From Porphyromonas endodontalis ATCC 35406 (lineage in GTDB: Bacteria > Bacteroidota > Bacteroidia > Bacteroidales > Porphyromonadaceae): a stretch of 64,000 nucleotides of DNA. The stretch is from the NCBI RefSeq assembly GCF_000174815.1, contig NZ_ACNN01000036.1, positions 1-64,000 on the forward strand. The letters are read 5' to 3'. Below are positions 1-64,000 of this stretch, in pieces. The translations under genes and the position numbers were made by a program. The notes under the pieces are model-generated. The model saw only the letters and a program-made list of their open reading frames with translations, did no database searches and had not been told where the DNA came from. Each line of letters begins with the position of its first letter. The first letter of the stretch is position 1.

Positions 1-17
1 TTCTTTTTTAGGAGCTT

Positions 18-1214
18 ATGCCTCATTCGAGTATAGAACGTTTCCTTGGCTACCTCCGCTACGAGCGCAATCAGTCGGAGCATACGGTTGCAGCATACGA
101 GTTGGATTTGCAACAGTATGTACGGTATGTGGAGGAGGTGCTAGGAGAGGAGTTTGTCCCCAGCGACGGGGATAGAGATCTGATCCGAGGTTTCTTGTCG
201 TCTCTAATAGAGCAGGGGCGGAAGAGAAGTTCCGTGCATCGCAAATTGAGTTCCCTCAAGAGTTACTATCGTTATCTCGTAAAGATCGGACTGTTGGAGC
301 AGAGTCCTGCTCGCTTGGTACGTGGCCCGCGAGGGGAGAGCCCGTTGCCTGCAGTGCTCTCGGAGCAAGAGATTAGTAACTTGCTTTATGCGCAAGAGGT
401 AGACAAAGACGATTTTGTCGCTCTGCGGAATCAATTGATCCTAGAGATGTTCTACGAGACGGGCATGCGTAGAAGTGAATTGGTGGGCCTTTTGGAGGGG
501 GGCGTTGATTTGTCTTCGAGGGTGCTACGTGTTTTTGGTAAGGGGCGGAAGGAGCGAATAATCCCCTTCGGAGATCGTCTTGCCGCACGTATCTCAGAAT
601 ATCTTGCACTCAAGCACCAAAAGGTAGGCTTATCTCAGATTTTTTTTGTTTCTTTGGGTAACCAACCTCTTAGCGGAGAGGTAGTGTATCAGATTGTACA
701 CGAGCGGTTGCAATCTATCCCAGGTTTGGCACGTCGAGGTCCTCACGTATTAAGGCATACATTTGCCACGGCTATGCTCAACAATGGAGCGCAGCTAATG
801 GCGGTAAAGGAGCTTTTGGGGCATAAAAGTGTGGCTACAACGGTACTATATACACACACTTCGCTAGCAGAGTTGCAACAGATGTATAACGCTCATCCAC
901 GAGCATCAAAGAAGAAGTCTATTATGGAAGTTAGGATTCAATCAGTACATTTTACCGCTACTATGGCACTAGAAGAGTTTGTACAAAAGAAGCTCGATCG
1001 TTTGGATCGTCTCTATGGAGGTGTAGTTAAAGCTGAGGTGGTGCTAAAGGTTGCCAAGGGAGGCGAAGATAAGAATAAGGAGGCTTCGATTCGTTTGGAA
1101 GTACCTGGTCCCGACCTTTTTGCAGAGAAGCAGGCTTCTAGTTTTGAGGAGGCTGTGGATTTGGCTGTAGATGCTCTTAAACGTCAAATCGAAAAGATAA
1201 AGGATCAGCATTAA
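18..1214 (+). CDS. Tyrosine recombinase (XerC/D) fused to ribosome hibernation factor (HPF/RaiA)
   Basis: A 398-residue reading frame carries two proteins. Residues 1-290 are a Xer-type tyrosine recombinase, which resolves chromosome dimers: an N-terminal SAM-like core-binding domain, then the catalytic set R151 (TGMR), K175, H243, R246 (HVLR), H269 (LGH) and nucleophile Y278. Residues 303-398 read as a complete short-form ribosome hibernation protein starting at an internal Met (ATG at 924), with the expected length of about 96 residues and conserved start MEVRIQSVHF. In related genomes these are normally two adjacent genes; here no stop codon lies between them. A purine-rich stretch (AAAGAAGAAG) before the internal ATG could allow separate initiation of the HPF part. 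The start at 18 follows an AGGAG box. A strong terminator at 1394-1434 ends the unit. Family identity is secure; whether one fused protein or two are made is open. Confidence 0.9.
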   Translation: MPHSSIERFLGYLRYERNQSEHTVAAYELDLQQYVRYVEEVLGEEFVPSDGDRDLIRGFLSSLIEQGRKRSSVHRKLSSLKSYYRYLVKIGLLEQSPARLVRGPRGESPLPAVLSEQEISNLLYAQEVDKDDFVALRNQLILEMFYETGMRRSELVGLLEGGVDLSSRVLRVFGKGRKERIIPFGDRLAARISEYLALKHQKVGLSQIFFVSLGNQPLSGEVVYQIVHERLQSIPGLARRGPHVLRHTFATAMLNNGAQLMAVKELLGHKSVATTVLYTHTSLAELQQMYNAHPRASKKKSIMEVRIQSVHFTATMALEEFVQKKLDRLDRLYGGVVKAEVVLKVAKGGEDKNKEASIRLEVPGPDLFAEKQASSFEEAVDLAVDALKRQIEKIKDQH

Positions 1215-1393
1215 GTATAGTCCTCAATCTTTGTTGAGGAGGATCCTCCCGATGTCTCTATTGAGGGACGTGGAAGTATTGCGCCGGAGGGAGGAGATCT
1301 GTAGGTTGTCTTTGAGACTTGCTTCACTCCTTCCAGTATTGAGGATTCAAGATATTTGTGACATAGATTGAGAGGACTTTTTTTTCGATACCG

Positions 1394-1434
1394 TGGGAGG
1401 GTATTTACTTCTAGAGTAAGCCCTCCCATTTTTA
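1394..1434 (+). terminator. Intrinsic terminator after xerC-hpf
   Basis: TGGGAGGG (1394-1401) pairs with CCCTCCCA (1421-1428), and the stem extends inward through TATTTACT/AGTAA. A run of five T follows directly. It lies about 180 bases after the recombinase-HPF stop. Confidence 0.8.
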
Positions 1435-1671
1435 TATCTTCTCTTTTCTCCAAAACGACCTCTAAACAACTTCTTTTGCCTTGAATCTCTCCTACAAAAA
1501 AGACCTAGAGAGACCTGTATGGTCATCCACATTCGGATGGTTTTGCCTAAACCGGAACCCCACGCTGAGCGTCTCTTCCCAGAGTTTATAGTCTAATTCC
1601 CAGTCGTACGGAAGAGGTCTCTTTTGAAAAAATCCCTAACTTTGCATAGGAATAAACAATATAAAATGTAT
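1435..1671 (+). promoter_or_regulatory. Fimbrillin gene upstream region with TAACTTTG -7 box
   Basis: A Bacteroidetes-type -7 box TAACTTTG is at 1637-1644, about 28 bases before the chosen ATG of the fimbrillin gene. I see no clear -33 TTTG at the usual distance. A short inverted repeat CTCTTCC (1573-1579) / GGAAGAG (1610-1616) flanks the expected -33 area and could be an operator, but this is a guess. The 1215-1393 stretch holds a small hairpin (CCTCAA/TTGAGG near 1220-1237) and no convincing gene. Confidence 0.45.
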
Positions 1672-3141
1672 ATGAAATCTACAGCAAAGATTCTATTTGG
1701 AGGTCTTTTTATGGGCGTTTTGTTGTTGGCTTGCCACACTTCGTCTCCCAATAAGGGAAAGACCACAACCTCTAGTGCAGACTCTGCCTACATCTCTTTC
1801 TCCTTAGATTGCCCCCAAGGGGTATTGCGCGACGGGAGTGAAGATCCTATCCATCAGGTTCGTTGCCTTTCTCTTTACATCTTCGATGGGGATAAGCCCG
1901 AGAGCAAATTGTTCGGGATTAAGAAGCTGGAGGGCAACATGGCTTCACCAACACCCATCAAACTCGTTCGCAAAGAGTGCTACATTCTCTCCTTTGTCAA
2001 TGTTACAGAAACGTTGGAAAGAAAGTTGCAAGGCTATACACAGCTCAAAGACTTCCGTGAGGCTATCAAGGGGGATATCGCCTATCTCGCAGACCTGGAG
2101 GGGGGTAAATTCCGTAGTGTAACCATGTCTCCCGTAAATAGCGCACCCTGCCATGTTACGGAAGATCAGTTTAGTGAAACAATAGAAGGGCTAGGGGGAA
2201 AACCAGCCTGTAAGCTAGAGGTAGAGCCGATGCTCGCTCGTGTTTTCGCTTATGGCACACCCCGCGTTGCGAACCAAGAAGCCCTGTTGTTGGATGAAAA
2301 TATCTCTTTTCGTACGATATGTTTCTCTCGGGATTTTGATTTAATACGTCGGACAAAGATGGAGGGAGAGGTGCAGCCTCTTGCCAAAGATTATGCCTAC
2401 AGTCCCGGTTATGAGGAGATAAAGGCTCAGTCTGCTGGCGCTTTGACGGATGAGTTTATAGGTAAATATCGAGTTGCTCCCAATCCAACGTTGTCTTTTG
2501 TTTCTGTGGGAAAGGATCGCAATAGCACAGACTTATCCAACAAGAGACTATACATAAAGGAGACAACTTGCCCACCCAATCATTTCCTTGTTTCCCTAAT
2601 TCCCCATATTGTCGTAAGGGCAAAGGTGGTACCAAAGTCACTAAAAGATCAACTAGGGACAGAAGAGGGTTGGATCCGTTATAAGGGAGGAGCGATGAGG
2701 GAGAGCGCATTTGCTTCTCTCGTACAAGAGGTGCTGAAAAATATAGATGCCTATGATAAGCCTGTAAATGGGATGCCTTCTGGATTTTTAGAGGCTTTGA
2801 AGCAGGGTTTGAAAGACTCGAAAAAGAAAGGTTTGATCACAGTTCGCAAAGCCTCCTTTACCATTAATGAGATACAATTCTATCACCAGTCTTACAATTA
2901 TTACCTTCTCCCGATTCGCCATTTCGGGCAAACAGAAGCGCCTTTGTGGAACTCCTTCGGGCGTTACGGAGTGGTGAGAAATAACGAATACGCCATCCAT
3001 CTTAATACAATTCTAGGATTTGGAAGTAACCTTTTCCCCGACAAGCTGACCACAGATCGTATAGCAGAAAAATCCTCTCTCTCCTTTACCCTCACTGTCA
3101 AGGAGCTCTCTTCGCATACAATTGAGGCTGATTTGGAATAA
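1672..3141 (+). CDS. Fimbrillin-family lipoprotein (FimA/Mfa1-like)
   Basis: About 490 residues. An N-terminal signal peptide ends in a lipobox (LLLAC), so it should be exported as a lipoprotein, as Bacteroidales fimbrillins are before Arg-protease processing. The early core has the fimbrillin-type strand VRCLSLYIFDGD and later ILSFVNVTE; the C-terminal part has YYLLPIRHFG and GRYGVVRNNEYAIHLNTI, which match the conserved end of Mfa1/FimA-type shaft or tip proteins. A longer frame can start at TTG 1624, but that lies before the -7 box at 1637-1644, so ATG 1672 (or 1666) is preferred. No other fimbrial genes lie beside it, so it is either an orphan subunit or an accessory tip component. Family call good, exact role unknown. 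Confidence 0.75.
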   Translation: MKSTAKILFGGLFMGVLLLACHTSSPNKGKTTTSSADSAYISFSLDCPQGVLRDGSEDPIHQVRCLSLYIFDGDKPESKLFGIKKLEGNMASPTPIKLVRKECYILSFVNVTETLERKLQGYTQLKDFREAIKGDIAYLADLEGGKFRSVTMSPVNSAPCHVTEDQFSETIEGLGGKPACKLEVEPMLARVFAYGTPRVANQEALLLDENISFRTICFSRDFDLIRRTKMEGEVQPLAKDYAYSPGYEEIKAQSAGALTDEFIGKYRVAPNPTLSFVSVGKDRNSTDLSNKRLYIKETTCPPNHFLVSLIPHIVVRAKVVPKSLKDQLGTEEGWIRYKGGAMRESAFASLVQEVLKNIDAYDKPVNGMPSGFLEALKQGLKDSKKKGLITVRKASFTINEIQFYHQSYNYYLLPIRHFGQTEAPLWNSFGRYGVVRNNEYAIHLNTILGFGSNLFPDKLTTDRIAEKSSLSFTLTVKELSSHTIEADLE

Positions 3142-3168
3142 AATCTCTCCCTAATAAGAGATCCGGTG

Positions 3169-3207
3169 CAGCCCTAAATCTGAAAAGGTTTAGGGCTGTT
3201 TTGTTTT
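3169..3207 (+). terminator. Intrinsic terminator after fimbrillin gene
   Basis: CAGCCCTAAA (3169-3178) pairs with TTTAGGGCTG (3189-3198), followed by TTTTGTTTTC. Placed 28 bases after the fimbrillin stop codon. Confidence 0.85.
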
Positions 3208-3325
3208 CGTTCTTCCCCTGAAACTCCAGGAAAATCAGCCTTAAAGTGCTCAAGGAGAGTAGGCTGCAATTTTGTGCCTAGAGGGGGAGTGGGGAGGAGT
3301 GTCCATCTAAATGCCATTATATACA

Positions 3326-3333
3326 TACCTTTG
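3326..3333 (+). promoter_or_regulatory. TACCTTTG -7 promoter box for the DUF4836-like gene
   Basis: TACCTTTG matches the Bacteroidetes -7 consensus and sits about 59 bases before the ATG at 3392. A clear -33 element is not visible at the expected spacing. The box argues that the in-frame ATG at 3311 is not the real start, because it would lie upstream of transcription. Confidence 0.5.
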
Positions 3334-3391
3334 TTGCCAAAAGTGCCAGCCAATAATGGGCTGGGAGTTTAAACTAAAAGATGATATAGAG

Positions 3392-4957
3392 ATGAAGACT
3401 TTTCGTTACACTTGGCTTGTGGCAACTTTGCTAGTTGTAGGACTTCTTGCCTCTTGTAGCCCTAAGGGCGCTAAGAAATTACTCGAGACGATCCCTCAAG
3501 AGAGCCTATTTGTTGGCTATTGCAACGGGGCAGATTTGATCAAAAAGGGGAACTTTGAAAAATATCTCCCCAAAGATGCTACCATAGATGAGGAGTTTAG
3601 CCTTATGATGGATTTGACCAAATCAATAAAGTTGCACGACCTTTTCTTCTTTATCACTCCGGAAAAGAATCTTACTTTTACCTTTTTCGTAAAAGACTTC
3701 AAGCAGTTTAGAGAAGCCTCTTCTAAGTTGGGCTATGGCGAACAAGGAGAGGAAAAAGATGGGTATTGGATTGCCTCTAATAATAATTCCACGATTGTAA
3801 GTAATAAAAAACAGGTCTGGATTTTTTCGAATGACATGGGCTTGGCGCCTCTTGAGGCAGTCAAGAAATATGTAGAAATAAAGCCTGAGAATAATGCTAA
3901 TACCATACCGCACATCAGCGATATCTATGCTAAAGATGCCGGTATGTATATGAATTATGCTCTTATTACTGACCTAGAAGAACTTCGCGGTCTGAACTTT
4001 AACCACAACTATGCAGCGGACCAAGATATAGATTGGCGAGACTGGGAAGAGGATTTGGAAGAACTCTCTAAAGAGGGGGTAGAGCAAGATGAAGTAGAAG
4101 CCATTGAGGAAGAAGCTCCTCAAACCATGGACCTTGAAAAAGCGCTCCCCATGCTCAAAGAGCAAAAGGACATGCGTGTAATTGCTACCATCTCTTTTGA
4201 GAAAAAAGAAATCAGGAGCGAAATCAAACTTTATGATCCAGAGGGGAAGCCCTACACTAGTCCTTTTATGAGTGATGTTAAGGTGACAAAGGAACTTCTT
4301 GCCAACTTCCCAAAGGATGTCGCACTTATTGCTGTTTCGTCTCTTGGAGAGAAAGCCTTAGACGCAGTGTGCCAGGCATTGGCTCTTACAAGTGCATCGG
4401 AATCTGAGGCTCTCTTGGCGAAGCAGGTTATTTGCCGTCTTGGGGGAGAAATAGCAGGAGGCGTAAAGTTGCCAAGCTCAATCATGGATTGGGATTCTGC
4501 CCCTGAGTACATGTTGCTCGCTCAGAGCAAGAATAGCGCCGAACTTCTTCTGCATCTGGATACCCTCTTGTGCCAAGGGACCGGGATGAAGAGTTCGCAA
4601 AATAATGGAGTGTATCACCTAGATGAAGACTTCTTTAATAGTGACAATGGTGCTTACTATGGGACTCTAAACAACTACGTGTACTACCGAAATGCACCTT
4701 TTGTTCAGCCCAAAGAAAGTGCTCTTGAGAACAAGTATATTGCCTCTTTTGTGGGGAGTTATGGGGGATTGTTCGTTGATTTGTCTTCCCAATCTTCTCT
4801 AAGCACGCTTGTAAAGCAATTTACAGAGTATAGTTTGGATGGATACCTAATGGTGCATATGTCTTCTCCGCACGAATCTACTATCGTCTTCCGCAACGAT
4901 GCTGCCGAGGGGGATAATATTCTAGAAGGATTCGTAAAACGCATGCTCCAAGCATAA
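3392..4957 (+). CDS. DUF4836-like lipoprotein
   Basis: 521 residues from the ATG at 3392, which gives a clean lipoprotein signal (hydrophobic LLVVGLLASC, lipobox LASC). The frame is open upstream to 3311, but that extension lies before the promoter box and encodes no signal. The mature protein begins with a segment of the type IPQESLFVGYCNGADLIKKGN, resembling the Bacteroidetes DUF4836 family of envelope lipoproteins with a repeated alpha/beta fold of unknown function. An acidic stretch (EEDLEELSKEGVEQDEVEAI) near the middle separates two halves. It is followed after 5 bases by the ABC ATPase gene, so it may share a transcript with that transporter. Function unknown; family assignment moderate. 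Confidence 0.6.
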   Translation: MKTFRYTWLVATLLVVGLLASCSPKGAKKLLETIPQESLFVGYCNGADLIKKGNFEKYLPKDATIDEEFSLMMDLTKSIKLHDLFFFITPEKNLTFTFFVKDFKQFREASSKLGYGEQGEEKDGYWIASNNNSTIVSNKKQVWIFSNDMGLAPLEAVKKYVEIKPENNANTIPHISDIYAKDAGMYMNYALITDLEELRGLNFNHNYAADQDIDWRDWEEDLEELSKEGVEQDEVEAIEEEAPQTMDLEKALPMLKEQKDMRVIATISFEKKEIRSEIKLYDPEGKPYTSPFMSDVKVTKELLANFPKDVALIAVSSLGEKALDAVCQALALTSASESEALLAKQVICRLGGEIAGGVKLPSSIMDWDSAPEYMLLAQSKNSAELLLHLDTLLCQGTGMKSSQNNGVYHLDEDFFNSDNGAYYGTLNNYVYYRNAPFVQPKESALENKYIASFVGSYGGLFVDLSSQSSLSTLVKQFTEYSLDGYLMVHMSSPHESTIVFRNDAAEGDNILEGFVKRMLQA

Positions 4958-4962
4958 GCAAA

Positions 4963-5610
4963 GTGCAAACAATTACCTTACAAGATACCCTGCCTTGTGT
5001 CTTCTCGGTAGAGCCACCTCTCCGGTCGGAGGTCTGGCTTCAGCCCGGGCTAGATCTAAAGCAGGGTGTCTCCTATCTTGTGTCGGCGGAGAGCGGTGCC
5101 GGCAAGTCGTCGCTGTGTGCCTATATCTGTGGTTACAGACGCGACTATAAGGGCTCGATTCTCTTTGATGGAAGGGATATAAACTCCCTTACCGTGAAAG
5201 ATTGGTGCAGGATAAGAAGGGAAGAAATTGCCTATTTACCCCAAGATTTGGCGTTGTTCCCTGAGCTTTCGGCGGCGGACAATGTATTCCTCAAAAACCG
5301 ACTTACCCATTACAAGTCCAAAGAGGAAATAGCTCGACTTTTCGATACCCTTGGGCTTAAGGATAAGTGGGATAGTCCCGTAAGTAAGTTGTCCGTGGGG
5401 CAGCAGCAGCGTGTGGCCATCATACGCCTACTTTGCCAAGCATGCCAATTCTATCTGATGGATGAGCCTGTGAGCCACTTAGATGAGGAGAATAATAGGA
5501 TCGTTGCAGAGCTTGTTCGGGACGAGGCGAAGAAGCAGGGTGCGGCTATTATATCCACCTCTGTTGGTAACCCCTTACTCCTCGATTATACGCATACACT
5601 CAAGCTATGA
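4963..5610 (+). CDS. ABC transporter ATP-binding protein (LolD/MacB-like)
   Basis: 215 residues, with a GTG start 5 bases after the preceding gene. Walker A is SGAGKSS, the Q-loop is YLPQD, the signature is LSVGQQQR and Walker B is FYLMDEP followed by the D-loop SHLD. This places it with the small ATPases of the LolD/MacB group, which power type VII ABC permeases working on the periplasm or cell envelope. The usual H-loop histidine after Walker B appears to be missing: the segment reads AAIISTSVG, with Ser where TH is expected. The last four bases overlap the permease start (ATGA), indicating translational coupling to its partner. The substrate cannot be read from the sequence. Confidence 0.85.
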   Translation: MQTITLQDTLPCVFSVEPPLRSEVWLQPGLDLKQGVSYLVSAESGAGKSSLCAYICGYRRDYKGSILFDGRDINSLTVKDWCRIRREEIAYLPQDLALFPELSAADNVFLKNRLTHYKSKEEIARLFDTLGLKDKWDSPVSKLSVGQQQRVAIIRLLCQACQFYLMDEPVSHLDEENNRIVAELVRDEAKKQGAAIISTSVGNPLLLDYTHTLKL

Positions 5611-6827
5611 ACCGCAATCTATTAGGGAAGCTCTTGCGTAAAAACGTAAGTGCAGGACAATTGATCGGCTTTGCTCTTGCTAATGTGATAGGGCTATGTA
5701 TCGTGATGATAGGGCTGCAATTCTATGCTGATGTACGCACTGTTTTCTCTAGCGAAGATAGCTTTATCAATAAGGATTATCTGGTGCTCACCAAAAAGGT
5801 GGGGGGATTAGATGCCGTAGGCGGCCTTTTCTCGAGGGGGAATAGCAAGACCGGGGTGTTTGCATCCAAGGAGATAGCGCAGCTCTCATCCCAGCCCTGG
5901 GTGCGTAAGTTAGGCACTTTCTCATCCTCCAAGTACAATGTGACGGCTGTTGTTGCTCAGCCGGGGCAGGGGGGCTTGGAGGCACAAATGTTTTTCGAAT
6001 CCATGCCCGAGGAGTTTCTCGATGTAGAGGGGGCTGCTTGGCATTTCGATCCGGTTCAGCCTCAAGAGGTGCCGGTTATCATCCCGAAAGATTATCTAGC
6101 TCTCTACAACTTTGGGTTTGCCTCGTCGCAAGGCTTGCCACGCGTTAGCGAAGGAATGGTGGGGTTAATCCCGATTCAATTCTATCTGACGGGGAGTGAG
6201 GGACAGAGCTTGAGCGTTACGGGACATATCGTGGGTTTTTCTAGTCGTATCAACACAATAATAGTGCCGGAGAGCTTTATGGAGTGGAGTAGTAGGCAGT
6301 TGGGGACATACTCTTCTGCAAACGAAGTAAGCCGAATAATCCTAGAGGTCTCTCAGCCCGGGGATGCAAAGGTGGAGCAATACCTCAATGCACATAATTA
6401 TGAGGTGGCAGGAGATAAGATGAATAGGAACAAAGCAAACTACCTCCTAACCATTAGTCTCGTTATTGTGCTCGCTGTGGGACTTCTTATCTCCACGTTG
6501 TCGTTTTTTATTCTCACCTTGAGCATCCATTTGCTCCTGCAGAAGAATACAGAGAAGCTGCGTATTTTGCTTCTATTGGGGTACTCTCCTTTTGAGGTTG
6601 CTCTCCCCTATGAGAGGCTTGTTTCTCTAGTGAATCTTGCCGTTTACATTCTTGCTGCGGGCGTGCTTTTTTTTGTGCGTAATCTATACCTTCCGAGGTT
6701 AGATGGACTTGCAACTCCCGGCAGTATATTCTCGTCTCTCAGTCTAGGTTTAATCATCATTCTTCTTATCTCTGTGGGGAATATCATTGCTATCAGACGC
6801 TTCATGAGGCGCCTTAGGTACCTATGA
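5607..6827 (+). CDS. FtsX/MacB-like ABC transporter permease
   Basis: 406 residues, start ATG overlapping the ATPase stop. One membrane segment lies near the N-terminus (about residues 18-38, IGFALANVIGLCIVMIGL). A large periplasmic domain of about 240 residues follows, then three membrane segments near the C-terminus (about 280-305, 325-350, 370-395). This 1+3 layout with a large extracytoplasmic loop is the mechanotransmission (type VII) ABC architecture seen in MacB, LolC/E and FtsX. With the preceding ATPase it probably forms a homodimeric envelope transporter. It is the last gene before the tuf promoter. Cargo is not predictable. Confidence 0.8.
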   Translation: MNRNLLGKLLRKNVSAGQLIGFALANVIGLCIVMIGLQFYADVRTVFSSEDSFINKDYLVLTKKVGGLDAVGGLFSRGNSKTGVFASKEIAQLSSQPWVRKLGTFSSSKYNVTAVVAQPGQGGLEAQMFFESMPEEFLDVEGAAWHFDPVQPQEVPVIIPKDYLALYNFGFASSQGLPRVSEGMVGLIPIQFYLTGSEGQSLSVTGHIVGFSSRINTIIVPESFMEWSSRQLGTYSSANEVSRIILEVSQPGDAKVEQYLNAHNYEVAGDKMNRNKANYLLTISLVIVLAVGLLISTLSFFILTLSIHLLLQKNTEKLRILLLLGYSPFEVALPYERLVSLVNLAVYILAAGVLFFVRNLYLPRLDGLATPGSIFSSLSLGLIIILLISVGNIIAIRRFMRRLRYL

Positions 6828-6873
6828 GTTTCTCAGAATCGAAATCTGCAAAGAAGTTTTTTTTCGCTAGAAG

Positions 6874-6905
6874 TTTGGTGATTTCTGATTTTGTGTGTAC
6901 CTTTG
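6874..6905 (+). promoter_or_regulatory. Promoter of the tRNA-tuf operon
   Basis: TTTG (6874-6877), 20 bases, then TACCTTTG (6898-6905): a near-perfect Bacteroidetes sigma-ABfr promoter. The first gene downstream is tRNA-Tyr at 7019, so the transcript has a leader of about 105 bases. Confidence 0.85.
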
Positions 6906-7018
6906 TCCTCGATTCTTGAATGCCCTCCTGTGGATTGGTGTGTTTACAAGAGAATGCAGATCGTCCTTCCCACTCAGAGGAGTGATAGTAGATAAGGGAT
7001 GATGCGCTATAGACGGAG

Positions 7019-7101
7019 GGGCAGTTACCAGAGTGGCCAAATGGGGCTGACTGTAACTCAGCTGGCTTACGCCTTCGGTGGTTCGAATCCATCACTGCCC
7101 A
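7019..7101 (+). tRNA. tRNA-Tyr (GTA)
   Basis: 83 bases. Acceptor stem GGGCAGT (7019-7025) pairs with ACTGCCC (7094-7100), discriminator A. Anticodon GTA at 7053-7055. A long variable arm and the GGTTCGAATCC T-arm are present, as expected for a class II tRNA-Tyr. CCA is not encoded. Confidence 0.95.
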
Positions 7102-7144
7102 CTCTTGAAGAGTGTAAATATAAGTCTCATTACGACTATAAGAT

Positions 7145-7216
<72 letters not shown>

Positions 7217-7304
7217 CTCTGGAGTAGGGCAAAGAGATCGTTGTGTTGCTCAAGTGAGAGGGTGCGCAATCTCCAAAGTAAGATCAATAAGAATATAAAT
7301 TGCT

Positions 7305-8495
7305 ATGGCAAAAGAACATTTCAACAGAACGAAACCGCATGTAAACATCGGTACTATTGGTCACGTAGACCACGGTAAGACTACTCTTACGGCAGCTATT
7401 ACGAAGGTGCTTGCTGATGCAGGTCTCTCGGAGGCTCGTTCGTTTGATTCAATTGACAACGCTCCTGAAGAAAAGGAACGTGGTATTACCATTAATACTT
7501 CACACGTTGAGTACGAAACAGCTAATCGTCACTATGCACACGTAGACTGCCCGGGTCACGCCGACTACGTTAAGAACATGGTAACGGGTGCTGCTCAGAT
7601 GGACGGTGCTATCATCGTAGTTGCTGCTACTGATGGTCCTATGCCCCAGACTCGTGAGCACGTGCTTCTCGCTCGTCAGGTAAACGTTCCTCGTATCGTT
7701 GTGTTCTTGAACAAGTGTGACCTCGTTGAAGACGAAGAAATGCTTGAACTCGTAGAAATGGACATGCGTGAGCTTCTCAGTTTCTATGACTACGATGGCG
7801 ATAATACTCCTATCATCCGTGGCTCTGCTCTTGGTGCTCTCAACGGAGATCCTAAATGGGTTGCCAAGATTATGGAACTAATGGAAGCTGTAGATACTTG
7901 GATTCCTCTGCCTCCTCGTGATGTGGATAAACCATTCCTTATGCCTGTAGAAGACGTGTTCTCTATCACAGGTCGTGGTACTGTAGCTACGGGTCGTATC
8001 GAAACCGGTGTTATTCACGTGAATGACGAAGTTCAGATGATCGGTCTCGGTGCTGAAGGTAAGAAGACTGTTGTTACAGGTGTGGAAATGTTCCGCAAGC
8101 TCCTTGATCAAGGTGAAGCTGGTGACAACGTAGGTCTCCTCCTCCGTGGTGTGGATAAGGATGAAATCAAGCGTGGTATGGTGCTCGCTCACCCCGGACA
8201 GGTTAAGCCTCACGATCACTTCAAGGCTGAGGTTTATATCTTGAAGAAAGAAGAAGGTGGTCGCCACACTCCTTTCATGCGTCACTATCGTCCTCAGTTC
8301 TACATCCGTACCCTCGACGTTACGGGTGAAATCAACCTCCCCGAAGGCGTTGATATGGTAATGCCTGGTGACAACGTGACGATCGACGTTAAGCTCATCG
8401 CTCCTGTAGCATGTAGCGTAGGTCTCCGCTTCGCTATCCGTGAAGGTGGTCGTACGGTAGGTGCAGGTCAGATTACAGAACTTATCGAAGACTAA
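7305..8495 (+). CDS. tuf: Elongation factor Tu
   Basis: 396 residues, the normal EF-Tu length. It delivers aminoacyl-tRNA to the ribosome as a GTP complex. GTPase motifs are [10 protein letters not shown] (G1), the G2 threonine region [14 protein letters not shown] (G3), NKCD (G4) and GSAL (G5), followed by the two beta-barrel domains. The codon use is strongly biased (for example CGT, GGT and CTC rich), as expected for a very highly expressed gene. It is co-transcribed with the two tRNAs upstream, and a hairpin downstream (8548-8616) may reduce readthrough into tRNA-Trp and secE. Confidence 0.98.
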
Positions 8496-8547
8496 TTCTT
8501 CCTCCTCTTTTAGCTCTCGTTAGAAGAGTGTAGAGGATGTACATAAT

Positions 8548-8616
8548 AAGAAGGGCACTTATCCTTTTGAGTGATCTCTTAGGGCTCTCGATGGAGGAGG
8601 GTGCTCTTCTTTTTAA
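8548..8616 (+). terminator. Attenuator-like hairpin between tuf and tRNA-Trp
   Basis: AAGAAGGGCAC (8548-8558) pairs with GTGCTCTTCTT (8601-8611), one G-T pair, followed by TTTAA after a run of T. It is placed just before tRNA-Trp, so it may be a partial terminator setting the ratio of tuf to secE-nusG transcription. No separate strong promoter is obvious after it. Confidence 0.6.
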
Positions 8617-8620
8617 GGAT

Positions 8621-8693
8621 ACGGGTTTAGCTCAGTTGGTAGAGCACTGGTCTCCAAAACCAGGTGTCGGGAGTTCGAGCCTCTCAACCCGTG
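8621..8693 (+). tRNA. tRNA-Trp (CCA)
   Basis: 73 bases. Acceptor ACGGGTT (8621-8627) pairs with AACCCGT (8686-8692), discriminator G. The anticodon stem CTGGT/ACCAG encloses CTCCAAA, anticodon CCA at 8654-8656. It is located just upstream of secE, as in many Bacteroidales. CCA tail not encoded. Confidence 0.95.
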
Positions 8694-8708
8694 CTAATAT
8701 CGTAGTAT

Positions 8709-8912
8709 ATGAAGTTTTTTAGCAAGATCGGAAAGGCCTTCAAAGATTCTTACAATGAATTGGCGCACAAGGTGTCTTGGCCTACCAGAAGTGAACTGAC
8801 AAACAGTGCGGTGGTGGTTATGATTGCCTCCGTGATTATTGCTGTCTGTATCTTTGCTGTTGATACGGTATTCAACTTTGGGATGGAACAGATCTACAAG
8901 TTGATTATCTAA
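8709..8912 (+). CDS. secE: Preprotein translocase subunit SecE
   Basis: 67 residues, the short single-helix SecE of most bacteria. The amphipathic N-terminal part carries the conserved ELAHKVSWPTRSEL motif, followed by one transmembrane helix (about residues 31-58). It clamps SecY in the SecYEG channel. Its place between tRNA-Trp and nusG is the standard order. The start ATG is 15 bases after the tRNA end. Confidence 0.95.
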   Translation: MKFFSKIGKAFKDSYNELAHKVSWPTRSELTNSAVVVMIASVIIAVCIFAVDTVFNFGMEQIYKLII

Positions 8913-8968
8913 TCAGAGTAGACTAAAGCGATAAGCAGAGCATTCGTGCTGTGTAAGTTTATTGTTGT

Positions 8969-9523
8969 ATGATTGAAGAAAGTAACGAGAAGCGCTTTTA
9001 TGTGCTTCGTGCTATATCTGGGAAAGAGAAGAAGGTAAAAGAGACGATCGAGCGTGAGATGTCTCTTCCTGAGCCCTCTACCATTTCTCAGAGAGTGTTT
9101 CGGGTTGTAGTACCAACCGAGAAGGTGATGACGCAGCGTAAGACCAAGAAGGTTATTATAGAGCGCCCTTATCTCTCGGGCTATGTGCTTATTGAGTGCA
9201 TGATGAGTCAGTTGCTTATCAATGCCCTTCGCGACTTGCCCGACGTTATTGGCTTCCTTGGTAATGACAATCCCAGCCCTCTCAGCTTGGCCGAAGTGGA
9301 GAAACTCCTCCACGAGGTAGATACGACGAACGAAGGTCCCGATGTCGTGGATATGCAGTTCGTGCTCGGAGAGAGCGTAAAGATCATAGATGGAGCCTTT
9401 GTGGGCTTCTCTGCTACGATAGAAGAGATATTATCAGAAAAGAAAAAGCTCAAGGTGATGGTGAAGATTTTCGGTAGAAAGACTCCACTAGAGCTTGGCT
9501 ACGCACAAGTTGAAAAAGAGTAA
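8969..9523 (+). CDS. nusG: Transcription termination/antitermination factor NusG
   Basis: 184 residues. The N-terminal NGN domain starts KRFYVLRAISGKEKKVKE and contains RPYLSGYVLIEC and DLPDVIGFLG. The C-terminal KOW domain includes GESVKIIDGAFVGFSATIEE. NusG binds the RNA polymerase clamp, increases processivity and links polymerase to Rho or the ribosome. It follows secE by 56 bases and is followed by rplK after 114 bases. Confidence 0.97.
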   Translation: MIEESNEKRFYVLRAISGKEKKVKETIEREMSLPEPSTISQRVFRVVVPTEKVMTQRKTKKVIIERPYLSGYVLIECMMSQLLINALRDLPDVIGFLGNDNPSPLSLAEVEKLLHEVDTTNEGPDVVDMQFVLGESVKIIDGAFVGFSATIEEILSEKKKLKVMVKIFGRKTPLELGYAQVEKE

Positions 9524-9637
9524 TCTGTTACGAGTATTGCTCTCTAGAGTCTATTGCCCTTGAGCTTCCAACAAGGAGATAGAATCTACTAGCAACGTGT
9601 GCAAAACTGTTTTATTCATAGATAAGACATTAAGACA

Positions 9638-10081
9638 ATGGCAAAAGAAATTGCAGGACAAATCAAATTGCAAATTAAAGGTGGGGCTGCAAATCCTTCA
9701 CCTCCCGTTGGCCCAGCACTTGGTGCCAAGGGGATTAACATCATGGAGTTTTGTAAGCAATTCAATGCCAGAACGCAAGACAAGGCCGGTAAGGTACTCC
9801 CTGTAGTAATTACTTACTATGCCGACAAGTCTTTCGACTTTATCGTTAAGACTCCTCCTGTGGCTGTACAACTCCTCGAAGTCTCCAAGGCTAAGACGGG
9901 TAGTGCGGAGCCTAACCGAAACAAGGTGGCTGAGATCACTTGGGAGCAGGTTAAGACGATAGCCCAAGACAAGATGACAGACCTAAACTGCTTCTCTATT
10001 GAGGCTGCCATGCGTATGGTTGCCGGTACAGCTCGCAGTATGGGTATTGCTATCAAAGGTGATTTTCCCGAACAACTATAA
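9638..10081 (+). CDS. rplK: 50S ribosomal protein L11
   Basis: 147 residues. The N-terminal proline-rich loop ([20 protein letters not shown]) and the C-terminal rRNA-binding domain ([10 protein letters not shown] with GTARSMGI) are typical of L11, which binds 23S rRNA at the GTPase-associated centre. It is followed after 16 bases by rplA in the usual pair. Confidence 0.97.
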
Positions 10082-10097
10082 GATTCAATTGTAAGAC

Positions 10098-10793
10098 ATG
10101 AGTAAACTAAGCAAAAAGCAAAAGTTGGCTGCCGAGAAGATTGAACCCGGGAAGCTCTATACCCTTGATGAGGCATCATCATTGGTTAAGGAGATCACTT
10201 TCACGAAGTTCAATGCCTCTGTAGACATTGATATTCGTCTTGGTGTAGATCCTCGTAAGGCTAATCAAATGGTACGTGGGGTGGTAACCCTCCCTCATGG
10301 TACCGGTAAAGAAGTACGCGTTCTAGCGTTGTGTACACCCGACAAGGAAGCCGAAGCACAAGCTGCCGGTGCTGACCATGTTGGACTCGATGAATATATT
10401 GATAAGATCAAGGGTGGCTGGACAGACATCGACGTGATCATCACAATGCCCTCTGTAATGGGTAAGATTGGTGCTCTCGGTCGTGTGCTTGGTCCCCGCG
10501 GTTTGATGCCAAACCCTAAGAGTGGTACAGTAACGAACGAGATTGGTAATGCTGTACGCGAAGTGAAGGCAGGGAAGATCGATTTTAAGGTAGACAAGAG
10601 TGGTATCATTCATACCTCTGTAGGTAAGGTGTCTTTCACCCCCGAACAGATTAAGGAGAATGCACGCGAGTTTATCAATACGATCATTCGTCTCAAGCCA
10701 ACCTCCGCAAAGGGTACCTATCTCAAGAGCATTCATATCTCTAGCACGATGAGTGCTGGTATCAAGATCGATCCTAAATCAGTAGACCTTTAA
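10098..10793 (+). CDS. rplA: 50S ribosomal protein L1
   Basis: 231 residues. The signature [20 protein letters not shown] and the following MPNPKSGTV identify L1, which forms the L1 stalk beside the E site. In many bacteria L1 also represses its own L11-L1 message; I did not identify a clear L1-binding mimic here. Spacing to rplJ is 15 bases. Confidence 0.97.
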
Positions 10794-10808
10794 TAAGAGA
10801 TTCTAAAG

Positions 10809-11333
10809 ATGAGAAAGGAAGTAAAAGGTACCGTAGTTGAGAAGCTCTCAGACTATTTGGCTCAATATCCCCACTTTTATCTTGCAGACATTGAAGCTCT
10901 TGATGCTGTGAAAACTGCTGAGCTTCGCGCTGTTTGCAATAAAGAAAATGTTAAGCTTGTCGTAGTTAAGAACACCCTTATGCGCAAGGCTCTCGCCGAA
11001 AGCGAGACTGACTTTGCAGAGCTATATGGTGCGCTCAAGGGCAATACTTGTGTAATGTTTACGCAGAATGCTAATGCACCTGCTCGCATTATCAAGGAGT
11101 TTGCTAAGGCTAATAAAGAACTCGGTAAGCCCGCTCTCAAGGCTGCTTATGCACAAGAAAGCATCTACCTTGGTCCTGAGAACCTCGAAGCTCTTGTTTC
11201 TATCAAGAGCAAAGAAGAGCTCGTGGCAGAAGTGGTTGCCCTCTTGCAGTCGCCTGCTAAGAACCTGATCTCAGCCCTCCAGGGCGCTGGTCAGACGATC
11301 CATGGTGTTCTTAAGACCTTGGAAGAAAGATAA
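10809..11333 (+). CDS. rplJ: 50S ribosomal protein L10
   Basis: 174 residues. The N-terminal rRNA-binding domain includes LVVVKNTLMRKAL. The C-terminal helix, which anchors L7/L12 dimers, ends GAGQTIHGVLKTLEER. It forms the stalk base with L11. In E. coli it autoregulates with L12 through a leader; here the leader after rplA is only 15 bases, so that mode is not obvious. Confidence 0.96.
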   Translation: MRKEVKGTVVEKLSDYLAQYPHFYLADIEALDAVKTAELRAVCNKENVKLVVVKNTLMRKALAESETDFAELYGALKGNTCVMFTQNANAPARIIKEFAKANKELGKPALKAAYAQESIYLGPENLEALVSIKSKEELVAEVVALLQSPAKNLISALQGAGQTIHGVLKTLEER

Positions 11334-11374
11334 GTAATAACAAAGAAATCAACGAATAATCCATTCATACTACA

Positions 11375-11752
11375 ATGGCAGATATTAAAGCAATTGCTGA
11401 AACCCTCGTTAACCTTACTGTAAAAGAAGTAAGTGAATTGGCTAACGTTCTTAAGGAAGAATACGGTATCGAACCCGCTGCCGCTGCTGTAGCTGTAGCT
11501 GCTGCTCCCGGTGCTGCTGGTGCTGCTGAAGCTGAAGAAAAGACCTCGTTCGACGTGGTTCTTAAGAGCTTCGGTTCTGCTAAGCTCCAAGTTGTTAAGG
11601 CTGTAAAGGAACACTGCGGTCTTGGCCTCAAGGAAGCTAAAGATATCGTAGATGCTGCTCCTGCTACCCTCAAAGAAGGTGTAGACAAGGCTACTGCTGA
11701 TGCAATGAAGGCTGCTCTCGAAGAAGCTGGTGCAGAAGTAGAATTGAAGTAA
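11375..11752 (+). CDS. rplL: 50S ribosomal protein L7/L12
   Basis: 125 residues. An N-terminal dimerization helix, an alanine-rich hinge ([20 protein letters not shown]) and the C-terminal factor-binding domain with [12 protein letters not shown] are present. It recruits translational GTPases such as EF-Tu. The codon use is strongly biased. It is followed by a strong hairpin before rpoB. Confidence 0.97.
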
Positions 11753-11785
11753 TCCCCCTTACTGCCTGATTATCAGGTAATCAAT

Positions 11786-11832
11786 GGTTGAGAACCCTGC
11801 TTGCAGGAGTTCTCGACCTTTTCTTGTCTTTT
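11786..11832 (+). terminator. Attenuator between rplL and rpoB
   Basis: GGTTGAGAAC (11786-11795) with CCTGC pairs with GCAGG and GTTCTCGACC (ending 11818); the loop is only two bases. A T-rich tail (TTTTCTTGTCTTTTT) follows. It is placed 33 bases after rplL and about 50 before rpoB, the classic place where partial termination makes more L12 than polymerase. Confidence 0.85.
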
Positions 11833-11869
11833 TCCACCTACTCGTAGAGAATCAATAATCTAGCAACAG

Positions 11870-14800
11870 ATGGCTAATACTACTGATACTATCAGAGAGA
11901 ATTTTTCCAAGATACAGAATACATTGCCCTATCCCGATTTCTTGGAAGTGCAGCTTAAGTCTTTTCAAGACTTCTTCCAGCTGCAGACTGCTACAGAATG
12001 CAGAAAACAAGAAGGGTTGTACAAGGTATTTGCCGAAAACTTTCCTATAAAAGACACACGCAATAGCTTCACTCTCGAGTTTATAGACTATTGTGTAGAC
12101 CCTCCTAAGTATTCTATCGAGGAGTGTATTAGCCGGGGGCTCACTTACAGTGTTCCCCTTAAAGCAAAACTCAAGCTTTCTTGTAATGACCCTGAGCACG
12201 TAGACTTCGAGACGCAAGTCAAGGACGTGTATCTTGGGCCTATCCCCTATATGACACCGAGCGGCACCTTTGTGATCAATGGTGCAGAGCGTGTAGTGGT
12301 ATCTCAGCTTCACCGCTCTCCCGGTGTTTTCTTTAGCTCCAATATCCTCCCCTCGGGTGTGCGTACCTTCTCGGCTCGTATCATCCCCTTCCGTGGAACT
12401 TGGATCGAAATTGCAACCGACCCCAACAACGTTCTTTATGCTTATATAGATCGTAAGAAGAAGGTGCCCGTAGCTACTCTTTTGCGTGCTATTGGCTATA
12501 GCTCCGACCGTGATATCTGGAGTGCTTTTGGGATTGGAGAGGTTGTAGAGACATCGAAACTTAAGAACTATATCGGACGACGTGTGGCAGAACGAATCGG
12601 AGTCCGCAATTTAGAAGAAGAGTCTCTGGACGCCGCTGCCGGAGAAGTAACGGCGCAGATGCGTTACGAACTTCGAGTGGAAAGAGACACGCTTCTTACC
12701 GAAGAGGTTGTGGAAGAAATCCAGAAGTTGCAAGAAGAGCGACTCACAATTCCCGACGTATTGCTCTTTAAGGAGTCTGATAATAGCAATGTTATCAATC
12801 TGCTTGTGCAGACTTTGAGTAAGGATAGCACGATCTCCGAAGTTGAAGCTTGGAGACAGTTCTACCTCATCCAGCGCAGTGTAATCGCTCCGGATGACCT
12901 TACGGCTAAGGAATCCTTCAATAATCTATTCTTCTCTGATAAGCGTTACGATCTTGGGGATGTAGGGCGTTACCGCATCAATTCCAAGCTCAATTTGGAT
13001 GTTGATCCCGATGTTCGTGTGCTTACCAAAGAGGATATTGTTTCCATTGTTAACCACCTTCTATTGTTAGCAACAACGGGTGCTAACGTTGATGATATTG
13101 ACCACCTTTCTAATCGTCGTGTTCGTACGGTGGGTGAGCAGCTTGCCGCCCAATTCGGAGTAGGACTAGCCCGTATGGCTCGTACTGTCCGTGAGCGTAT
13201 GAATGTGCGGGATAATGAAGTGTTTGGTCCTACAGATCTTGTTAATGCCAAGACTATTAGCTCGGTAGTAAGTTCGTTCTTTGGTACCAATCAGCTCTCT
13301 CAGTTCATGGACCAAACGAACCCGCTTGCCGAGATTACTCATAAGCGTCGTCTCTCCGCTCTTGGACCTGGCGGTCTTACTCGAGAGCGCGCAGGCTTTG
13401 CCGTTCGAGACGTTCACTATACTCACTATGGCCGTTTGTGTCCTATTGAGACTCCGGAAGGTCCGAACATCGGCCTTATTTCCTCTCTTTGTGTTTATGC
13501 CAAGGTTAATAGTCTTGGATTTATAGAGACGCCCTACCGTGCTGTTAAGGATGGGAAAGTCGATTTCTCAGAGGAGGGGCTTAAGTACTATACGGCAGAG
13601 GAAGAAGAAGAAATGAACGTTGCTCAGGGTAATGCACCGCTTAATCCTGATGGAACGTTTGTTCGCGACAAAGTAAAGTCACGCTACGCTGCGGACTTCC
13701 CCATCGTTGCTCCTAATCAGGTGCACCTGATGGACGTTTCTCCTTCGCAGATCGCCTCTATTGCTGCTTCGTTAATTCCTTTCTTGGAGCACGACGACGC
13801 CAATCGTGCTCTCATGGGATCTAACATGATGCGCCAGGCAGTGCCCCTCATCCAGCCCGAGGCGCCTATCGTAGGTACCGGGGTGGAAGGCAAATTGGTT
13901 CGCGACTCTCGTACCCAAGTTATGGCAGAAGGAGCCGGCGAGGTTATCTACGTGGATGCAGATCAAATCAAGGTTCGTTACGACAAGACCGACGAGGAGC
14001 TTTTCGTTAGCTTTGAAGAACCTGTTGTTACCTATCCTCTCCCCAAATATCGCAAGACGAACCAGAGTACAACGATTGACCTCAAACCTATCTGTCGCAA
14101 GGGCGATCGCGTGGAAAAGGGAGATATCCTCACCGAGGGCTATGCAACTCAGAATGGAGAATTGGCTCTTGGGCGTAATATCCTTGTTGCTTACATGCCC
14201 TGGAAGGGATACAACTACGAGGATGCTATCGTGCTTAACGAGCGTATCGTACGCGAAGACTTCTTCACCTCGGTACACGTAGAAGAGCAACAACTTGAAG
14301 TGCGTGAGACCAAACGAGGCCTCGAAGAGCTTACGAGCGACATCCCCAACGTGAGCGAAGATGCAACGAAAGATTTGGCAGAAAACGGGATCGTGCGCAT
14401 TGGTGCACATATTGTTCCCGGAGACATCCTCGTGGGTAAGATAACCCCCAAGGGCGAATCTGATCCCACACCAGAAGAGCGTCTTCTCCGTGCCATCTTT
14501 GGTGACAAGGCGAGCGATGTAAAGGATGCTTCCCTCAAAGCTTCTCCCTCATTGCGCGGGGTCGTTATTGATACCAAGCTCTTCTCCAAGAATTTGGATA
14601 AGAAGCGCAAGGACATCAAAGAGATCACAGAGCGTATCGAAGGTGAGTATAGCAAAAAGAAAGAGCAGCTTCGTAAAGTATTTATTGATAAGTTGCTCAA
14701 GCTCACCGATGGGCATACTTCCAATCTTGTAGAGGACTTCGCTTCTCTTGAGATCATTGCTGCCGGTAAGAAGTTTAACCGCACCATGCTCGAAAGTATT

Positions 14801-15691
14801 GACGAGTATAGCAACATTAAGAGCAGTAACTGGACAGAAGACGCCCATACAAACGAACTTATCACAACCCTTATTGCTAATTACATCCGTAAGGATAAGG
14901 AGTTGGAAGCAGAGTTCCGTCGTCGTATTCAAGACGAAACAATCGGAGACGAACTTGCTAGCGGCATCGTACAGACTGCAAAGGTTTATATCGCCAAGAA
15001 GCGTAAGATCCAAGTGGGAGACAAGATGGCAGGGCGCCATGGTAATAAGGGTATTGTATCTAAGATTGTACGTCAAGAAGACATGCCTTTCCTCGAAGAT
15101 GGTACTCCGGTAGACATCTGTCTTAATCCTCTAGGGGTACCCTCTCGTATGAACCTTGGTCAGCTCTTCGAAGCTGTCTTGGCTCGTGCCGGACGTAAGT
15201 TGGGCAAGCGCTTTGCTTCTCCTGTATTTGATGGGGCTTCTCCCGAAGACATCGAAGAGTACATCAAGGAGGCTGGGATTGATCCCGGTGCTAAGACGCA
15301 GCTCTACGATGGTGGTACGGGAGAGCCCTTCAAGCAACGTGCTACGGTAGGGGTAACTTACTTCTTGAAGTTGGGTCACATGGTCGACGACAAGATGCAC
15401 GCTCGCTCTATCGGTCCCTACTCATTGGTTACACAACAACCTCTTGGGGGGAAGGCCCAGTTCGGGGGACAGCGTTTCGGGGAAATGGAAGTTTGGGCCC
15501 TCGAAGCCTTTGGTGCGGCCCATATCCTACAAGAAATTCTCACGATTAAGAGTGACGATACAATCGGTCGCTCACGTGCCTATGAGGCAATCGTAAAGGG
15601 AACTCCTATGCCTACTCCCGGTATCCCCGAGTCTCTCAATGTGTTGATGAACGAGCTAAAAGGCCTCGGTTTGAGCCTTTCTCTGGATTAA
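11870..15691 (+). CDS. rpoB: RNA polymerase subunit beta
   Basis: 1273 residues, the normal Bacteroidales length. The rifampicin region reads [20 protein letters not shown] and continues LSALGPGGL, with Asp, His and Ser at the usual resistance positions, so it looks rifampicin-sensitive. Further conserved blocks are [32 protein letters not shown] and [20 protein letters not shown]. Together with beta-prime, which follows after 26 bases, it forms the catalytic core. It is co-transcribed with the ribosomal genes through the attenuator upstream. Confidence 0.98.
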
Positions 15692-15717
15692 TCTAAACGC
15701 TCAACGTTTCTATATAT

Positions 15718-18700
15718 ATGGCTTTTAGAAAGGATAATAAGTTAAAGACAAACTTCTCCAAGATCAGAGTGTCATTGGCATCTCCTGAGCAGATTCTGGA
15801 GAACTCTTATGGGGAAGTCACAAAGCACGAAACGGTAAGTTACCGCACGCTCAAACCCGAGCGTGATGGGCTTTACTGTGAGCGTATCTTTGGTCCGGTA
15901 AAAGATTACGAATGCCATTGTGGTAAGTACAAAGGCAATAAGTATCGTGGAATTACGTGCGACCGATGCGGTGTTGAGGTGACCCAAAAGATGGTTCGCC
16001 GCGAGCGTATGGGGCACATTGCCCTCAAGGTGCCTGTGGTACATGTTTGGTACTCTCGCTCCATCCCCAATAAAATTGCATATCTACTAGGGTTCTCTTC
16101 CAAGGAGCTTGAGTCTATCATTTACTACGATCGTTACGTGGTAATACAGCCCGGTGTCTTTGCAGTTCCTGAAGGAGAGGCTCCCGAGTCTCACCCCGTT
16201 AATTCGCAAGAATGCCCCAAGTATCTAGAAGCAAAGCAGCTTCTAAAGAATGAACATTACGAGCAATTCTGCGATCGTATTTACGAAGACTTCCCAGGCA
16301 ATGACAGCTTGGAGAACTCAGATCCAAATAAGTTTATCGCAAAGTCGGGTGCCGAGGCTATCTACGATTTGCTGGCCAACATCGACCTAGATGCTCTTGC
16401 AGACGACTTGCGCAACATAGCACAAACGGCTACTTCTCAGCAGAAGAAAGCTGAGGCTCTTAAGCGTCTTCCCGTGGTGGAAGCCTTCCGCGCTTCGGCA
16501 GGAATTAACCGCCCGGAGTGGATGGTGCTTAAGGTAATCCCCGTAATTCCTCCCGATCTTCGTCCTCTTATGCCTTTGGATGGAGGGCGTTTTGCCACCT
16601 CGGATCTCAACGACCTTTACATCCGTGTCATCACGCGAAATAACCGTTTGGGACGTATGATTGAGGCGAATGCACCCGAAGTGATCATGCGAAACGAAAA
16701 GCGTATGTTGCAGGAGGCTGTGGATGCTTTGTTCGATAATTCGCGCAAAACCAGCGCTCTCAAGAGTGATCAGGGACGTGCTCTCAAATCGCTCTCAGAT
16801 AGCCTTAAGGGTAAGCAAGGGCGTTTCCGTCAAAACCTTCTCGGTAAGCGTGTAGACTATTCTGCGCGTTCGGTTATTGTCGTAGGCCCTGAGCTGAAGA
16901 TGAACGAATGCGGTCTGCCTAAGGATATGGCAGCCGAGCTTTACAAGCCGTTTGTGATGCGCAAGCTTATCGAGCGTGGTATTGTAAAGACAGAAAAAAG
17001 TGCGAAAAAGATTGTAGATCGTCGTGATCCCGTTATTTGGGAGATTGTCGAAAATGTAATCAAAGGGCATCCTGTTCTTCTTAACCGTGCTCCGACGCTT
17101 CACCGTCTTGGTATCCAAGCTTTCCAACCCAAGCTGATTGAGGGTAAGGCTATTCAGCTACCTCCTCTCTCGTGTGCCGCCTTCAATGCCGACTTTGACG
17201 GCGACCAGATGGCTGTTCACCTCCCCTTGGGTAATGAAGCTATTGCCGAAGCTCAGCTCCTAATGTTGGCTTCACATAATATCCTGAATCCTGCTAGTGG
17301 TGAGCCTATTACCGTGCCTTCGCAAGACATGGTGCTCGGGCTTTACTACATCTCTAAGTTCCGCAGCTTGACTCCTCAAGAGCAAGAGCTTGAGCAGCAG
17401 GTTATTGACAAGAAACGTATCCCCTCCATTTTCTATAGTGCACAAGAGGCCTATATCGCTTACGACAATGGGCGTATAGATATCCATAAGCCCATTAAGG
17501 TAATGGTGCCCAATGCAAGAATTGTGGATGGAGAGCCTCAACGTGATGTTGTAGAGACCTCGGTTGGGCGACTTATGTTCAACGACCTTGTCCCCAATGA
17601 GGTTGGTTATATCAACGAACTCCTCGGGAAGAAGTCTCTCAAGAGGATCATTAAAGATGTGCTCAAGGTCTGCGGAGTTGCTCGCACAGCTCAGTTCCTT
17701 GACGACATAAAGAACCTCGGTTATCGTATGGCGTTCCTTGGCGGTCTTTCCTTTAACCTCCAGGATGTGCTTATCCCTGCCGAGAAGAAGAGAATTATCA
17801 CAGAGGCTACGGCTGAGGCAGATAGTATTATCGAACAGAACCGTATGGGGGAAATCGATAATCAGACGCGCTACAACAAAGTCGTGGCTATCTGGAATGA
17901 AGCCACCGATCTCCTCTCTAATTTGGTGATGGAGGGCTTCAAAAAAGACAACGACGGCTTCAATAGTATTTACATGATGCTTGACTCCGGAGCCCGTGGT
18001 TCTAAGGAGCAGATCCGTCAGTTGGCTGGGCTTCGTGGTCTTATGGCTAAGCCTCAGAAGAGTGGTAGCGAAGGTGGGGCTGTTATTGAGAACCCTATTA
18101 CTTCGAACTTCCTCGAAGGACTTTCTGTACAAGAGTACTTTATCTCTACCCACGGTGCTCGTAAGGGTCTTGCGGATACGGCTCTTAAGACTGCCGATGC
18201 CGGTTACCTTACTCGTCGTTTGGTGGATGTATCTCATGATGTGATCATTAACGAAGAAGATTGTGGTACCCTCCGTGGTATCGAAGTCTCTGCCGTGGTA
18301 GACGAAAGCGACAACGAAGTGGCTTCTCTCGAGTCTCGCATCATTGGGCGTACTTCTGTACAAGATATCTATAATACGAACGATTATACAGACCCCAACC
18401 GCAAGCTTATTGTGGCTGCCGGTGAAGAGATCCGCGAACAAGAGGCTGAGCAAATCAAGGCTGCCAACATCAAGAGTGTTGAGATTCGCTCGGTATTGAC
18501 GTGCGACTCGCGCTATGGCGTTTGTGCAAAGTGCTACGGTCGCAATCTCGCTACGCACCGTCCCGTTCAGATTGGGGAGGTCGTAGGGGTAATTGCAGCT
18601 CAGTCCATCGGTGAACCCGGTACACAGTTGACCCTCCGTACATTCCATGCGGGAGGGGTTGCAGGTAGCGAAAATACGAACCGTTCGATTGTGGTTAAGG

Positions 18701-20169
18701 AAGAAGAGGCTATCGTAGAATTGAGTCTGGACCTCCGTGCGATTGAGATCCCTGGACAAGACTATCGTGTGATTGCCAGCCGAGAGTCAGAAATCTTCCT
18801 CTATCATCCCGAGTCGCACAACCTTTTGAAGACCTACGACCTCCAGTATGGATCGAAGCTTCATTGCAAGACCGGCGATAAGGTAGTAAAGGGGCAAACC
18901 CTTGCTGAGTGGGATCCTTTCAACTCCGTAGTAGTGGCAGAAACTGCCGGTACCCTCGAGTATGTAAACCTCGAAGAGGGCGTTAACTACAAGGATACGG
19001 TCGATGCTACTTCGGGTTACCACGACGTGATGGTTATTGAGTCCAAGGAAAAGAGCAAACTCCCCGAGTTAAAGATCATCGATCCTGCCACAGGTACAGA
19101 AAAACTTTACTCTCTCCCTGCCGGCTGTCGTCTTACCTTCAATCCTAAGACTAAGGGTAAGATGCAGGTGAATCCGGGTGATGAGCTCTACAAGATACCT
19201 CGTGTGCTGGCAAGTGCCGGCGACATCACGGGAGGTCTTCCCCGAGTAACGGAGCTATTTGAGGCTCGTAATCCGTCTAATCCTGCTATCCTTTCCGAAA
19301 TTGATGGTGTGGTAGAGATTGGTAAGATCAAGCGTAACAACCGCGAAGTCTCAGTTACAAGCCGTTTGGGAGAAGTCCGTAAATATCTTATCCCTACAGC
19401 AAAGCATATCTTGGTACAGAATGGCGACGTAGTACGTGCCGGTACCCCTCTCTCTGATGGGGCGGTAACACCGAGTGACATTCTCGCGATCAAGGGGCCG
19501 ACGGCTCTCCAAGAGTACATAGTAAACGAGATCCAAGGCGTATATCGTAAGCAGAACGTAGGTATTAACGATAAGCACTTCGAAGTAATTGTGCGTCAGA
19601 TGATGCGTAAGGTCGAAATCATGGAGCCGGGCGACTCTCTCTTCCTCGAGAAGCAGATGGTCGATAAGCAGGACGTCCAAGAAGAGAACGACCGCCTCTG
19701 GGGTATGAATGTGGTAGAAGATGCCGGTGATTCGGAGAAATATCGTGCAGGAGCTCTTATCCCTGCCTCTGCTGTTCGAGACGAAAATAGTTCGCTCCAA
19801 CGCCGTGATTTGACGCCGATGCGCGTACGCGAAGCTGTGCCTGCGACCAGTCGCCAAGTACTCCAAGGTATCACACGTGCTGCCCTGCAGACGAAGAGCT
19901 TTATGTCTGCGGCTTCATTCCAGGAGACCACAAAGGTACTCAATGAGGCTGCCATCAATGCCAAGGTAGACGATTTGCTCGGTCTCAAAGAAAACGTAAT
20001 CTGCGGTCATCTTATCCCTGCAGGTACCGGTTTGCGGGCGTTTAATGGCATGGTGGTAATGCGCCGTGAAGACTATGAACGCGCTAAGGCTGCTCGAGAA
20101 GAAACCGGGCATGACCCCGAGTTCGTAGAAGAGGTAGCTGCTGAGGCTGCTACTGAGACGGCTGAGTAA
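15718..20169 (+). CDS. rpoC: RNA polymerase subunit beta-prime
   Basis: 1483 residues. The N-terminal zinc-binding region has four cysteines in [20 protein letters not shown]. The catalytic loop [15 protein letters not shown] holds the three metal-binding aspartates. The trigger loop ([20 protein letters not shown]) and the second zinc site ([13 protein letters not shown]) are present. The acidic Ala/Glu-rich C-terminus is short. It is the last gene of the operon and is followed by several hairpins. Confidence 0.98.
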
Positions 20170-20193
20170 TCCGCTTTATCACTTCTTTTTGCT

Positions 20194-20430
20194 AGACCTT
20201 CTCTCATAAACGAGAGGGGTCTACGGGAGAAGAAGATATATTTCCCCAGTAAAAAGAGGGGCATGGTTATACACTCCATACGAAGGAGGGTTGGCCGTGC
20301 CCCTCTTCTGTTTCTGCTTCTTCTCGTGGAGAAATGAGTGGATCCTCGAGTTTTCTTCGCCTTTTTCTCCTAATCTCCAGGGTAATAAAATTTTTGTTTT
20401 AGGCTGTACTTACCACGAAGTACAGCCTAT
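20194..20430 (+). terminator. Terminator cluster after rpoC
   Basis: Three hairpins follow rpoC. The first pairs AGACC...CTCTC (20194-20205) with GAGAG...GGTCT (ending 20222). The second pairs AAGAGGGGCA (20254-20263) with TGCCCCTCTT (20298-20307). The third pairs AGGCTGTACT (20401-20410) with AGTACAGCCT (20419-20428). The third has T-rich flanks on both sides (TTTTTGTTTT before, TTCTTTTTT after), so it can work in both directions and would also stop the minus-strand defence operon. Confidence 0.75.
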
Positions 20431-20431
20431 T

Positions 20432-20765
20432 CTTTTTTCGGATTTAGGTATAAATATTTGAGGAATAGGTTACTATATTACCCCTGTTCCGATTTGCAGC
20501 CCGAAAGAACGCTTGCTTCCCCTCGTAAATCAGAAATCATTTCCATCTTTTACCGGACAGCAATATTTTTAAGTATGCATCCCTTCACAAAATGGCGTGG
20601 CTAAGGTGACGAATGAAGGGGGCGTGGCGAATAGATTCAACTTCTCCGGATCCTCACGGATGTTGGGAGGCGGAGAGATGAGATATGATTTGGACGAAAG
20701 AGGAGACTTAAGCTAGGCTTCATCTTGAGAGGCATCATCAGACTTATTGCTTTCTGTCTGTCCCA
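20432..20765. other. Spacer between rpoC terminators and defence cassette
   Basis: About 330 bases with no convincing gene on either strand. It contains an inverted repeat CCCTTCA (20581-20587) / TGAAGGG (about 20614-20621) and, at its right end, an 18-codon minus-strand continuation of the STAND gene in another frame (see findings). No target-site duplication, transposase or tRNA attachment site is visible. Confidence 0.4.
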
Positions 20766-23700
20766 TCATAAACTCCGAGAAAAATCGTTTGTCATATTAT
20801 CCTCAACCTCTTTGCTTATACTTCTTTCTATTACTCGCATAGGTTGTATTACACTAACCTCATCATCTGGCTGATACTGATATGCTGCAGATAGGTCCTT
20901 CTTATTAAAATTCATCTTCTCTATCTTCTGGACTTTTTCTCCTAGAACATAATAGAACATCGTATATCCGTTACTTTTTAGGTATTCATTTAAAAGGTCT
21001 CTGCGCACAAATAGACCATTAATGAAATTCCCGTGATCAGTATTTAGAGCAGCCACACTTCCGTTAGATTCTTTTATTACCCCTCGAAATTCAGAACAAT
21101 ACAGATTCATTTGTTCCATCATCTCAACACAAGGCATATAAACTGTGCTCAAAAATTCATCATCTCGATCTATGCCTTCCCAGTCTTCTTGTAGTTGTGC
21201 TTCATAGGACAACTGCATATCACAAGGGCAATCATACGGACGAGACCACACCTCGTGTTCAACTGAAGATTTATACACATCAGCCCAAGGGTATTCATTC
21301 CACAGAAATTCTGTTACTCCATGATGCTCAGGCATCCATCGCCCATAGAAGTCCTTATCCCTTGCCCATTTTGCAAACTTATCAGCATCTTTTTGTTTAA
21401 CGAATCCGGTATTACTAAATAAGAAGGTTTCTTTGTTCTGATCTTTAGTCCTATCATACCCTATTAGCATAACAAACTCTGCCCCTTCTTTATGTTTGAC
21501 GATGCCCCTGAAGTCTGGTAGATACTCATTTTTGCTAATCCACTCTTCATCATCTTTCCCCTTTATCAATTGGTTCTCTATTCCTATTAGTCCAGCCTTT
21601 GGTTCATATTTCGATTCTATATCAAGCGTTGGATCGAAACGGGAAACTTCTGCACTGCTCCATGGATATGGATGAGGTGTAAAATCATTTGTCTCAGGTT
21701 CTTCGCCGTAGTAGTATTGTATTTTTGTTGTTTGATAAAGATCCATTAGGTGTGCATTTACCCTATACCAAGCTAGCCACTGAAATTTCTTACCTATTCT
21801 TTCCTGGTCGTTGTGTACTCTATAGGGTGAATATTTTCCATTATCCAAATATCCTAACTTATCGTTCCAACCGAATATATGCAAAATATAATAAGCCATT
21901 TCTGCTTTAATATCGTCAAGAGGTACCCCTCGAAAGTTCCCATCTTCTGTTGGCAGGAAATAATCCGTGCTCCGATTTCTCATATTGGTCCCAATGATAT
22001 AACGATTGAAATCCTCAAAACTAAATAGGGAGTTATACATCATAATAGAGCCGTTTTGTGATCCGAAAAAATACTTGTCGATATCTCCGTTTTTGGAAAT
22101 CTCCTCCAGATCAATTTGTTGAGGTTTGAAGGGTGTCTTAATATTTTTCCAATAGTTACATGTTTCGTCAATATAGTAAGCTCGCTCTATGATTTTCAGA
22201 GTCCACTGGCGGACTATCAAGTCCTGCGGAACGGAATCTTCTTTCTCGTAATAGCAATGATAAATATGTTTGGCTATGGAAGTCGTTAATATCTTATCTC
22301 TAGAAGGTAAAACAACTCCGTAAATAGCACAGAAGAGTCCTCCTGTTACATATGGATCATTGACTTCTTCAAACAAACTCACAAGCCACAAGATCAGAGT
22401 CTGATGTGTGCTTAAAATCTTTCTTAACTTTCTGATGATAATTGAACGGAACTTGGGATGCGAAGAACTTAGCATCCACGTAATGCGTATTAGATTCTTC
22501 CGTTTATCATCACTTTCTTCTAATGTCTGGCCTTGTTCCAGCAGAATCTCTTCGATATAATAATCGTCATACATCTCATACATTTGATTTACATAACGAG
22601 TCCATATTAAATCTCTGCTACCAATTTTAGGATGTTTTTTCAGCTTATTGTGTATCTCCAAGACCTCATTCAAAGGAACCTCTGTACATTGTTTAAGAAG
22701 GATCAGGGGATTAATCTTATCATTCTCAAGTCTAAGAAGAATGGATGTTAGTCCCCTATTAGGGATATCCGATTCCATCAGAAATTCATAATAGAGTTCA
22801 TACAATGGGCCATCTCTTTGTAGCATTTTTTCATCACAAACATTCAGATTTTTATGATACCAACAATCAAACAATGCTTTCACAGTTGTCCTAAATTTTT
22901 CTGATGGTATATCCGTATTTCGTTCCAAGAACCTTCTCTCTCGGTCTATCCAACGTAACAGCCCCTTTACATCCATATTGGAACGCAACAATTCTCCCGC
23001 TTTATAGTAGTCGCCCAAGTTTTCATATTCAAACATAACGGCTGGAACTTCCGTATTCGAGTGGTCTTCCAAAAGCAAATTTGCCGTCAAACATGCATGT
23101 AGTAAATCTTGATTCCAGAGCCTATAAGGGGCCATTCTCTGACCATATTGGCGAGCTTTTTGTCTAGAGATTGGATTGAAATGCCCATAGTAGACGCTAT
23201 GGTTTGCAAGTTTCGACATATAGCGATCTGCAATATGAAGTTCGGGATCCTCATTTATAAAATCTGTTACGATTTGGTTTTTCTTAGCCACATAGCGTTT
23301 ATACAACACGTGCTTGTTAATATGCTGTTTTTCTTCTTCTGTCAGTGAATGAAAAGTCTCACAGAATATCTTTAGGAATAGAGGATTCTTGAAAGCTTCT
23401 ATTCTTTGGGAGTTGCAGTTTGGGTCAATACCATATTTATTGAAATAGGCAGAAATGGCTCTGTCTTTGTCCGCAAAACCATCGATTGTTTGTACGTGCC
23501 ACTTCCCGCTTTCGGAGAGATCATTTACTTCTTTGTCAAAAGGAGTACGGATCGAAATGACAAGACGGAAATGGTCATGTTTTTCCAATTCCGTTCGTAA
23601 TGCTCCTAAATGATTGTTCCAATAGCTACACCCTAATCCTTCATTAATAGCATCTATTACTACTACTGTATATCTGCCTCGTTTCTTTAATTCTTCATTA

Positions 23701-24929
23701 AAATCCGTAAAACTCATCTTTTGGCAAATAGTGTCCTTAATTAAGTTGATCGCAGGTTGATTGACTTTGAAGTTTGTCCCAAAGAAAAGGTAAATATTAG
23801 CTTTTCCCTGTTTCTTCAGAGCATAATCACATAGACTGTGTGTCTTTCCTGAACCGGCTTTCCCGATCAGGCACGAGTTCTTTTTATGGGAGTATTTTAT
23901 TCGTTCAAAATCTTCATCATTCAGTTGATTGACTTTTGGATATATATCCAATCCTCTGCTCCTTCTGTCAAAACCACTGAAAGGGTTCTCCCTTAGGTAC
24001 TCATGGCAATGTCTCAGCAAGCCGCAGTCGTTAGCAATAAGTATATCTACATTTAGGGTCTGCTGTATCTTTAGCTTTTTCTGAATCATTTCCCTTTTTT
24101 TCTCAGGAAGCTGACATACAAACCTCGCTAAATCAATTGTCTTCTTTGTAACCTCGTCTAATTGTGATTTGTCAGAGATATAATCAAGGAGGTTTTCCAG
24201 ATCCTCATTCTCTTGATGTAACTCGGGTGTATAGCGATCATGAATAGTTGCAATGGCATCTTTACATAGCTGTAGACTACGACCTATCCCTATTGTGGTA
24301 ATATCATCTTCCGCCCAGTTCGTGTCATAGCTAATACCTTTAGCCTTAAGATGTTCTTTTACGGTAGAAATAGAAAGGTAACTCAGCATTTCATTAATTT
24401 GAAGTACAATGATACCATTTACCCGACCTGATATACTGACCACAGGAGATCCAGATAGCCCATCATAATTATGTAGGGTACATTTATCATCACGTGTTAG
24501 TGCTCGATCGTTCCATTCCCCATCTTTTATTTCAATACTATTTCTTACTTCCAAGTCCACCAAATTACGTCCCATGGCTAATTCCTGTGGATAGCCATAT
24601 ATATGGAGGGGCATGTTTTTTACATACTCATCACACAGTAGAGATAGTGATTCTGTGGAATGATAGCTCTCTTCCGGGGCTATAGTCAGCAATGCTAAGT
24701 CGATTTTTTTTTCTGTCGTTGATAACTCTTCTCCCCGACACAACAAAGTCTGTCCAGGCAGATAAATATGGGTAGGAGCAGATGCTACTGTACTTTGAAA
24801 ATGTGCTTTTACTACATGGCGTGCTGTCAATAACTGTGTTTCGCTAATAAAGAAAGCCGTTCCCTGCTCAGATTCGCAGCGTACGGGAACTATTATAGTT
24901 TCTAATGTCTTAGCATTCAAATAACTCAT
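20766..24929 (-). CDS. Trypsin-like protease fused to STAND NTPase (Avs-like antiphage sensor)
   Basis: 1387 residues. Residues 1-200 are a trypsin-fold protease with H38 (TARHVV), D77 (IDLAL) and S159 in GLSGSP. Residues 345-600 hold a STAND P-loop NTPase: Walker A GKAGSGKT (K362) and Walker B VVVIDAINEG (D426), the form found in Avs-type STAND proteins. The remaining 780 residues are largely helical with no motif I recognise and would be the sensor part. The known logic of STAND defence proteins is that the C-terminal region binds an invader protein, the NTPase oligomerises and the N-terminal effector is switched on; here the effector would be a protease. Its start ATG overlaps the end of the MBL gene by 20 bases. 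The base composition is visibly more AT-rich than its neighbours, suggesting horizontal transfer. The domains are secure; the defence role is inferred. Confidence 0.8.
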   Translation of the reverse strand: MSYLNAKTLETIIVPVRCESEQGTAFFISETQLLTARHVVKAHFQSTVASAPTHIYLPGQTLLCRGEELSTTEKKIDLALLTIAPEESYHSTESLSLLCDEYVKNMPLHIYGYPQELAMGRNLVDLEVRNSIEIKDGEWNDRALTRDDKCTLHNYDGLSGSPVVSISGRVNGIIVLQINEMLSYLSISTVKEHLKAKGISYDTNWAEDDITTIGIGRSLQLCKDAIATIHDRYTPELHQENEDLENLLDYISDKSQLDEVTKKTIDLARFVCQLPEKKREMIQKKLKIQQTLNVDILIANDCGLLRHCHEYLRENPFSGFDRRSRGLDIYPKVNQLNDEDFERIKYSHKKNSCLIGKAGSGKTHSLCDYALKKQGKANIYLFFGTNFKVNQPAINLIKDTICQKMSFTDFNEELKKRGRYTVVVIDAINEGLGCSYWNNHLGALRTELEKHDHFRLVISIRTPFDKEVNDLSESGKWHVQTIDGFADKDRAISAYFNKYGIDPNCNSQRIEAFKNPLFLKIFCETFHSLTEEEKQHINKHVLYKRYVAKKNQIVTDFINEDPELHIADRYMSKLANHSVYYGHFNPISRQKARQYGQRMAPYRLWNQDLLHACLTANLLLEDHSNTEVPAVMFEYENLGDYYKAGELLRSNMDVKGLLRWIDRERRFLERNTDIPSEKFRTTVKALFDCWYHKNLNVCDEKMLQRDGPLYELYYEFLMESDIPNRGLTSILLRLENDKINPLILLKQCTEVPLNEVLEIHNKLKKHPKIGSRDLIWTRYVNQMYEMYDDYYIEEILLEQGQTLEESDDKRKNLIRITWMLSSSHPKFRSIIIRKLRKILSTHQTLILWLVSLFEEVNDPYVTGGLFCAIYGVVLPSRDKILTTSIAKHIYHCYYEKEDSVPQDLIVRQWTLKIIERAYYIDETCNYWKNIKTPFKPQQIDLEEISKNGDIDKYFFGSQNGSIMMYNSLFSFEDFNRYIIGTNMRNRSTDYFLPTEDGNFRGVPLDDIKAEMAYYILHIFGWNDKLGYLDNGKYSPYRVHNDQERIGKKFQWLAWYRVNAHLMDLYQTTKIQYYYGEEPETNDFTPHPYPWSSAEVSRFDPTLDIESKYEPKAGLIGIENQLIKGKDDEEWISKNEYLPDFRGIVKHKEGAEFVMLIGYDRTKDQNKETFLFSNTGFVKQKDADKFAKWARDKDFYGRWMPEHHGVTEFLWNEYPWADVYKSSVEHEVWSRPYDCPCDMQLSYEAQLQEDWEGIDRDDEFLSTVYMPCVEMMEQMNLYCSEFRGVIKESNGSVAALNTDHGNFINGLFVRRDLLNEYLKSNGYTMFYYVLGEKVQKIEKMNFNKKDLSAAYQYQPDDEVSVIQPMRVIERSISKEVEDNMTNDFSRSL

Positions 24930-26103
24930 ACTCTTGTTCCGAAATAATAGTTACTACACCTAAGTCCTGCTTTACTTCTTTCTCTAGTTCGTCGATTTTT
25001 TTTGTGATATCGCACTGGTGACTGAAAACGATTTTTTTTACCTGATTATCCTTATGAGTTTCTGCTATTCGTCCGAAAGTACTCCATGTTGGATATTTTT
25101 CCCCTTTCCCTCCTGAAATGAAATACAGATGAGAGTTGATGCGCTCAAATAAAGCTCTGCTGTTGTTACCATTGCTTCCATGATGGGAAATCTTGATGGC
25201 GTCGCACAATAATGGTCGTGGTTCATTCTTATACTTGCAATCAATACTTTGTTCCAAAGTACTGGCAACAGCATCACCTAGCATAGCTATCTTGTGACCT
25301 CCACATTCCAGTATAAAAGCTATGGATGAATAGTTGGTGTCGGAATCGTCAATTGATTCTTCTTTGGCCTGTTCTCTTACATATGCCGCATCATAAACAG
25401 GACTGGTTCTCGCAGAAATAAGTTTCTCTCCAAATTTTTCTTGATGGGCATCTACTAACCTTATTAGTAGCTCTTGAAGTTCTTCTCCATTTTCTATGCT
25501 TTTAGTCCATTCGTGCATAAAGAACTTATCAAAAGCATCTTTGAATTTCTTGTCAATCGCTTTTAATGCATCTTGTGTGGGTGACAAGAGCACTATCTTC
25601 CCAAAATCGCCAGGAATGTCAAAATCCTTCATCTCGCAGGTGATTTTCTCAAATTCCCAAACTTTTCTCAGATTTTCATTTTCAAGGATGGTCCTAGCAA
25701 GTGTTTTTCCCTGTGAGGCACTAATTTCTCTATAGTTGATTGCATCAAACTCTACGGGTAGTACCTTTTGGATCTGCTTGATAATTGCTTTTTGCTGTTC
25801 ATCTAACTCTATCGTTTCCCCTCCATTTCCCCGTTTATAACTATTATACCATATTTTGTCTATTGTCAACCCTTCGTGTTCTTTTAGCATAGTGGACATC
25901 CCTTGTATATGGTCGCTGTCTATATGGGTCGCTATAAGTAGGTCAATATGGTTTTGAAGTGTATCTTGTAAGTACTCTTTCAAGGGGGTTGTGTATTTCC
26001 CACAATCCACCATAATAACGTATTGCTTCCCATCTTCCTTTACCAAACGGATCACAATACAATCGCCTATACCAACATCAAATGATCGAAGAAAACATTT
26101 CAT
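24910..26103 (-). CDS. ComEC-like metallo-beta-lactamase-fold hydrolase of the defence cassette
   Basis: 397 residues from ATG 26103. It begins with the typical ComEC-type MBL strand KCFLRSFDVGIGDC, followed by MVDCG, the metal-binding motif HIDSDH (H60, D62, D64, H65), MLGDA and SHHGSNGNNS. It has no membrane segments, so it is the soluble hydrolase type found beside trypsin-like proteases and STAND NTPases in AVAST type 1-like systems. The frame is open to a TTG at 26154, with another ATG at 26121. A TACCTTCG box at 26132-26139 on this strand would be the -7 promoter element, which favours the ATG at 26103. It is the first gene of the pair and is translationally coupled to the protease-STAND gene. 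Substrate unknown. Confidence 0.8.
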   Translation of the reverse strand: MKCFLRSFDVGIGDCIVIRLVKEDGKQYVIMVDCGKYTTPLKEYLQDTLQNHIDLLIATHIDSDHIQGMSTMLKEHEGLTIDKIWYNSYKRGNGGETIELDEQQKAIIKQIQKVLPVEFDAINYREISASQGKTLARTILENENLRKVWEFEKITCEMKDFDIPGDFGKIVLLSPTQDALKAIDKKFKDAFDKFFMHEWTKSIENGEELQELLIRLVDAHQEKFGEKLISARTSPVYDAAYVREQAKEESIDDSDTNYSSIAFILECGGHKIAMLGDAVASTLEQSIDCKYKNEPRPLLCDAIKISHHGSNGNNSRALFERINSHLYFISGGKGEKYPTWSTFGRIAETHKDNQVKKIVFSHQCDITKKIDELEKEVKQDLGVVTIISEQEYELFEC

Positions 26104-26154
26104 CCTTTTTGTAGATAACATTACGTTTTTACGAAGGTAGCTACATATTGTCAA

Positions 26155-26375
26155 TCTGTCTACATGTCCATACGTTGTTGTTTATTTAATTCTTCATTAT
26201 CTAGCTCTCTATTTCAGCTTGGGATGATAACCTCTATAATTAGTTTCTTAAGTCCTTGGTAATCAGTGTTTTTATCGGGGCGTAATCGATGCTTCTAGCA
26301 ATAGTTGTATTCTGATTGTTTCTCTTTAGTTTGTCATAAGCATTTGACAGATAGGAGGGTATCGTACTCTCATGT
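26155..26375. other. Divergent spacer between defence cassette and TetR operon
   Basis: No convincing gene. It separates the minus-strand MBL/STAND operon from the plus-strand TetR operon and is AT-rich. The left edge holds the likely MBL promoter; the right edge runs into the operator repeat at 26376. Confidence 0.5.
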
Positions 26376-26443
26376 GGGGAGTTTAGAGCAAAAAATCCCC
26401 ATTGTTAGGGATTGCGAACAGTGTTCATCTATTTTACCTTTGC
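26376..26443 (+). promoter_or_regulatory. Promoter/operator of the TetR-RND operon (copy A)
   Basis: A promoter with TTG (26412-26414), 20 bases, and TACCTTTG (26435-26442). A perfect palindrome GAACAGTGTTC (26416-26426) sits inside the spacer, and a second inverted repeat AATCCCC (26394-26400) / AGGGATT (26407-26413) overlaps the -33 region. The whole 68-base block matches 45324-45391 at 55 of 68 positions without gaps. A palindrome between the two promoter boxes is the usual layout for a TetR operator. Confidence 0.8.
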
Positions 26444-26486
26444 CTTTGATTAAAGAAGAGGTTAAGGAAATCATTTTGGAGTAGTA

Positions 26487-27167
26487 ATGAGAAAAGAGAA
26501 AGGCGAGAGGGAGGAACCCCTACAAGCTATGGTCCCTAAGAAGAGGAGCGAAAAGCAACGAACGGGAGATCGCATGCGAGAGAAAATCTTACAAGTCGCG
26601 CGTGCTGAGTTTCTAGAGTATGGATTTAGGGATGCTTCGCTGCGGCGAATCGCCGTGAAAACGAGCATTTCCGTGAGCAATATCTACAATCATTACAAAA
26701 GTAAAGACGACCTTTTTAGAGCAGTACTGCAACCCCTATTAGAATCTTTTACTGAGATGCTTCGAGAGCATAATAGCGAGAAGAGTATGGAGCTGTATGT
26801 GGAGCAAACGGAGGAATTCCAACGGGCGATGATAAAGGAATTTCTCGCCCTGATGCTTCGTTTCCGCACTGAGTTAAAACTCCTTCTCCTTGGTTCGGGA
26901 GGTTCGTCGTTAGAGGGTTTCAAAGAAGAGATTATCCAACAGCAATCAGAGGTCGGGGTAGAGTACATACACAAGCTCAGGATAAAGTACCCCAAAGCGA
27001 ATAGAGCGATTTCGCCTCTTTTCATCCGCATTTGCTCGCATTGGTGGCTCATTTTCATGCTGGAGTTGGTCACCAACGAAAGTTTGACAAAGAAGGATAT
27101 AGAGCAGGCTTTGAGTGAGTATGTGTGCTTTGGTACAGCCGGTTGGAAAAGCCTGATGGGGATATAA
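26487..27167 (+). CDS. TetR/AcrR-family transcriptional regulator
   Basis: 226 residues. The N-terminal TetR DNA-binding domain covers about residues 27-80, with REKILQVARAEFLEYGFRDA leading into the helix-turn-helix (about 51-71) and the usual NIYNHYKSKDDLF. The C-terminal ligand domain is not family-specific by eye. The first 20 residues are a basic extension; a later Met at residue 15 is an alternative start. It is the first gene of the operon and lies 44 bases after a promoter with a central palindrome, so autoregulation is likely. The same operator in front of the ABC exporter genes at 45436 suggests it controls those too. Confidence 0.9.
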   Translation: MRKEKGEREEPLQAMVPKKRSEKQRTGDRMREKILQVARAEFLEYGFRDASLRRIAVKTSISVSNIYNHYKSKDDLFRAVLQPLLESFTEMLREHNSEKSMELYVEQTEEFQRAMIKEFLALMLRFRTELKLLLLGSGGSSLEGFKEEIIQQQSEVGVEYIHKLRIKYPKANRAISPLFIRICSHWWLIFMLELVTNESLTKKDIEQALSEYVCFGTAGWKSLMGI

Positions 27168-27183
27168 ATAGAACGCAAATAAG

Positions 27184-29520
27184 ATGATAAACGTAGAACG
27201 AATCAATCGATGGTTCTTCCGTGTGGGAGACCGAATTATCCGCCATCGCTGGTGGGTATTAGCCGCCTTTGTGCTGTTGCTGGCAGTCGGAGCCAATGGG
27301 ATGCGAATGCTCAATATCAAGACTTCGTGGGAGGATTATTTCCTGGAAGATGACCCGATGCTCCTACAAACAAAGGAGTTTAAGGAGGTGTTTGGTAATG
27401 ATAATTACGCTGCGGTACTCCTTGAGTGTGACAATATATTCACCAAAGAAAAGTTAGAACTTATCCGCCGGCTCTCTAATGAGATGATGGATAGTATGAC
27501 CTATGCCGATAAGATCACCTCTCTTACAGACATTGAGTTTATGGAGGGGAACGAAGAGGGAATGACGATTGAGCAGATTGTGCCCGAGGAGATCCCTAGT
27601 GATCCTGCCGGGTTGGCGGAGATACGGCGTAGAGCATTCCTCAAACCCAACATTGCCAATCGTCTTGTATCAAAGGATGGTCGCCTCTCGTGGATTTTGC
27701 TGAAACTGAGCCCATTCCCGGAGACAGGGGGAGCAGAGATGCTTACGGGCAAAGAGTTATATCACATCATAACCAAGCCTGAGTATGCTGCTCTTCATCC
27801 AAAGGGTACCGGGATGCCCTACCTTTCCGAACGAAAAGTGGAATGGGTGAATCACGAACTGCCCCTAGTGATGGGGATTGCGATCCTCTTTGCCATCTTT
27901 GTTTTGGCGTTGGCTACTCGTTCGCTTCGAGGGGTGGTTGTACCGGTAATAACAGCTTTCTCTGCCATTATTATGGCGTATGGTCTTACGGGTTACCTAC
28001 GTTTGAGTATCGATAGTGGTATGATGCTTGTGCCGATGCTTTTGGCTTTTGCCGTCTCGGTGGCGTACAATATACATATACACTCTTACTTCCGAAGGCA
28101 GATGCGTATTCATGGCAAACGCAAGCAAGCGGCTATTGAGACCATAAGCGAGACCGGGTGGCCCACCCTCTTTAGTGCGCTTACCACCCTTGTAGCTCTC
28201 CTTTCATTTCTTGCCATCCCTATGGTGCCCATGCACTTTGTGGGTATTGCCACAGCGTCAAGTGTTTTCTTCGCCTTCTTTGTTACACTAATGGTGATGC
28301 CGACCCTCTTGAGTTTTGGTAAAGATAAACAACCCAAGGAGGGGGCTTGCAAAGAGGGGATGCATTGGTTAGATCGTAAGCTAGAGCTGTTTGGCAGCAA
28401 TGTATTGCGGCACGAGAGATTGGTTTGGATTGTCTTCTTTGTTTTTACCGCAGGTATGATATATGGTTTTACCAAAATAGAACCTGCCTTTGATGTGGAG
28501 CGCACTCAGGGACGACGCATCCAGTACGTTCGGGACATTCTCGAAGTGGCAGAGAGCGAGTTAGGGTCCATTTATTCATATGATATAATGATTGAGTTCC
28601 CGGAAGAGGGGCAAGCCAAGACGCCACAGGCACTGCAAGCTCTCGACTCTCTTGCTCACCTTGCGGATAGTTATGTCCTTACCAAGCGTACTACTTCGAT
28701 TCTCAATATTCTCAAAGACCTTAATCAGACGCTTCATGCGGATAATCCCGCCTACTATCGTTTGCCTGACACGTCAGACGAGATTGCACAGCAGCTACTC
28801 CTCTATGAGAATGCGGGAGGGAGCGAAGCCGAGAGTTGGATAGACTATGAGTACCGATTCTTGCGCTTGCGAGTAGAGATGGCAAACTACAATTCTGCAG
28901 AGATTGAGCGTGAAATGGCGGAATTAGTCTCTGTGGCAGGCAATTTGCTGCCCAACGCCAAGGTAACTCCTGTGGGTACAATGCCGCAGTTCTCGGTGAT
29001 GATGCAGTATGTAGTACGTGGGCAAATCGTCTCTTTCTTGCTCTCGCTACTTATCATTGGCGTGCTGATGATGGTGGTGTTTGGTAGCGTGCGTGTCGGC
29101 CTTATTGGCTTGATCCCCAATATAATGCCAGCTATTGTGGTGGGGGGCTTGATGGGATTCCTCGATTATCCCCTTGATATGATGACGGCGACTATTATGC
29201 CGATGATATTAGGGCTTGCCGTAGACGATACCATCCATTTTATCAATCATGGGCATTTGGAGTTTGACCGCCAGCGCAATTACCGATCCTCGATACTCAA
29301 AACTTTTCACATTGTAGGTACTCCTATTGTTCTTACGAGCGTGATTATTTCTAGTAACTTTGCTGCCTATTGTATCTCCGAAGGTATGATGTTCGTCCAT
29401 ATGGGGATCTTGTCGGTTGCCGGGATGCTAACAGCTCTTCTTGCGGACTTATGTATTACGCCACTCCTTTTCCGCCGCTTCAAAATCTTTGGCAAAGAGG
29501 AGGAGAAAGAGGCTCAGTAA
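27184..29520 (+). CDS. RND-superfamily (MMPL-type) exporter
   Basis: 778 residues. It has the duplicated RND layout: one N-terminal helix ([18 protein letters not shown]), a periplasmic domain of about 180 residues, a block of helices (about 220-380), then the repeat with one helix near 425-445, a second periplasmic domain and a final block of helices (about 615-770). Motifs such as [13 protein letters not shown] in the second block, with paired Asp residues, are typical of proton-coupled RND/MMPL proteins including predicted lipid exporters. It lacks the length and partner genes of the HAE1 drug pumps. It follows the TetR gene by 16 bases and is followed by a LolA-like protein and an outer-membrane protein, which suggests transport of a lipid or lipoprotein-like cargo across the periplasm. 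Confidence 0.85.
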
Positions 29521-29566
29521 TGGAGAAGAAACATATTCGATAGTAAAAGTATTATACCGATATAGT

Positions 29567-30349
29567 ATGAAAAGAATAGCAATACTAGGCATTGCCGCGA
29601 TGCTTGCCGTAAGTAGTGCCTTGGCACAAACCGGGCGTGAGATAGCCCAAAAGGTGAAAGATAGACCCGATGGAGATACACGTCAGTCGGAGATGACCAT
29701 GAAGCTGATCAATAAGCGTGGTAGTGTGAGAGAACGCAAACTTATCTCCTACTCCATTGACGTAGGAAAGGGGAAGAAAGACCGTAAAACGATGATGTTC
29801 TTCCTTTACCCGGGAGATGTAAAAGGGACGGGGTTCCTTACTTGGGATTACGACGAAATAGGGAAAGACGACGACAAGTGGCTCTACCTCCCTGCCATGA
29901 AGAAAACCCGACGCATCAGTGGATCTTCTGCAAAAAAAGACTATTTCATGGGCAGCGACTTTACCTACGACGATATGGGGAGCCGCAATGTAGATGAGGA
30001 TACGCACAAATATCTAGGAGAGGAAACAATTGATGGGCACAAGTGCTGGAAGCTGGAGTCTACCTCCAAAGATAGTCGGGATGTCTTTAGTAAGAAAGTC
30101 GCTTGGATTCGCCAAGATTGCTATATTCCAGTGGTAGTGGAGTACTATGATCGAACAGGGCGACTGCATCGTAAACTTGAGATCTCCGATATTCACAAAA
30201 TAGATGGCTTTTGGACTCCCCAAAAAATGCAGATGACCAACGTACAAACAGAGCACAAAACCATCCTAGAGTTTAAGAATAGTAAGTTTAACACCCCCCT
30301 AGCCGAAGCCAAGTTTAGTGTTACTTCGCTAGAGAAAGGATCCTTATGA
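29567..30349 (+). CDS. LolA-like outer-membrane lipoprotein-sorting family protein
   Basis: 260 residues from ATG 29567, giving a signal peptide ([20 protein letters not shown]). The frame is open upstream inside the RND gene, but that part has no signal. The mature domain, with [38 protein letters not shown] and [18 protein letters not shown], is the LolA-like fold often encoded beside MMPL/RND exporters. It is probably a periplasmic shuttle for a hydrophobic cargo of that exporter. Its last four bases overlap the next gene (ATGA). Confidence 0.85.
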
Positions 30350-31620
30350 TACAATTTGCTAGAATGCGCTGTCTCCTCCTATGGGGGGCAGCGTTGCTAA
30401 CCTCCTTACCTCTCATGGGGCAAAATGAAGAGGGTACTTCTACCCCCTTTGACCTCAAAGGGTTTGTTGATACGTACCACGCTGTACGCAGTCACTCGCC
30501 TTTCCAATTTATGAGTTCGCGCACTCGTGTGCGAGGAGAGTTTGAGAAACACTTTGGGCAGTCGCTTGTGGGGGTCTCTATCAATGCTACTTATAACGCT
30601 GTTCGCCCTGCTGAGACGGGGATTCGTTTGCGAGAGGCTTTCTTCGAGCATCGGGGGGAGCACTGGGGGATACGCGCCGGACGACAGTTCGTTATTTGGG
30701 GTGCAGCAGATGGCGTGCGCATTACCGACCTCGTCTCTCCGTTGGATCTGACGGAGTTCTTAGCACAAGATTATGACGATGTGCGTATGCCGGTAAACGC
30801 CCTACGTCTATCGCTTTTCAATGAGACATTTAAGGCAGAGGGCATTTTCGTTCCTACTTTCGAGGGGTATAAACTCCCCACAGATCGCTCCAATCCGTGG
30901 AATATTTTTGCTCAAACTAAGGAGCATCCTAACCTTAATATTGTGTGGAACGACAAGGGGAGTACACCTGCGCTTAAACTTGCCAATATGGAGTATGGTC
31001 TGCGCTTGAGTGCGACGTTACCGGGGGTAGACTTCTCGGTGGCAGCCCTACATACATGGAATAAAATGCCCGTTATCACGCGGCAATTCCTATCCCCTAC
31101 GGAGGTGCAGGTGGTGCCGCGTTATTATCGTATGGGCTTTGTGGGAGGCGATGTGGCTGTGCCTCTTGGGCAATTTGTCCTGCGTGGGGAAGCCGCATTC
31201 AATATTAATAAGCACTTTACATACAAAGGAGTAGGAGAGCAGCGTGGCTTCAATACCCTCAATTGGCTAACGGGTGTTGATTGGTACGGCCCCAATGATT
31301 GGCTCGCTTCGGCGCAATTTTCTATGGAGAATATCTTTCGGTATAGCGATCTTATTGCCCAAAAGCGCAATACCTCTCTCTTGACTTTTCAGCTCTCGAA
31401 AAAACTATTGGGAGCTACACTTGAGCTTTCGGACTTTACCTATATCGACCTGACGGGTAAGGGCTGGTTTAGTCGCTTTACGGCAGGCTATGCTCTCAGC
31501 GATCAAGTCCGTCTTATCGTTGGTTACGATTGGTTGGGAGCTTCGGAAGGGCACGACAGTCTCTTTGCTAACTACAAGGATAATTCGGAGTTTTGGTTCA
31601 AGGCTCGTTATAGTTTTTGA
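30346..31620 (+). CDS. Outer-membrane beta-barrel protein of the RND operon (DUF1302-like)
   Basis: 424 residues. A signal peptide ends near LPLMGQ, then a series of amphipathic strands follows, with [11 protein letters not shown] at the start, [21 protein letters not shown] in the middle and a C-terminal strand ending in Phe (FWFKARYSF), the usual mark of an outer-membrane barrel. The middle motif resembles DUF1302-type proteins found with RND/LolA-like genes. It completes a TetR-RND-LolA-like-OMP module that could move cargo from inner to outer membrane. A terminator follows at 31664. Confidence 0.75.
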
Positions 31621-31663
31621 GTTTTCTCTCCCTTTCTCGTTGGGGAGTATCTATCTTTTGCGG

Positions 31664-31703
31664 CAAGCTGCCTCTCTCTAGAGGGGCAGCTTGTTTGTTT
31701 TTG
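31664..31703 (+). terminator. Terminator of the TetR-RND operon
   Basis: CAAGCTGCC (31664-31672) pairs with GGCAGCTTG (31685-31693), followed by TTTGTTTTTG. It lies 44 bases after the outer-membrane protein stop. Confidence 0.85.
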
Positions 31704-31755
31704 TTCCTCCCGAAGATGCTTCTTTATCTTTCTAAGGAGCAAGTGAGAGGTGCAT

Positions 31756-31860
31756 AAATGTCAAATGTTGCTTGAGGTAAATGTCAGATGTTGTTTTTTC
31801 GATTTTCTCTCTATGTCGCTTATTTACAAGGGTGTTTGTTTGTGTAATGTCAAATGTCTC
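31756..31860. repeat. Three short direct repeats of the form AATGTCAAATGT
   Basis: AAATGTCAAATGTTG (31756-31770), AAATGTCAGATGTTG (31779-31793) and TAATGTCAAATGTCTC (31845-31860). The first two are 23 bases apart start to start. They sit in the otherwise gene-free 494-base stretch between the RND operon terminator and murI, about 255-360 bases before the murI start, and could be binding sites for a regulator. Confidence 0.5.
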
Positions 31861-32114
31861 GTTTGCGAACCGATATATGATGCCTTCTATCACTAAAATG
31901 CTTTCGGCGGAAGGCTTTCTGCCCGAATCACTATAATTCTTTCAGTTTGGGATGAAGGTACGGATGGCTTCCCCCTTTCCCTTTGACCTGTCTTTGTTCA
32001 TGTTTTTACTATTTCTACGAGAGCATTCTTCACGCTATTGTGCGAAGATTTGGTATCTTTACACTCCGAACAGCGAAGACCTGTCCCATAAGAAAGAGCG
32101 ATTGAGAGAATAGA

Positions 32115-32948
32115 ATGAACGAACAGATTGCCCCAATTGGTATTTTTGATTCCGGTTATGGTGGGCTTACCATTTTGCGAGAGATTCGTAAACTAATGCC
32201 TCAGTATGATTATCTATATTTGGGAGATAACGCTCGCTCTCCGTATGGTAGTCGCTCCTTCGAAATCGTCTATAAGTTTACATTGCAGGCTGTAGAGCGT
32301 CTGTTTGAGATGGGGTGCCCTTTGGTTATCTTGGCGTGCAATACGGCGTCTGCCAAGGCATTGCGTACCATTCAGCAGCAAGATTTGCCTCAGATGAGCG
32401 ACCCCTCTCGTCGTGTATTGGGGATTATTCGTCCCACGGTGGAGGCTGTTGATACGATCACAGCGAGTAAGCATGTGGGTATCTTGGCAACGGAAGGAAC
32501 CGTCAGCAGTCATAGCTATCAGATGGAGATTGCGAAGCTTTTCCCTCACATTATCGTGAGCGAGGAGGCTTGCCCCATGTGGGTTCCTTTGGTGGAAAAC
32601 GGCGAAGCCGATAGCCCCGGAGCCGATTATTATGTACGCAAACACCTTGATGCGCTACTTTGCAAGGATAAGGCAATTGACACAATTGTCTTGGCATGTA
32701 CCCACTATCCCCTGCTGCGTCAGAAAATTAAAAGACTTATCACTCCCAGCATTACGGTGGTATCCCAAGGAGAGTACGTGGCTTCTTCGTTGCAAGATTA
32801 CCTTGGGCGACAGACAGAGATGGATGCTCGTCTATCCAAATCCGGTTCTATCCGTTATCTGACAACGGAGCAAGCCGATAAGTTTGCGGAGAAGGCCTCC
32901 GTTTTCCTCGAAGAAAAAGTACAAGCTGAGCAGGCTACAATCGATTAG
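32115..32948 (+). CDS. murI: Glutamate racemase
   Basis: 277 residues. It makes D-glutamate for peptidoglycan. The N-terminus IGIFDSGYGGLTIL carries the conserved Asp-Ser pair; the two catalytic cysteines are C75 (LACNTASAK) and C195 (LACTHYPLL). Length is normal for the family. It stands alone after a 494-base spacer. A TATCTTTA sequence near 32052 may be the -7 element, but it is a weak match. Confidence 0.95.
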   Translation: MNEQIAPIGIFDSGYGGLTILREIRKLMPQYDYLYLGDNARSPYGSRSFEIVYKFTLQAVERLFEMGCPLVILACNTASAKALRTIQQQDLPQMSDPSRRVLGIIRPTVEAVDTITASKHVGILATEGTVSSHSYQMEIAKLFPHIIVSEEACPMWVPLVENGEADSPGADYYVRKHLDALLCKDKAIDTIVLACTHYPLLRQKIKRLITPSITVVSQGEYVASSLQDYLGRQTEMDARLSKSGSIRYLTTEQADKFAEKASVFLEEKVQAEQATID

Positions 32949-32997
32949 CCTCCGGAGTATAAATAGAAAAAGAAACATACTAGATAGATCCTTTCCT

Positions 32998-33432
32998 ATG
33001 AAAAGAAAAATCGTTTTTACCATTATCTCTTTTGTTGCAATTGCCGCACTTTCTCTTTCGTGCTGCGCTAAGAAAGCGAGCAAAGCGACCCTCGATGGGT
33101 TGTGGTTTGTGCAGGTTCTTAATGATAATCCTATAGAACACTCCGAAGGGAAAAAGGAGATGACCCTCTCGTTTGATACCAAATCAATGCGCCTTGGAGG
33201 CATGGGGATTTGCAATAGCTATGGTGGGGACTTCCAGATGACACCCGAAGGTGCTTTCACGGTCTCCAATATTATATCCACACGCGTTGGCTGTGAGGGG
33301 ATGGCTTTAGAGACAAGTCTCTTTAGAACACTGGAAAAGTCTGCCAAGATAAAGGTCAAAGGTGATAAGGCGGAGCTATACGATGCCGCAGGAAAGTTGA
33401 TTGTGGTATTGCAACGTCAAGCTGAGAAGTAG
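32998..33432 (+). CDS. META-domain (HslJ-like) lipoprotein
   Basis: 144 residues from ATG 32998; the frame is open further upstream but overlaps murI and lacks a signal there. The signal peptide ends in a lipobox (LSLSC). The mature part is one META domain: LDGLWFVQVLNDNPI at the start, then GGMGICNSYGGDF and ISTRVGCEGM, the conserved core of HslJ-type proteins. Their role is not well defined; some affect envelope stress or novobiocin tolerance in other bacteria. It lies between murI (49 bases upstream) and the DPP-IV gene (33 bases downstream). Confidence 0.8.
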   Translation: MKRKIVFTIISFVAIAALSLSCCAKKASKATLDGLWFVQVLNDNPIEHSEGKKEMTLSFDTKSMRLGGMGICNSYGGDFQMTPEGAFTVSNIISTRVGCEGMALETSLFRTLEKSAKIKVKGDKAELYDAAGKLIVVLQRQAEK

Positions 33433-33465
33433 GTCTTAGTAAGAGTAGATAAAACTATAAAGGCA

Positions 33466-35676
33466 ATGAATATCCGTATTTCCGTACGTCCTTTTTGGGT
33501 TGTGATGGTGTTGTTTATGCTCTCTTCCATGGGGGTACAGGCGCAGCAAGGTAAGCGTCTTTTCTCTCTTAAGGAGATTACAAATTGGCATTTTTCTCCC
33601 AGAGGAGCCGGGGGGTCTTTCCGCTCGATGGAGGATGGTCGCTACTACACGACACTCAACGATGCCCACACCGCCATTGTGCAGTATGAGTTTGCTACGG
33701 GGCGTGAGGTCGGCACTCTTTTCGATCTTTCGCAGCTAGCGTCGCGTACCATTAGCAAGAATGGCGACTTTAAGACTCCTGAGAAAATTGACGATTATCA
33801 GATATCTCCTTGTGGCCATCATATCTTGATTATGACGGAAAGGGAGCGGATTTATCGCCGTTCGTCTCGCTCTACGACTTATCACTACGACGTGCGTCGT
33901 AAGCAATTTGAGCCCCTCAGCTCCGGCAAGCTGATGATCCCCACCTTCAGCCCTGATGGACGTATGGTCGCTTTTGTGCGAGATAATAACATCTTCATTC
34001 GCAAGTTCGACTACAACAGCGAGGTGCAAGTAACAACCGATGGCAAGCGCAATGAAGTAATCAATGGGGCTACCGATTGGGTCTACGAGGAGGAACTCTA
34101 TTGCACGAAATTGCTCACATGGAGCCAAGATGGTGGCTATTTGGCATTCGTTCGCTTCGATGAGTCGGAGGTGCCGGCTTATAGCATGCCTATCTACGGG
34201 AATGGTCTTTACCCGGGAGAGTACACCTACAAATACCCCAAGGCTGGAGAGAAAAATTCGTCCATATCGCTGCATGTCTACAATGTGGATCAGAAGGTAG
34301 TACGCCCCGTGTCTCTCCCCATTGACAAGGAGAGCTACATCCCTCGTATTGAGTTTACACCTATAAACAATGCTTTGGCTGTGTGCACTCTCAATCGCCA
34401 TCAAAATGACTTCCGACTTTTCTTGGTAGACCCTGCAACGCTTATTGCCAAGCAGACCTTACGAGATACTGATGCCGCGTATGTAAAAATCGAATGGGTG
34501 AATAGCCTTGCGATTGATGCCAAGGGCTTTACTATGGTGAGTGAGGCGGATGGCTATGCACACCTCTATCGCTATAGCACCACGGGTGAGCGTGTTCGTC
34601 AATTGACAAAGGGGGAATGGGATATTATCACCCTTTATGGTGTGGATAAGGAGGGGAATGCTTACTATCAAGCTGCCGATGAGACCCCTATTCGTCGCCG
34701 TATCCTCAAAGTTTCGCCTGTGGGTGAGACCAAGGTTCTTGCCGGCGAGGCTGGTATTAACCAAGCGACTTTTAGTCAAGACTTCTCCTACTTCCTCAAT
34801 GTGTATAGCAGTAGCTCTGTAGCACCTCAGTACACAATCCGCTCTAGTAAAGACGGCAAGATACAGCGCACGCTCGAAGACAACAAAGACCTTACCGCTC
34901 GACTTGCGAAATATAATTACCTGCCAAAGGAATTTATCCAACTTGAGATTGGGAAGGGGATTACCCTAAATGGCTGGATGCAGAAGCCTGTGAATTTCGA
35001 TCCCAATAAGAAGTATCCTCTCCTCATGGTGCAGTATAGCGGACCCGATTCGCAAGAAGTGCTTGATAAGTTTGAGATCGACTGGGAGTTCGCTCTTGCG
35101 CAAGAGGGCTACATCGTGGCCTGTGTGGATGGTAGAGGAACCGGGGCTAGAGGGCGAGAATGGCGCAAGTGTACCTATATGAATTTGGGCATCCTAGAGA
35201 GCGACGACCAGATAGCCGCTGCCAAGGCTTTCGGCAAATATAGTTACATAGATGCTTCGCGCATTGGCATTTGGGGCTGGAGTTTTGGTGGGTATATGAC
35301 CCTCCTTTCACTCTGCCGTGGTGAGGGCACCTTTAAGGCTGGGGTGTCAATTGCCCCTGTAACGGACTGGCGTTTCTACGATTCGATATACACAGAGCGT
35401 TACTTGCGGACCCCACAAGAGAATCCCGAAGGCTATCGCAAGGGAGCTCCTCTCGCTTTGGCGGATCGCTTAAAGGGCAATCTACTCATTATCCATGGTA
35501 GTGCAGACGATAATGTACACCTCCAAAATACGATGGATTTTACCGAGAAACTGGTGCAGAGCGACGTGCCTTTTGAGATGGCTGTGTACACCGATCGAGA
35601 TCATGGTATCTATGGCGGTAATACTCGCTACCATCTTTTCTCTCGGATTATTAACTACCTCAAGAAAAACTTATAA
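33466..35676 (+). CDS. Dipeptidyl peptidase IV (S9B family)
   Basis: 736 residues. A signal peptide (FWVVMVLFMLSSMGVQA) is followed by a beta-propeller with YRRSSRSTTYHYDV and a double-Glu loop (TDWVYEEELYCTK) that binds the substrate amino terminus. The C-terminal alpha/beta hydrolase domain has S606 (GWSFGG), D681 (GSADDNVH) and H713 (DRDHGI), with the same spacings as the Porphyromonas enzyme. It removes Xaa-Pro dipeptides from peptides in the periplasm or at the cell surface, fitting an organism that lives on amino acids. Start at ATG 33466, with the signal peptide immediately after. Confidence 0.95.
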   Translation: MNIRISVRPFWVVMVLFMLSSMGVQAQQGKRLFSLKEITNWHFSPRGAGGSFRSMEDGRYYTTLNDAHTAIVQYEFATGREVGTLFDLSQLASRTISKNGDFKTPEKIDDYQISPCGHHILIMTERERIYRRSSRSTTYHYDVRRKQFEPLSSGKLMIPTFSPDGRMVAFVRDNNIFIRKFDYNSEVQVTTDGKRNEVINGATDWVYEEELYCTKLLTWSQDGGYLAFVRFDESEVPAYSMPIYGNGLYPGEYTYKYPKAGEKNSSISLHVYNVDQKVVRPVSLPIDKESYIPRIEFTPINNALAVCTLNRHQNDFRLFLVDPATLIAKQTLRDTDAAYVKIEWVNSLAIDAKGFTMVSEADGYAHLYRYSTTGERVRQLTKGEWDIITLYGVDKEGNAYYQAADETPIRRRILKVSPVGETKVLAGEAGINQATFSQDFSYFLNVYSSSSVAPQYTIRSSKDGKIQRTLEDNKDLTARLAKYNYLPKEFIQLEIGKGITLNGWMQKPVNFDPNKKYPLLMVQYSGPDSQEVLDKFEIDWEFALAQEGYIVACVDGRGTGARGREWRKCTYMNLGILESDDQIAAAKAFGKYSYIDASRIGIWGWSFGGYMTLLSLCRGEGTFKAGVSIAPVTDWRFYDSIYTERYLRTPQENPEGYRKGAPLALADRLKGNLLIIHGSADDNVHLQNTMDFTEKLVQSDVPFEMAVYTDRDHGIYGGNTRYHLFSRIINYLKKNL

Positions 35677-35719
35677 GGAAGAGGCTCAATCGTAAAAAGG
35701 CACAACTCGTACCCAAACT

Positions 35720-36604
35720 ATGTCTAGCAACTTTGTCAAGAAGCCTGAGTGGCTCCGCATCAAGCTGGGAGGCTCCATTACGTACGGGGAGACACGTAAG
35801 GTGATCGAAGGGCATTGCCTGCATACCATTTGCAGTAGCGGTCGGTGTCCCAATCAAGGAGAGTGCTGGAGCCGAGGTACGGCAACCTTTATGATTGGTG
35901 GGAACATTTGTACGCGTAGTTGTCGCTTTTGCAATACCCTCTCGGGGCATCCACTCCCTCTCGACCCTAACGAACCTCGTGCTGTGGCAGAGAGCGTACG
36001 AGCCATGGGTTTGAAGCACGCCGTAATTACAAGTGTGGATCGCGATGATCTGCCCGATGGCGGAGCGCATCATTGGCAAGAGACGATACTTGCGATACGA
36101 GAGCTTAATCCGAATGTGACTTGTGAGGTACTTATCCCCGATTTTCGAGGAGATCTATCCATGGTCGATCTTGTGATTGCTGCCCGCCCCAACATCATTT
36201 CCCATAATCTTGAAACGGTAAAACGTTTGACTCCTCTCGTGCGCAGTGTCGCTACCTATGAGCGCAGTTTGTCCGTACTGGGGCATATTGCCAAGCAGGG
36301 TATCCTCGCAAAAACGGGCATTATGCTAGGGCTAGGGGAGACCGAAGAAGAGATCTTAGAGACGATGGACGATGCCCTTAGTGTGGGCGTTAGCATCCTC
36401 ACCATAGGGCAGTATTTGCGCCCGAGCCGCAAAAATATTCCCGTGGAGGCATATATTGAGCCGGCGCAGTTCGACCACCTTCGAGAGGTCGCTCTCCAAA
36501 AGGGATTTACCCATGTGGTTAGTGGTCCTTTAGTGCGCTCTTCGTACCACGCTGAGGAGCAAGTCAATCGCACTTCGCCCACGGATACTCCGCACGAACA
36601 CTGA
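35720..36604 (+). CDS. lipA: Lipoyl synthase
   Basis: 294 residues. A radical SAM enzyme that inserts sulfur into octanoyl groups on lipoyl proteins. The auxiliary cluster cysteines are C38, C43 and C49 (CSSGRCPNQGEC), and the radical SAM cluster cysteines are C64, C68 and C71 (CTRSCRFC). The end carries the LipA-specific RSSYHAEE motif with the serine ligand. It follows DPP-IV by 43 bases and precedes coaX by 32. Confidence 0.97.
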   Translation: MSSNFVKKPEWLRIKLGGSITYGETRKVIEGHCLHTICSSGRCPNQGECWSRGTATFMIGGNICTRSCRFCNTLSGHPLPLDPNEPRAVAESVRAMGLKHAVITSVDRDDLPDGGAHHWQETILAIRELNPNVTCEVLIPDFRGDLSMVDLVIAARPNIISHNLETVKRLTPLVRSVATYERSLSVLGHIAKQGILAKTGIMLGLGETEEEILETMDDALSVGVSILTIGQYLRPSRKNIPVEAYIEPAQFDHLREVALQKGFTHVVSGPLVRSSYHAEEQVNRTSPTDTPHEH

Positions 36605-36636
36605 TACTTTCCCACCCTTAGGCAGATAAGAGAATT

Positions 36637-37404
36637 ATGGCATCCCTACCTCACGAGCGGCATCTGCTCATAGACAAAGGCAACAGCTACGCAAAAGTGG
36701 CTGTGGTAGACGATGGCGTTTTTTCTCCCGAGGTGGCATTTGTGGAGCAACTTACCCCCGAAACTTTAGCTCCTTTGTGCCGAGTGGCCCCCGGAGGGCG
36801 ACTATTTACCGTCTATTCATCCGTGGGGGAACCTCAACTATTTGCTCCTGCCTATCTGCAAGAGCAGTCATACTATTTCTTACAAATCGACGCTGAGACC
36901 GAGTCTCCTCTCCGTGCTCTCCACTACGAAAGAGCGCAGCTTGGAGCCGATCGTCTTGCTCTCGCCGTTGGAGCCTTGGCTTTTACCGAGAAGGATACAG
37001 ACGTGCTTGTTATAGATATTGGCACAGCTATTACCTACGAATGGGTCTCTAGTACAGGAGAGTACCTCGGAGGCAATATCTCTCCCGGCCCTCGCACTCG
37101 GAGTCGTGCGCTACATATGGCAACGGCTCTCCTACCCGAGGTGGAGCTTACGTCCGATGCTCCCGAGATGGGAAGCAATACACATGATGCTATTTTGGGA
37201 GGAATCGCTTGGGGGATTGGCTACGAAATTGAGGGATACATTCGCCATCTTCAGTCCAAAAAACCTCGTCTAAAGGTAATTTTGACGGGTGGATACGCTA
37301 CATATTTTGCCGATAAAGTAAAAAATGTGACCTTTGTAGTGCCCGACCTTGTTTTGAGGGGGCTTGATAGATTATTAGAGTACAATGCACAGAACCATAA
37401 GTAA
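36637..37404 (+). CDS. coaX: Type III pantothenate kinase
   Basis: 255 residues. The first step of coenzyme A synthesis, phosphorylating pantothenate. Motifs are LLIDKGNSYAKVAVVD (phosphate binding; Lys replaces the more common Gly or Ile-Gly), LGADRLALAVGA, DIGTAITYEWV and GGNISPG. Its last 20 bases overlap the next gene, so the two are probably translated together. coaE at 62302 is the last step of the same pathway. Confidence 0.93.
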   Translation: MASLPHERHLLIDKGNSYAKVAVVDDGVFSPEVAFVEQLTPETLAPLCRVAPGGRLFTVYSSVGEPQLFAPAYLQEQSYYFLQIDAETESPLRALHYERAQLGADRLALAVGALAFTEKDTDVLVIDIGTAITYEWVSSTGEYLGGNISPGPRTRSRALHMATALLPEVELTSDAPEMGSNTHDAILGGIAWGIGYEIEGYIRHLQSKKPRLKVILTGGYATYFADKVKNVTFVVPDLVLRGLDRLLEYNAQNHK

Positions 37405-38686
37405 CACCTTCCGTTGGATGTCAGCCCTCTTAGTGCTGGCTCTCACTTTCGCCCTTCCTCATGGGTTGGGGGCACAGAGCAATAGTACGGAGTCTCCCTA
37501 TTCTCGCTTTGGCATCGGAGAGTTGTCTCAGAAGACAGCCGGAGTATCACGAGGTATGGGTAATGTCGGTATTGCCTTACGCTCCGATCGCTTTGTCAAT
37601 CCTAAGAATCCGGCCTCCTATGCAGCGGTGGATAGTCAGACTTTTATCTTCGACTTTAGTGCCAGTGCAGGTACTTCGTGGTTCGTTGAGGGGAATAACA
37701 AAGATGCTCGCCTATTGGGTAACTTCGAGTATGCAACCTTGCTTTTCCCTGTCGCTCCCTGGATGTCTGTAAGTGCAGGGATTATGCCCTTTTCTACCGT
37801 TGGGTATCGCTTTGGGGCTTCCCAATCAATCGATGGGGCAACCAATAGGCAGTATACAACGCTCTATCAGGGGAACGGTAATATTTCGGAGGCCTATTTG
37901 GGGATCGCTTTCGACCCCACTAAGAACTTTTCTTTTGGTCTGAACGGTTCGTATCTTTTTGGTTCGCTTACGAATCGACGTACCGTAGATTTTAATTCTT
38001 CCACAGCCTACAATCCTACAAATATCGAGATACTTTCGTTGCACGGCTTTAAGCTAGATGCCGGGGTGCAGTACGGGTTTGCCATCTCTAAAGAGCACTC
38101 ACTAACGCTCGGGCTTACCTATTCGCCCTCTTTGCCGCTTGCCAGTAGTTTTGTACATCGCAAGCTGCTCTCTTCCGGCACCTCGTCTACAACGTATGAG
38201 TCGGATACCATCACTGCCAAGAACGCTTACCATACGCCCAATGCTTTTGGGCTAGGGCTTGCTTACCAGTGGAGCAGTAAACTATTGCTTGCTGCCGATG
38301 TCCAATATAATATGTGGCAAAAAGCCCTCTCGGGGCACCCGAATTATCGGGCTCGCGATCAGTGGCAAATAGGTTTGGGCGCAACCTATACCCCCAGTGA
38401 GATAGCACGTTCTATTTGGCAGAGAATGGAGTATCGATTCGGTCTCTCTGCGGAGAATAGCTACATCACCTTGCCGAGTGATCAAGTCTACAAAGGCTAT
38501 ATGAAGGGGGGAATTTCATTTGGTTTGGGGATCCCGATGGTGGACAGACGCTCTTGGCTAGATCTGACCTTCGATTATAATCACCTCTTCCCCCAACAAA
38601 CAAGTTGGGTACACGAAAACTATTTCCGTATTACCTTGGGATTGCGCTTCAATGAAGGTTGGTTCCGCAAAATACGTCTCGACTAA
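37385..38686 (+). CDS. Outer-membrane beta-barrel protein of unknown function
   Basis: 433 residues. A signal peptide (LLVLALTFALPHGLGAQ) is followed by a mature start SPYSRFGIGELSQ and a long set of alternating strands ending in a C-terminal strand (YFRITLGLRFNEGWFRKIRLD). The conserved opening SRFGIGEL with MGNVGIAL and NPASYAAVD is shared by a Bacteroidetes family of FadL-like barrels encoded after coaX. It starts inside the coaX gene with a 20-base overlap. Confidence 0.75.
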   Translation: MHRTISNTFRWMSALLVLALTFALPHGLGAQSNSTESPYSRFGIGELSQKTAGVSRGMGNVGIALRSDRFVNPKNPASYAAVDSQTFIFDFSASAGTSWFVEGNNKDARLLGNFEYATLLFPVAPWMSVSAGIMPFSTVGYRFGASQSIDGATNRQYTTLYQGNGNISEAYLGIAFDPTKNFSFGLNGSYLFGSLTNRRTVDFNSSTAYNPTNIEILSLHGFKLDAGVQYGFAISKEHSLTLGLTYSPSLPLASSFVHRKLLSSGTSSTTYESDTITAKNAYHTPNAFGLGLAYQWSSKLLLAADVQYNMWQKALSGHPNYRARDQWQIGLGATYTPSEIARSIWQRMEYRFGLSAENSYITLPSDQVYKGYMKGGISFGLGIPMVDRRSWLDLTFDYNHLFPQQTSWVHENYFRITLGLRFNEGWFRKIRLD

Positions 38687-38751
38687 AAACTCTACAACTA
38701 TATCTACCAATCCATTTTACAAGACGAAATAAATAGTAAACAAGCAACACT

Positions 38752-40122
38752 ATGAAAGGACTAAAGTGTATTATCTTTTCGGCTACGCTACTTGCCTCTT
38801 CGCTTGTAGCTTTGGCACAAACCGGGATAGCCTCCGGTACTCCATATGGCTCGGGACAGGACAGTATCCGCTGCCGCGAAAATATCAGCCTTTTCTCTAC
38901 CTATGTAAAGAGTGAGAGCTATACGGATGCGTATGAATTTTGGAAGAAAGCCTATGCAGAGTGCCCCGGCTCTTCAAAGAATATATACATCTCCGGAGTA
39001 AAGATTCTCAATTGGCAAATACAACAAGAGACAGACCCTGCAAAGCGCGCTGCAAAGCTCGAAGAGTTGATGAAACTCTACGACGATAGAGCAAAGTACT
39101 TTGGTGACGATCCTCGTTATGGCTTGGATTGGATCACCGCTAGCAAGGTTACGGATTACCTCCAGATTGTTCCCAAAGAAAAAGTGGACTACGACAAAAT
39201 CTATGGCTGGACAAAGCCCGTTATAGAGAAGATTGGAGGGGATACGGATGCCAAGGTGGTGTACTTCAATGTTTACTCTTCGCTCAACAAGGCTATTGGC
39301 AACGAGGCTTGGCACCAGCAGTATATCAACGACTACATGAGTGGTAATGATATCATGGAAAAAGCCGTGGAAGCTGCTGAGGCAACGGGTGATACGGTAC
39401 GCATCGAATATGTGAGAAGCCTCAAAGGTCAGCTTGATATGCTCTTTGTACAGAGTGGGCTTGCCAAGTGCGATATGCTGGTAAAGATCTATGGTAAAGA
39501 CCTAGAAGCCAACAAAGAAAACATCGCTTTCTTGCAGGCAATGCTTGATATGTTCCGCAATGCCGATTGCGAAAAAGATCCTCTTTACTTCAAAGCGAGT
39601 AAGTATCTCTTTGCCATCAAACCAACAGCTGCTTCAGCTCTCGGGTTGGCTAAGGAAGCTATGAGTGCGAATAAGAACGCCGAAGCTACCGAATTCCTCA
39701 ATAAAGCAATCTCACTTACAAGTGACAAGAACATAAAAGCGAGCTGCTACTATACACTGGCTGTGATGAGTATGAATGCGCGTCAGTACTCGCAGAGCCG
39801 TGCTTATTGCCAAAAAGCAATGGCCGAGAACCCCTCCATGGGTAGCCCTCTTATCCTCATTGCCAAGATGTATGCTGCAACGGCGAGTAGCATCTTCCCC
39901 GGAGATGCCCTCAAACAACGCTGTGTATTCTATCTCGTATTGGATAAGCTAGAGCGCGCTCGCTCCATAGACTCACGTGTAGCCGGCGAAGCTGCTTCTC
40001 TCATTGCGCAGTATCGCCGTCACCTCCCCAGCTCGTCGGACGTTTTCATGCACCCCGAGCTAGACAAGGGTAAGAGCTTCTATGTCGGTGGTTGGATTGG
40101 CGAAAGCACAACCATCCGCTAA
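38752..40122 (+). CDS. TPR-repeat periplasmic protein
   Basis: 456 residues with a cleavable signal peptide (CIIFSATLLASSLVALAQ). The body is helical with tetratricopeptide-like units, for example residues near the C-terminal third with NKNAEATEFLNKAISLTSD and ARQYSQSRAYCQKAMAENP. The conserved early segment YVKSESYTDAYEFWKKAY marks a Bacteroidales family found upstream of lptC. Probably a scaffold in envelope assembly; no enzyme motif seen. A terminator-like hairpin follows at 40134. Confidence 0.75.
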   Translation: MKGLKCIIFSATLLASSLVALAQTGIASGTPYGSGQDSIRCRENISLFSTYVKSESYTDAYEFWKKAYAECPGSSKNIYISGVKILNWQIQQETDPAKRAAKLEELMKLYDDRAKYFGDDPRYGLDWITASKVTDYLQIVPKEKVDYDKIYGWTKPVIEKIGGDTDAKVVYFNVYSSLNKAIGNEAWHQQYINDYMSGNDIMEKAVEAAEATGDTVRIEYVRSLKGQLDMLFVQSGLAKCDMLVKIYGKDLEANKENIAFLQAMLDMFRNADCEKDPLYFKASKYLFAIKPTAASALGLAKEAMSANKNAEATEFLNKAISLTSDKNIKASCYYTLAVMSMNARQYSQSRAYCQKAMAENPSMGSPLILIAKMYAATASSIFPGDALKQRCVFYLVLDKLERARSIDSRVAGEAASLIAQYRRHLPSSSDVFMHPELDKGKSFYVGGWIGESTTIR

Positions 40123-40133
40123 CCATTATCATT

Positions 40134-40188
40134 CATGCCCCAAGGGGGGAGAGGATTCTTTCCCTGGGGCGTGAATCAATTTTTTTTG
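40134..40188 (+). terminator. Terminator between the TPR gene and lptC
   Basis: CATGCCCC (40134-40141) pairs with GGGGCGTG (40166-40173), extended by AAGGG/CCCT inside, then AATCAATTTTTTTT. It lies within the longest possible lptC frame, so it is evidence for a later lptC start. Confidence 0.75.
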
Positions 40189-40208
40189 ACGTTGTTTCCC
40201 TTAGAGTC

Positions 40209-40808
40209 GTGCCAACTGCTCCTCATCTACAGGTCAAGCGTTCTCATCTTTGGGTGCTGAGCGTCTTGGCTTTTTTGTTTCTCCCTCTGCTCTATGGTTG
40301 TGGAGGCGATGGTACTACGCAGGTGGTAAAGCACGAGTTTAGTCTCGACTCTATCTACAGCATGTACACCGATAGCGTAGATGTACTTATCTCAGACTCG
40401 GGGAAAACTCAGTACCGCATGGTGGCCTTGGAGTGGTATATCTATGAGAAGCGGGAGCGCCCTTGCTGGGTTTTTCCAAAGGGGTTTTATGCCGAGAAGT
40501 TCGACGATAAGAAAAACAAGCTAGCCCAAGTAAAATGCGATACAGCCTACTACTATATGAACGAAGAGCTGTGGAATTTTATCGGGCACGTCTTGGTGGT
40601 CAATCTCTCGGGCGAGCGTTTTACCACTCGTCACCTCTATTGGGATAAGAATCAGGGAAAAGTCTTTTCGCAAGACACTGTACGGATCGAAGGACTGGGG
40701 CGTTCGCTGATGGGGAGCCACTTTGAGGCGTCTCAAAATTTTCAGCAGTACACGTTCTACAACAACGTCGGTCAGATGGATGTAAAAGAAGAAAATTCGG
40801 AAGAATGA
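40209..40808 (+). CDS. lptC: LPS export protein LptC (lipoprotein form)
   Basis: 199 residues from a GTG at 40209. The frame is open back to ATG 40092, but that would overlap the TPR gene by 31 bases and read through a terminator, so the GTG is preferred; this start is uncertain. A hydrophobic stretch (LWVLSVLAFLFLPLLYGC) ends in a lipobox. The LptC domain follows: TDSVDVLISDSGKTQYRMVA, then PKGFYAEKFD and RFTTRHLYWDKNQGKVFSQD. LptC joins the inner-membrane LPS extractor to the periplasmic bridge. The last four bases overlap the GldE-like gene. Confidence 0.8.
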   Translation: MPTAPHLQVKRSHLWVLSVLAFLFLPLLYGCGGDGTTQVVKHEFSLDSIYSMYTDSVDVLISDSGKTQYRMVALEWYIYEKRERPCWVFPKGFYAEKFDDKKNKLAQVKCDTAYYYMNEELWNFIGHVLVVNLSGERFTTRHLYWDKNQGKVFSQDTVRIEGLGRSLMGSHFEASQNFQQYTFYNNVGQMDVKEENSEE

Positions 40809-42094
40809 TGCTCCTCTCTACCTCTTTACCCCCTTTCTCGTTGCTTTCTGTGTTGGGGGTGATTGCCCTGCTTATCCTCTCTGCCTTTTTTTCGGGGATG
40901 GAGATTGCCTACCTCACGAGTGACCGCCTTAGGGTAGAGGTGGATCTCTCAAAAGGCGGGGTGGTCTCGAAGGCTCTCAAAATGCTCTTCCGCAATCCCG
41001 ACCGCTATGTTACAACCGTACTCGTGGGCAATAACATTGTGCTCGTAATGTATGGTCTACTGATGTCGCTCATTTTAGACCCCTATTTGGAGCAATTCAT
41101 CCATGCCGGGTGGCTTCTAGTCTTGGTGGATTCTCTCATATCTACTCTCGTTATCATTGTGTTTGGGGAGTATCTCCCTAAGTCTCAATTTAAGAGGAAT
41201 CCCAATAGTGCGATGCGGCATTTTTCATTGCTTTCTGCCTTTTTTTATTTCCTCCTTCTGCCTATCACCCTCTTCTGCTCGGTATTGTCGAGAGGCTTTC
41301 TCCGGCTTATGGGAGTGCGAGGGAACCAAGCTGTGGTACATCGTCACCTAACGACAATTGACCTAGATCACTACCTGAGTGATACTCTCCTGCACGACGA
41401 CGATCAGGGGACGCTCAATACGGAGGTCAAGATTATTCAGAATGCAATTGGCTTCTCCGATGTGCGAGCACGAGACTGTATGGTGCCGCGTAGTGAGGTG
41501 GTGGCCTGCGATCTTGCGACCCCGCTAGAGACTTTAAGGGGTATCTTTGTCTCCACGGGGCTATCCAAAATAATTGTGTACGACGGAAGCATAGACAACG
41601 TGGTTGGCTATATTCACTCCTCAGAGATGTTTCGCGGGGATGATTGGCAGCAGCGCATGAAGCAGGCTCTTTTTGTGCCGGAGAGTGTCTTTGGGCATAA
41701 GTTGATGAAGCAACTGATGCAGCGGAAGCAGTCCGTGGCTATCGTGGTAGATGAGCTGGGCGGAATGGCGGGTATCGTAACGATGGAAGACCTCGTGGAG
41801 GAGATCTTTGGGGATATAGAGGACGAGCACGACAAGAAACAGTTGGTTATCCGCCAAATAGATGATAGTAACTACATCTTTTCGGCGCGTTGTGAGATTG
41901 ACCTTATTAACGAAGAATACCACCTCAACCTGCCCGAGAGCGACGAATATAACACCCTGGCAGGGCTTATCCTTGCCCATCATGGAGACATCCCCAAGAC
42001 TCGTGAGATTGTAGAGATCGGTAAGCTACGCTTTACCATATTGCGTTCTAGTTCTACGCGGATAGAGCTGGTCAAGTTGACGCTCCTTGACTAG
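40805..42094 (+). CDS. CNNM/CBS-domain (CorC/GldE-like) membrane protein
   Basis: 429 residues. The N-terminal CNNM (DUF21) domain has about four membrane segments and the motif SAFFSGMEIAYLTSDRLRVE. Two CBS domains follow (MVPRSEVVACDL; IVVDELGGMAGIVTMEDLVE). The C-terminal CorC domain with YNTLAGLIL ends the protein. This is the family that includes CorC/HlyC proteins linked to Mg efflux and GldE of gliding Bacteroidetes. The ATGA overlap with lptC indicates coupling, the usual order in Bacteroidales. Confidence 0.88.
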   Translation: MMLLSTSLPPFSLLSVLGVIALLILSAFFSGMEIAYLTSDRLRVEVDLSKGGVVSKALKMLFRNPDRYVTTVLVGNNIVLVMYGLLMSLILDPYLEQFIHAGWLLVLVDSLISTLVIIVFGEYLPKSQFKRNPNSAMRHFSLLSAFFYFLLLPITLFCSVLSRGFLRLMGVRGNQAVVHRHLTTIDLDHYLSDTLLHDDDQGTLNTEVKIIQNAIGFSDVRARDCMVPRSEVVACDLATPLETLRGIFVSTGLSKIIVYDGSIDNVVGYIHSSEMFRGDDWQQRMKQALFVPESVFGHKLMKQLMQRKQSVAIVVDELGGMAGIVTMEDLVEEIFGDIEDEHDKKQLVIRQIDDSNYIFSARCEIDLINEEYHLNLPESDEYNTLAGLILAHHGDIPKTREIVEIGKLRFTILRSSSTRIELVKLTLLD

Positions 42095-42770
42095 TAGCCT
42101 GCCTCTCTCCCTCCCTTTCCCTATTCTTTTTTCTCCCTTTTTCTTTTCCTCTCTAGCCTCTTTAGTGCCATGATAGGGGCTGGGGCTTTCTGTCTGCCCT
42201 CGGAGGGTGGTTTTCTTCTTCGGTCGTTTATTTTCTTCTCGTATGGGGGGCCTCTTCTCTTTTTCGCACTTCAATACGGAGTCCTCTTCGGGAGGTATTT
42301 TTGGGTGAAAGGAGAGGAGTGAGAAAAAGTCCGCCTAGAATCCTAATCGTTTTCGGGCAAAATATAGCCTCCATACTGCCCAAAACTTTTTTATTTTTCA
42401 GGCAAAAATGGGTGCGCATTTTGGGTGGAAACAAAAAATTTTTCACCCCATAAAACTCCTTTTCATTCCGCAAGGGGGTGTTCTTCTCTCTTGGGGAGGA
42501 GTTTTCGCCGGAGTCCGAAATTTCTTTTAAACCTGTCACTGCTAAATTGTTATGGTACAGTGAATTGTGAGGTTGTTATGACCGATTTTGCAAGATGGGT
42601 CAATATGAAGAATGCAAGATTTTGCAATGTTTTTGACCGATTTTGCAAGATTTTTTTTGCCTAAGCACCCTACCTTTGCTCACAAGAAAACAACGCTCAT
42701 GTAGGAGCAGAAACTGAAGGATAGAAGAAAAAATAGTCGTCTACCTATAAAGAGAGTTAGGAGGCAATTT
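42095..42770. other. Gene-poor spacer with repeats and a promoter-like box
   Basis: No convincing gene. The left part is C/T-rich. It holds a 19-base segment also found at 56050-56068 on the opposite strand, two 18-base direct repeats (42579-42651), and TACCTTTG at 42671-42678, which would be a -7 promoter box for the genes that follow. No matching -33 element at normal spacing was found. Confidence 0.5.
42579..42651. repeat. Pair of 18-base direct repeats
   Basis: TGACCGATTTTGCAAGAT occurs at 42579-42596 and again, unchanged, at 42634-42651, 55 bases apart. A related GCAAGATTTTGCAA lies between them. They end 20 bases before the TACCTTTG box at 42671, a position where activator or repressor sites are common. 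Confidence 0.6.
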
Positions 42771-43055
42771 ATGATAACGAAAAGCACAAATCGTTCCGGA
42801 GAGCGTCGGGAGCAAAACCTTAGAATTCATGAAGACCGCATGGATCTTCTCGGTACTATACACGAGATGATCGATGCGGAGTTCGCCCGACGTGAAGAGG
42901 GGCAATGGGGGAGCAAGCCACAGCCACGAGCGCCATCCGCTCCAAGGCATTCGGAGCTTGCTCCCAAGCCTCCTCTTTGCAGTGGTTGTCTTTTGCAACG
43001 ATTTAGGGCGCTCTTTCATAGGAAAGGGGATAGAGACAAAAGAGTCATAGAATAG
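42771..43055 (+). CDS. Small hypothetical protein
   Basis: 94 residues, highly charged N-terminal half (RSGERREQNLRIHEDRMD, then a predicted helix with IHEMIDAEFARREE), a Pro-rich middle and a cysteine pair (CSGC). No signal peptide, no recognisable domain. It lies 86 bases after a promoter-like TACCTTTG box and before the type IX-secreted protein gene, and could be either a real small protein or only part of the long leader of that gene. Confidence 0.35.
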   Translation: MITKSTNRSGERREQNLRIHEDRMDLLGTIHEMIDAEFARREEGQWGSKPQPRAPSAPRHSELAPKPPLCSGCLLQRFRALFHRKGDRDKRVIE

Positions 43056-43099
43056 AAAGTAGTAATATAGTATAGCAGTAGAGAAAAGAAAATAGACCC

Positions 43100-43161
43100 G
43101 TCTTGCCCGCTCTTCTCTTTGAGTGAGAGCACGTGACAAAAGGAGAAAAAGAGGGCAAGAC
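43100..43161 (+). other. Leader hairpin before the type IX-secreted protein gene
   Basis: GTCTTGCCC (43100-43108) pairs perfectly with GGGCAAGAC (43153-43161), extended by CTCTT (43110-43114) / AAGAG (43148-43152). The structure ends 17 bases before the start codon at 43179 and has no T run, so it is more likely an RNA element near the ribosome site than a terminator. Confidence 0.5.
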
Positions 43162-43178
43162 ACAAAACGAAGAAAGAT

Positions 43179-45083
43179 ATGAAAAAAACGGTACACAAAG
43201 GGGGGCTATATATAGTCTCCATCGCTTTAGCGTTACTAGGGCTGGTAGGGGCATCCTACACGTCATTGGCGCAAAAGCTTACAGTGTTGGGCAAGAGTGT
43301 TCCTCTGGATGAGGATGCTTCGGGGAATCAATCCGGACACGATCTCGACAATGAGAAAAATTGGAATGGCTCTTGGTCTTGGAATCATACAACCAAAACA
43401 CTTCGCCTCACAAAACTTAAAAGTAATATGGATGTACGGGGCATCTATGTGGAGGGGATTTTTAACCTTACGATAGAAGTAGCAGGGGAGTGTTTCCTCT
43501 TATCCTCTGAGGAGGATAAGCCTGTAATAGAAGGTCTAGAATCTAACATGACCATTACGGGAGTAGGGCAAGGTGCTGAACTAATAGTTCGTACCAGTAA
43601 AGATGGTAGTGTTGGCATTCTGATAGATAAAAATCGAGATCTCTACATAAACAATTGCTTGGTAGATGTTAGATCCGATGAGTATTACGGAGTTGCAGGC
43701 AATTATGATGAAAACAACACCGGTATAATCATCTCTAATGGAGGAGCCCTGGAGGCTTGGGGCAAGAGTGGCTCTATTGCCGATATCGGACAGTACTTCT
43801 CTGTAGAAGAGGGGGCAGATCATAAGGAAATTGATGTCAATAAAACTACAACGCATGCTCTCACAGCTGCTTTCCCTGATCGGGACGTGAAGTATGAGAA
43901 TGGAGATATTGTGTATGCTTCCGGAGCTGATGCCGGTACTCTTGTAAAGGAACATTGGGTTTTGGTCACTCCTTACTACCCCATCACGATTGGAGGTAAC
44001 AGGTTACGCAAGTATAAGAATGTTTTGAAATCTGAGAATTCCTCCTTTGTTAGTTCCGGAGAAGTTGAATATAATGCCAAGCTGCACACCCTAACCCTCA
44101 AGGATGCTACCATTGCCTTCGCTGGGGAAAATATTGGGATTTTGTCTAACCACCCCTCTACCTACCTCAGAGTAGTGTGTATAGGTGCAAATAAGATTAC
44201 TACCGAAGCTGCGGATTGTTTCCTAACGAGAGACGCAGAAAGCCCTGTTTTTGTAGGGGAAAGTGATAATCCCTCTCTTGCGTTATATCCCGGTACAGGA
44301 GCTGAGTATTCCGGTATTTGGGATCAATCCGAAAAAGAAGATGATCAGCTAATTATTAGTGATATTAATCTCAAGATACAAAGTGATGGTCCCTGTATCT
44401 ATACAGGCATGCAGAATAAAGAGATATCATTGGATTTTCTTAATGCTACGCTTACTAATATTAAGCCCGGCTATCTGTTGATTCAGGGCTTTAAGACGTT
44501 GGGGCTTGAGAATGCCTATATCTACTCTCCCCTTGGCGCTGTTGTGGATGGGGGTACTATCAGTCTTGATGGAAAGTCTCTTGCAGATACTACGTGCGAG
44601 ATCAAGAAGGGTGCTGCTCCTGCTTACCAAATCACGATTGACCCAAATATGAAGAATGGTAAGGTCACACTCTCACAGAATGGTTCGGTAGCGTATGGTA
44701 CAACGGTTACGGTAACAGTAAAACCGGATGGTGGCTACAAATTGGCAAAACTCACTGCCAACGGCGTGGATATCACGGCCACGAAGAAGTTCGTGGTGCA
44801 GGCAGCCACCACGGTAGCAGCTACCTTTACGAGAGACAATGCTATCGAAGAGGTTGCGACTACAGATGTACTCCTCTTCCCGAATCCTGCGGCAGAAGCT
44901 ACGACTCTCTCGGGTGTAGAGCCCGGGGCTATGGTACAGGTCCTCTCGCTCGACGGCGTAGAAGTACTTCGCACCGTGGCTAATGAGGCAGGTGTAGCTC
45001 GTCTCGACTTCGCCGGTGTGGCAGCCGGTAAGTACCTCGTGAAGAGCGGTGAGACAACGGTAGTCCTGCTCGTTACGAAGTAA
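43179..45083 (+). CDS. Type IX secretion system cargo protein with C-terminal sorting domain
   Basis: 634 residues. A signal peptide (IVSIALALLGLVGASYTSLAQ) targets it to the periplasm. The central 450 residues are beta-rich with repeated motifs of the kind seen in carbohydrate- or adhesion-type surface proteins, for example GVGQGAELIVRTS. An InlB/listeria-type repeat domain (ITIDPNMKNGKVTLSQNGSV) precedes the end. The last 80 residues are a type A sorting domain: LLFPNPA, then GVAAGKYLVKSGE and final VVLLVTK, so it should be moved across the outer membrane and attached to the surface. No catalytic motif was recognised. A UUCG-loop terminator follows. Confidence 0.8.
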   Translation: MKKTVHKGGLYIVSIALALLGLVGASYTSLAQKLTVLGKSVPLDEDASGNQSGHDLDNEKNWNGSWSWNHTTKTLRLTKLKSNMDVRGIYVEGIFNLTIEVAGECFLLSSEEDKPVIEGLESNMTITGVGQGAELIVRTSKDGSVGILIDKNRDLYINNCLVDVRSDEYYGVAGNYDENNTGIIISNGGALEAWGKSGSIADIGQYFSVEEGADHKEIDVNKTTTHALTAAFPDRDVKYENGDIVYASGADAGTLVKEHWVLVTPYYPITIGGNRLRKYKNVLKSENSSFVSSGEVEYNAKLHTLTLKDATIAFAGENIGILSNHPSTYLRVVCIGANKITTEAADCFLTRDAESPVFVGESDNPSLALYPGTGAEYSGIWDQSEKEDDQLIISDINLKIQSDGPCIYTGMQNKEISLDFLNATLTNIKPGYLLIQGFKTLGLENAYIYSPLGAVVDGGTISLDGKSLADTTCEIKKGAAPAYQITIDPNMKNGKVTLSQNGSVAYGTTVTVTVKPDGGYKLAKLTANGVDITATKKFVVQAATTVAATFTRDNAIEEVATTDVLLFPNPAAEATTLSGVEPGAMVQVLSLDGVEVLRTVANEAGVARLDFAGVAAGKYLVKSGETTVVLLVTK

Positions 45084-45167
45084 GATTCTATTGACAACGG
45101 AAAGAGGGTGAGGGCAGAACTCCCCGTTGGGAAGCACCTCTTGCCACTCTTTCCTCCCTAAGTGAAG

Positions 45168-45213
45168 TCGGGGTTGTGGGTTCGCCTGCAGCCCCGATTT
45201 CGTTTGTCCGTTT
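45168..45213 (+). terminator. Terminator with TTCG loop after the type IX cargo gene
   Basis: A 13-base-pair stem, TCGGGGTTGTGGG (45168-45180) with CCTGCAGCCCCGA (45185-45197), including G-T pairs, closed by TTCG. A T-rich tail (TTTCGTTTGTCCGTTTC) follows. Confidence 0.75.
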
Positions 45214-45323
45214 CATTCTCCCCATTGTTTCCCTTCATAGGAAATAGGGCTACTAATTGCCTTTTTTCCTCTCTCTTACGAGGAGACAGAGGAGGAATAT
45301 TGTGCCATGAAATACTTTTAAGT

Positions 45324-45391
45324 AGGGAGTTTGTAGTAAAAAATCCCCAATAGTGGGGATTGTGAACACTGTTCATCTGCTCTACCTTTGC
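45324..45391 (+). promoter_or_regulatory. Promoter/operator of the ABC-methyltransferase operon (copy B)
   Basis: TTG (45360-45362), 20 bases, TACCTTTG (45383-45390), with the palindrome GAACACTGTTC (45364-45374) in the spacer and AATCCCC (45342-45348) / GGGGATT (45355-45361) over the -33 area. It matches the block before the TetR gene (26376-26443) at 55 of 68 positions without gaps, and every promoter and palindrome arm base is kept. It ends 45 bases before the first ABC gene. Confidence 0.8.
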
Positions 45392-45435
45392 TTGCGAATT
45401 GATATGCAAGTAAATCCTATTATAACCATAAACAG

Positions 45436-47187
45436 ATGAATGTGTTACAGCGATTGGGGATCTATATGGGCAACCGTAAACCCCTGCTTCCCATTAGTTT
45501 AGTACTGTCGGGCTTGACAGGGCTCGTCTCCCTTCTTCCCTTTATCTTCGTTTGGCTTATTGTGCATCAGTTGCTTGTAGAGCCCGAGGGTGTGGAGCCG
45601 GATAGCGTTTTCTCTCTTGCATGGTGGGCTTTCGGGTCTGCCGTATTGGCTATTTTGCTTAGCTTTCTCTCTCTTATCTTCTCGCACGTTGCGGCATTTC
45701 GGGTTGAGTGCTCCATGCGGCGCTCTGCTTTGTCGCGGTTGATGCGGATGCCTCTGGGCTATTTCGATACCCACACCACGGGGCGTATACGCAAGATTAT
45801 CGACGAAGACTCGTCTCAAACACATACCTTTATTGCCCATCTTTTGCCCGATCTGATGGGAAGTATTCTCTCGCCCATTGGGGTGCTTGTTTTGCTCTTT
45901 GTTGTGGATTGGCACTTAGGGCTGGCATGTATGATCCCTATTTTGATGGCTTTTGCCACCCTCGGGGTCATGATGAACCCAAGGCAACAGAGCTTCCAAA
46001 GGGAGTATCTTGATGCTCAAGAGCGGATGAGTACCGAAGCGGTAGAGTATGTGCGAGGTGTGCCTGTTGTCAAGGTTTTTCAGCAGACCGTTTTCTCCTT
46101 CAAACGTTTCTATGATAGTATTATTTGCTATCGCGATCTTGTGACCAAGTGTACCCTTCGTTGGCAGTACCCCATGTCGTTTTATACCGCAGTGATCAAT
46201 ACGATTGCCTTCTTCTTAATCCCGATGGCGATAATCTTGATCCACAATACTGGCAACTATGGGGGTGTGATAGCCGATATGATACTATTCCTCCTTATTA
46301 CGCCGGTTATTTCCGGCAATATCATGAAGATAATGTTTCTACAGCAGGGTATGTTTATGGCAGGGGAGGCGATCAACCGCATGGAGGCTCTTACGGAGGA
46401 TGCCCCTCTCCCCGAAGCTGAGCACCCACAACCAATAACCTCTTATAGTATTGCCTTCGAGGGCGTTACCTTTTCCTATTCCGGTGCCAATACCCCTGCC
46501 GTGCAGGAGCTCTCTTTTACCCTGCCTGAAGGGAAAACGTATGCTTTGGTAGGACCCTCGGGAGGGGGTAAGAGTACAATTGCTCGCCTTATCCCTCGCT
46601 TCTATGATGTGGCGCAGGGGAGTATCTCTATTGGGGGCGTGGATGTACGCCAAGTGGCTACGCACGACCTTATGAATGCCGTATCTTTTGTTTTCCAAAA
46701 TGGGAAACTCTTTCACTCTTCGTTGCGCCACAATGTGACGTATGGTTCCCCTAATGCTACCGAAGAACAGATCCGGCGTGCCCTCAATCTTGCCCAGTGT
46801 AGGGAGATTATAGAGCGTCTCCCCCAGGGGTTGGATACTCGGATTGGTGTAGAGGGTACCTATCTCTCCGGGGGAGAGCAACAACGTATTATCCTTGCTC
46901 GTGCCCTTCTCAAAGATGCTCCCATCGTGGTTCTAGATGAAGCTACTGCTTTTGCCGACCCCGAAAACGAGCAATTGATTCGCCGTGCTCTGGCTGAGCT
47001 AACAAAGGGGAAGACTGTACTTCTCATAGCCCATCGCCTAACCAATGTGGTGGATGCCGATGCTATTTTGGTGGTTGACGGGGGGCGCCTTGTGCAGCAG
47101 GGTACGCACCAAGCTCTCGTGGAACAGGAGGGGTTGTACCGCTCAATGTGGGAAGAATATAACCGCTCTATCAACTGGACCATCTAA
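45436..47187 (+). CDS. ABC exporter, first half-transporter
   Basis: 583 residues: six membrane helices (about residues 15-320) fused to an ATPase domain. Walker A GPSGGGKST, Q-loop FVFQN, signature LSGGEQQR, Walker B IVVLDEATAF, H-loop IAHR. The residue after Walker B is Ala-Thr-Ala-Phe, so the catalytic Glu is present. It pairs with the next half-transporter, 22 bases downstream, giving a heterodimeric exporter similar in layout to siderophore or drug exporters such as YbtP/YbtQ or IrtA/IrtB. It is controlled by the copy B promoter shared with the TetR operon. Confidence 0.9.
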   Translation: MNVLQRLGIYMGNRKPLLPISLVLSGLTGLVSLLPFIFVWLIVHQLLVEPEGVEPDSVFSLAWWAFGSAVLAILLSFLSLIFSHVAAFRVECSMRRSALSRLMRMPLGYFDTHTTGRIRKIIDEDSSQTHTFIAHLLPDLMGSILSPIGVLVLLFVVDWHLGLACMIPILMAFATLGVMMNPRQQSFQREYLDAQERMSTEAVEYVRGVPVVKVFQQTVFSFKRFYDSIICYRDLVTKCTLRWQYPMSFYTAVINTIAFFLIPMAIILIHNTGNYGGVIADMILFLLITPVISGNIMKIMFLQQGMFMAGEAINRMEALTEDAPLPEAEHPQPITSYSIAFEGVTFSYSGANTPAVQELSFTLPEGKTYALVGPSGGGKSTIARLIPRFYDVAQGSISIGGVDVRQVATHDLMNAVSFVFQNGKLFHSSLRHNVTYGSPNATEEQIRRALNLAQCREIIERLPQGLDTRIGVEGTYLSGGEQQRIILARALLKDAPIVVLDEATAFADPENEQLIRRALAELTKGKTVLLIAHRLTNVVDADAILVVDGGRLVQQGTHQALVEQEGLYRSMWEEYNRSINWTI

Positions 47188-47209
47188 CCTTTTAATCCTC
47201 AAAATCATT

Positions 47210-48937
47210 ATGATCCACCTCATACAAAATCGTTTTGCCCTCACCCGTGATGGAGCTATCTCCTTTGTTAAGGCTGTTGTGTGGTCGTTGTTGCTCAACC
47301 TAGCCTTTATGCTCCCCGCAATTTATCTCTTTCTCTACCTTACGGATTACCTTGATCCGCTAATACACCCCGGGGCTACTCCCTCCCATGGATTGGGCTA
47401 CTATATCCTCATAGGTCTGCTTTGCTTCCTTGTAATCTTTGTTATTGCTTTTAGGCAGTATGCTTCTACCTATACAAAGATTTATACCGAGAGTGCCGAG
47501 CGTCGTATAGCCCTGGCCGAGAAACTTCGCAAGTTGCCTTTGGCGTTCTTTGGTGAGCGTAATCTCTCGGATCTTACCTCTACTATTATGGCAGATTGCT
47601 CCGAGATAGAGCACGTTTTCTCGCACGCTGTACCTCAGCTCTTCGCTGCAGCCGGGAGTATCCTCCTCATTACCATAGGATTGTTTTTCTACAATTGGCA
47701 ACTCTCTTTGGCTCTCTTTTGGGTCGTGCCTCTGGCTCTGCTTGTACTGATCCTCTCTAAGCGAGCTATGGAGCGTGAACTCAAAAGGGTACATTGTACG
47801 AACCTCTCGATCGCGCAGCAGATACAAGAGGGGTTGGAGAGTGTGCAGGAGATTAAAGCGTATAACGGCGAGGAGGAGTACCTCAAGACCTTCGATGAGA
47901 CAATTACAACCTACGAACGACAGTTGATGCGAGGCGAAACTTTGGCTGGGAGTACTCTCAATCTTTCCCATATACTCCTCAAATTGGGCATTGCATCCGT
48001 TATCTTGGTTGGGGCTTATCTACTGGCAGATGGTACAATTCCCATGCTTACCTATCTTATCTTTTTAATTGTTTCAGCCTCTATCTACAACCCTATTATG
48101 GAGGTGATGAATAGCTTTGCTGCTCTTCTCTACTTGGATGTGCGTATCAATCGTTTCCGCGAAATGGATCAAATGCCTGTCCAGACGGGAGTGCAAGAGT
48201 GCCACCCCAAGGGGTTTGATATAGCCTTTGATGGGGTCGAATTTTCCTACGAAACCGGCAAACAGGTGCTTCGGGGCGTCTCTTTTGTGGCTCGCCAAGG
48301 TGAGGTTACGGCTCTTGTTGGCCCCTCGGGTGGCGGTAAGAGCACCACGGCCAAGTTGGCTGCTCGCTTTTGGGATGTAGACCAAGGGCGCATTACCCTA
48401 GGCGGAGAAGACATTAGCAAAATAGACCCTGAGACTCTGTTGCAATACTACTCTGTGGTGTTCCAAGATGTGCTTCTATTCAATGCCTCTATTGCCGATA
48501 ATATCCGCGTCGGGCGTAAAGATGCTTCCGACGAAGAGGTACGCCGCGTGGCGCGATTGGCGCAGTGCGAAGAGTTTATACAGCGTATGCCCCAAGGCTA
48601 CGATACGCAGATAGGAGAAAATGGCGAAACCCTCTCGGGTGGAGAGCGTCAGCGCATCTCTATTGCACGTGCTTTGCTAAAAGATGCTCCCATCGTACTG
48701 CTGGACGAGGCAACTGCCAGTCTCGACGTAGAGAACGAATCGAAGATACAGACGGCGATCTCTGCCCTCATCAAGGATAAAACAGTGCTGATTATTGCCC
48801 ATCGTATGCGCACGGTGGCTCATGCTCATAAGATAGTGGTAATAAAGGAGGGGCAGGTAGTGGAGATGGGGGCTCCGGAGGAACTCCTGGCACAGGGAGG
48901 GGAGTTCGCGCGTATGGTAGCTGCTCAGAATGCCTGA
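47210..48937 (+). CDS. ABC exporter, second half-transporter
   Basis: 575 residues from ATG 47210; the longer frame from 47045 overlaps the first ABC gene and is not credible. Six membrane helices precede the ATPase domain with Walker A GPSGGGKST, Q-loop VVFQD, signature LSGGERQR, Walker B IVLLDEATAS and H-loop IAHR. All ATPase motifs are intact, so both halves of the pair look catalytically competent. Partner of the preceding gene in the same operon. Confidence 0.9.
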   Translation: MIHLIQNRFALTRDGAISFVKAVVWSLLLNLAFMLPAIYLFLYLTDYLDPLIHPGATPSHGLGYYILIGLLCFLVIFVIAFRQYASTYTKIYTESAERRIALAEKLRKLPLAFFGERNLSDLTSTIMADCSEIEHVFSHAVPQLFAAAGSILLITIGLFFYNWQLSLALFWVVPLALLVLILSKRAMERELKRVHCTNLSIAQQIQEGLESVQEIKAYNGEEEYLKTFDETITTYERQLMRGETLAGSTLNLSHILLKLGIASVILVGAYLLADGTIPMLTYLIFLIVSASIYNPIMEVMNSFAALLYLDVRINRFREMDQMPVQTGVQECHPKGFDIAFDGVEFSYETGKQVLRGVSFVARQGEVTALVGPSGGGKSTTAKLAARFWDVDQGRITLGGEDISKIDPETLLQYYSVVFQDVLLFNASIADNIRVGRKDASDEEVRRVARLAQCEEFIQRMPQGYDTQIGENGETLSGGERQRISIARALLKDAPIVLLDEATASLDVENESKIQTAISALIKDKTVLIIAHRMRTVAHAHKIVVIKEGQVVEMGAPEELLAQGGEFARMVAAQNA

Positions 48938-49031
48938 TTTCTAGCCCTAGAACTAAAAAGATACTGGGAGCCTCTTGCCGGCCGGTGAGCAAGAGGTTAA
49001 GCTCAGACCGAACGAGATACAAATAAAGTAT

Positions 49032-49853
49032 ATGAATAGTGCGATACAAAACAACCTAACCAAGGTGCCCGAGACGATGCTTATACCGCTTCGTGCTCGC
49101 TACAACGAAACCAAGCGACCCCACGGTATTATTCGAGATCCTAAGTCGGTGGAGATATTAGATCGTATTGAACCCTTTTTTGAGGGTAGGCGAGAGGTCT
49201 CAATTCTCTCGCAAATGGGAGTGGCCGTGCGTACGGATATTCTGGATCGCCTCACCCTGCAATTCCTAGAAAAGCACCCCAATGGATTCGTGGTTAACCT
49301 CGGTTGTGGATTGGATACTCGCTTTCACCGCTTGGATAATGGCAAGGTTACTTGGTTTGATTTGGATCTGCCCGAGGGTATAGACTTGCGCAGAAACTTC
49401 TTTGAAGAGAGTGAGCGATTCCATTTTGTAGCCGCCTCAATACTCGACCCCTCTTGGCTCGATCTCCTCCCCAAAGATGCCCCAAAACTCTTTATAGCTG
49501 AGGGGCTTTTGATGTATTTTACGGAGGAAGAGGTGCACTCTCTCCTCGCTACCTTGGCAGAGCGTTGCCCTCGGTCGGAATTTATTTTTGAGGCCATGTC
49601 TCCCCGTATGGCACGTCATACCGAGCAGCATAGTGATATGAAAGGGTACGAGGCGCAGTTCAAATGGGGTATCAAGTCGGGGCGAGATTTGCTCAATTGG
49701 GGCATAAAACTTCGCTTTGAGCAGGAGTACTTCTACAATATCCACCTCAAGAAAATGCCTTGGTATGTAGCTCTCTTTTATCAGACTGTGGCTCGCCGTG
49801 TGATGAAGATTGTACACCTAACATTGGGAGAAGAGCAGTTGAGAGTCGCCTGA
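49032..49853 (+). CDS. TcmP-like (LCMT-type) O-methyltransferase
   Basis: 273 residues from ATG 49032. The frame extends to a TTG at 48975, but the usual family start MNSAIQNNLTKVPETML fits the ATG. The SAM-binding motif is VVNLGCGLDTRF, followed by FDLDLPEGIDLRR and AEGLLMYF, typical of the leucine carboxyl methyltransferase/TcmP family, which methylates small carboxyl or hydroxyl compounds. It lies about 95 bases after the ABC exporter genes, with no terminator between, so it may modify the exported compound or be part of the same stress response. Confidence 0.8.
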   Translation: MNSAIQNNLTKVPETMLIPLRARYNETKRPHGIIRDPKSVEILDRIEPFFEGRREVSILSQMGVAVRTDILDRLTLQFLEKHPNGFVVNLGCGLDTRFHRLDNGKVTWFDLDLPEGIDLRRNFFEESERFHFVAASILDPSWLDLLPKDAPKLFIAEGLLMYFTEEEVHSLLATLAERCPRSEFIFEAMSPRMARHTEQHSDMKGYEAQFKWGIKSGRDLLNWGIKLRFEQEYFYNIHLKKMPWYVALFYQTVARRVMKIVHLTLGEEQLRVA

Positions 49854-49868
49854 GAAGTCGTACCTTTG
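49839..49868 (+). promoter_or_regulatory. tyrS promoter
   Basis: TTG (49839-49841), 19 bases, TACCTTTG (49861-49868), 28 bases before the tyrS start. It overlaps the end of the methyltransferase gene. Confidence 0.7.
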
Positions 49869-49896
49869 CAGTCGGTATTTAGTAATCTGATAGACG

Positions 49897-51192
49897 ATGA
49901 ACGACTTTGTAGAAGAACTTAGGTGGCGCGGGATGCTCCACAATATCATGCCCGGGACAGAGGAGCAACTCTCTAAAGAACTCTCTACGGCATACGTGGG
50001 GATTGACCCGACAGCAGACTCGCTACACATAGGGCACCTTGTGGGAGTGATGATGCTTCGTCACTTTCAGAGGTTTGGGCACCGCCCCATAGCTCTCTTA
50101 GGTGGAGCCACGGGTATGATTGGCGACCCCTCGATGAAAAGTGCCGAACGCAACCTTTTGTCTCTAGAGACCTTGCGCCACAATCAAGAGGCGATTGGTA
50201 AGCAACTTGCCAAATTCCTCGACTTCGATAGCGAGCAACCCAACGCCGCAAAGTTGGTCAATAACTACGACTGGATGAGTGAATGGCGCTTCTTAGACTT
50301 TATTCGCGAGGTCGGGAAGCACATTACCGTTAACTATATGATGGCCAAAGATTCCGTGAAGAAGCGTTTCGAAGGGACGGCAGGCTCGGGGCTTTCGTTT
50401 ACAGAGTTTTCGTACCAGTTGCTCCAGGGCTACGACTATCTATACCTCTACCGCCATGAGAATTGCCGCCTACAGATGGGCGGATCCGATCAGTGGGGGA
50501 ATATCACTACAGGTACGGAACTAATTCGCCGTATAGAGGGGGGCGAGGCTTTCGCTCTTACATGTCCCCTCATTACCAAGGCAGATGGAGGAAAGTTTGG
50601 CAAGACCGAGAAAGGGAATGTTTGGCTCGATCGTCGCTACACTTCGCCTTACGCTTTCTACCAATTCTGGTTGAATGTGAGTGACGAAGATGCCGCTCGT
50701 TACATTAAGATTTTCACTTTCTTGGGAAAAGAAGAGATCGAAGATCTTGTAGCACAGCAGGCTGCGGCTGCACATCTCCGCCCCTTGCAACGACGTCTTG
50801 CCGAGGAGCTTACGGTACTCGTACACAGTCGCGAAGATTACGAAGCTGCAGTATCTGCCAGCGAGATTCTCTTTGGTAATGGTACGGCAGATGCTCTCCG
50901 CTCGTTGGATGAGGAGATGCTTCTCTCTGTGATGGAGGGGGTACCTCACTTCTCTATTGCTCGCGATACACTGGCTACTCAGCCCAAAGCGGTCGATCTC
51001 TTTACCGAGGGAGCTGCTATTTTCCCCTCAAAGGGAGAACTTCGCAAGCTCATCAAATCGGGAGGCGTGAGCCTGAATAAGGCGAAGCTTACAGATACAG
51101 AAGCTACGGTTAGTGCCAGTGATTTAATTGCCGGTCGCTACCTATTGGTACAGCGCGGCAAGAAGCAATACTACCTCGTAACGGCTGAGTAA
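49897..51192 (+). CDS. tyrS: Tyrosyl-tRNA synthetase
   Basis: 431 residues. Class I synthetase with HIGH at residues 44-47 (SLHIGHLVG), the tyrosine pocket [11 protein letters not shown] and the KMSKS equivalent K233-F-G-K-T (KFGKTEKGN). The C-terminal S4-type RNA-binding domain (about 360-431) starts [16 protein letters not shown]. This is the bacterial TyrRS form. It is followed after 23 bases by a glycosyltransferase gene. Confidence 0.97.
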
Positions 51193-51215
51193 AGAATTGC
51201 CAATAGGAGCTTGTA

Positions 51216-52289
51216 ATGAAGCAGTTAGCCATTGTAATTGTCAATTACAAGGTACCGCATTTTGTAGCTCAGTGCCTCGACTCTGTTTTACAAGCCACAC
51301 GCAATATCGATGCTGAGGTATGGGTCGTAGACAATGCCTCGGGAGATGGCTCTCTGGAGATGCTCTCTCCGCAATATCCGAGCGTTCACTTCATCGCCAA
51401 TAGCGAGAATGTGGGCTTTGCACGGGCTAATAATCAAGCCCTCAGGCAGGTTGATGCCGAGTACTCTTTGTTGCTTAACCCCGATACGCTTATTGGCGAA
51501 TCGACGTTGGAGGCGAGCCTCCGCTTTATGCAGGAGCACCCTGAGGCCGGAGCTTTAGGAGTGCGCATGATGAATGCTCAGGGCGAGTTCTTAGCGGAGA
51601 GTAAGCGAGGTCTTGTCACTCCCTTTGTGGCATTTTGTAAGATTGCGCAGCTAGGGCGATTATTCCCCAAAAGTGCAGTTTTTAATCGATACTACCTAGG
51701 TCATCTCTCTAAAGTGGAGGTGCAGGAGGCTCCCATCCTATCGGGAGCATTCTTTTTTGCACGTAGTGAAGCTCTTCGCAAGGTGGGATACCTTGACGAA
51801 CGGTACTTTATGTATGGCGAGGATATAGACCTATCGTATAGTATTTTACAGGCCGGCTATCGCAATTATTATCTGCCTATCCCGATGCTCCACTACAAGG
51901 GCGAGAGCGAGAGTGCAGCCCAAGGTGAGGGGCGTTATTTGGATGCCTTTTACGGTGCTATGGAGCTATTTTACGATAAGTATCATACGGGGCAGGCATG
52001 GCTCCGACGGCTGATGCACGGGGCTATTCGCCTGAAGAAGTCGCTGGATAAGCGTAGCCAAAAGAAGACGCTCCCTCTTACAAACCGACCCATCGCGGTG
52101 GATCTCAGGCAGCCTGATGCCCTAGATGCTATCCCCTCGGGGAGTGCCGTTGTGGTGGATTTGAGCCTTATCTCCTACGACCTTTTGTTGCAAACCATGT
52201 GTGGAGCCGAGGGGCGTGGCATTACCTTTCTTTTGCACGACCCAAAACGCAAAGTAACCTTGGGCCCCGGTGGTATAGTACCGGAATAA
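51216..52289 (+). CDS. Family 2 glycosyltransferase (rhamnosyltransferase-like)
   Basis: 357 residues. A GT-A fold with the opening LAIVIVNYKVPHFVAQCLDS, VVDNASGDGS for nucleotide-sugar binding, LLNPDT as the metal motif and MYGEDIDLSYSILQAGYRNY near the acceptor site, the pattern of WbbL-like rhamnosyltransferases. The last 80 residues are an extra domain not part of the usual core. It probably adds a sugar to lipopolysaccharide or another surface glycan. It is convergent with the transglutaminase-like gene across a shared terminator. Confidence 0.85.
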   Translation: MKQLAIVIVNYKVPHFVAQCLDSVLQATRNIDAEVWVVDNASGDGSLEMLSPQYPSVHFIANSENVGFARANNQALRQVDAEYSLLLNPDTLIGESTLEASLRFMQEHPEAGALGVRMMNAQGEFLAESKRGLVTPFVAFCKIAQLGRLFPKSAVFNRYYLGHLSKVEVQEAPILSGAFFFARSEALRKVGYLDERYFMYGEDIDLSYSILQAGYRNYYLPIPMLHYKGESESAAQGEGRYLDAFYGAMELFYDKYHTGQAWLRRLMHGAIRLKKSLDKRSQKKTLPLTNRPIAVDLRQPDALDAIPSGSAVVVDLSLISYDLLLQTMCGAEGRGITFLLHDPKRKVTLGPGGIVPE

Positions 52290-52322
52290 AATCCCCCTTT
52301 TCTTCTAGAGGAAAGGGGGATT
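52290..52322. terminator. Bidirectional terminator between convergent genes
   Basis: AATCCCCCTTT (from 52290) pairs with GAAAGGGGGATT (to 52322) around a short TAG-containing loop. It separates the glycosyltransferase and the minus-strand transglutaminase-like gene. Confidence 0.8.
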
Positions 52323-52358
52323 CGCATGTAGTAAGTCGCAATTCGGCTTACGGAGCGT

Positions 52359-55037
52359 CTACTCTAGCTTAGGGAGTGTAGCTACAATTTGGTCTCCGAT
52401 ACCAATTGTATAGCCCTCGTGGATAAACACAACTCGACCAAACGAATCTGCAATGACCACTAGGGGCAAACTCCCTCGTTCTCTGTTGGTCGCCTTATAA
52501 ATCATTTGACGAATTGTGCCGTCTTGGTCCACTCCATAGTGGCTTGCCTTGGGCAGTCGGGGAAACTCCGAAGCCTTGAAGCTCTTTGCGGCAGCCGACG
52601 AAGGGAAGAGGAAGACGAAGGGGCGTCCCCAAATGTTGAGTTTCTCTTCTACTCGCTCAAGGTCTTTGAGTACATGGTTGGTTGGCTCCGTACCCGGTTC
52701 GAGCAGTGCCAGAACAAAAAATCCGCGCCCCGTAGTGCTGATTAGGCTTTGGGTAGCCGTCTTCTCTTCTTTTGTTGGTTCGCCTTGTAGGGTGCAGTAG
52801 GGTTGCTCTACGTTGATAGAGCCCAACACAGATAGTTCATTCGCATCTTGGGGGAGGGTTAGGCTCAGCGTTGTTGTAGAGTCCCTCTCTATTTGGAATC
52901 GTTGCATCCGCACTTTTACAGCCCCTGAGGCCATACGCGTGCCTGCAATGAGGTAATAGCGTCCTATGGCAAGGGGCATGGGCTTGGCAAACAGGGCGGA
53001 GACCTCTAGGGGGCCATCCTCATCAAAGTAGAGGGTTTGGGGGAGAGCGGTTCCTTTGAGGTGGGCAAGGGAGAAATGACTATAGTACTTGGGTACAATG
53101 GAATTGGCTTTGTCGGTCTGAGACAAGAAGGCAACTTCTCCCTTAGGTTGGTCTGCCGGTGGAGTATCCAGAGGGTATGCTTGCCAAGTTTTGCCCCTAT
53201 CAAAAGATATTTCTACCACTCTTAGGGTCGCATTATATCGAGAGAAAAGGCCTCGGGTACGGGCGAGTTGCACGAGAGCAATCTCCATGCTTCGCTTATC
53301 TCCTCGTTTGTATTTCAGAAGAGACCCAAGAGAGAGGGGAGAGGGATAGCCCCCATCTCTTTGGCAGTCGGCAAGTATTTGTAGTGTGTTGGCAAGCCAT
53401 AATTCATCCTCTACCAAGGCACCTACAAAGGGTTGCTCCTCTGCCACAGTGCGCCAATCACGTAGGGGTTCATAGGCAACGCGTGGAGAGTATTGATAGA
53501 GTAGCTCCTCTTGTGTAGCACCTGTGGGTACTTGCGCAAAGAGTTTTTCGAGGAGGGGGAGGGGAATATCTGTCCAATCCTTTTCACTAAGCACGTGTAA
53601 GAAGTCGAAGGCGAGCTTTCTACGTTCGCTAGGTTGTGCATCGAGGAATTTATAGAGGTTTCGAGCATTGGCACGAGCGGTGGTGAATAGATAGCCTACA
53701 GCTGCAGGATCAAGCGCCCACTTCTTGGCCGCTTCGTTGGCAGATGTAGGGGTGGCAAAAGTGGCTTCGTAGGCGTGACGGATAGAATCGTCCATGGCGA
53801 TACGTTTGTCGCAGCTTGCCATCTCCTCTTCCGTAGCCCGTACAGGGATTGCGTTTTCGTGAGGAGGGGTTAGCTTAAACTCCAAACTATCGGGGAGGTT
53901 CCCCTCGGGGGTAAGGCGCAGGATGGCAGGCTTGGATAGATCTGCCGGTAGGATATCGAAGGCTTGTTCTTGGCGTTTTTCGTCTTCTGCCCATACGAAA
54001 AGATCTCCGTGCCCTGTGGAGATCCCGGCATAACCACTGCCATTGGTACGAAGGGTAGCTACGGGGTAAAACTCGGCATAGTTGTAGACACAGAAGTGTA
54101 CCAAGGCGCCCTCGCTAGGCGAGCCATCGGCATTTTTTACCACTACTTCGGCCTTGTGTGTAGGAGTGTAGTGCGCTGTGCAATTGATGGTTGTGGTGTT
54201 CCGCTCGGTAGAAATGATCTCCTCATTCCCTTCATAGCGACCAAATACTTTGGCGTGAACAAACATCGCACGAGAGGCTGCACCGTTAAACCACGCAATA
54301 TCTAGGTTCGCTGCCGGTTCAGACCCTCCCAAGAAGTGCCATTCGCCATCCACCCATACCTCTACCCAAGCATGGTTGTCGTCGGTATGTGCCCAGCGCG
54401 GGGTGTATACTTGTCGAGCAGGAATCCCCATAGCGCGCAGGGCTGCTACGGCAAAGGTCGATTGCTCACCGCAACGCCCCAATGCGTTGTAGACAGTCTC
54501 CAGCGGCGAGTGTGTACGGCCATCACTCGGAGCATAAGTTACTTTTTGTCTACACCAGTGGTTAATCTCGAGTACGGCATCGTGCATCGAAAGCCCCACT
54601 ATGCGATCGCGTAGCTCGTTGTAGAAAATCGCTCTACTACTATCGAGAGGTTCGTTGTTGACTCTCGGGGGAAGTACAAAGTGAAGGAACTCACGATCGG
54701 GTATGCGTTTGCCCCATGGCATCTCTTTGCGCGCTTGGAGAGCCGTGCGTACGTTGGCCAAGTGGAAGTCTACGGAGTAGTCCGCTACATCCGAAAAAGG
54801 CATGTAGGCATAGAGGAATTGCAGACCTTCGCGCTCTTCTGTCGTGAGGTCGTCTCGGAGAATTGCTTCGTAGAGATCACCTCCATTTTGGGTACGTGCA
54901 GAATCGAAATCTTCCTGTACACGCCGGCGCATCGCAGAGTCTTTTATTAGATGCCCATCACTGCAGGAGAAGAGCAGCAAGCTCGTGACAGCAAAAAAAG
55001 CTGCTAGGAATAGGGAATGTAGTTTGTGAGGTTTCAT
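52359..55037 (-). CDS. Transglutaminase-like lipoprotein
   Basis: 892 residues from ATG 55037. A longer frame continues 100 codons upstream into the nadK gene but has no signal; the ATG at 55037 gives a lipoprotein signal (LFLAAFFAVTSLLLFSC). Residues about 180-260 are a transglutaminase core with C189 (LGRCGEQSTFA), H222 (DDNHAWVEVW) and a following Asp. The rest includes a carboxypeptidase-regulatory-like beta domain (AEVVVKNADGSPSEGALV) and a C-terminal thioredoxin-like part. It is probably a periplasmic peptide or cell-wall modifying protein. It follows nadK by 29 bases on the same strand. Confidence 0.8.
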   Translation of the reverse strand: MKPHKLHSLFLAAFFAVTSLLLFSCSDGHLIKDSAMRRRVQEDFDSARTQNGGDLYEAILRDDLTTEEREGLQFLYAYMPFSDVADYSVDFHLANVRTALQARKEMPWGKRIPDREFLHFVLPPRVNNEPLDSSRAIFYNELRDRIVGLSMHDAVLEINHWCRQKVTYAPSDGRTHSPLETVYNALGRCGEQSTFAVAALRAMGIPARQVYTPRWAHTDDNHAWVEVWVDGEWHFLGGSEPAANLDIAWFNGAASRAMFVHAKVFGRYEGNEEIISTERNTTTINCTAHYTPTHKAEVVVKNADGSPSEGALVHFCVYNYAEFYPVATLRTNGSGYAGISTGHGDLFVWAEDEKRQEQAFDILPADLSKPAILRLTPEGNLPDSLEFKLTPPHENAIPVRATEEEMASCDKRIAMDDSIRHAYEATFATPTSANEAAKKWALDPAAVGYLFTTARANARNLYKFLDAQPSERRKLAFDFLHVLSEKDWTDIPLPLLEKLFAQVPTGATQEELLYQYSPRVAYEPLRDWRTVAEEQPFVGALVEDELWLANTLQILADCQRDGGYPSPLSLGSLLKYKRGDKRSMEIALVQLARTRGLFSRYNATLRVVEISFDRGKTWQAYPLDTPPADQPKGEVAFLSQTDKANSIVPKYYSHFSLAHLKGTALPQTLYFDEDGPLEVSALFAKPMPLAIGRYYLIAGTRMASGAVKVRMQRFQIERDSTTTLSLTLPQDANELSVLGSINVEQPYCTLQGEPTKEEKTATQSLISTTGRGFFVLALLEPGTEPTNHVLKDLERVEEKLNIWGRPFVFLFPSSAAAKSFKASEFPRLPKASHYGVDQDGTIRQMIYKATNRERGSLPLVVIADSFGRVVFIHEGYTIGIGDQIVATLPKLE

Positions 55038-55066
55038 ATCATATAATAGTGTTGTTATTGTTCTCT

Positions 55067-55936
55067 CTATCGTAGATTTTGCCCCCAATGGAGCTTCTCC
55101 CTTAGGGTCTCTGCAAAGGTGTGATTGCTCAGGCGAATAAGGCGTACAGGGTGCTTTGCTCGGGCAATCGTTAGAGGGGTCCCTGTTGGGAATACAGCCA
55201 CGTTGCCATCTGTTACAAGCATAAAAGTACTGCTGCGAGAAAAAACCTTGAGGTGTAGTGTCACGGTGTCGGGTAGTACAATCGGGCGCATACTTAGGCT
55301 GTGGGGCGCGATGGGGGTAATGAGTAGTACAGGACAATCCGGTGAGACGAGAGGCCCATTCAGGCTAAGCGAATAGGCGGTGGAGCCTGTGGGCGTTGCA
55401 ACAATCAGTCCATCGGCAGCATAGTCTGCTAAGAAATACTCATTGATATGGGTCTCAACATTGATAATCGACCCCGTTTCTCTTTTTTGTATGGCAATCT
55501 CGTTGAGGGCATAGGCTTGGTATCCCTCTACTTCCACCGAGAGTAATCGACGCTCCTCTATAAGGTATTCGCCTGAGATAAGGCGGTCTATGTACTGGGC
55601 AGCGTCGTGTATGTCGAGGTCAGTAAGGAAACCTAGATGCCCACTGTTAATCGCGAGAATAGGCGTTGTAGGGCTGGCAATGCGGTGTAGAGTACGCAGG
55701 AATGTACCATCTCCTCCAAAACAGATAATGTAATCTATCTTCCTAGGGGCGTTGCCTGCAAATCTCTCCATTTTTTCTAGGGCGGTACTTGTCCCCGGGT
55801 GCTGTGTCAGCTCCGAAAAGAAAGTCTCCTCAAGGAGTATTTGTTCGCCTTTTTGAGCTAAGGCGGAGAGGAATGCAGCTACATCTGAAACTGCCTCTAC
55901 TACGTGTCCGGAGCCAAATACTGCTACTGTGTTCAT
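55067..55936 (-). CDS. nadK: NAD kinase
   Basis: 289 residues. Makes NADP from NAD. Motifs are ICFGGDGTFLRTLH (GGDG), NSGHLGFLTD, and the NE/D and glycine-rich region DGLIVATPTGSTAYSLS. Length is normal. It is divergent from pdxJ and shares a transcript with the transglutaminase-like gene downstream. Confidence 0.95.
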   Translation of the reverse strand: MNTVAVFGSGHVVEAVSDVAAFLSALAQKGEQILLEETFFSELTQHPGTSTALEKMERFAGNAPRKIDYIICFGGDGTFLRTLHRIASPTTPILAINSGHLGFLTDLDIHDAAQYIDRLISGEYLIEERRLLSVEVEGYQAYALNEIAIQKRETGSIINVETHINEYFLADYAADGLIVATPTGSTAYSLSLNGPLVSPDCPVLLITPIAPHSLSMRPIVLPDTVTLHLKVFSRSSTFMLVTDGNVAVFPTGTPLTIARAKHPVRLIRLSNHTFAETLREKLHWGQNLR

Positions 55937-56244
55937 AGTCTATGGAACGAAAGTGGGGAGGGGAGAGCGAGAGCGGTTTTCTTGCAGGGTAATTCCATTT
56001 CTTTTTCTGCCCTATTCTCAAAAAGTTTTAGCCCTAAAAGTAGTGACAGTTTTGCCTGAAAAATAAAACTTTTCTGCCCAGAAGAGGAGACCAAAACCAG
56101 CCAAGAAAAAATAGCTCCTGAGCCGATGCTCCTCAGCATGGTGAGACTAGCTTGGGAGTCTGTTTTGCCTATTCGTCGAACCTCTTTCTCTGCCATCTCC
56201 GCAAGTTGTACTAAATTTGCTACCGACAAAGATAGTATTTACCG
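55937..56244. other. Divergent promoter region of nadK and pdxJ
   Basis: About 310 bases without a convincing gene. It contains TAAATTTG at 56212-56219, a good -7 box for pdxJ, and an inverted repeat AAAAGTTTTA / TAAAACTTTT near 56023-56072, which includes the 19-base segment shared with 42389-42407. A clear nadK promoter was not identified. Confidence 0.55.
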
Positions 56245-56964
56245 ATGACTAAGCTAAGTGTAAATATCAATAAAGTGGCTACGATACGCAATGCACGCGG
56301 CGGTAATATCCCCAATGTACTGCAAGTAGCTTTGAATTGCGAACGGTTTGGAGCGCAGGGAATTACTGTGCACCCTCGCCCCGATGAGCGGCATATACGC
56401 TATGCGGATGTACGAGCACTCAAGCAGGTGCTCTCTACCGAGTTTAATATAGAGGGGAACCCTATTCCCTCGTTTGTAGACCTTGTCTTAGAGGTAGTCC
56501 CTGCCCAAGTAACCCTCGTGCCGGACGCTCCCGATGCCCTTACATCCGATGCCGGTTGGGAGGTAGATCAGCACTTCGACTTCTTACGAGATACCATTCG
56601 TCGTTTCGAGGCTGAGGGTATTCGCACCTCGATATTCGTTGGCACGGACCTCGATAACATTGCCCGAGCTGCGGATGCCGGATGCCGTAGAGTGGAGCTC
56701 TACACAGAGCCGTACGCCACCGCTTTTCTCGAGGGAGAAGTGGAGCCGGTGATAGAGCGATTTGCCCGAGCTGCGGAGCATGCTGCCGCTTGTGGGCTGG
56801 AAGTAAATGCGGGGCACGACCTCAATCTTGATAATCTCAACTATTTCGTTCGTCGGGTACAGCCCCTTGCCGAGGTGTCTATTGGGCATGCTCTTATCTC
56901 CGATGCTCTCTATTTGGGGCTCGAAGAGACGATCCGCCGCTACCGGCACGAGCTTATTCTCTAG
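56245..56964 (+). CDS. pdxJ: Pyridoxine 5-phosphate synthase
   Basis: 239 residues. Condenses 1-deoxyxylulose 5-phosphate with an aminoacetone phosphate to form the pyridoxal ring. Motifs are [31 protein letters not shown] (phosphate and metal site), [15 protein letters not shown] and EVNAGHDLN. Length is typical. Divergent from nadK; the exbB-exbD-tonB genes follow in the same direction after 37 bases. Confidence 0.96.
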
Positions 56965-57001
56965 CGTTTTATCCTAAAAAGAAAACATTAATAATAGTGA
57001 T

Positions 57002-57730
57002 ATGTACATACCCTTGATGCAAGTAAATGCCGCTGTGGCAGATACAACCGCCACCCTCATTGAGGCTGGTACGGCTACCCCTGTTGCTACCCTTTCTGTA
57101 TGGGATCTCGCCCTCAAAGGGGGCTGGATTATGCTTGTACTCCTTTTGCTCTCTCTCTTGGGGATCTATATTTTTGTCAAGAAGCTCTTGCAGGTAAAGG
57201 CAGCGCACAAGTCCGACTCCTCCTTTATGGATCGCATTAAAGACTACATCAATACACAGCGGATCGACGCTGCACACAACCTCTGTATCTCTGTCAATAC
57301 ACCGGAGTCTCGCATGATCGACAAAGGCCTTATGCGCCTAGGTAGACCCATGAGCGACATCTCGGTGGCAATAGAGAATGCCGGTAACGTAGAAGCCGGT
57401 AAGTTGCAAACCTCCATGCCTCTGATGGCAACCATTGCAGCATCTGCGCCCATGATCGGCTTCTTGGGTACGGTTACGGGTATGGTGCGTGCCTTCTTTG
57501 ATATGGCCAATGCAGGCTCTTCTGTCGATATTTCGCTCCTCTCCGGGGGGATATATGAGGCTCTTGTTACTACGGTAGGGGGGCTTATTGTGGGTATTAT
57601 TACCCTTTTTGCTTACAACTATTTGGTCGCTCGTATTGACAAAGCCCTCAATGTACTGGAGGCGCGCAGCATAGAGTTTATGGATGCCCTTAACGAACTT
57701 AGTGGCAGTCATGAGGAAGGCAATCTATAA
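57002..57730 (+). CDS. exbB: MotA/TolQ/ExbB proton channel protein
   Basis: 242 residues. Three membrane helices: one near residues 35-60 (GWIMLVLLLLSLLGIYIFV) and two at 135-160 and 180-205 (SAPMIGFLGTVTGMVRAF; VTTVGGLIVGIITLFAYNY), with the conserved GFLGTVTGM motif. It forms the energy channel of a TonB or Tol system with the ExbD-like protein 18 bases downstream. An extra N-terminal segment of about 30 residues precedes the first helix; a later Met at residue 6 is an alternative start. Confidence 0.88.
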   Translation: MYIPLMQVNAAVADTTATLIEAGTATPVATLSVWDLALKGGWIMLVLLLLSLLGIYIFVKKLLQVKAAHKSDSSFMDRIKDYINTQRIDAAHNLCISVNTPESRMIDKGLMRLGRPMSDISVAIENAGNVEAGKLQTSMPLMATIAASAPMIGFLGTVTGMVRAFFDMANAGSSVDISLLSGGIYEALVTTVGGLIVGIITLFAYNYLVARIDKALNVLEARSIEFMDALNELSGSHEEGNL

Positions 57731-57748
57731 TCAGAGGGGATAGTAGCC

Positions 57749-58186
57749 ATGGCACTCAAGCGAAAACTTAAGGTCTCCGAGGCTTTTAGCATGGCGTCGA
57801 TGACCGACATAATTTTCCTCCTCCTGATCTTCTTTATGGTCGTGAGTACTCTAGTGGTGCCCAATGCCATCAAGGTCAATCTTCCCTCTTCTCAGTCTAC
57901 AGCTCCGAGCGATATGCCTATGGCGAGAGTTACGATTACCGCCGAAGGGACTTGTTATTTTGCCCTAGAGGGCGAAGCCCCCTTCGTCGTAGACGAGACT
58001 CAACTGCTGGAGCAGCTGGCAGCGGCACACGATGTATCCCCCGATATGTACGTGGCTCTCTATGCCGACGAAGAGGTGCCCTACCGCGAGATTATAAAGG
58101 TGCTCAACGCAACGGCTCAGCTGGATATTAGGCTGGTACTTGCTACCAAAGCGTTGCCTTCTGCACCCCAAAATACCCTAGAATAA
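57749..58186 (+). CDS. exbD: ExbD/TolR-family protein
   Basis: 145 residues. One N-terminal membrane helix with the conserved aspartate (MASMTDIIFLLLIFFMVVST), then a periplasmic domain ending in ALPSAPQNTLE. The Asp in SMTD carries the protons that drive the channel formed with ExbB. It is followed after 11 bases by the TonB-like gene. Confidence 0.9.
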   Translation: MALKRKLKVSEAFSMASMTDIIFLLLIFFMVVSTLVVPNAIKVNLPSSQSTAPSDMPMARVTITAEGTCYFALEGEAPFVVDETQLLEQLAAAHDVSPDMYVALYADEEVPYREIIKVLNATAQLDIRLVLATKALPSAPQNTLE

Positions 58187-58197
58187 AGGGCTAAACA

Positions 58198-59010
58198 ATG
58201 ACACGAGACAGACTTATCGCTCTTGGGATCACCATTGCCTTTCATGGGCTTATTGTAGCACTCCTCTTTTTGCTGCAACTCTCGACTATGGCGCGTTCGC
58301 ATCCTAAGGAGATTACGTTAGTCCCCGTAGGCGTATTGGGCGAAGAGTTGGCACGTGGGGGTGCCGGCAGTGAGGCTGCTCCTGCTCCCTCTAGCTATAC
58401 GCCTTCTATGCCTACAGCTCCTCCCACGGCTCCCTCTCCTCATAAGGAGTCTCTTCTTACTCAAAAGACTCCCGACCAGCCCGCTGTAGCTCCTCCAAAG
58501 ACAAAGCCCACGCCCAAGACCAATGAAGCGGCTCTTGCGGCAGAGCGTCGTGCCCAAGAGGAGGCTCGTCGTGCGCAAGAGGCTGAGCGAGAGCGGCAGC
58601 GTGCCATTAGCAACAAGGTCTCTAATGCTTTTGGCAAGAGTGCTTCTCAGGGTACCCAAGGCAAAGAGTCTACCGGTACCGGAGGTGCGCAAGGGCAAGG
58701 CGAAGGCTCTGCCACAGGTAGTAGTGTAGGGGGAGGTGCTTCTCTTGCCGGCCGTAATGTGGTGGGTAATGGAGGGCGTCCTGCTCGTCCTACGGGCTTT
58801 TCACCCACGCGTGGTACCGTGGTTGTGCGCATCGTGGTGAATGCAGATGGCAAGGTAATAGAGGCTACCCAGCGATTAAGAGGTACCAATGTAACGGATA
58901 GTCGCACGGTACAAGCCGCCATCCGAGCTGCGCTGGCAACACGCTTTAATGCCCAGCCCGGAGCTGCCGATCAAGAGGGGACTATCACCTACCACTTTGA
59001 TATTCAATAG
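58198..59010 (+). CDS. TonB-like energy transducer
   Basis: 270 residues. One N-terminal membrane helix (about 8-28), a long low-complexity linker of Pro/Ala (PTAPPTAPSPHKESL) and charged heptads (AAERRAQEEARRAQEAERER), then a Gly/Ser-rich spacer and a C-terminal domain (TRGTVVVRIVVNADGKVIE) resembling TonB or TolA ends. It should connect the ExbB/ExbD motor to outer-membrane receptors. It could be TolA-like rather than TonB because of the coiled-coil linker. Confidence 0.8.
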   Translation: MTRDRLIALGITIAFHGLIVALLFLLQLSTMARSHPKEITLVPVGVLGEELARGGAGSEAAPAPSSYTPSMPTAPPTAPSPHKESLLTQKTPDQPAVAPPKTKPTPKTNEAALAAERRAQEEARRAQEAERERQRAISNKVSNAFGKSASQGTQGKESTGTGGAQGQGEGSATGSSVGGGASLAGRNVVGNGGRPARPTGFSPTRGTVVVRIVVNADGKVIEATQRLRGTNVTDSRTVQAAIRAALATRFNAQPGAADQEGTITYHFDIQ

Positions 59011-59038
59011 ATTTTCAGTCCTAAAAAGCTATCATCGT

Positions 59039-59593
59039 ATGGAACAAAAAGTTTATGTCTTCCTTGCAGAAGGTTTTGAAGAAATAGAGGCAGTGACCCC
59101 TATCGACCTATTGCGCCGTGCCGGTCTTAACGTGGAGACCGTCTCTATAACGGCAGATCGCCTTGTGACAGGGGCGCATGGAGTGCCCTATACGGCAGAC
59201 CGAGTTCTTGCCGATGTAGAGGGACAATCCCCTCTTGCCATTGTATTGCCGGGCGGTCTACCCGGAGCGCAAAATCTGCATGATACGCCTGCTTTGCTCT
59301 CTATGATTCGTCGCCAGCTAGAGACCTCTAAGGTGGTGGCAGCTATTTGTGCCTCTCCTGCCTTTATCTTGGGAGAAGAGGGGTTATTGCAGGGGAAAAA
59401 AGCCACTTGCTACCCGGGTTGTGAGCCCAAAATGAAGGGCGCTACCGTGTCTACAGAGTTGATAGAGGTGGATGGCAATATCATCACCGGTAAAGGTCCT
59501 GCAGCCTCTATCCCCTTTGGGCTTGCCATTGTAGAGAAACTTGCCGGGGCAACTACCGCCAAAGAGGTGGCCGAAGGCATCCTATATAAGTGA
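59039..59593 (+). CDS. DJ-1/PfpI family protein (ThiJ/YajL-like)
   Basis: 184 residues from ATG 59039; the frame is open upstream to 58949 inside the tonB-like gene. Motifs are KVYVFLAEGFEEIEAVTP (the conserved Glu near residue 17) and AAICASPAF, with nucleophile C104 in the DJ-1 nucleophile elbow. The family includes protein and nucleotide deglycases and chaperones. Lies 28 bases after the tonB-like gene, probably on the same transcript. Confidence 0.9.
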   Translation: MEQKVYVFLAEGFEEIEAVTPIDLLRRAGLNVETVSITADRLVTGAHGVPYTADRVLADVEGQSPLAIVLPGGLPGAQNLHDTPALLSMIRRQLETSKVVAAICASPAFILGEEGLLQGKKATCYPGCEPKMKGATVSTELIEVDGNIITGKGPAASIPFGLAIVEKLAGATTAKEVAEGILYK

Positions 59594-59655
59594 TTTTTCG
59601 GCAAAGAGACCTCTTTTACGTTCGTCTCTTTGCGGAGCGTTGCTGACCTTTAGTT

Positions 59656-60621
59656 TTGGACTTCTCATACGATCCGAATCGTCCTCTCAGTCGGGAGGAG
59701 GCTCTCTATCTTGCCTTTGAGGTAGACCGAGAGGCGTTGTACGAATTGGCGCATCGCACAACGGTGGCCCTAGGTCCCGCCTTCGATACCTGCTCTATTA
59801 TCAACGTAAAGAGCGGCAACTGCCCCGAAGACTGCAAGTGGTGTGCCCAAAGTCGCCATTATACAACGGGAGCCGGGGTTTACCCTTTGCTCTCGTCGTA
59901 CGAATGCACTCGCCAAGCTTGCTACAACCGCCGGCAAGGGATTCGCCGCTTTTCTCTCGTGGCAGGAGGACGATCCGTCTCCCTGCGTGAGACGCGCCAA
60001 TTGGCAGAGATCTATCAGGAGATCTGTTCAGAGACCGATATAGATTGCTGTGCCTCTCTTGGCTTGCTCGATGAGGAACGGCTACAGATACTCTACGATG
60101 CAGGCGTCTCTACGTACCATTGCAATATGGAGACAGCCCCCAACCTTTTCTCTTCGCTCTGTACAACCCATACTCAAGAGGAAAAGATTGCCACGATCCG
60201 CGCCGCACGCAAGGTGGGTATGCGCGTCTGTTCCGGGGGGATTATTGGCATGGGGGAGACATTGGAAGATCGTATAGACTTTGCTCTCTTTCTCCGTGAT
60301 TTGGAGGTGCAATCGATACCTATAAATCTATTGCAACCCATCCCCGGTACACCTCTTGATAGCCAAGCTCCCCTTAGCGAGGAGGAGTACCTCACCACGG
60401 TAGCTCTCTTCCGGCTTATAAACCCTAGAGCCTATCTGCGATTTAGCGGAGGGCGTATACAGCTCCCTCTCCCTGTGGTACGCAAGGCTATGTACATCGG
60501 CATCAATGCGGCCATAACGGGAGATCTGCTCACCACTGTGGGGGCACGTGCCGAGGAGGATATGGCTCTGATTCGAGAGATGGGCTACACTACCGATCTT
60601 CCTACCGATTGGGAGAGATAG
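59656..60621 (+). CDS. bioB: Biotin synthase
   Basis: 321 residues. A radical SAM enzyme that inserts sulfur into dethiobiotin. The cluster cysteines are C56, C60 and C63 (CPEDCKWC); further conserved motifs are [28 protein letters not shown] and LRFSGGR with the [2Fe-2S] arginine. The only start before the conserved LSREEA segment is a TTG at 59656, since the frame has a stop at 59644. The TTG overlaps a promoter-like TAGTTTTG (59651-59658). No other bio genes are in the window. Confidence 0.93.
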
Positions 60622-60771
60622 TTTTGTGTCATTGGGGATGGCTTACCCATCAGACGATGGCTTTTGCATTGTGATACGTTTCTAGGAGGATTGATACTGC
60701 TCCCTCTCTGACGATTTATTTGTAAGTTTGTAGACAGAAATTGCAAGAGATAAACGACTAATAAAACAACG

Positions 60772-61104
60772 ATGAATTTATTCTTATTACAAGCAGCTGC
60801 TCCCGAAGCTGCAAAGGGCGGTCTAATGGGCGGTAGCTGGGGTACTATCATTATGATGGTGGTACTAATCCTAATTTTCTGGCTCTTCTTTATTCGCCCT
60901 CAGTCGAAGCGTCAAAAAGAATTGCAGCGCAAGCGCGAAGCAATGACAGAGGGAGATAAGGTAATTACTGCCGGAGGGATACATGGCAAAATCTCTAAAG
61001 TACTTGACAAGGAGTTCGTGATAGAGATTGCCAAAGATGTACAGATCCGTGTAGACAAATCTTCTGTTTACGCTGCCGGCGAAGACGTCGCAGCTCAGAA
61101 GTAA
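60772..61104 (+). CDS. yajC: Preprotein translocase subunit YajC
   Basis: 110 residues. One membrane helix (MMVVLILIFWLFFIRPQSKR) followed by the conserved EGDKVITAGGIHGKI domain. YajC is an accessory part of the Sec translocon. A TAAGTTTG box at 60723-60730 is a likely -7 promoter element 42 bases upstream. Confidence 0.95.
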   Translation: MNLFLLQAAAPEAAKGGLMGGSWGTIIMMVVLILIFWLFFIRPQSKRQKELQRKREAMTEGDKVITAGGIHGKISKVLDKEFVIEIAKDVQIRVDKSSVYAAGEDVAAQK

Positions 61105-61107
61105 TAG

Positions 61108-61188
61108 CCCCATATGGGGTGTATTCTCTAGAAGAGGGTAAAACACTTGCTCCGCGGGAGTTGTTAAACCGTGTACTTGCAAGTGTTT
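61108..61188 (+). other. Palindrome and hairpin between yajC and the YbbR-domain gene
   Basis: CCCCATATGGGG (61108-61119) is a perfect palindrome directly after the yajC stop, and AAACACTTGC (61141-61150) pairs with GCAAGTGTTT (61179-61188). Neither is followed by a clear T run, so they may be RNA processing or regulatory structures rather than terminators. Confidence 0.4.
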
Positions 61189-61246
61189 CTCTCCACTAGA
61201 GAAGAAAAAGATATCCTCCCCTTTTCTCAAAGAAAAAGCTTGCTGC

Positions 61247-62305
61247 ATGGATCTTCAGCTCTTTACTAAACGTATACTTTCGGTAGGAGAAAAAGTTCCT
61301 CGCTCTGCCCCTTTGAGTGCACAAACGCTACGGGGGCGTAAGTTTTTTTCTTTCCTTGTTTTCTTGCTCCTTTCTTTGGGGTGGTGGTTGATAACGAGTC
61401 TACAAGAGCGTTATCAAACCTCCATTGTTATACCCGTAGAGTATCCGGACTTGCTAGAGTTCGCTCCCGACGGAGAGTTGCCCAAAGAGTTAAAAGTAAA
61501 GATCGAGGATACCGGTTTTTCGCTTCTTTTCAATTATACCTTTCGCACCTACAGCCCAATAAGGTTGGACGTGGATATGGCTCGCGCTCGGAGTGATAGG
61601 CGGTTGCTGATCTCTTCCGCTTTGCTGAACCAAAGTGTGCAGGCTCGGTTGGAGTCGAGTTCTACGCGCATTGTATCAATTACTCCCGGGGAGATTGACT
61701 TCAAACTCTCTCGGTTGGAGTCGAAAGTGGTGCCGATAGAGAACTGTGTATCTGCAGAGCCCAATGACGGGCATCTCCTTAAGAATCTTACCATAGAGCC
61801 CGATCATATTACTATTTACGGCAGTAGGGATCAGTTACGTCAGATAAAGGCTATCTATACAGATAGCGTGCTTTTGCATCAGGAGGGCGAGTCTCTCGTG
61901 CAAACAAAGATGGTGCCGCTCCTGAAGCATGAAGGGGTGCGTCTGAGCATCCCCCAGGTACAGGTGCGTGCCGAGTTCGTTAAGTTTACCGAGAAAGTCT
62001 TGGAGATCCCTATTGAGGTGGAGCATAAGCCCGAGGGCGTCTCTCTTACGTTGCTTCCCTCTCGTGCGCAACTGAGGGTAGCTATCCCTATGTCGATGTA
62101 CAATACCGTGCGGCCTGAAGATTTTACCCTTATGATTGATTATCGGGAAATCTTTGCTCCCAGTGGTGCCGATAGTACCTCTGTTTCGGGTGGCTCTCAG
62201 GGTCAGCTCTTTACGGTATATTTAGTAACTCCGCCGGAGTGGCTCATCAACTACAGCATTACCCCGGCTCGCATTCAATTCATCAGGGAGGGTGTCGCCG
62301 AGTGA
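61247..62305 (+). CDS. YbbR-domain membrane protein
   Basis: 352 residues. One N-terminal membrane helix (FSFLVFLLLSLGWWLITSL) then a periplasmic part with YbbR-like repeats, seen in SIVIPVEYPDLLEFAPDG, VVPIENCVSAEP and LEIPIEVEHKPEGV. In Firmicutes such proteins (CdaR) regulate a diadenylate cyclase; no cyclase gene is next to this one, so the role here is unknown. The stop overlaps the coaE start (GTGA). Confidence 0.8.
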   Translation: MDLQLFTKRILSVGEKVPRSAPLSAQTLRGRKFFSFLVFLLLSLGWWLITSLQERYQTSIVIPVEYPDLLEFAPDGELPKELKVKIEDTGFSLLFNYTFRTYSPIRLDVDMARARSDRRLLISSALLNQSVQARLESSSTRIVSITPGEIDFKLSRLESKVVPIENCVSAEPNDGHLLKNLTIEPDHITIYGSRDQLRQIKAIYTDSVLLHQEGESLVQTKMVPLLKHEGVRLSIPQVQVRAEFVKFTEKVLEIPIEVEHKPEGVSLTLLPSRAQLRVAIPMSMYNTVRPEDFTLMIDYREIFAPSGADSTSVSGGSQGQLFTVYLVTPPEWLINYSITPARIQFIREGVAE

Positions 62306-62895
62306 GTTGCGCAGACATAAGGGTACTGGGAATTAGCGGAGGTATTGGGAGTGGCAAGAGTGTCGTTTCGCGCCTTTTGCGCCTTCTAGGGATACCCGTT
62401 TTCGATTGCGATAGGGAGGCAAAAGCCCTGTACGATAGTGATGCGCAACTCAAAAAACAGCTCATCGAGCACTTTGGCGAAGGGTTATATCCCGAAGGTC
62501 GATTTGCTTCTCATGCTTTAGCTCAGATTATTTTTGAGGATCCTCTAGCAAGGCGAGAGGTGGAGCAGATGGTACACCCTGCCGTATTAAGGCGTTTTGA
62601 TCAGTGGAAACAGCAGCAGGGGTGTTCGCTAGTTGCTTTAGAGAGTGCCATCCTTTTCTCGAGCGGATTTAATAGGTTTTGTACCGACGTTCTATGGGTT
62701 GATGCTCCGGAAGACGAGCGTTTACAACGCATTGTACAACGTGACGGAGCAACCCGAGAGGAGGCAATGCGTCGTATCGAAGCTCAGCGTAACAACACCC
62801 CTCCTGAGGGAAGTCGTGTTTTTCGGATCGATAATAGTGCAGATCAGGCCCTCCTACCGGCTGTTCGCGCTCTGGTACAGGAGCTTCTTCCTTAG
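62302..62895 (+). CDS. coaE: Dephospho-CoA kinase
   Basis: 197 residues from a GTG start that overlaps the preceding stop by four bases. The final step of CoA synthesis. Walker A is GGIGSGKS; FDCDREAKALY and HPAVLRRF are the substrate-binding motifs of the family; VDAPEDERLQRIVQRDG forms the lid. The longer frame from 62239 lies inside the YbbR gene and is not needed. Confidence 0.94.
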   Translation: MSCADIRVLGISGGIGSGKSVVSRLLRLLGIPVFDCDREAKALYDSDAQLKKQLIEHFGEGLYPEGRFASHALAQIIFEDPLARREVEQMVHPAVLRRFDQWKQQQGCSLVALESAILFSSGFNRFCTDVLWVDAPEDERLQRIVQRDGATREEAMRRIEAQRNNTPPEGSRVFRIDNSADQALLPAVRALVQELLP

Positions 62896-63001
62896 CTACT
62901 ACCATTTTCTCCCTCTTTCCCCTTGGTGTTGCGGAGGAGGGGCGCGGAGACTCCTTTTTTATCGTTACTTTTGTGGGAGTCTTATCAAAGATTAGGAATA
63001 T

Positions 63002-64000
63002 ATGTTTAGGCGATATATCGCATTCTTAGGCCTTGTGCTTTTTGCATTGGGTACTGTGGCTTGTAGCAAGATCCCTGACGATCATTGCCGTATTGTGCTG
63101 CGTTGGGAGGGTGCCGCTACGGATTCCCTTTCTCCTCGTCTCTATTTAGTCCACAACGATACCCTAGGAGGGAGTGTGGTAGATACGGTAGAGATAACCG
63201 AGAGAAAGGGGAGGCAAGCGCTGGATATATACGTGGACACCACCTATTCTCACCTCACAATTCGTTCCGAAAATCCCTCTTGGGAGTTGGCTTTTGAGAT
63301 GCCTAGGGCAACGAAAGTGACGGTGGACATAGATTGGGAGCACCCCCATCTTTTGAGAGTATCGGGCTACCCCGAAGCTGATGTTCGCAGCAAATTTATT
63401 CGTGGAGAACGCAAGTTGCTCCGTCGTTACGACGAGGCTTTGGCGCAAGCTAATATGACAGAGGCAGACAGCCTTTGGTCTCTTGTGCGTCATCGCCTTG
63501 CGGAGTATATTGTAGATAACAAAGAGAAGCCCAGAGCCGATCTCCTCATGATGGAGTTCCTCCCCGGGCGAGAGGGAATGCTCTTTTTTCAGGAGCAATA
63601 CCCCACGGAGTCGCTGCCTGAGCAGTTCCGTTACTACCATAATGAAAGAGAGCGATGGTCTGCCATAGGAGAGAATGGAAGGTGGATTGATTGGTCTCTT
63701 TTGCCCATGCCGGACTCTCTACGGAGTCGAATCACCTCTCGTCCGGACTCTGCATTCCGCTATGCCGTTGTGGAGCTTTTGTCGAACACCGAGCCATCAC
63801 CCTACGCAAAAGAGATCAGAGAGGTACAGAAGAAAAAGGCGAATCGATTTATTTTCCTGAGCTATAGCCTTGCCCCTAAGAAGCAGGGTACTTCCCTCTC
63901 CTCCGGGCAGGGGAATTTGCCTAATTACCACGCTATTAAATCCCCGGCAGGTAGTATTCTCTATTTTTCGGATCAAATGGGGATTACCGCCTTCCCCTAC
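63002..64000 (+). CDS. Lipoprotein, partial (runs off the window end)
   Basis: 333 codons open from ATG 63002 to the last base, with no stop. A signal peptide (IAFLGLVLFALGTVAC) ends in a lipobox (VAC). The mature part begins IPDDHCRIVLRWEGAATDSL and continues through beta-rich then helical segments (LRRYDEALAQANMTEADSLW; RADLLMMEFLPGREGM), a layout like the DUF4369-thioredoxin lipoproteins of Bacteroidales, where the thioredoxin part would lie past the window end. That identity is an inference. It follows coaE by 106 bases. Confidence 0.65.
   Translation, partial: MFRRYIAFLGLVLFALGTVACSKIPDDHCRIVLRWEGAATDSLSPRLYLVHNDTLGGSVVDTVEITERKGRQALDIYVDTTYSHLTIRSENPSWELAFEMPRATKVTVDIDWEHPHLLRVSGYPEADVRSKFIRGERKLLRRYDEALAQANMTEADSLWSLVRHRLAEYIVDNKEKPRADLLMMEFLPGREGMLFFQEQYPTESLPEQFRYYHNERERWSAIGENGRWIDWSLLPMPDSLRSRITSRPDSAFRYAVVELLSNTEPSPYAKEIREVQKKKANRFIFLSYSLAPKKQGTSLSSGQGNLPNYHAIKSPAGSILYFSDQMGITAFPY

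Follow-up and report, generated by a model that had tools for sequence, protein, structure and literature searches.

Why do two promoters 19 kb apart, one preceding a TetR-RND operon and the other an ABC transporter pair, share nearly the same sequence? The window analysed here is a stretch of 64,000 nucleotides from Porphyromonas endodontalis ATCC 35406 (contig NZ_ACNN01000036.1). Within it, positions 26376-26443 (copy A) and 45324-45391 (copy B) are identical at 55 of 68 positions without gaps, and every part listed in a preliminary description of the block is present in both. The next best ungapped 68-mers in the window reach 34/68 against copy A and 36/68 against copy B. When 168 bp around copy A were searched against the P. 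endodontalis genome (2,064,508 bp in 37 contigs, 98% complete), copies A and B alone were returned (E = 9.7e-14, 80% over 79 bp), and for this reason we dismiss the possibility that the block is a dispersed repeat. Both copies contain TTG-N20-TACCTTTG (26412-26442 and 45360-45390); a sigma-70 scan at copy B found no site. The recognisable elements agree between the copies at 32 of 34 positions. Outside these elements the agreement is 23 of 34 (binomial P ~9e-7, uncorrected for the blocks having been picked by eye), and the two therefore look like copies by descent, beyond merely having the same motifs.

Copy A precedes genes for a TetR-family regulator, an MMPL transporter, a LolA-like protein and a DUF1302 protein, and copy B precedes the ABC pair and then an LCM-type methyltransferase (Table 1). 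The TetR_N domain of the regulator scores 43.2 bits against a Pfam cut-off of 24. Because its homologues are shorter, the second ABC subunit probably starts downstream of the position listed.

Table 1. Positions of the promoter elements and genes of the two operons in the window.
Feature	Positions	Strand	Domain source
Copy A iron-type box, AATCCC-N8-GGGATTG, final three bases forming the -33 TTG	26394..26414	+	
Copy A palindrome CGAACAGTGTTCA, proposed TetR operator	26415..26427	+	
Copy A -7 element TACCTTTG, 20 bases past the -33 TTG (26412-26414)	26435..26442	+	
TetR-family regulator, 226 aa	26487..27167	+	Pfam TetR_N
MMPL (RND) transporter	27184..29520	+	
LolA-like protein (start 29660 chosen; listed ORF from 29441)	29660..30349	+	
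DUF1302 protein	30346..31620	+	
Copy B iron-type box, AATCCC-N8-GGGATTG, final three bases forming the -33 TTG	45342..45362	+	
Copy B palindrome TGAACACTGTTCA, proposed second TetR operator	45363..45375	+	
Copy B -7 element TACCTTTG	45383..45390	+	
ABC transporter first subunit (ABC1)	45436..47187	+	
ABC transporter second subunit (ABC2), listed ORF	47045..48937	+	
LCM-type methyltransferase, putative operon member	48975..49853	+	

In four relatives of the same genus (G004, G005, G007 and G009) these genes form one run, TetR-MMPL-LolA-DUF1302-ABC1-ABC2, and in G003 and G015 the order is TetR-MMPL-ABC1-ABC2-LolA-DUF1302. The ABC pair stands apart from tetR in P. endodontalis, G017 and G011. If a joined arrangement is ancestral, as we infer, copy B would restore the link between the ABC genes and tetR after the ABC pair had split off.

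These loci vary in other ways. The TetR and ABC genes occur twice in G005 (at 1.05 and 2.14 Mb; L007, L028), with palindrome and TetR identical, and tetR of G009 is divided between two frames, either because the gene is broken or through a sequencing error (L029, L200), with the palindrome kept in its promoter. G001, G023, G024 and G025 (L043, L044, L046, L047) have one ABC pair near tetR and another elsewhere, and the promoter of the extra pair carries the iron-type box alone. Upstream of tetR in the window, at 20766-26154 on the minus strand, is a defence-like pair: a protein of 1387 aa with a trypsin-like N-terminus, whose best PADLOC match is Avs2, and a 414-aa MBL-fold protein with best matches to LmuA and Avs1a.

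A short palindrome fills much of the space between the promoter elements. A genome scan for GAACANTGTTC, suggested in the preliminary description, located it at two places only, copies A and B, between -33 and -7. This rarity proves nothing: the reversed control of GAACANTGTTC is likewise found twice in the genome, and in the window, allowing a single mismatch, there are two matches against 1.8 expected. Motif counts alone were rejected as evidence, the bare palindrome being at chance level. A scan for TTGNGAACANTGTTCA over all genome contigs was likewise set aside as uninformative, with at least 118 stretches in many phyla and an estimated ~1,900 chance matches. Any meaning proposed for the palindrome rests on its position and conservation, not on its rarity. 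The central bases, G in one copy and C in the other, had been taken as a sign of selection on the arms only. However, the two copies have the same central base pair, read in opposite orientations: the copy B 11-mer, when reverse-complemented, is the copy A 11-mer. Since the centre is C or G in all ten sites compared (two of which are the identical G005 duplicates), it gives no reason to infer that selection acts on the arms alone.

Across relatives, the palindrome tracks the TetR. Seven genomes of the genus encode a TetR at least 42% identical to that of the window, and six of them (G000, G004, G005, G007, G009 and G017) have the palindrome in the tetR promoter directly behind the -33 TTG, in G005 at both operon copies. 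The arms are intact in the first five and changed by one base in G017; the -7 element of the G005 and G007 tetR promoters is an imperfect TTCCTTTG. G011 (TetR 43% identical) has a weak site only, located downstream of -7, with a score reached by 9 of 200 shuffles. We searched 22 of the 26 genus genomes for TGAACANNGTTCA (copy A begins with C and so is uncounted) and found eight places, seven in the TetR system and one elsewhere; counted as rows on both strands, there were 14 matches versus 10 for the reversed control. The same sequence was absent genome-wide from 11 of 11 genus genomes in which the closest TetR has only 34-39% identity. Among 38 genomes of the family, TTGNGAACANNGTTCA occurs at 12 places, ten in the TetR system and two elsewhere, versus six for the reversed control. 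In G027 and G033, which belong to another genus, the palindrome stands directly before a TetR gene (48-50% identical) and an MMPL gene. These two were picked by their palindrome, the other ten genomes of that genus lying outside the TetR search, and they therefore confirm the arrangement without contributing an unbiased count. No convincing shared operator was found at the other split loci, in G017, G011 and G002; the best sites in G011 and G002 have two mismatches and are matched by 9/200 and 12/200 shuffles, respectively.

The P. endodontalis genome has a single match to the window TetR. Given the tracking within the genus, the arrangement in G027 and G033 and the single run in four relatives, there is good comparative support for the prediction that the adjacent TetR uses the palindrome as its operator and has copy B as its sole further site in this genome. 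The preliminary description had gone on to propose that the TetR encoded beside copy A represses both operons. The operator link in that proposal is upheld by the comparison; repression would be a further, presumptive step, and the proposal left out the iron-type box.

The preliminary description had noted AATCCCC and its inverted partner as conserved, which they are, but had missed that they form a separate box overlapping -33. The pair is a variant of AATACC-N8-GGTATTG, in which the TTG doubles as the -33 element. In the P. endodontalis genome, AATNCC-N8-GGNATTG occurs at six places, of which two are copies A and B, two more are intergenic and promoter-like, and two lie inside genes; the reversed control has none. 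AATACC-N8-GGTATTG gives 45 matches in 32 of 38 family genomes, again with none for the reversed control; all 45 were inspected, two of them being one near-palindromic place in G020. A -7-like element stands at promoter distance in 26 of the 45. The first genes behind these 26 encode HmuY (9), FeoAB (4), a TonB receptor (4), flavodoxin (2), TetR (3) or other proteins (4), where four of the HmuY, one TonB receptor, one flavodoxin and the three TetRs were assigned by likeness or coordinates rather than by a Pfam scan of their own. Thus, 22 of 26 precede a gene for HmuY, FeoAB, a TonB receptor, flavodoxin or TetR; the other four comprise two related proteins whose Por secretion tail is sub-threshold, a Big_2 protein and a 407-aa product of P. 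endodontalis. An MMPL neighbour was seen for only one of the three TetRs, that of G027, and the G002 TetR stands alone. The remaining 19 matches have no recognised -7 element; among them are a DUF4876 gene in G005, TetR genes in G032 and G033, and five sites inside long ORFs.

Individual box sites differ in their surroundings. One exact box in P. endodontalis (L185, L295; contig C9) precedes the 407-aa gene, whose product has no Pfam match, and then the HmuY gene of this genome. Another (L188, C33:89909) has a -7-like element and no clear ORF just behind it; an Rfam search at this box found no family. The sequence AATACCTACTTCTAGGTATTG (L241, L258, L259, L260, L272) is kept in five related genomes and has no recognised -7 element on that strand. 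GGNATTG was rejected as a general promoter feature, being present in 6 of 20 ATTG-N20-TANNTTTG sites. By eye the box does not resemble the E. coli Fur consensus, and a literature search that also covered the operator and the regulator found no report of the box.

We also approached the box through genes instead of through the motif. HmuY genes (41 genes at 30 loci, with 28 usable promoters) have a box with at most two mismatches in 12 of 28 promoters, compared with 0.4% of shuffles, and 16 of 28 are without a good box; in G005 and G007 the box at the hmuY promoter has one mismatch. Among tetR promoters, counted with G005 entered twice and G009 left out, the box is present with at most two mismatches in 12 of 18 and with at most three in 17 of 18, versus 0.5% and 5% of shuffles. 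Flavodoxin promoters have it with at most three mismatches in 11 of 23 (4% of shuffles), and no good box was found in those of G005 and G007. Seventeen ABC promoters, out of 30 loci, were examined: the box is present in 9 of 11 operons standing apart from tetR, G002 and G011 being the exceptions, and in none of the 6 operons joined to tetR. Many of these genomes are related, and therefore the gene-wise counts are not independent. Taken with the motif search, they associate the box with the promoters of iron- and heme-acquisition genes.

These data suggest that the shared block is a two-input promoter, combining a TetR operator with an iron/heme box, that keeps both halves of the split operon co-regulated. 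We think this reading probable, with binding at both elements predicted from sequence. Three other explanations have to be weighed against it. The palindrome might be bound by some other regulator, its connection to the TetR being genomic neighbourhood only; distant TetRs with the same SNIYNY helix have no palindrome at their promoters, as such an explanation would allow. However, the palindrome is almost confined to the TetR system (7 of its 8 places across 22 genomes, 10 of 12 across 38), which argues against a regulator encoded elsewhere, for which other targets would be expected, and it is absent from all 11 genomes that lack a close TetR. We therefore find a different binder unlikely. Nor does a terminator account well for the AATCCCC/GGGGATT inverted repeat. 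Lying beside an A-tract, this repeat could end minus-strand transcripts and be no operator at all, and a terminator scan does flag 45361-45342 on the minus strand of copy B. Related boxes, however, have the AT-richer arms AATACC/GGTATT, keep a fixed distance to -7 and mostly have iron or heme genes downstream, and to the right of copies A and B, over a distance of ~1 kb, the minus-strand ORFs of 100 aa or more are antisense to ABC1 or to tetR and the first part of the MMPL gene. Intrinsic termination thus seems very improbable.

The last alternative concerns how copy B arose. Its palindrome may be a passenger of a recent copying of promoter A, so that TetR control of the ABC pair would have no selected function. 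Copies A and B are alike at 56 of 70 positions, compared with 43/70 and 41/70 against their respective counterparts in G017, and their likeness stops ~10 bp upstream of the block; therefore, the promoter has probably been copied or homogenised in this lineage. The agreement outside the elements, and an ABC promoter in G017 that has a box with three mismatches and no palindrome, fit a passenger as well. Against this, the elements agree better (32/34) than the rest of the block (23/34), and the ABC pair belongs to one run with tetR in four relatives, so that shared control is the expected state. We regard a mere passenger as rather unlikely. Since G017, the nearest relative by TyrRS (91%), lacks the palindrome at its ABC promoter, the second operator is known from one genome only, and the palindrome of copy B is either a gain in P. 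endodontalis or a loss in G017. The TetR of P. endodontalis is closer to those of G004 and G005 (51%) than to that of G017 (43%), and transfer of this gene between species is therefore possible.

On the two-input reading, the palindrome TGAACA-(C/G)-TGTTCA, filling the spacer between -33 and -7, would serve as the TetR operator, and TetR bound there would cover the spacer and keep RNA polymerase off the tetR promoter itself as well as, acting in trans, off copy B. AAT(A/C)CC-N8-GG(T/G)ATTG, overlapping the -33 TTG, would belong to the iron/heme regulon of the cell, and a sensor sitting on it would cover -33; its likeliest binder may be a Fur-family orthologue of the PgFur/Har type. Full expression would then need both TetR, responding to some presumed ligand, and the iron/heme sensor to be off. 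With its own promoter copy and both operators, the ABC pair 19 kb away could stay co-regulated with the other half, and the same pair of signals probably still governs the split operon. The more specific proposal, that AATACC-N8-GGTATTG over -33 is the operator of an iron/heme regulator throughout the family (PgFur/Har or another sensor) and was copied together with the TetR operator as a two-input module re-joining the split operon, seems to us evenly balanced between right and wrong. For the Fur-like regulator of P. gingivalis, a species that depends on heme, the analysis offers a concrete candidate site and gene list. For the PG1181-type TetR, which recurs in iron and stress expression data, it proposes an operator. 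The locus also provides a case of an operator pair accompanying genes when an operon splits.

TetR-family proteins of the QacR, AcrR and CmeR class are local repressors of membrane pumps. The system described here resembles them in having a TetR_N protein beside a transporter gene and a palindrome inside its own promoter, and sequence matches of the window TetR in the PDB include AefR, CmeR and QacR. This likeness lies mostly in the DNA-binding part and no NCBIfam model reaches its cut-off for the window TetR, and therefore the ligand cannot be read off. In contrast to that class, the promoter here has a second box, and the same operator pair recurs at a remote operon.

Boutrin 2016 is reportedly a paper devoted to the TetR PG1181 of P. 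gingivalis. The operon PG1175-PG1181 has the same product list and order, a match made without sequence comparison, and rose 13.4-136.2-fold in low iron according to the available part of PMC10434189. In P. gingivalis the genes form one run, whereas in P. endodontalis the ABC pair is 19 kb distant and has a promoter to itself. In the accessible portion of PMC12119571, which compares strains altered in PG0627, HmuY, the flavodoxin PG1858, PG1019, the TetR PG1181 and PG1179 change in concert by 7- to 21-fold; this set is close to the box gene list, though the G005 flavodoxin promoter is without a box. PG1178-1180 are up in an hmuS mutant (PMC13227078, in part) and PG1181 is up in a PG_0686 mutant (PMC10101095, in part). 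The portions available of the PG1181 literature describe no operator, and those of PMC4805248, PMC3764172, PMC12040651, PMC9723704 and PMC11967795 do not describe this box. Because the accessible text of PMC6613475 and PMC4222909 defines no PgFur site, we can only suggest a link between PgFur and this box. What PgFur/Har control of hmu in P. gingivalis has in common with the present system is the hmu promoter: according to the available part of PMC6613475, PgFur bound it in a gel shift and does not bind the E. coli box, and the hmuY promoters of G005 and G007 carry the box found here.
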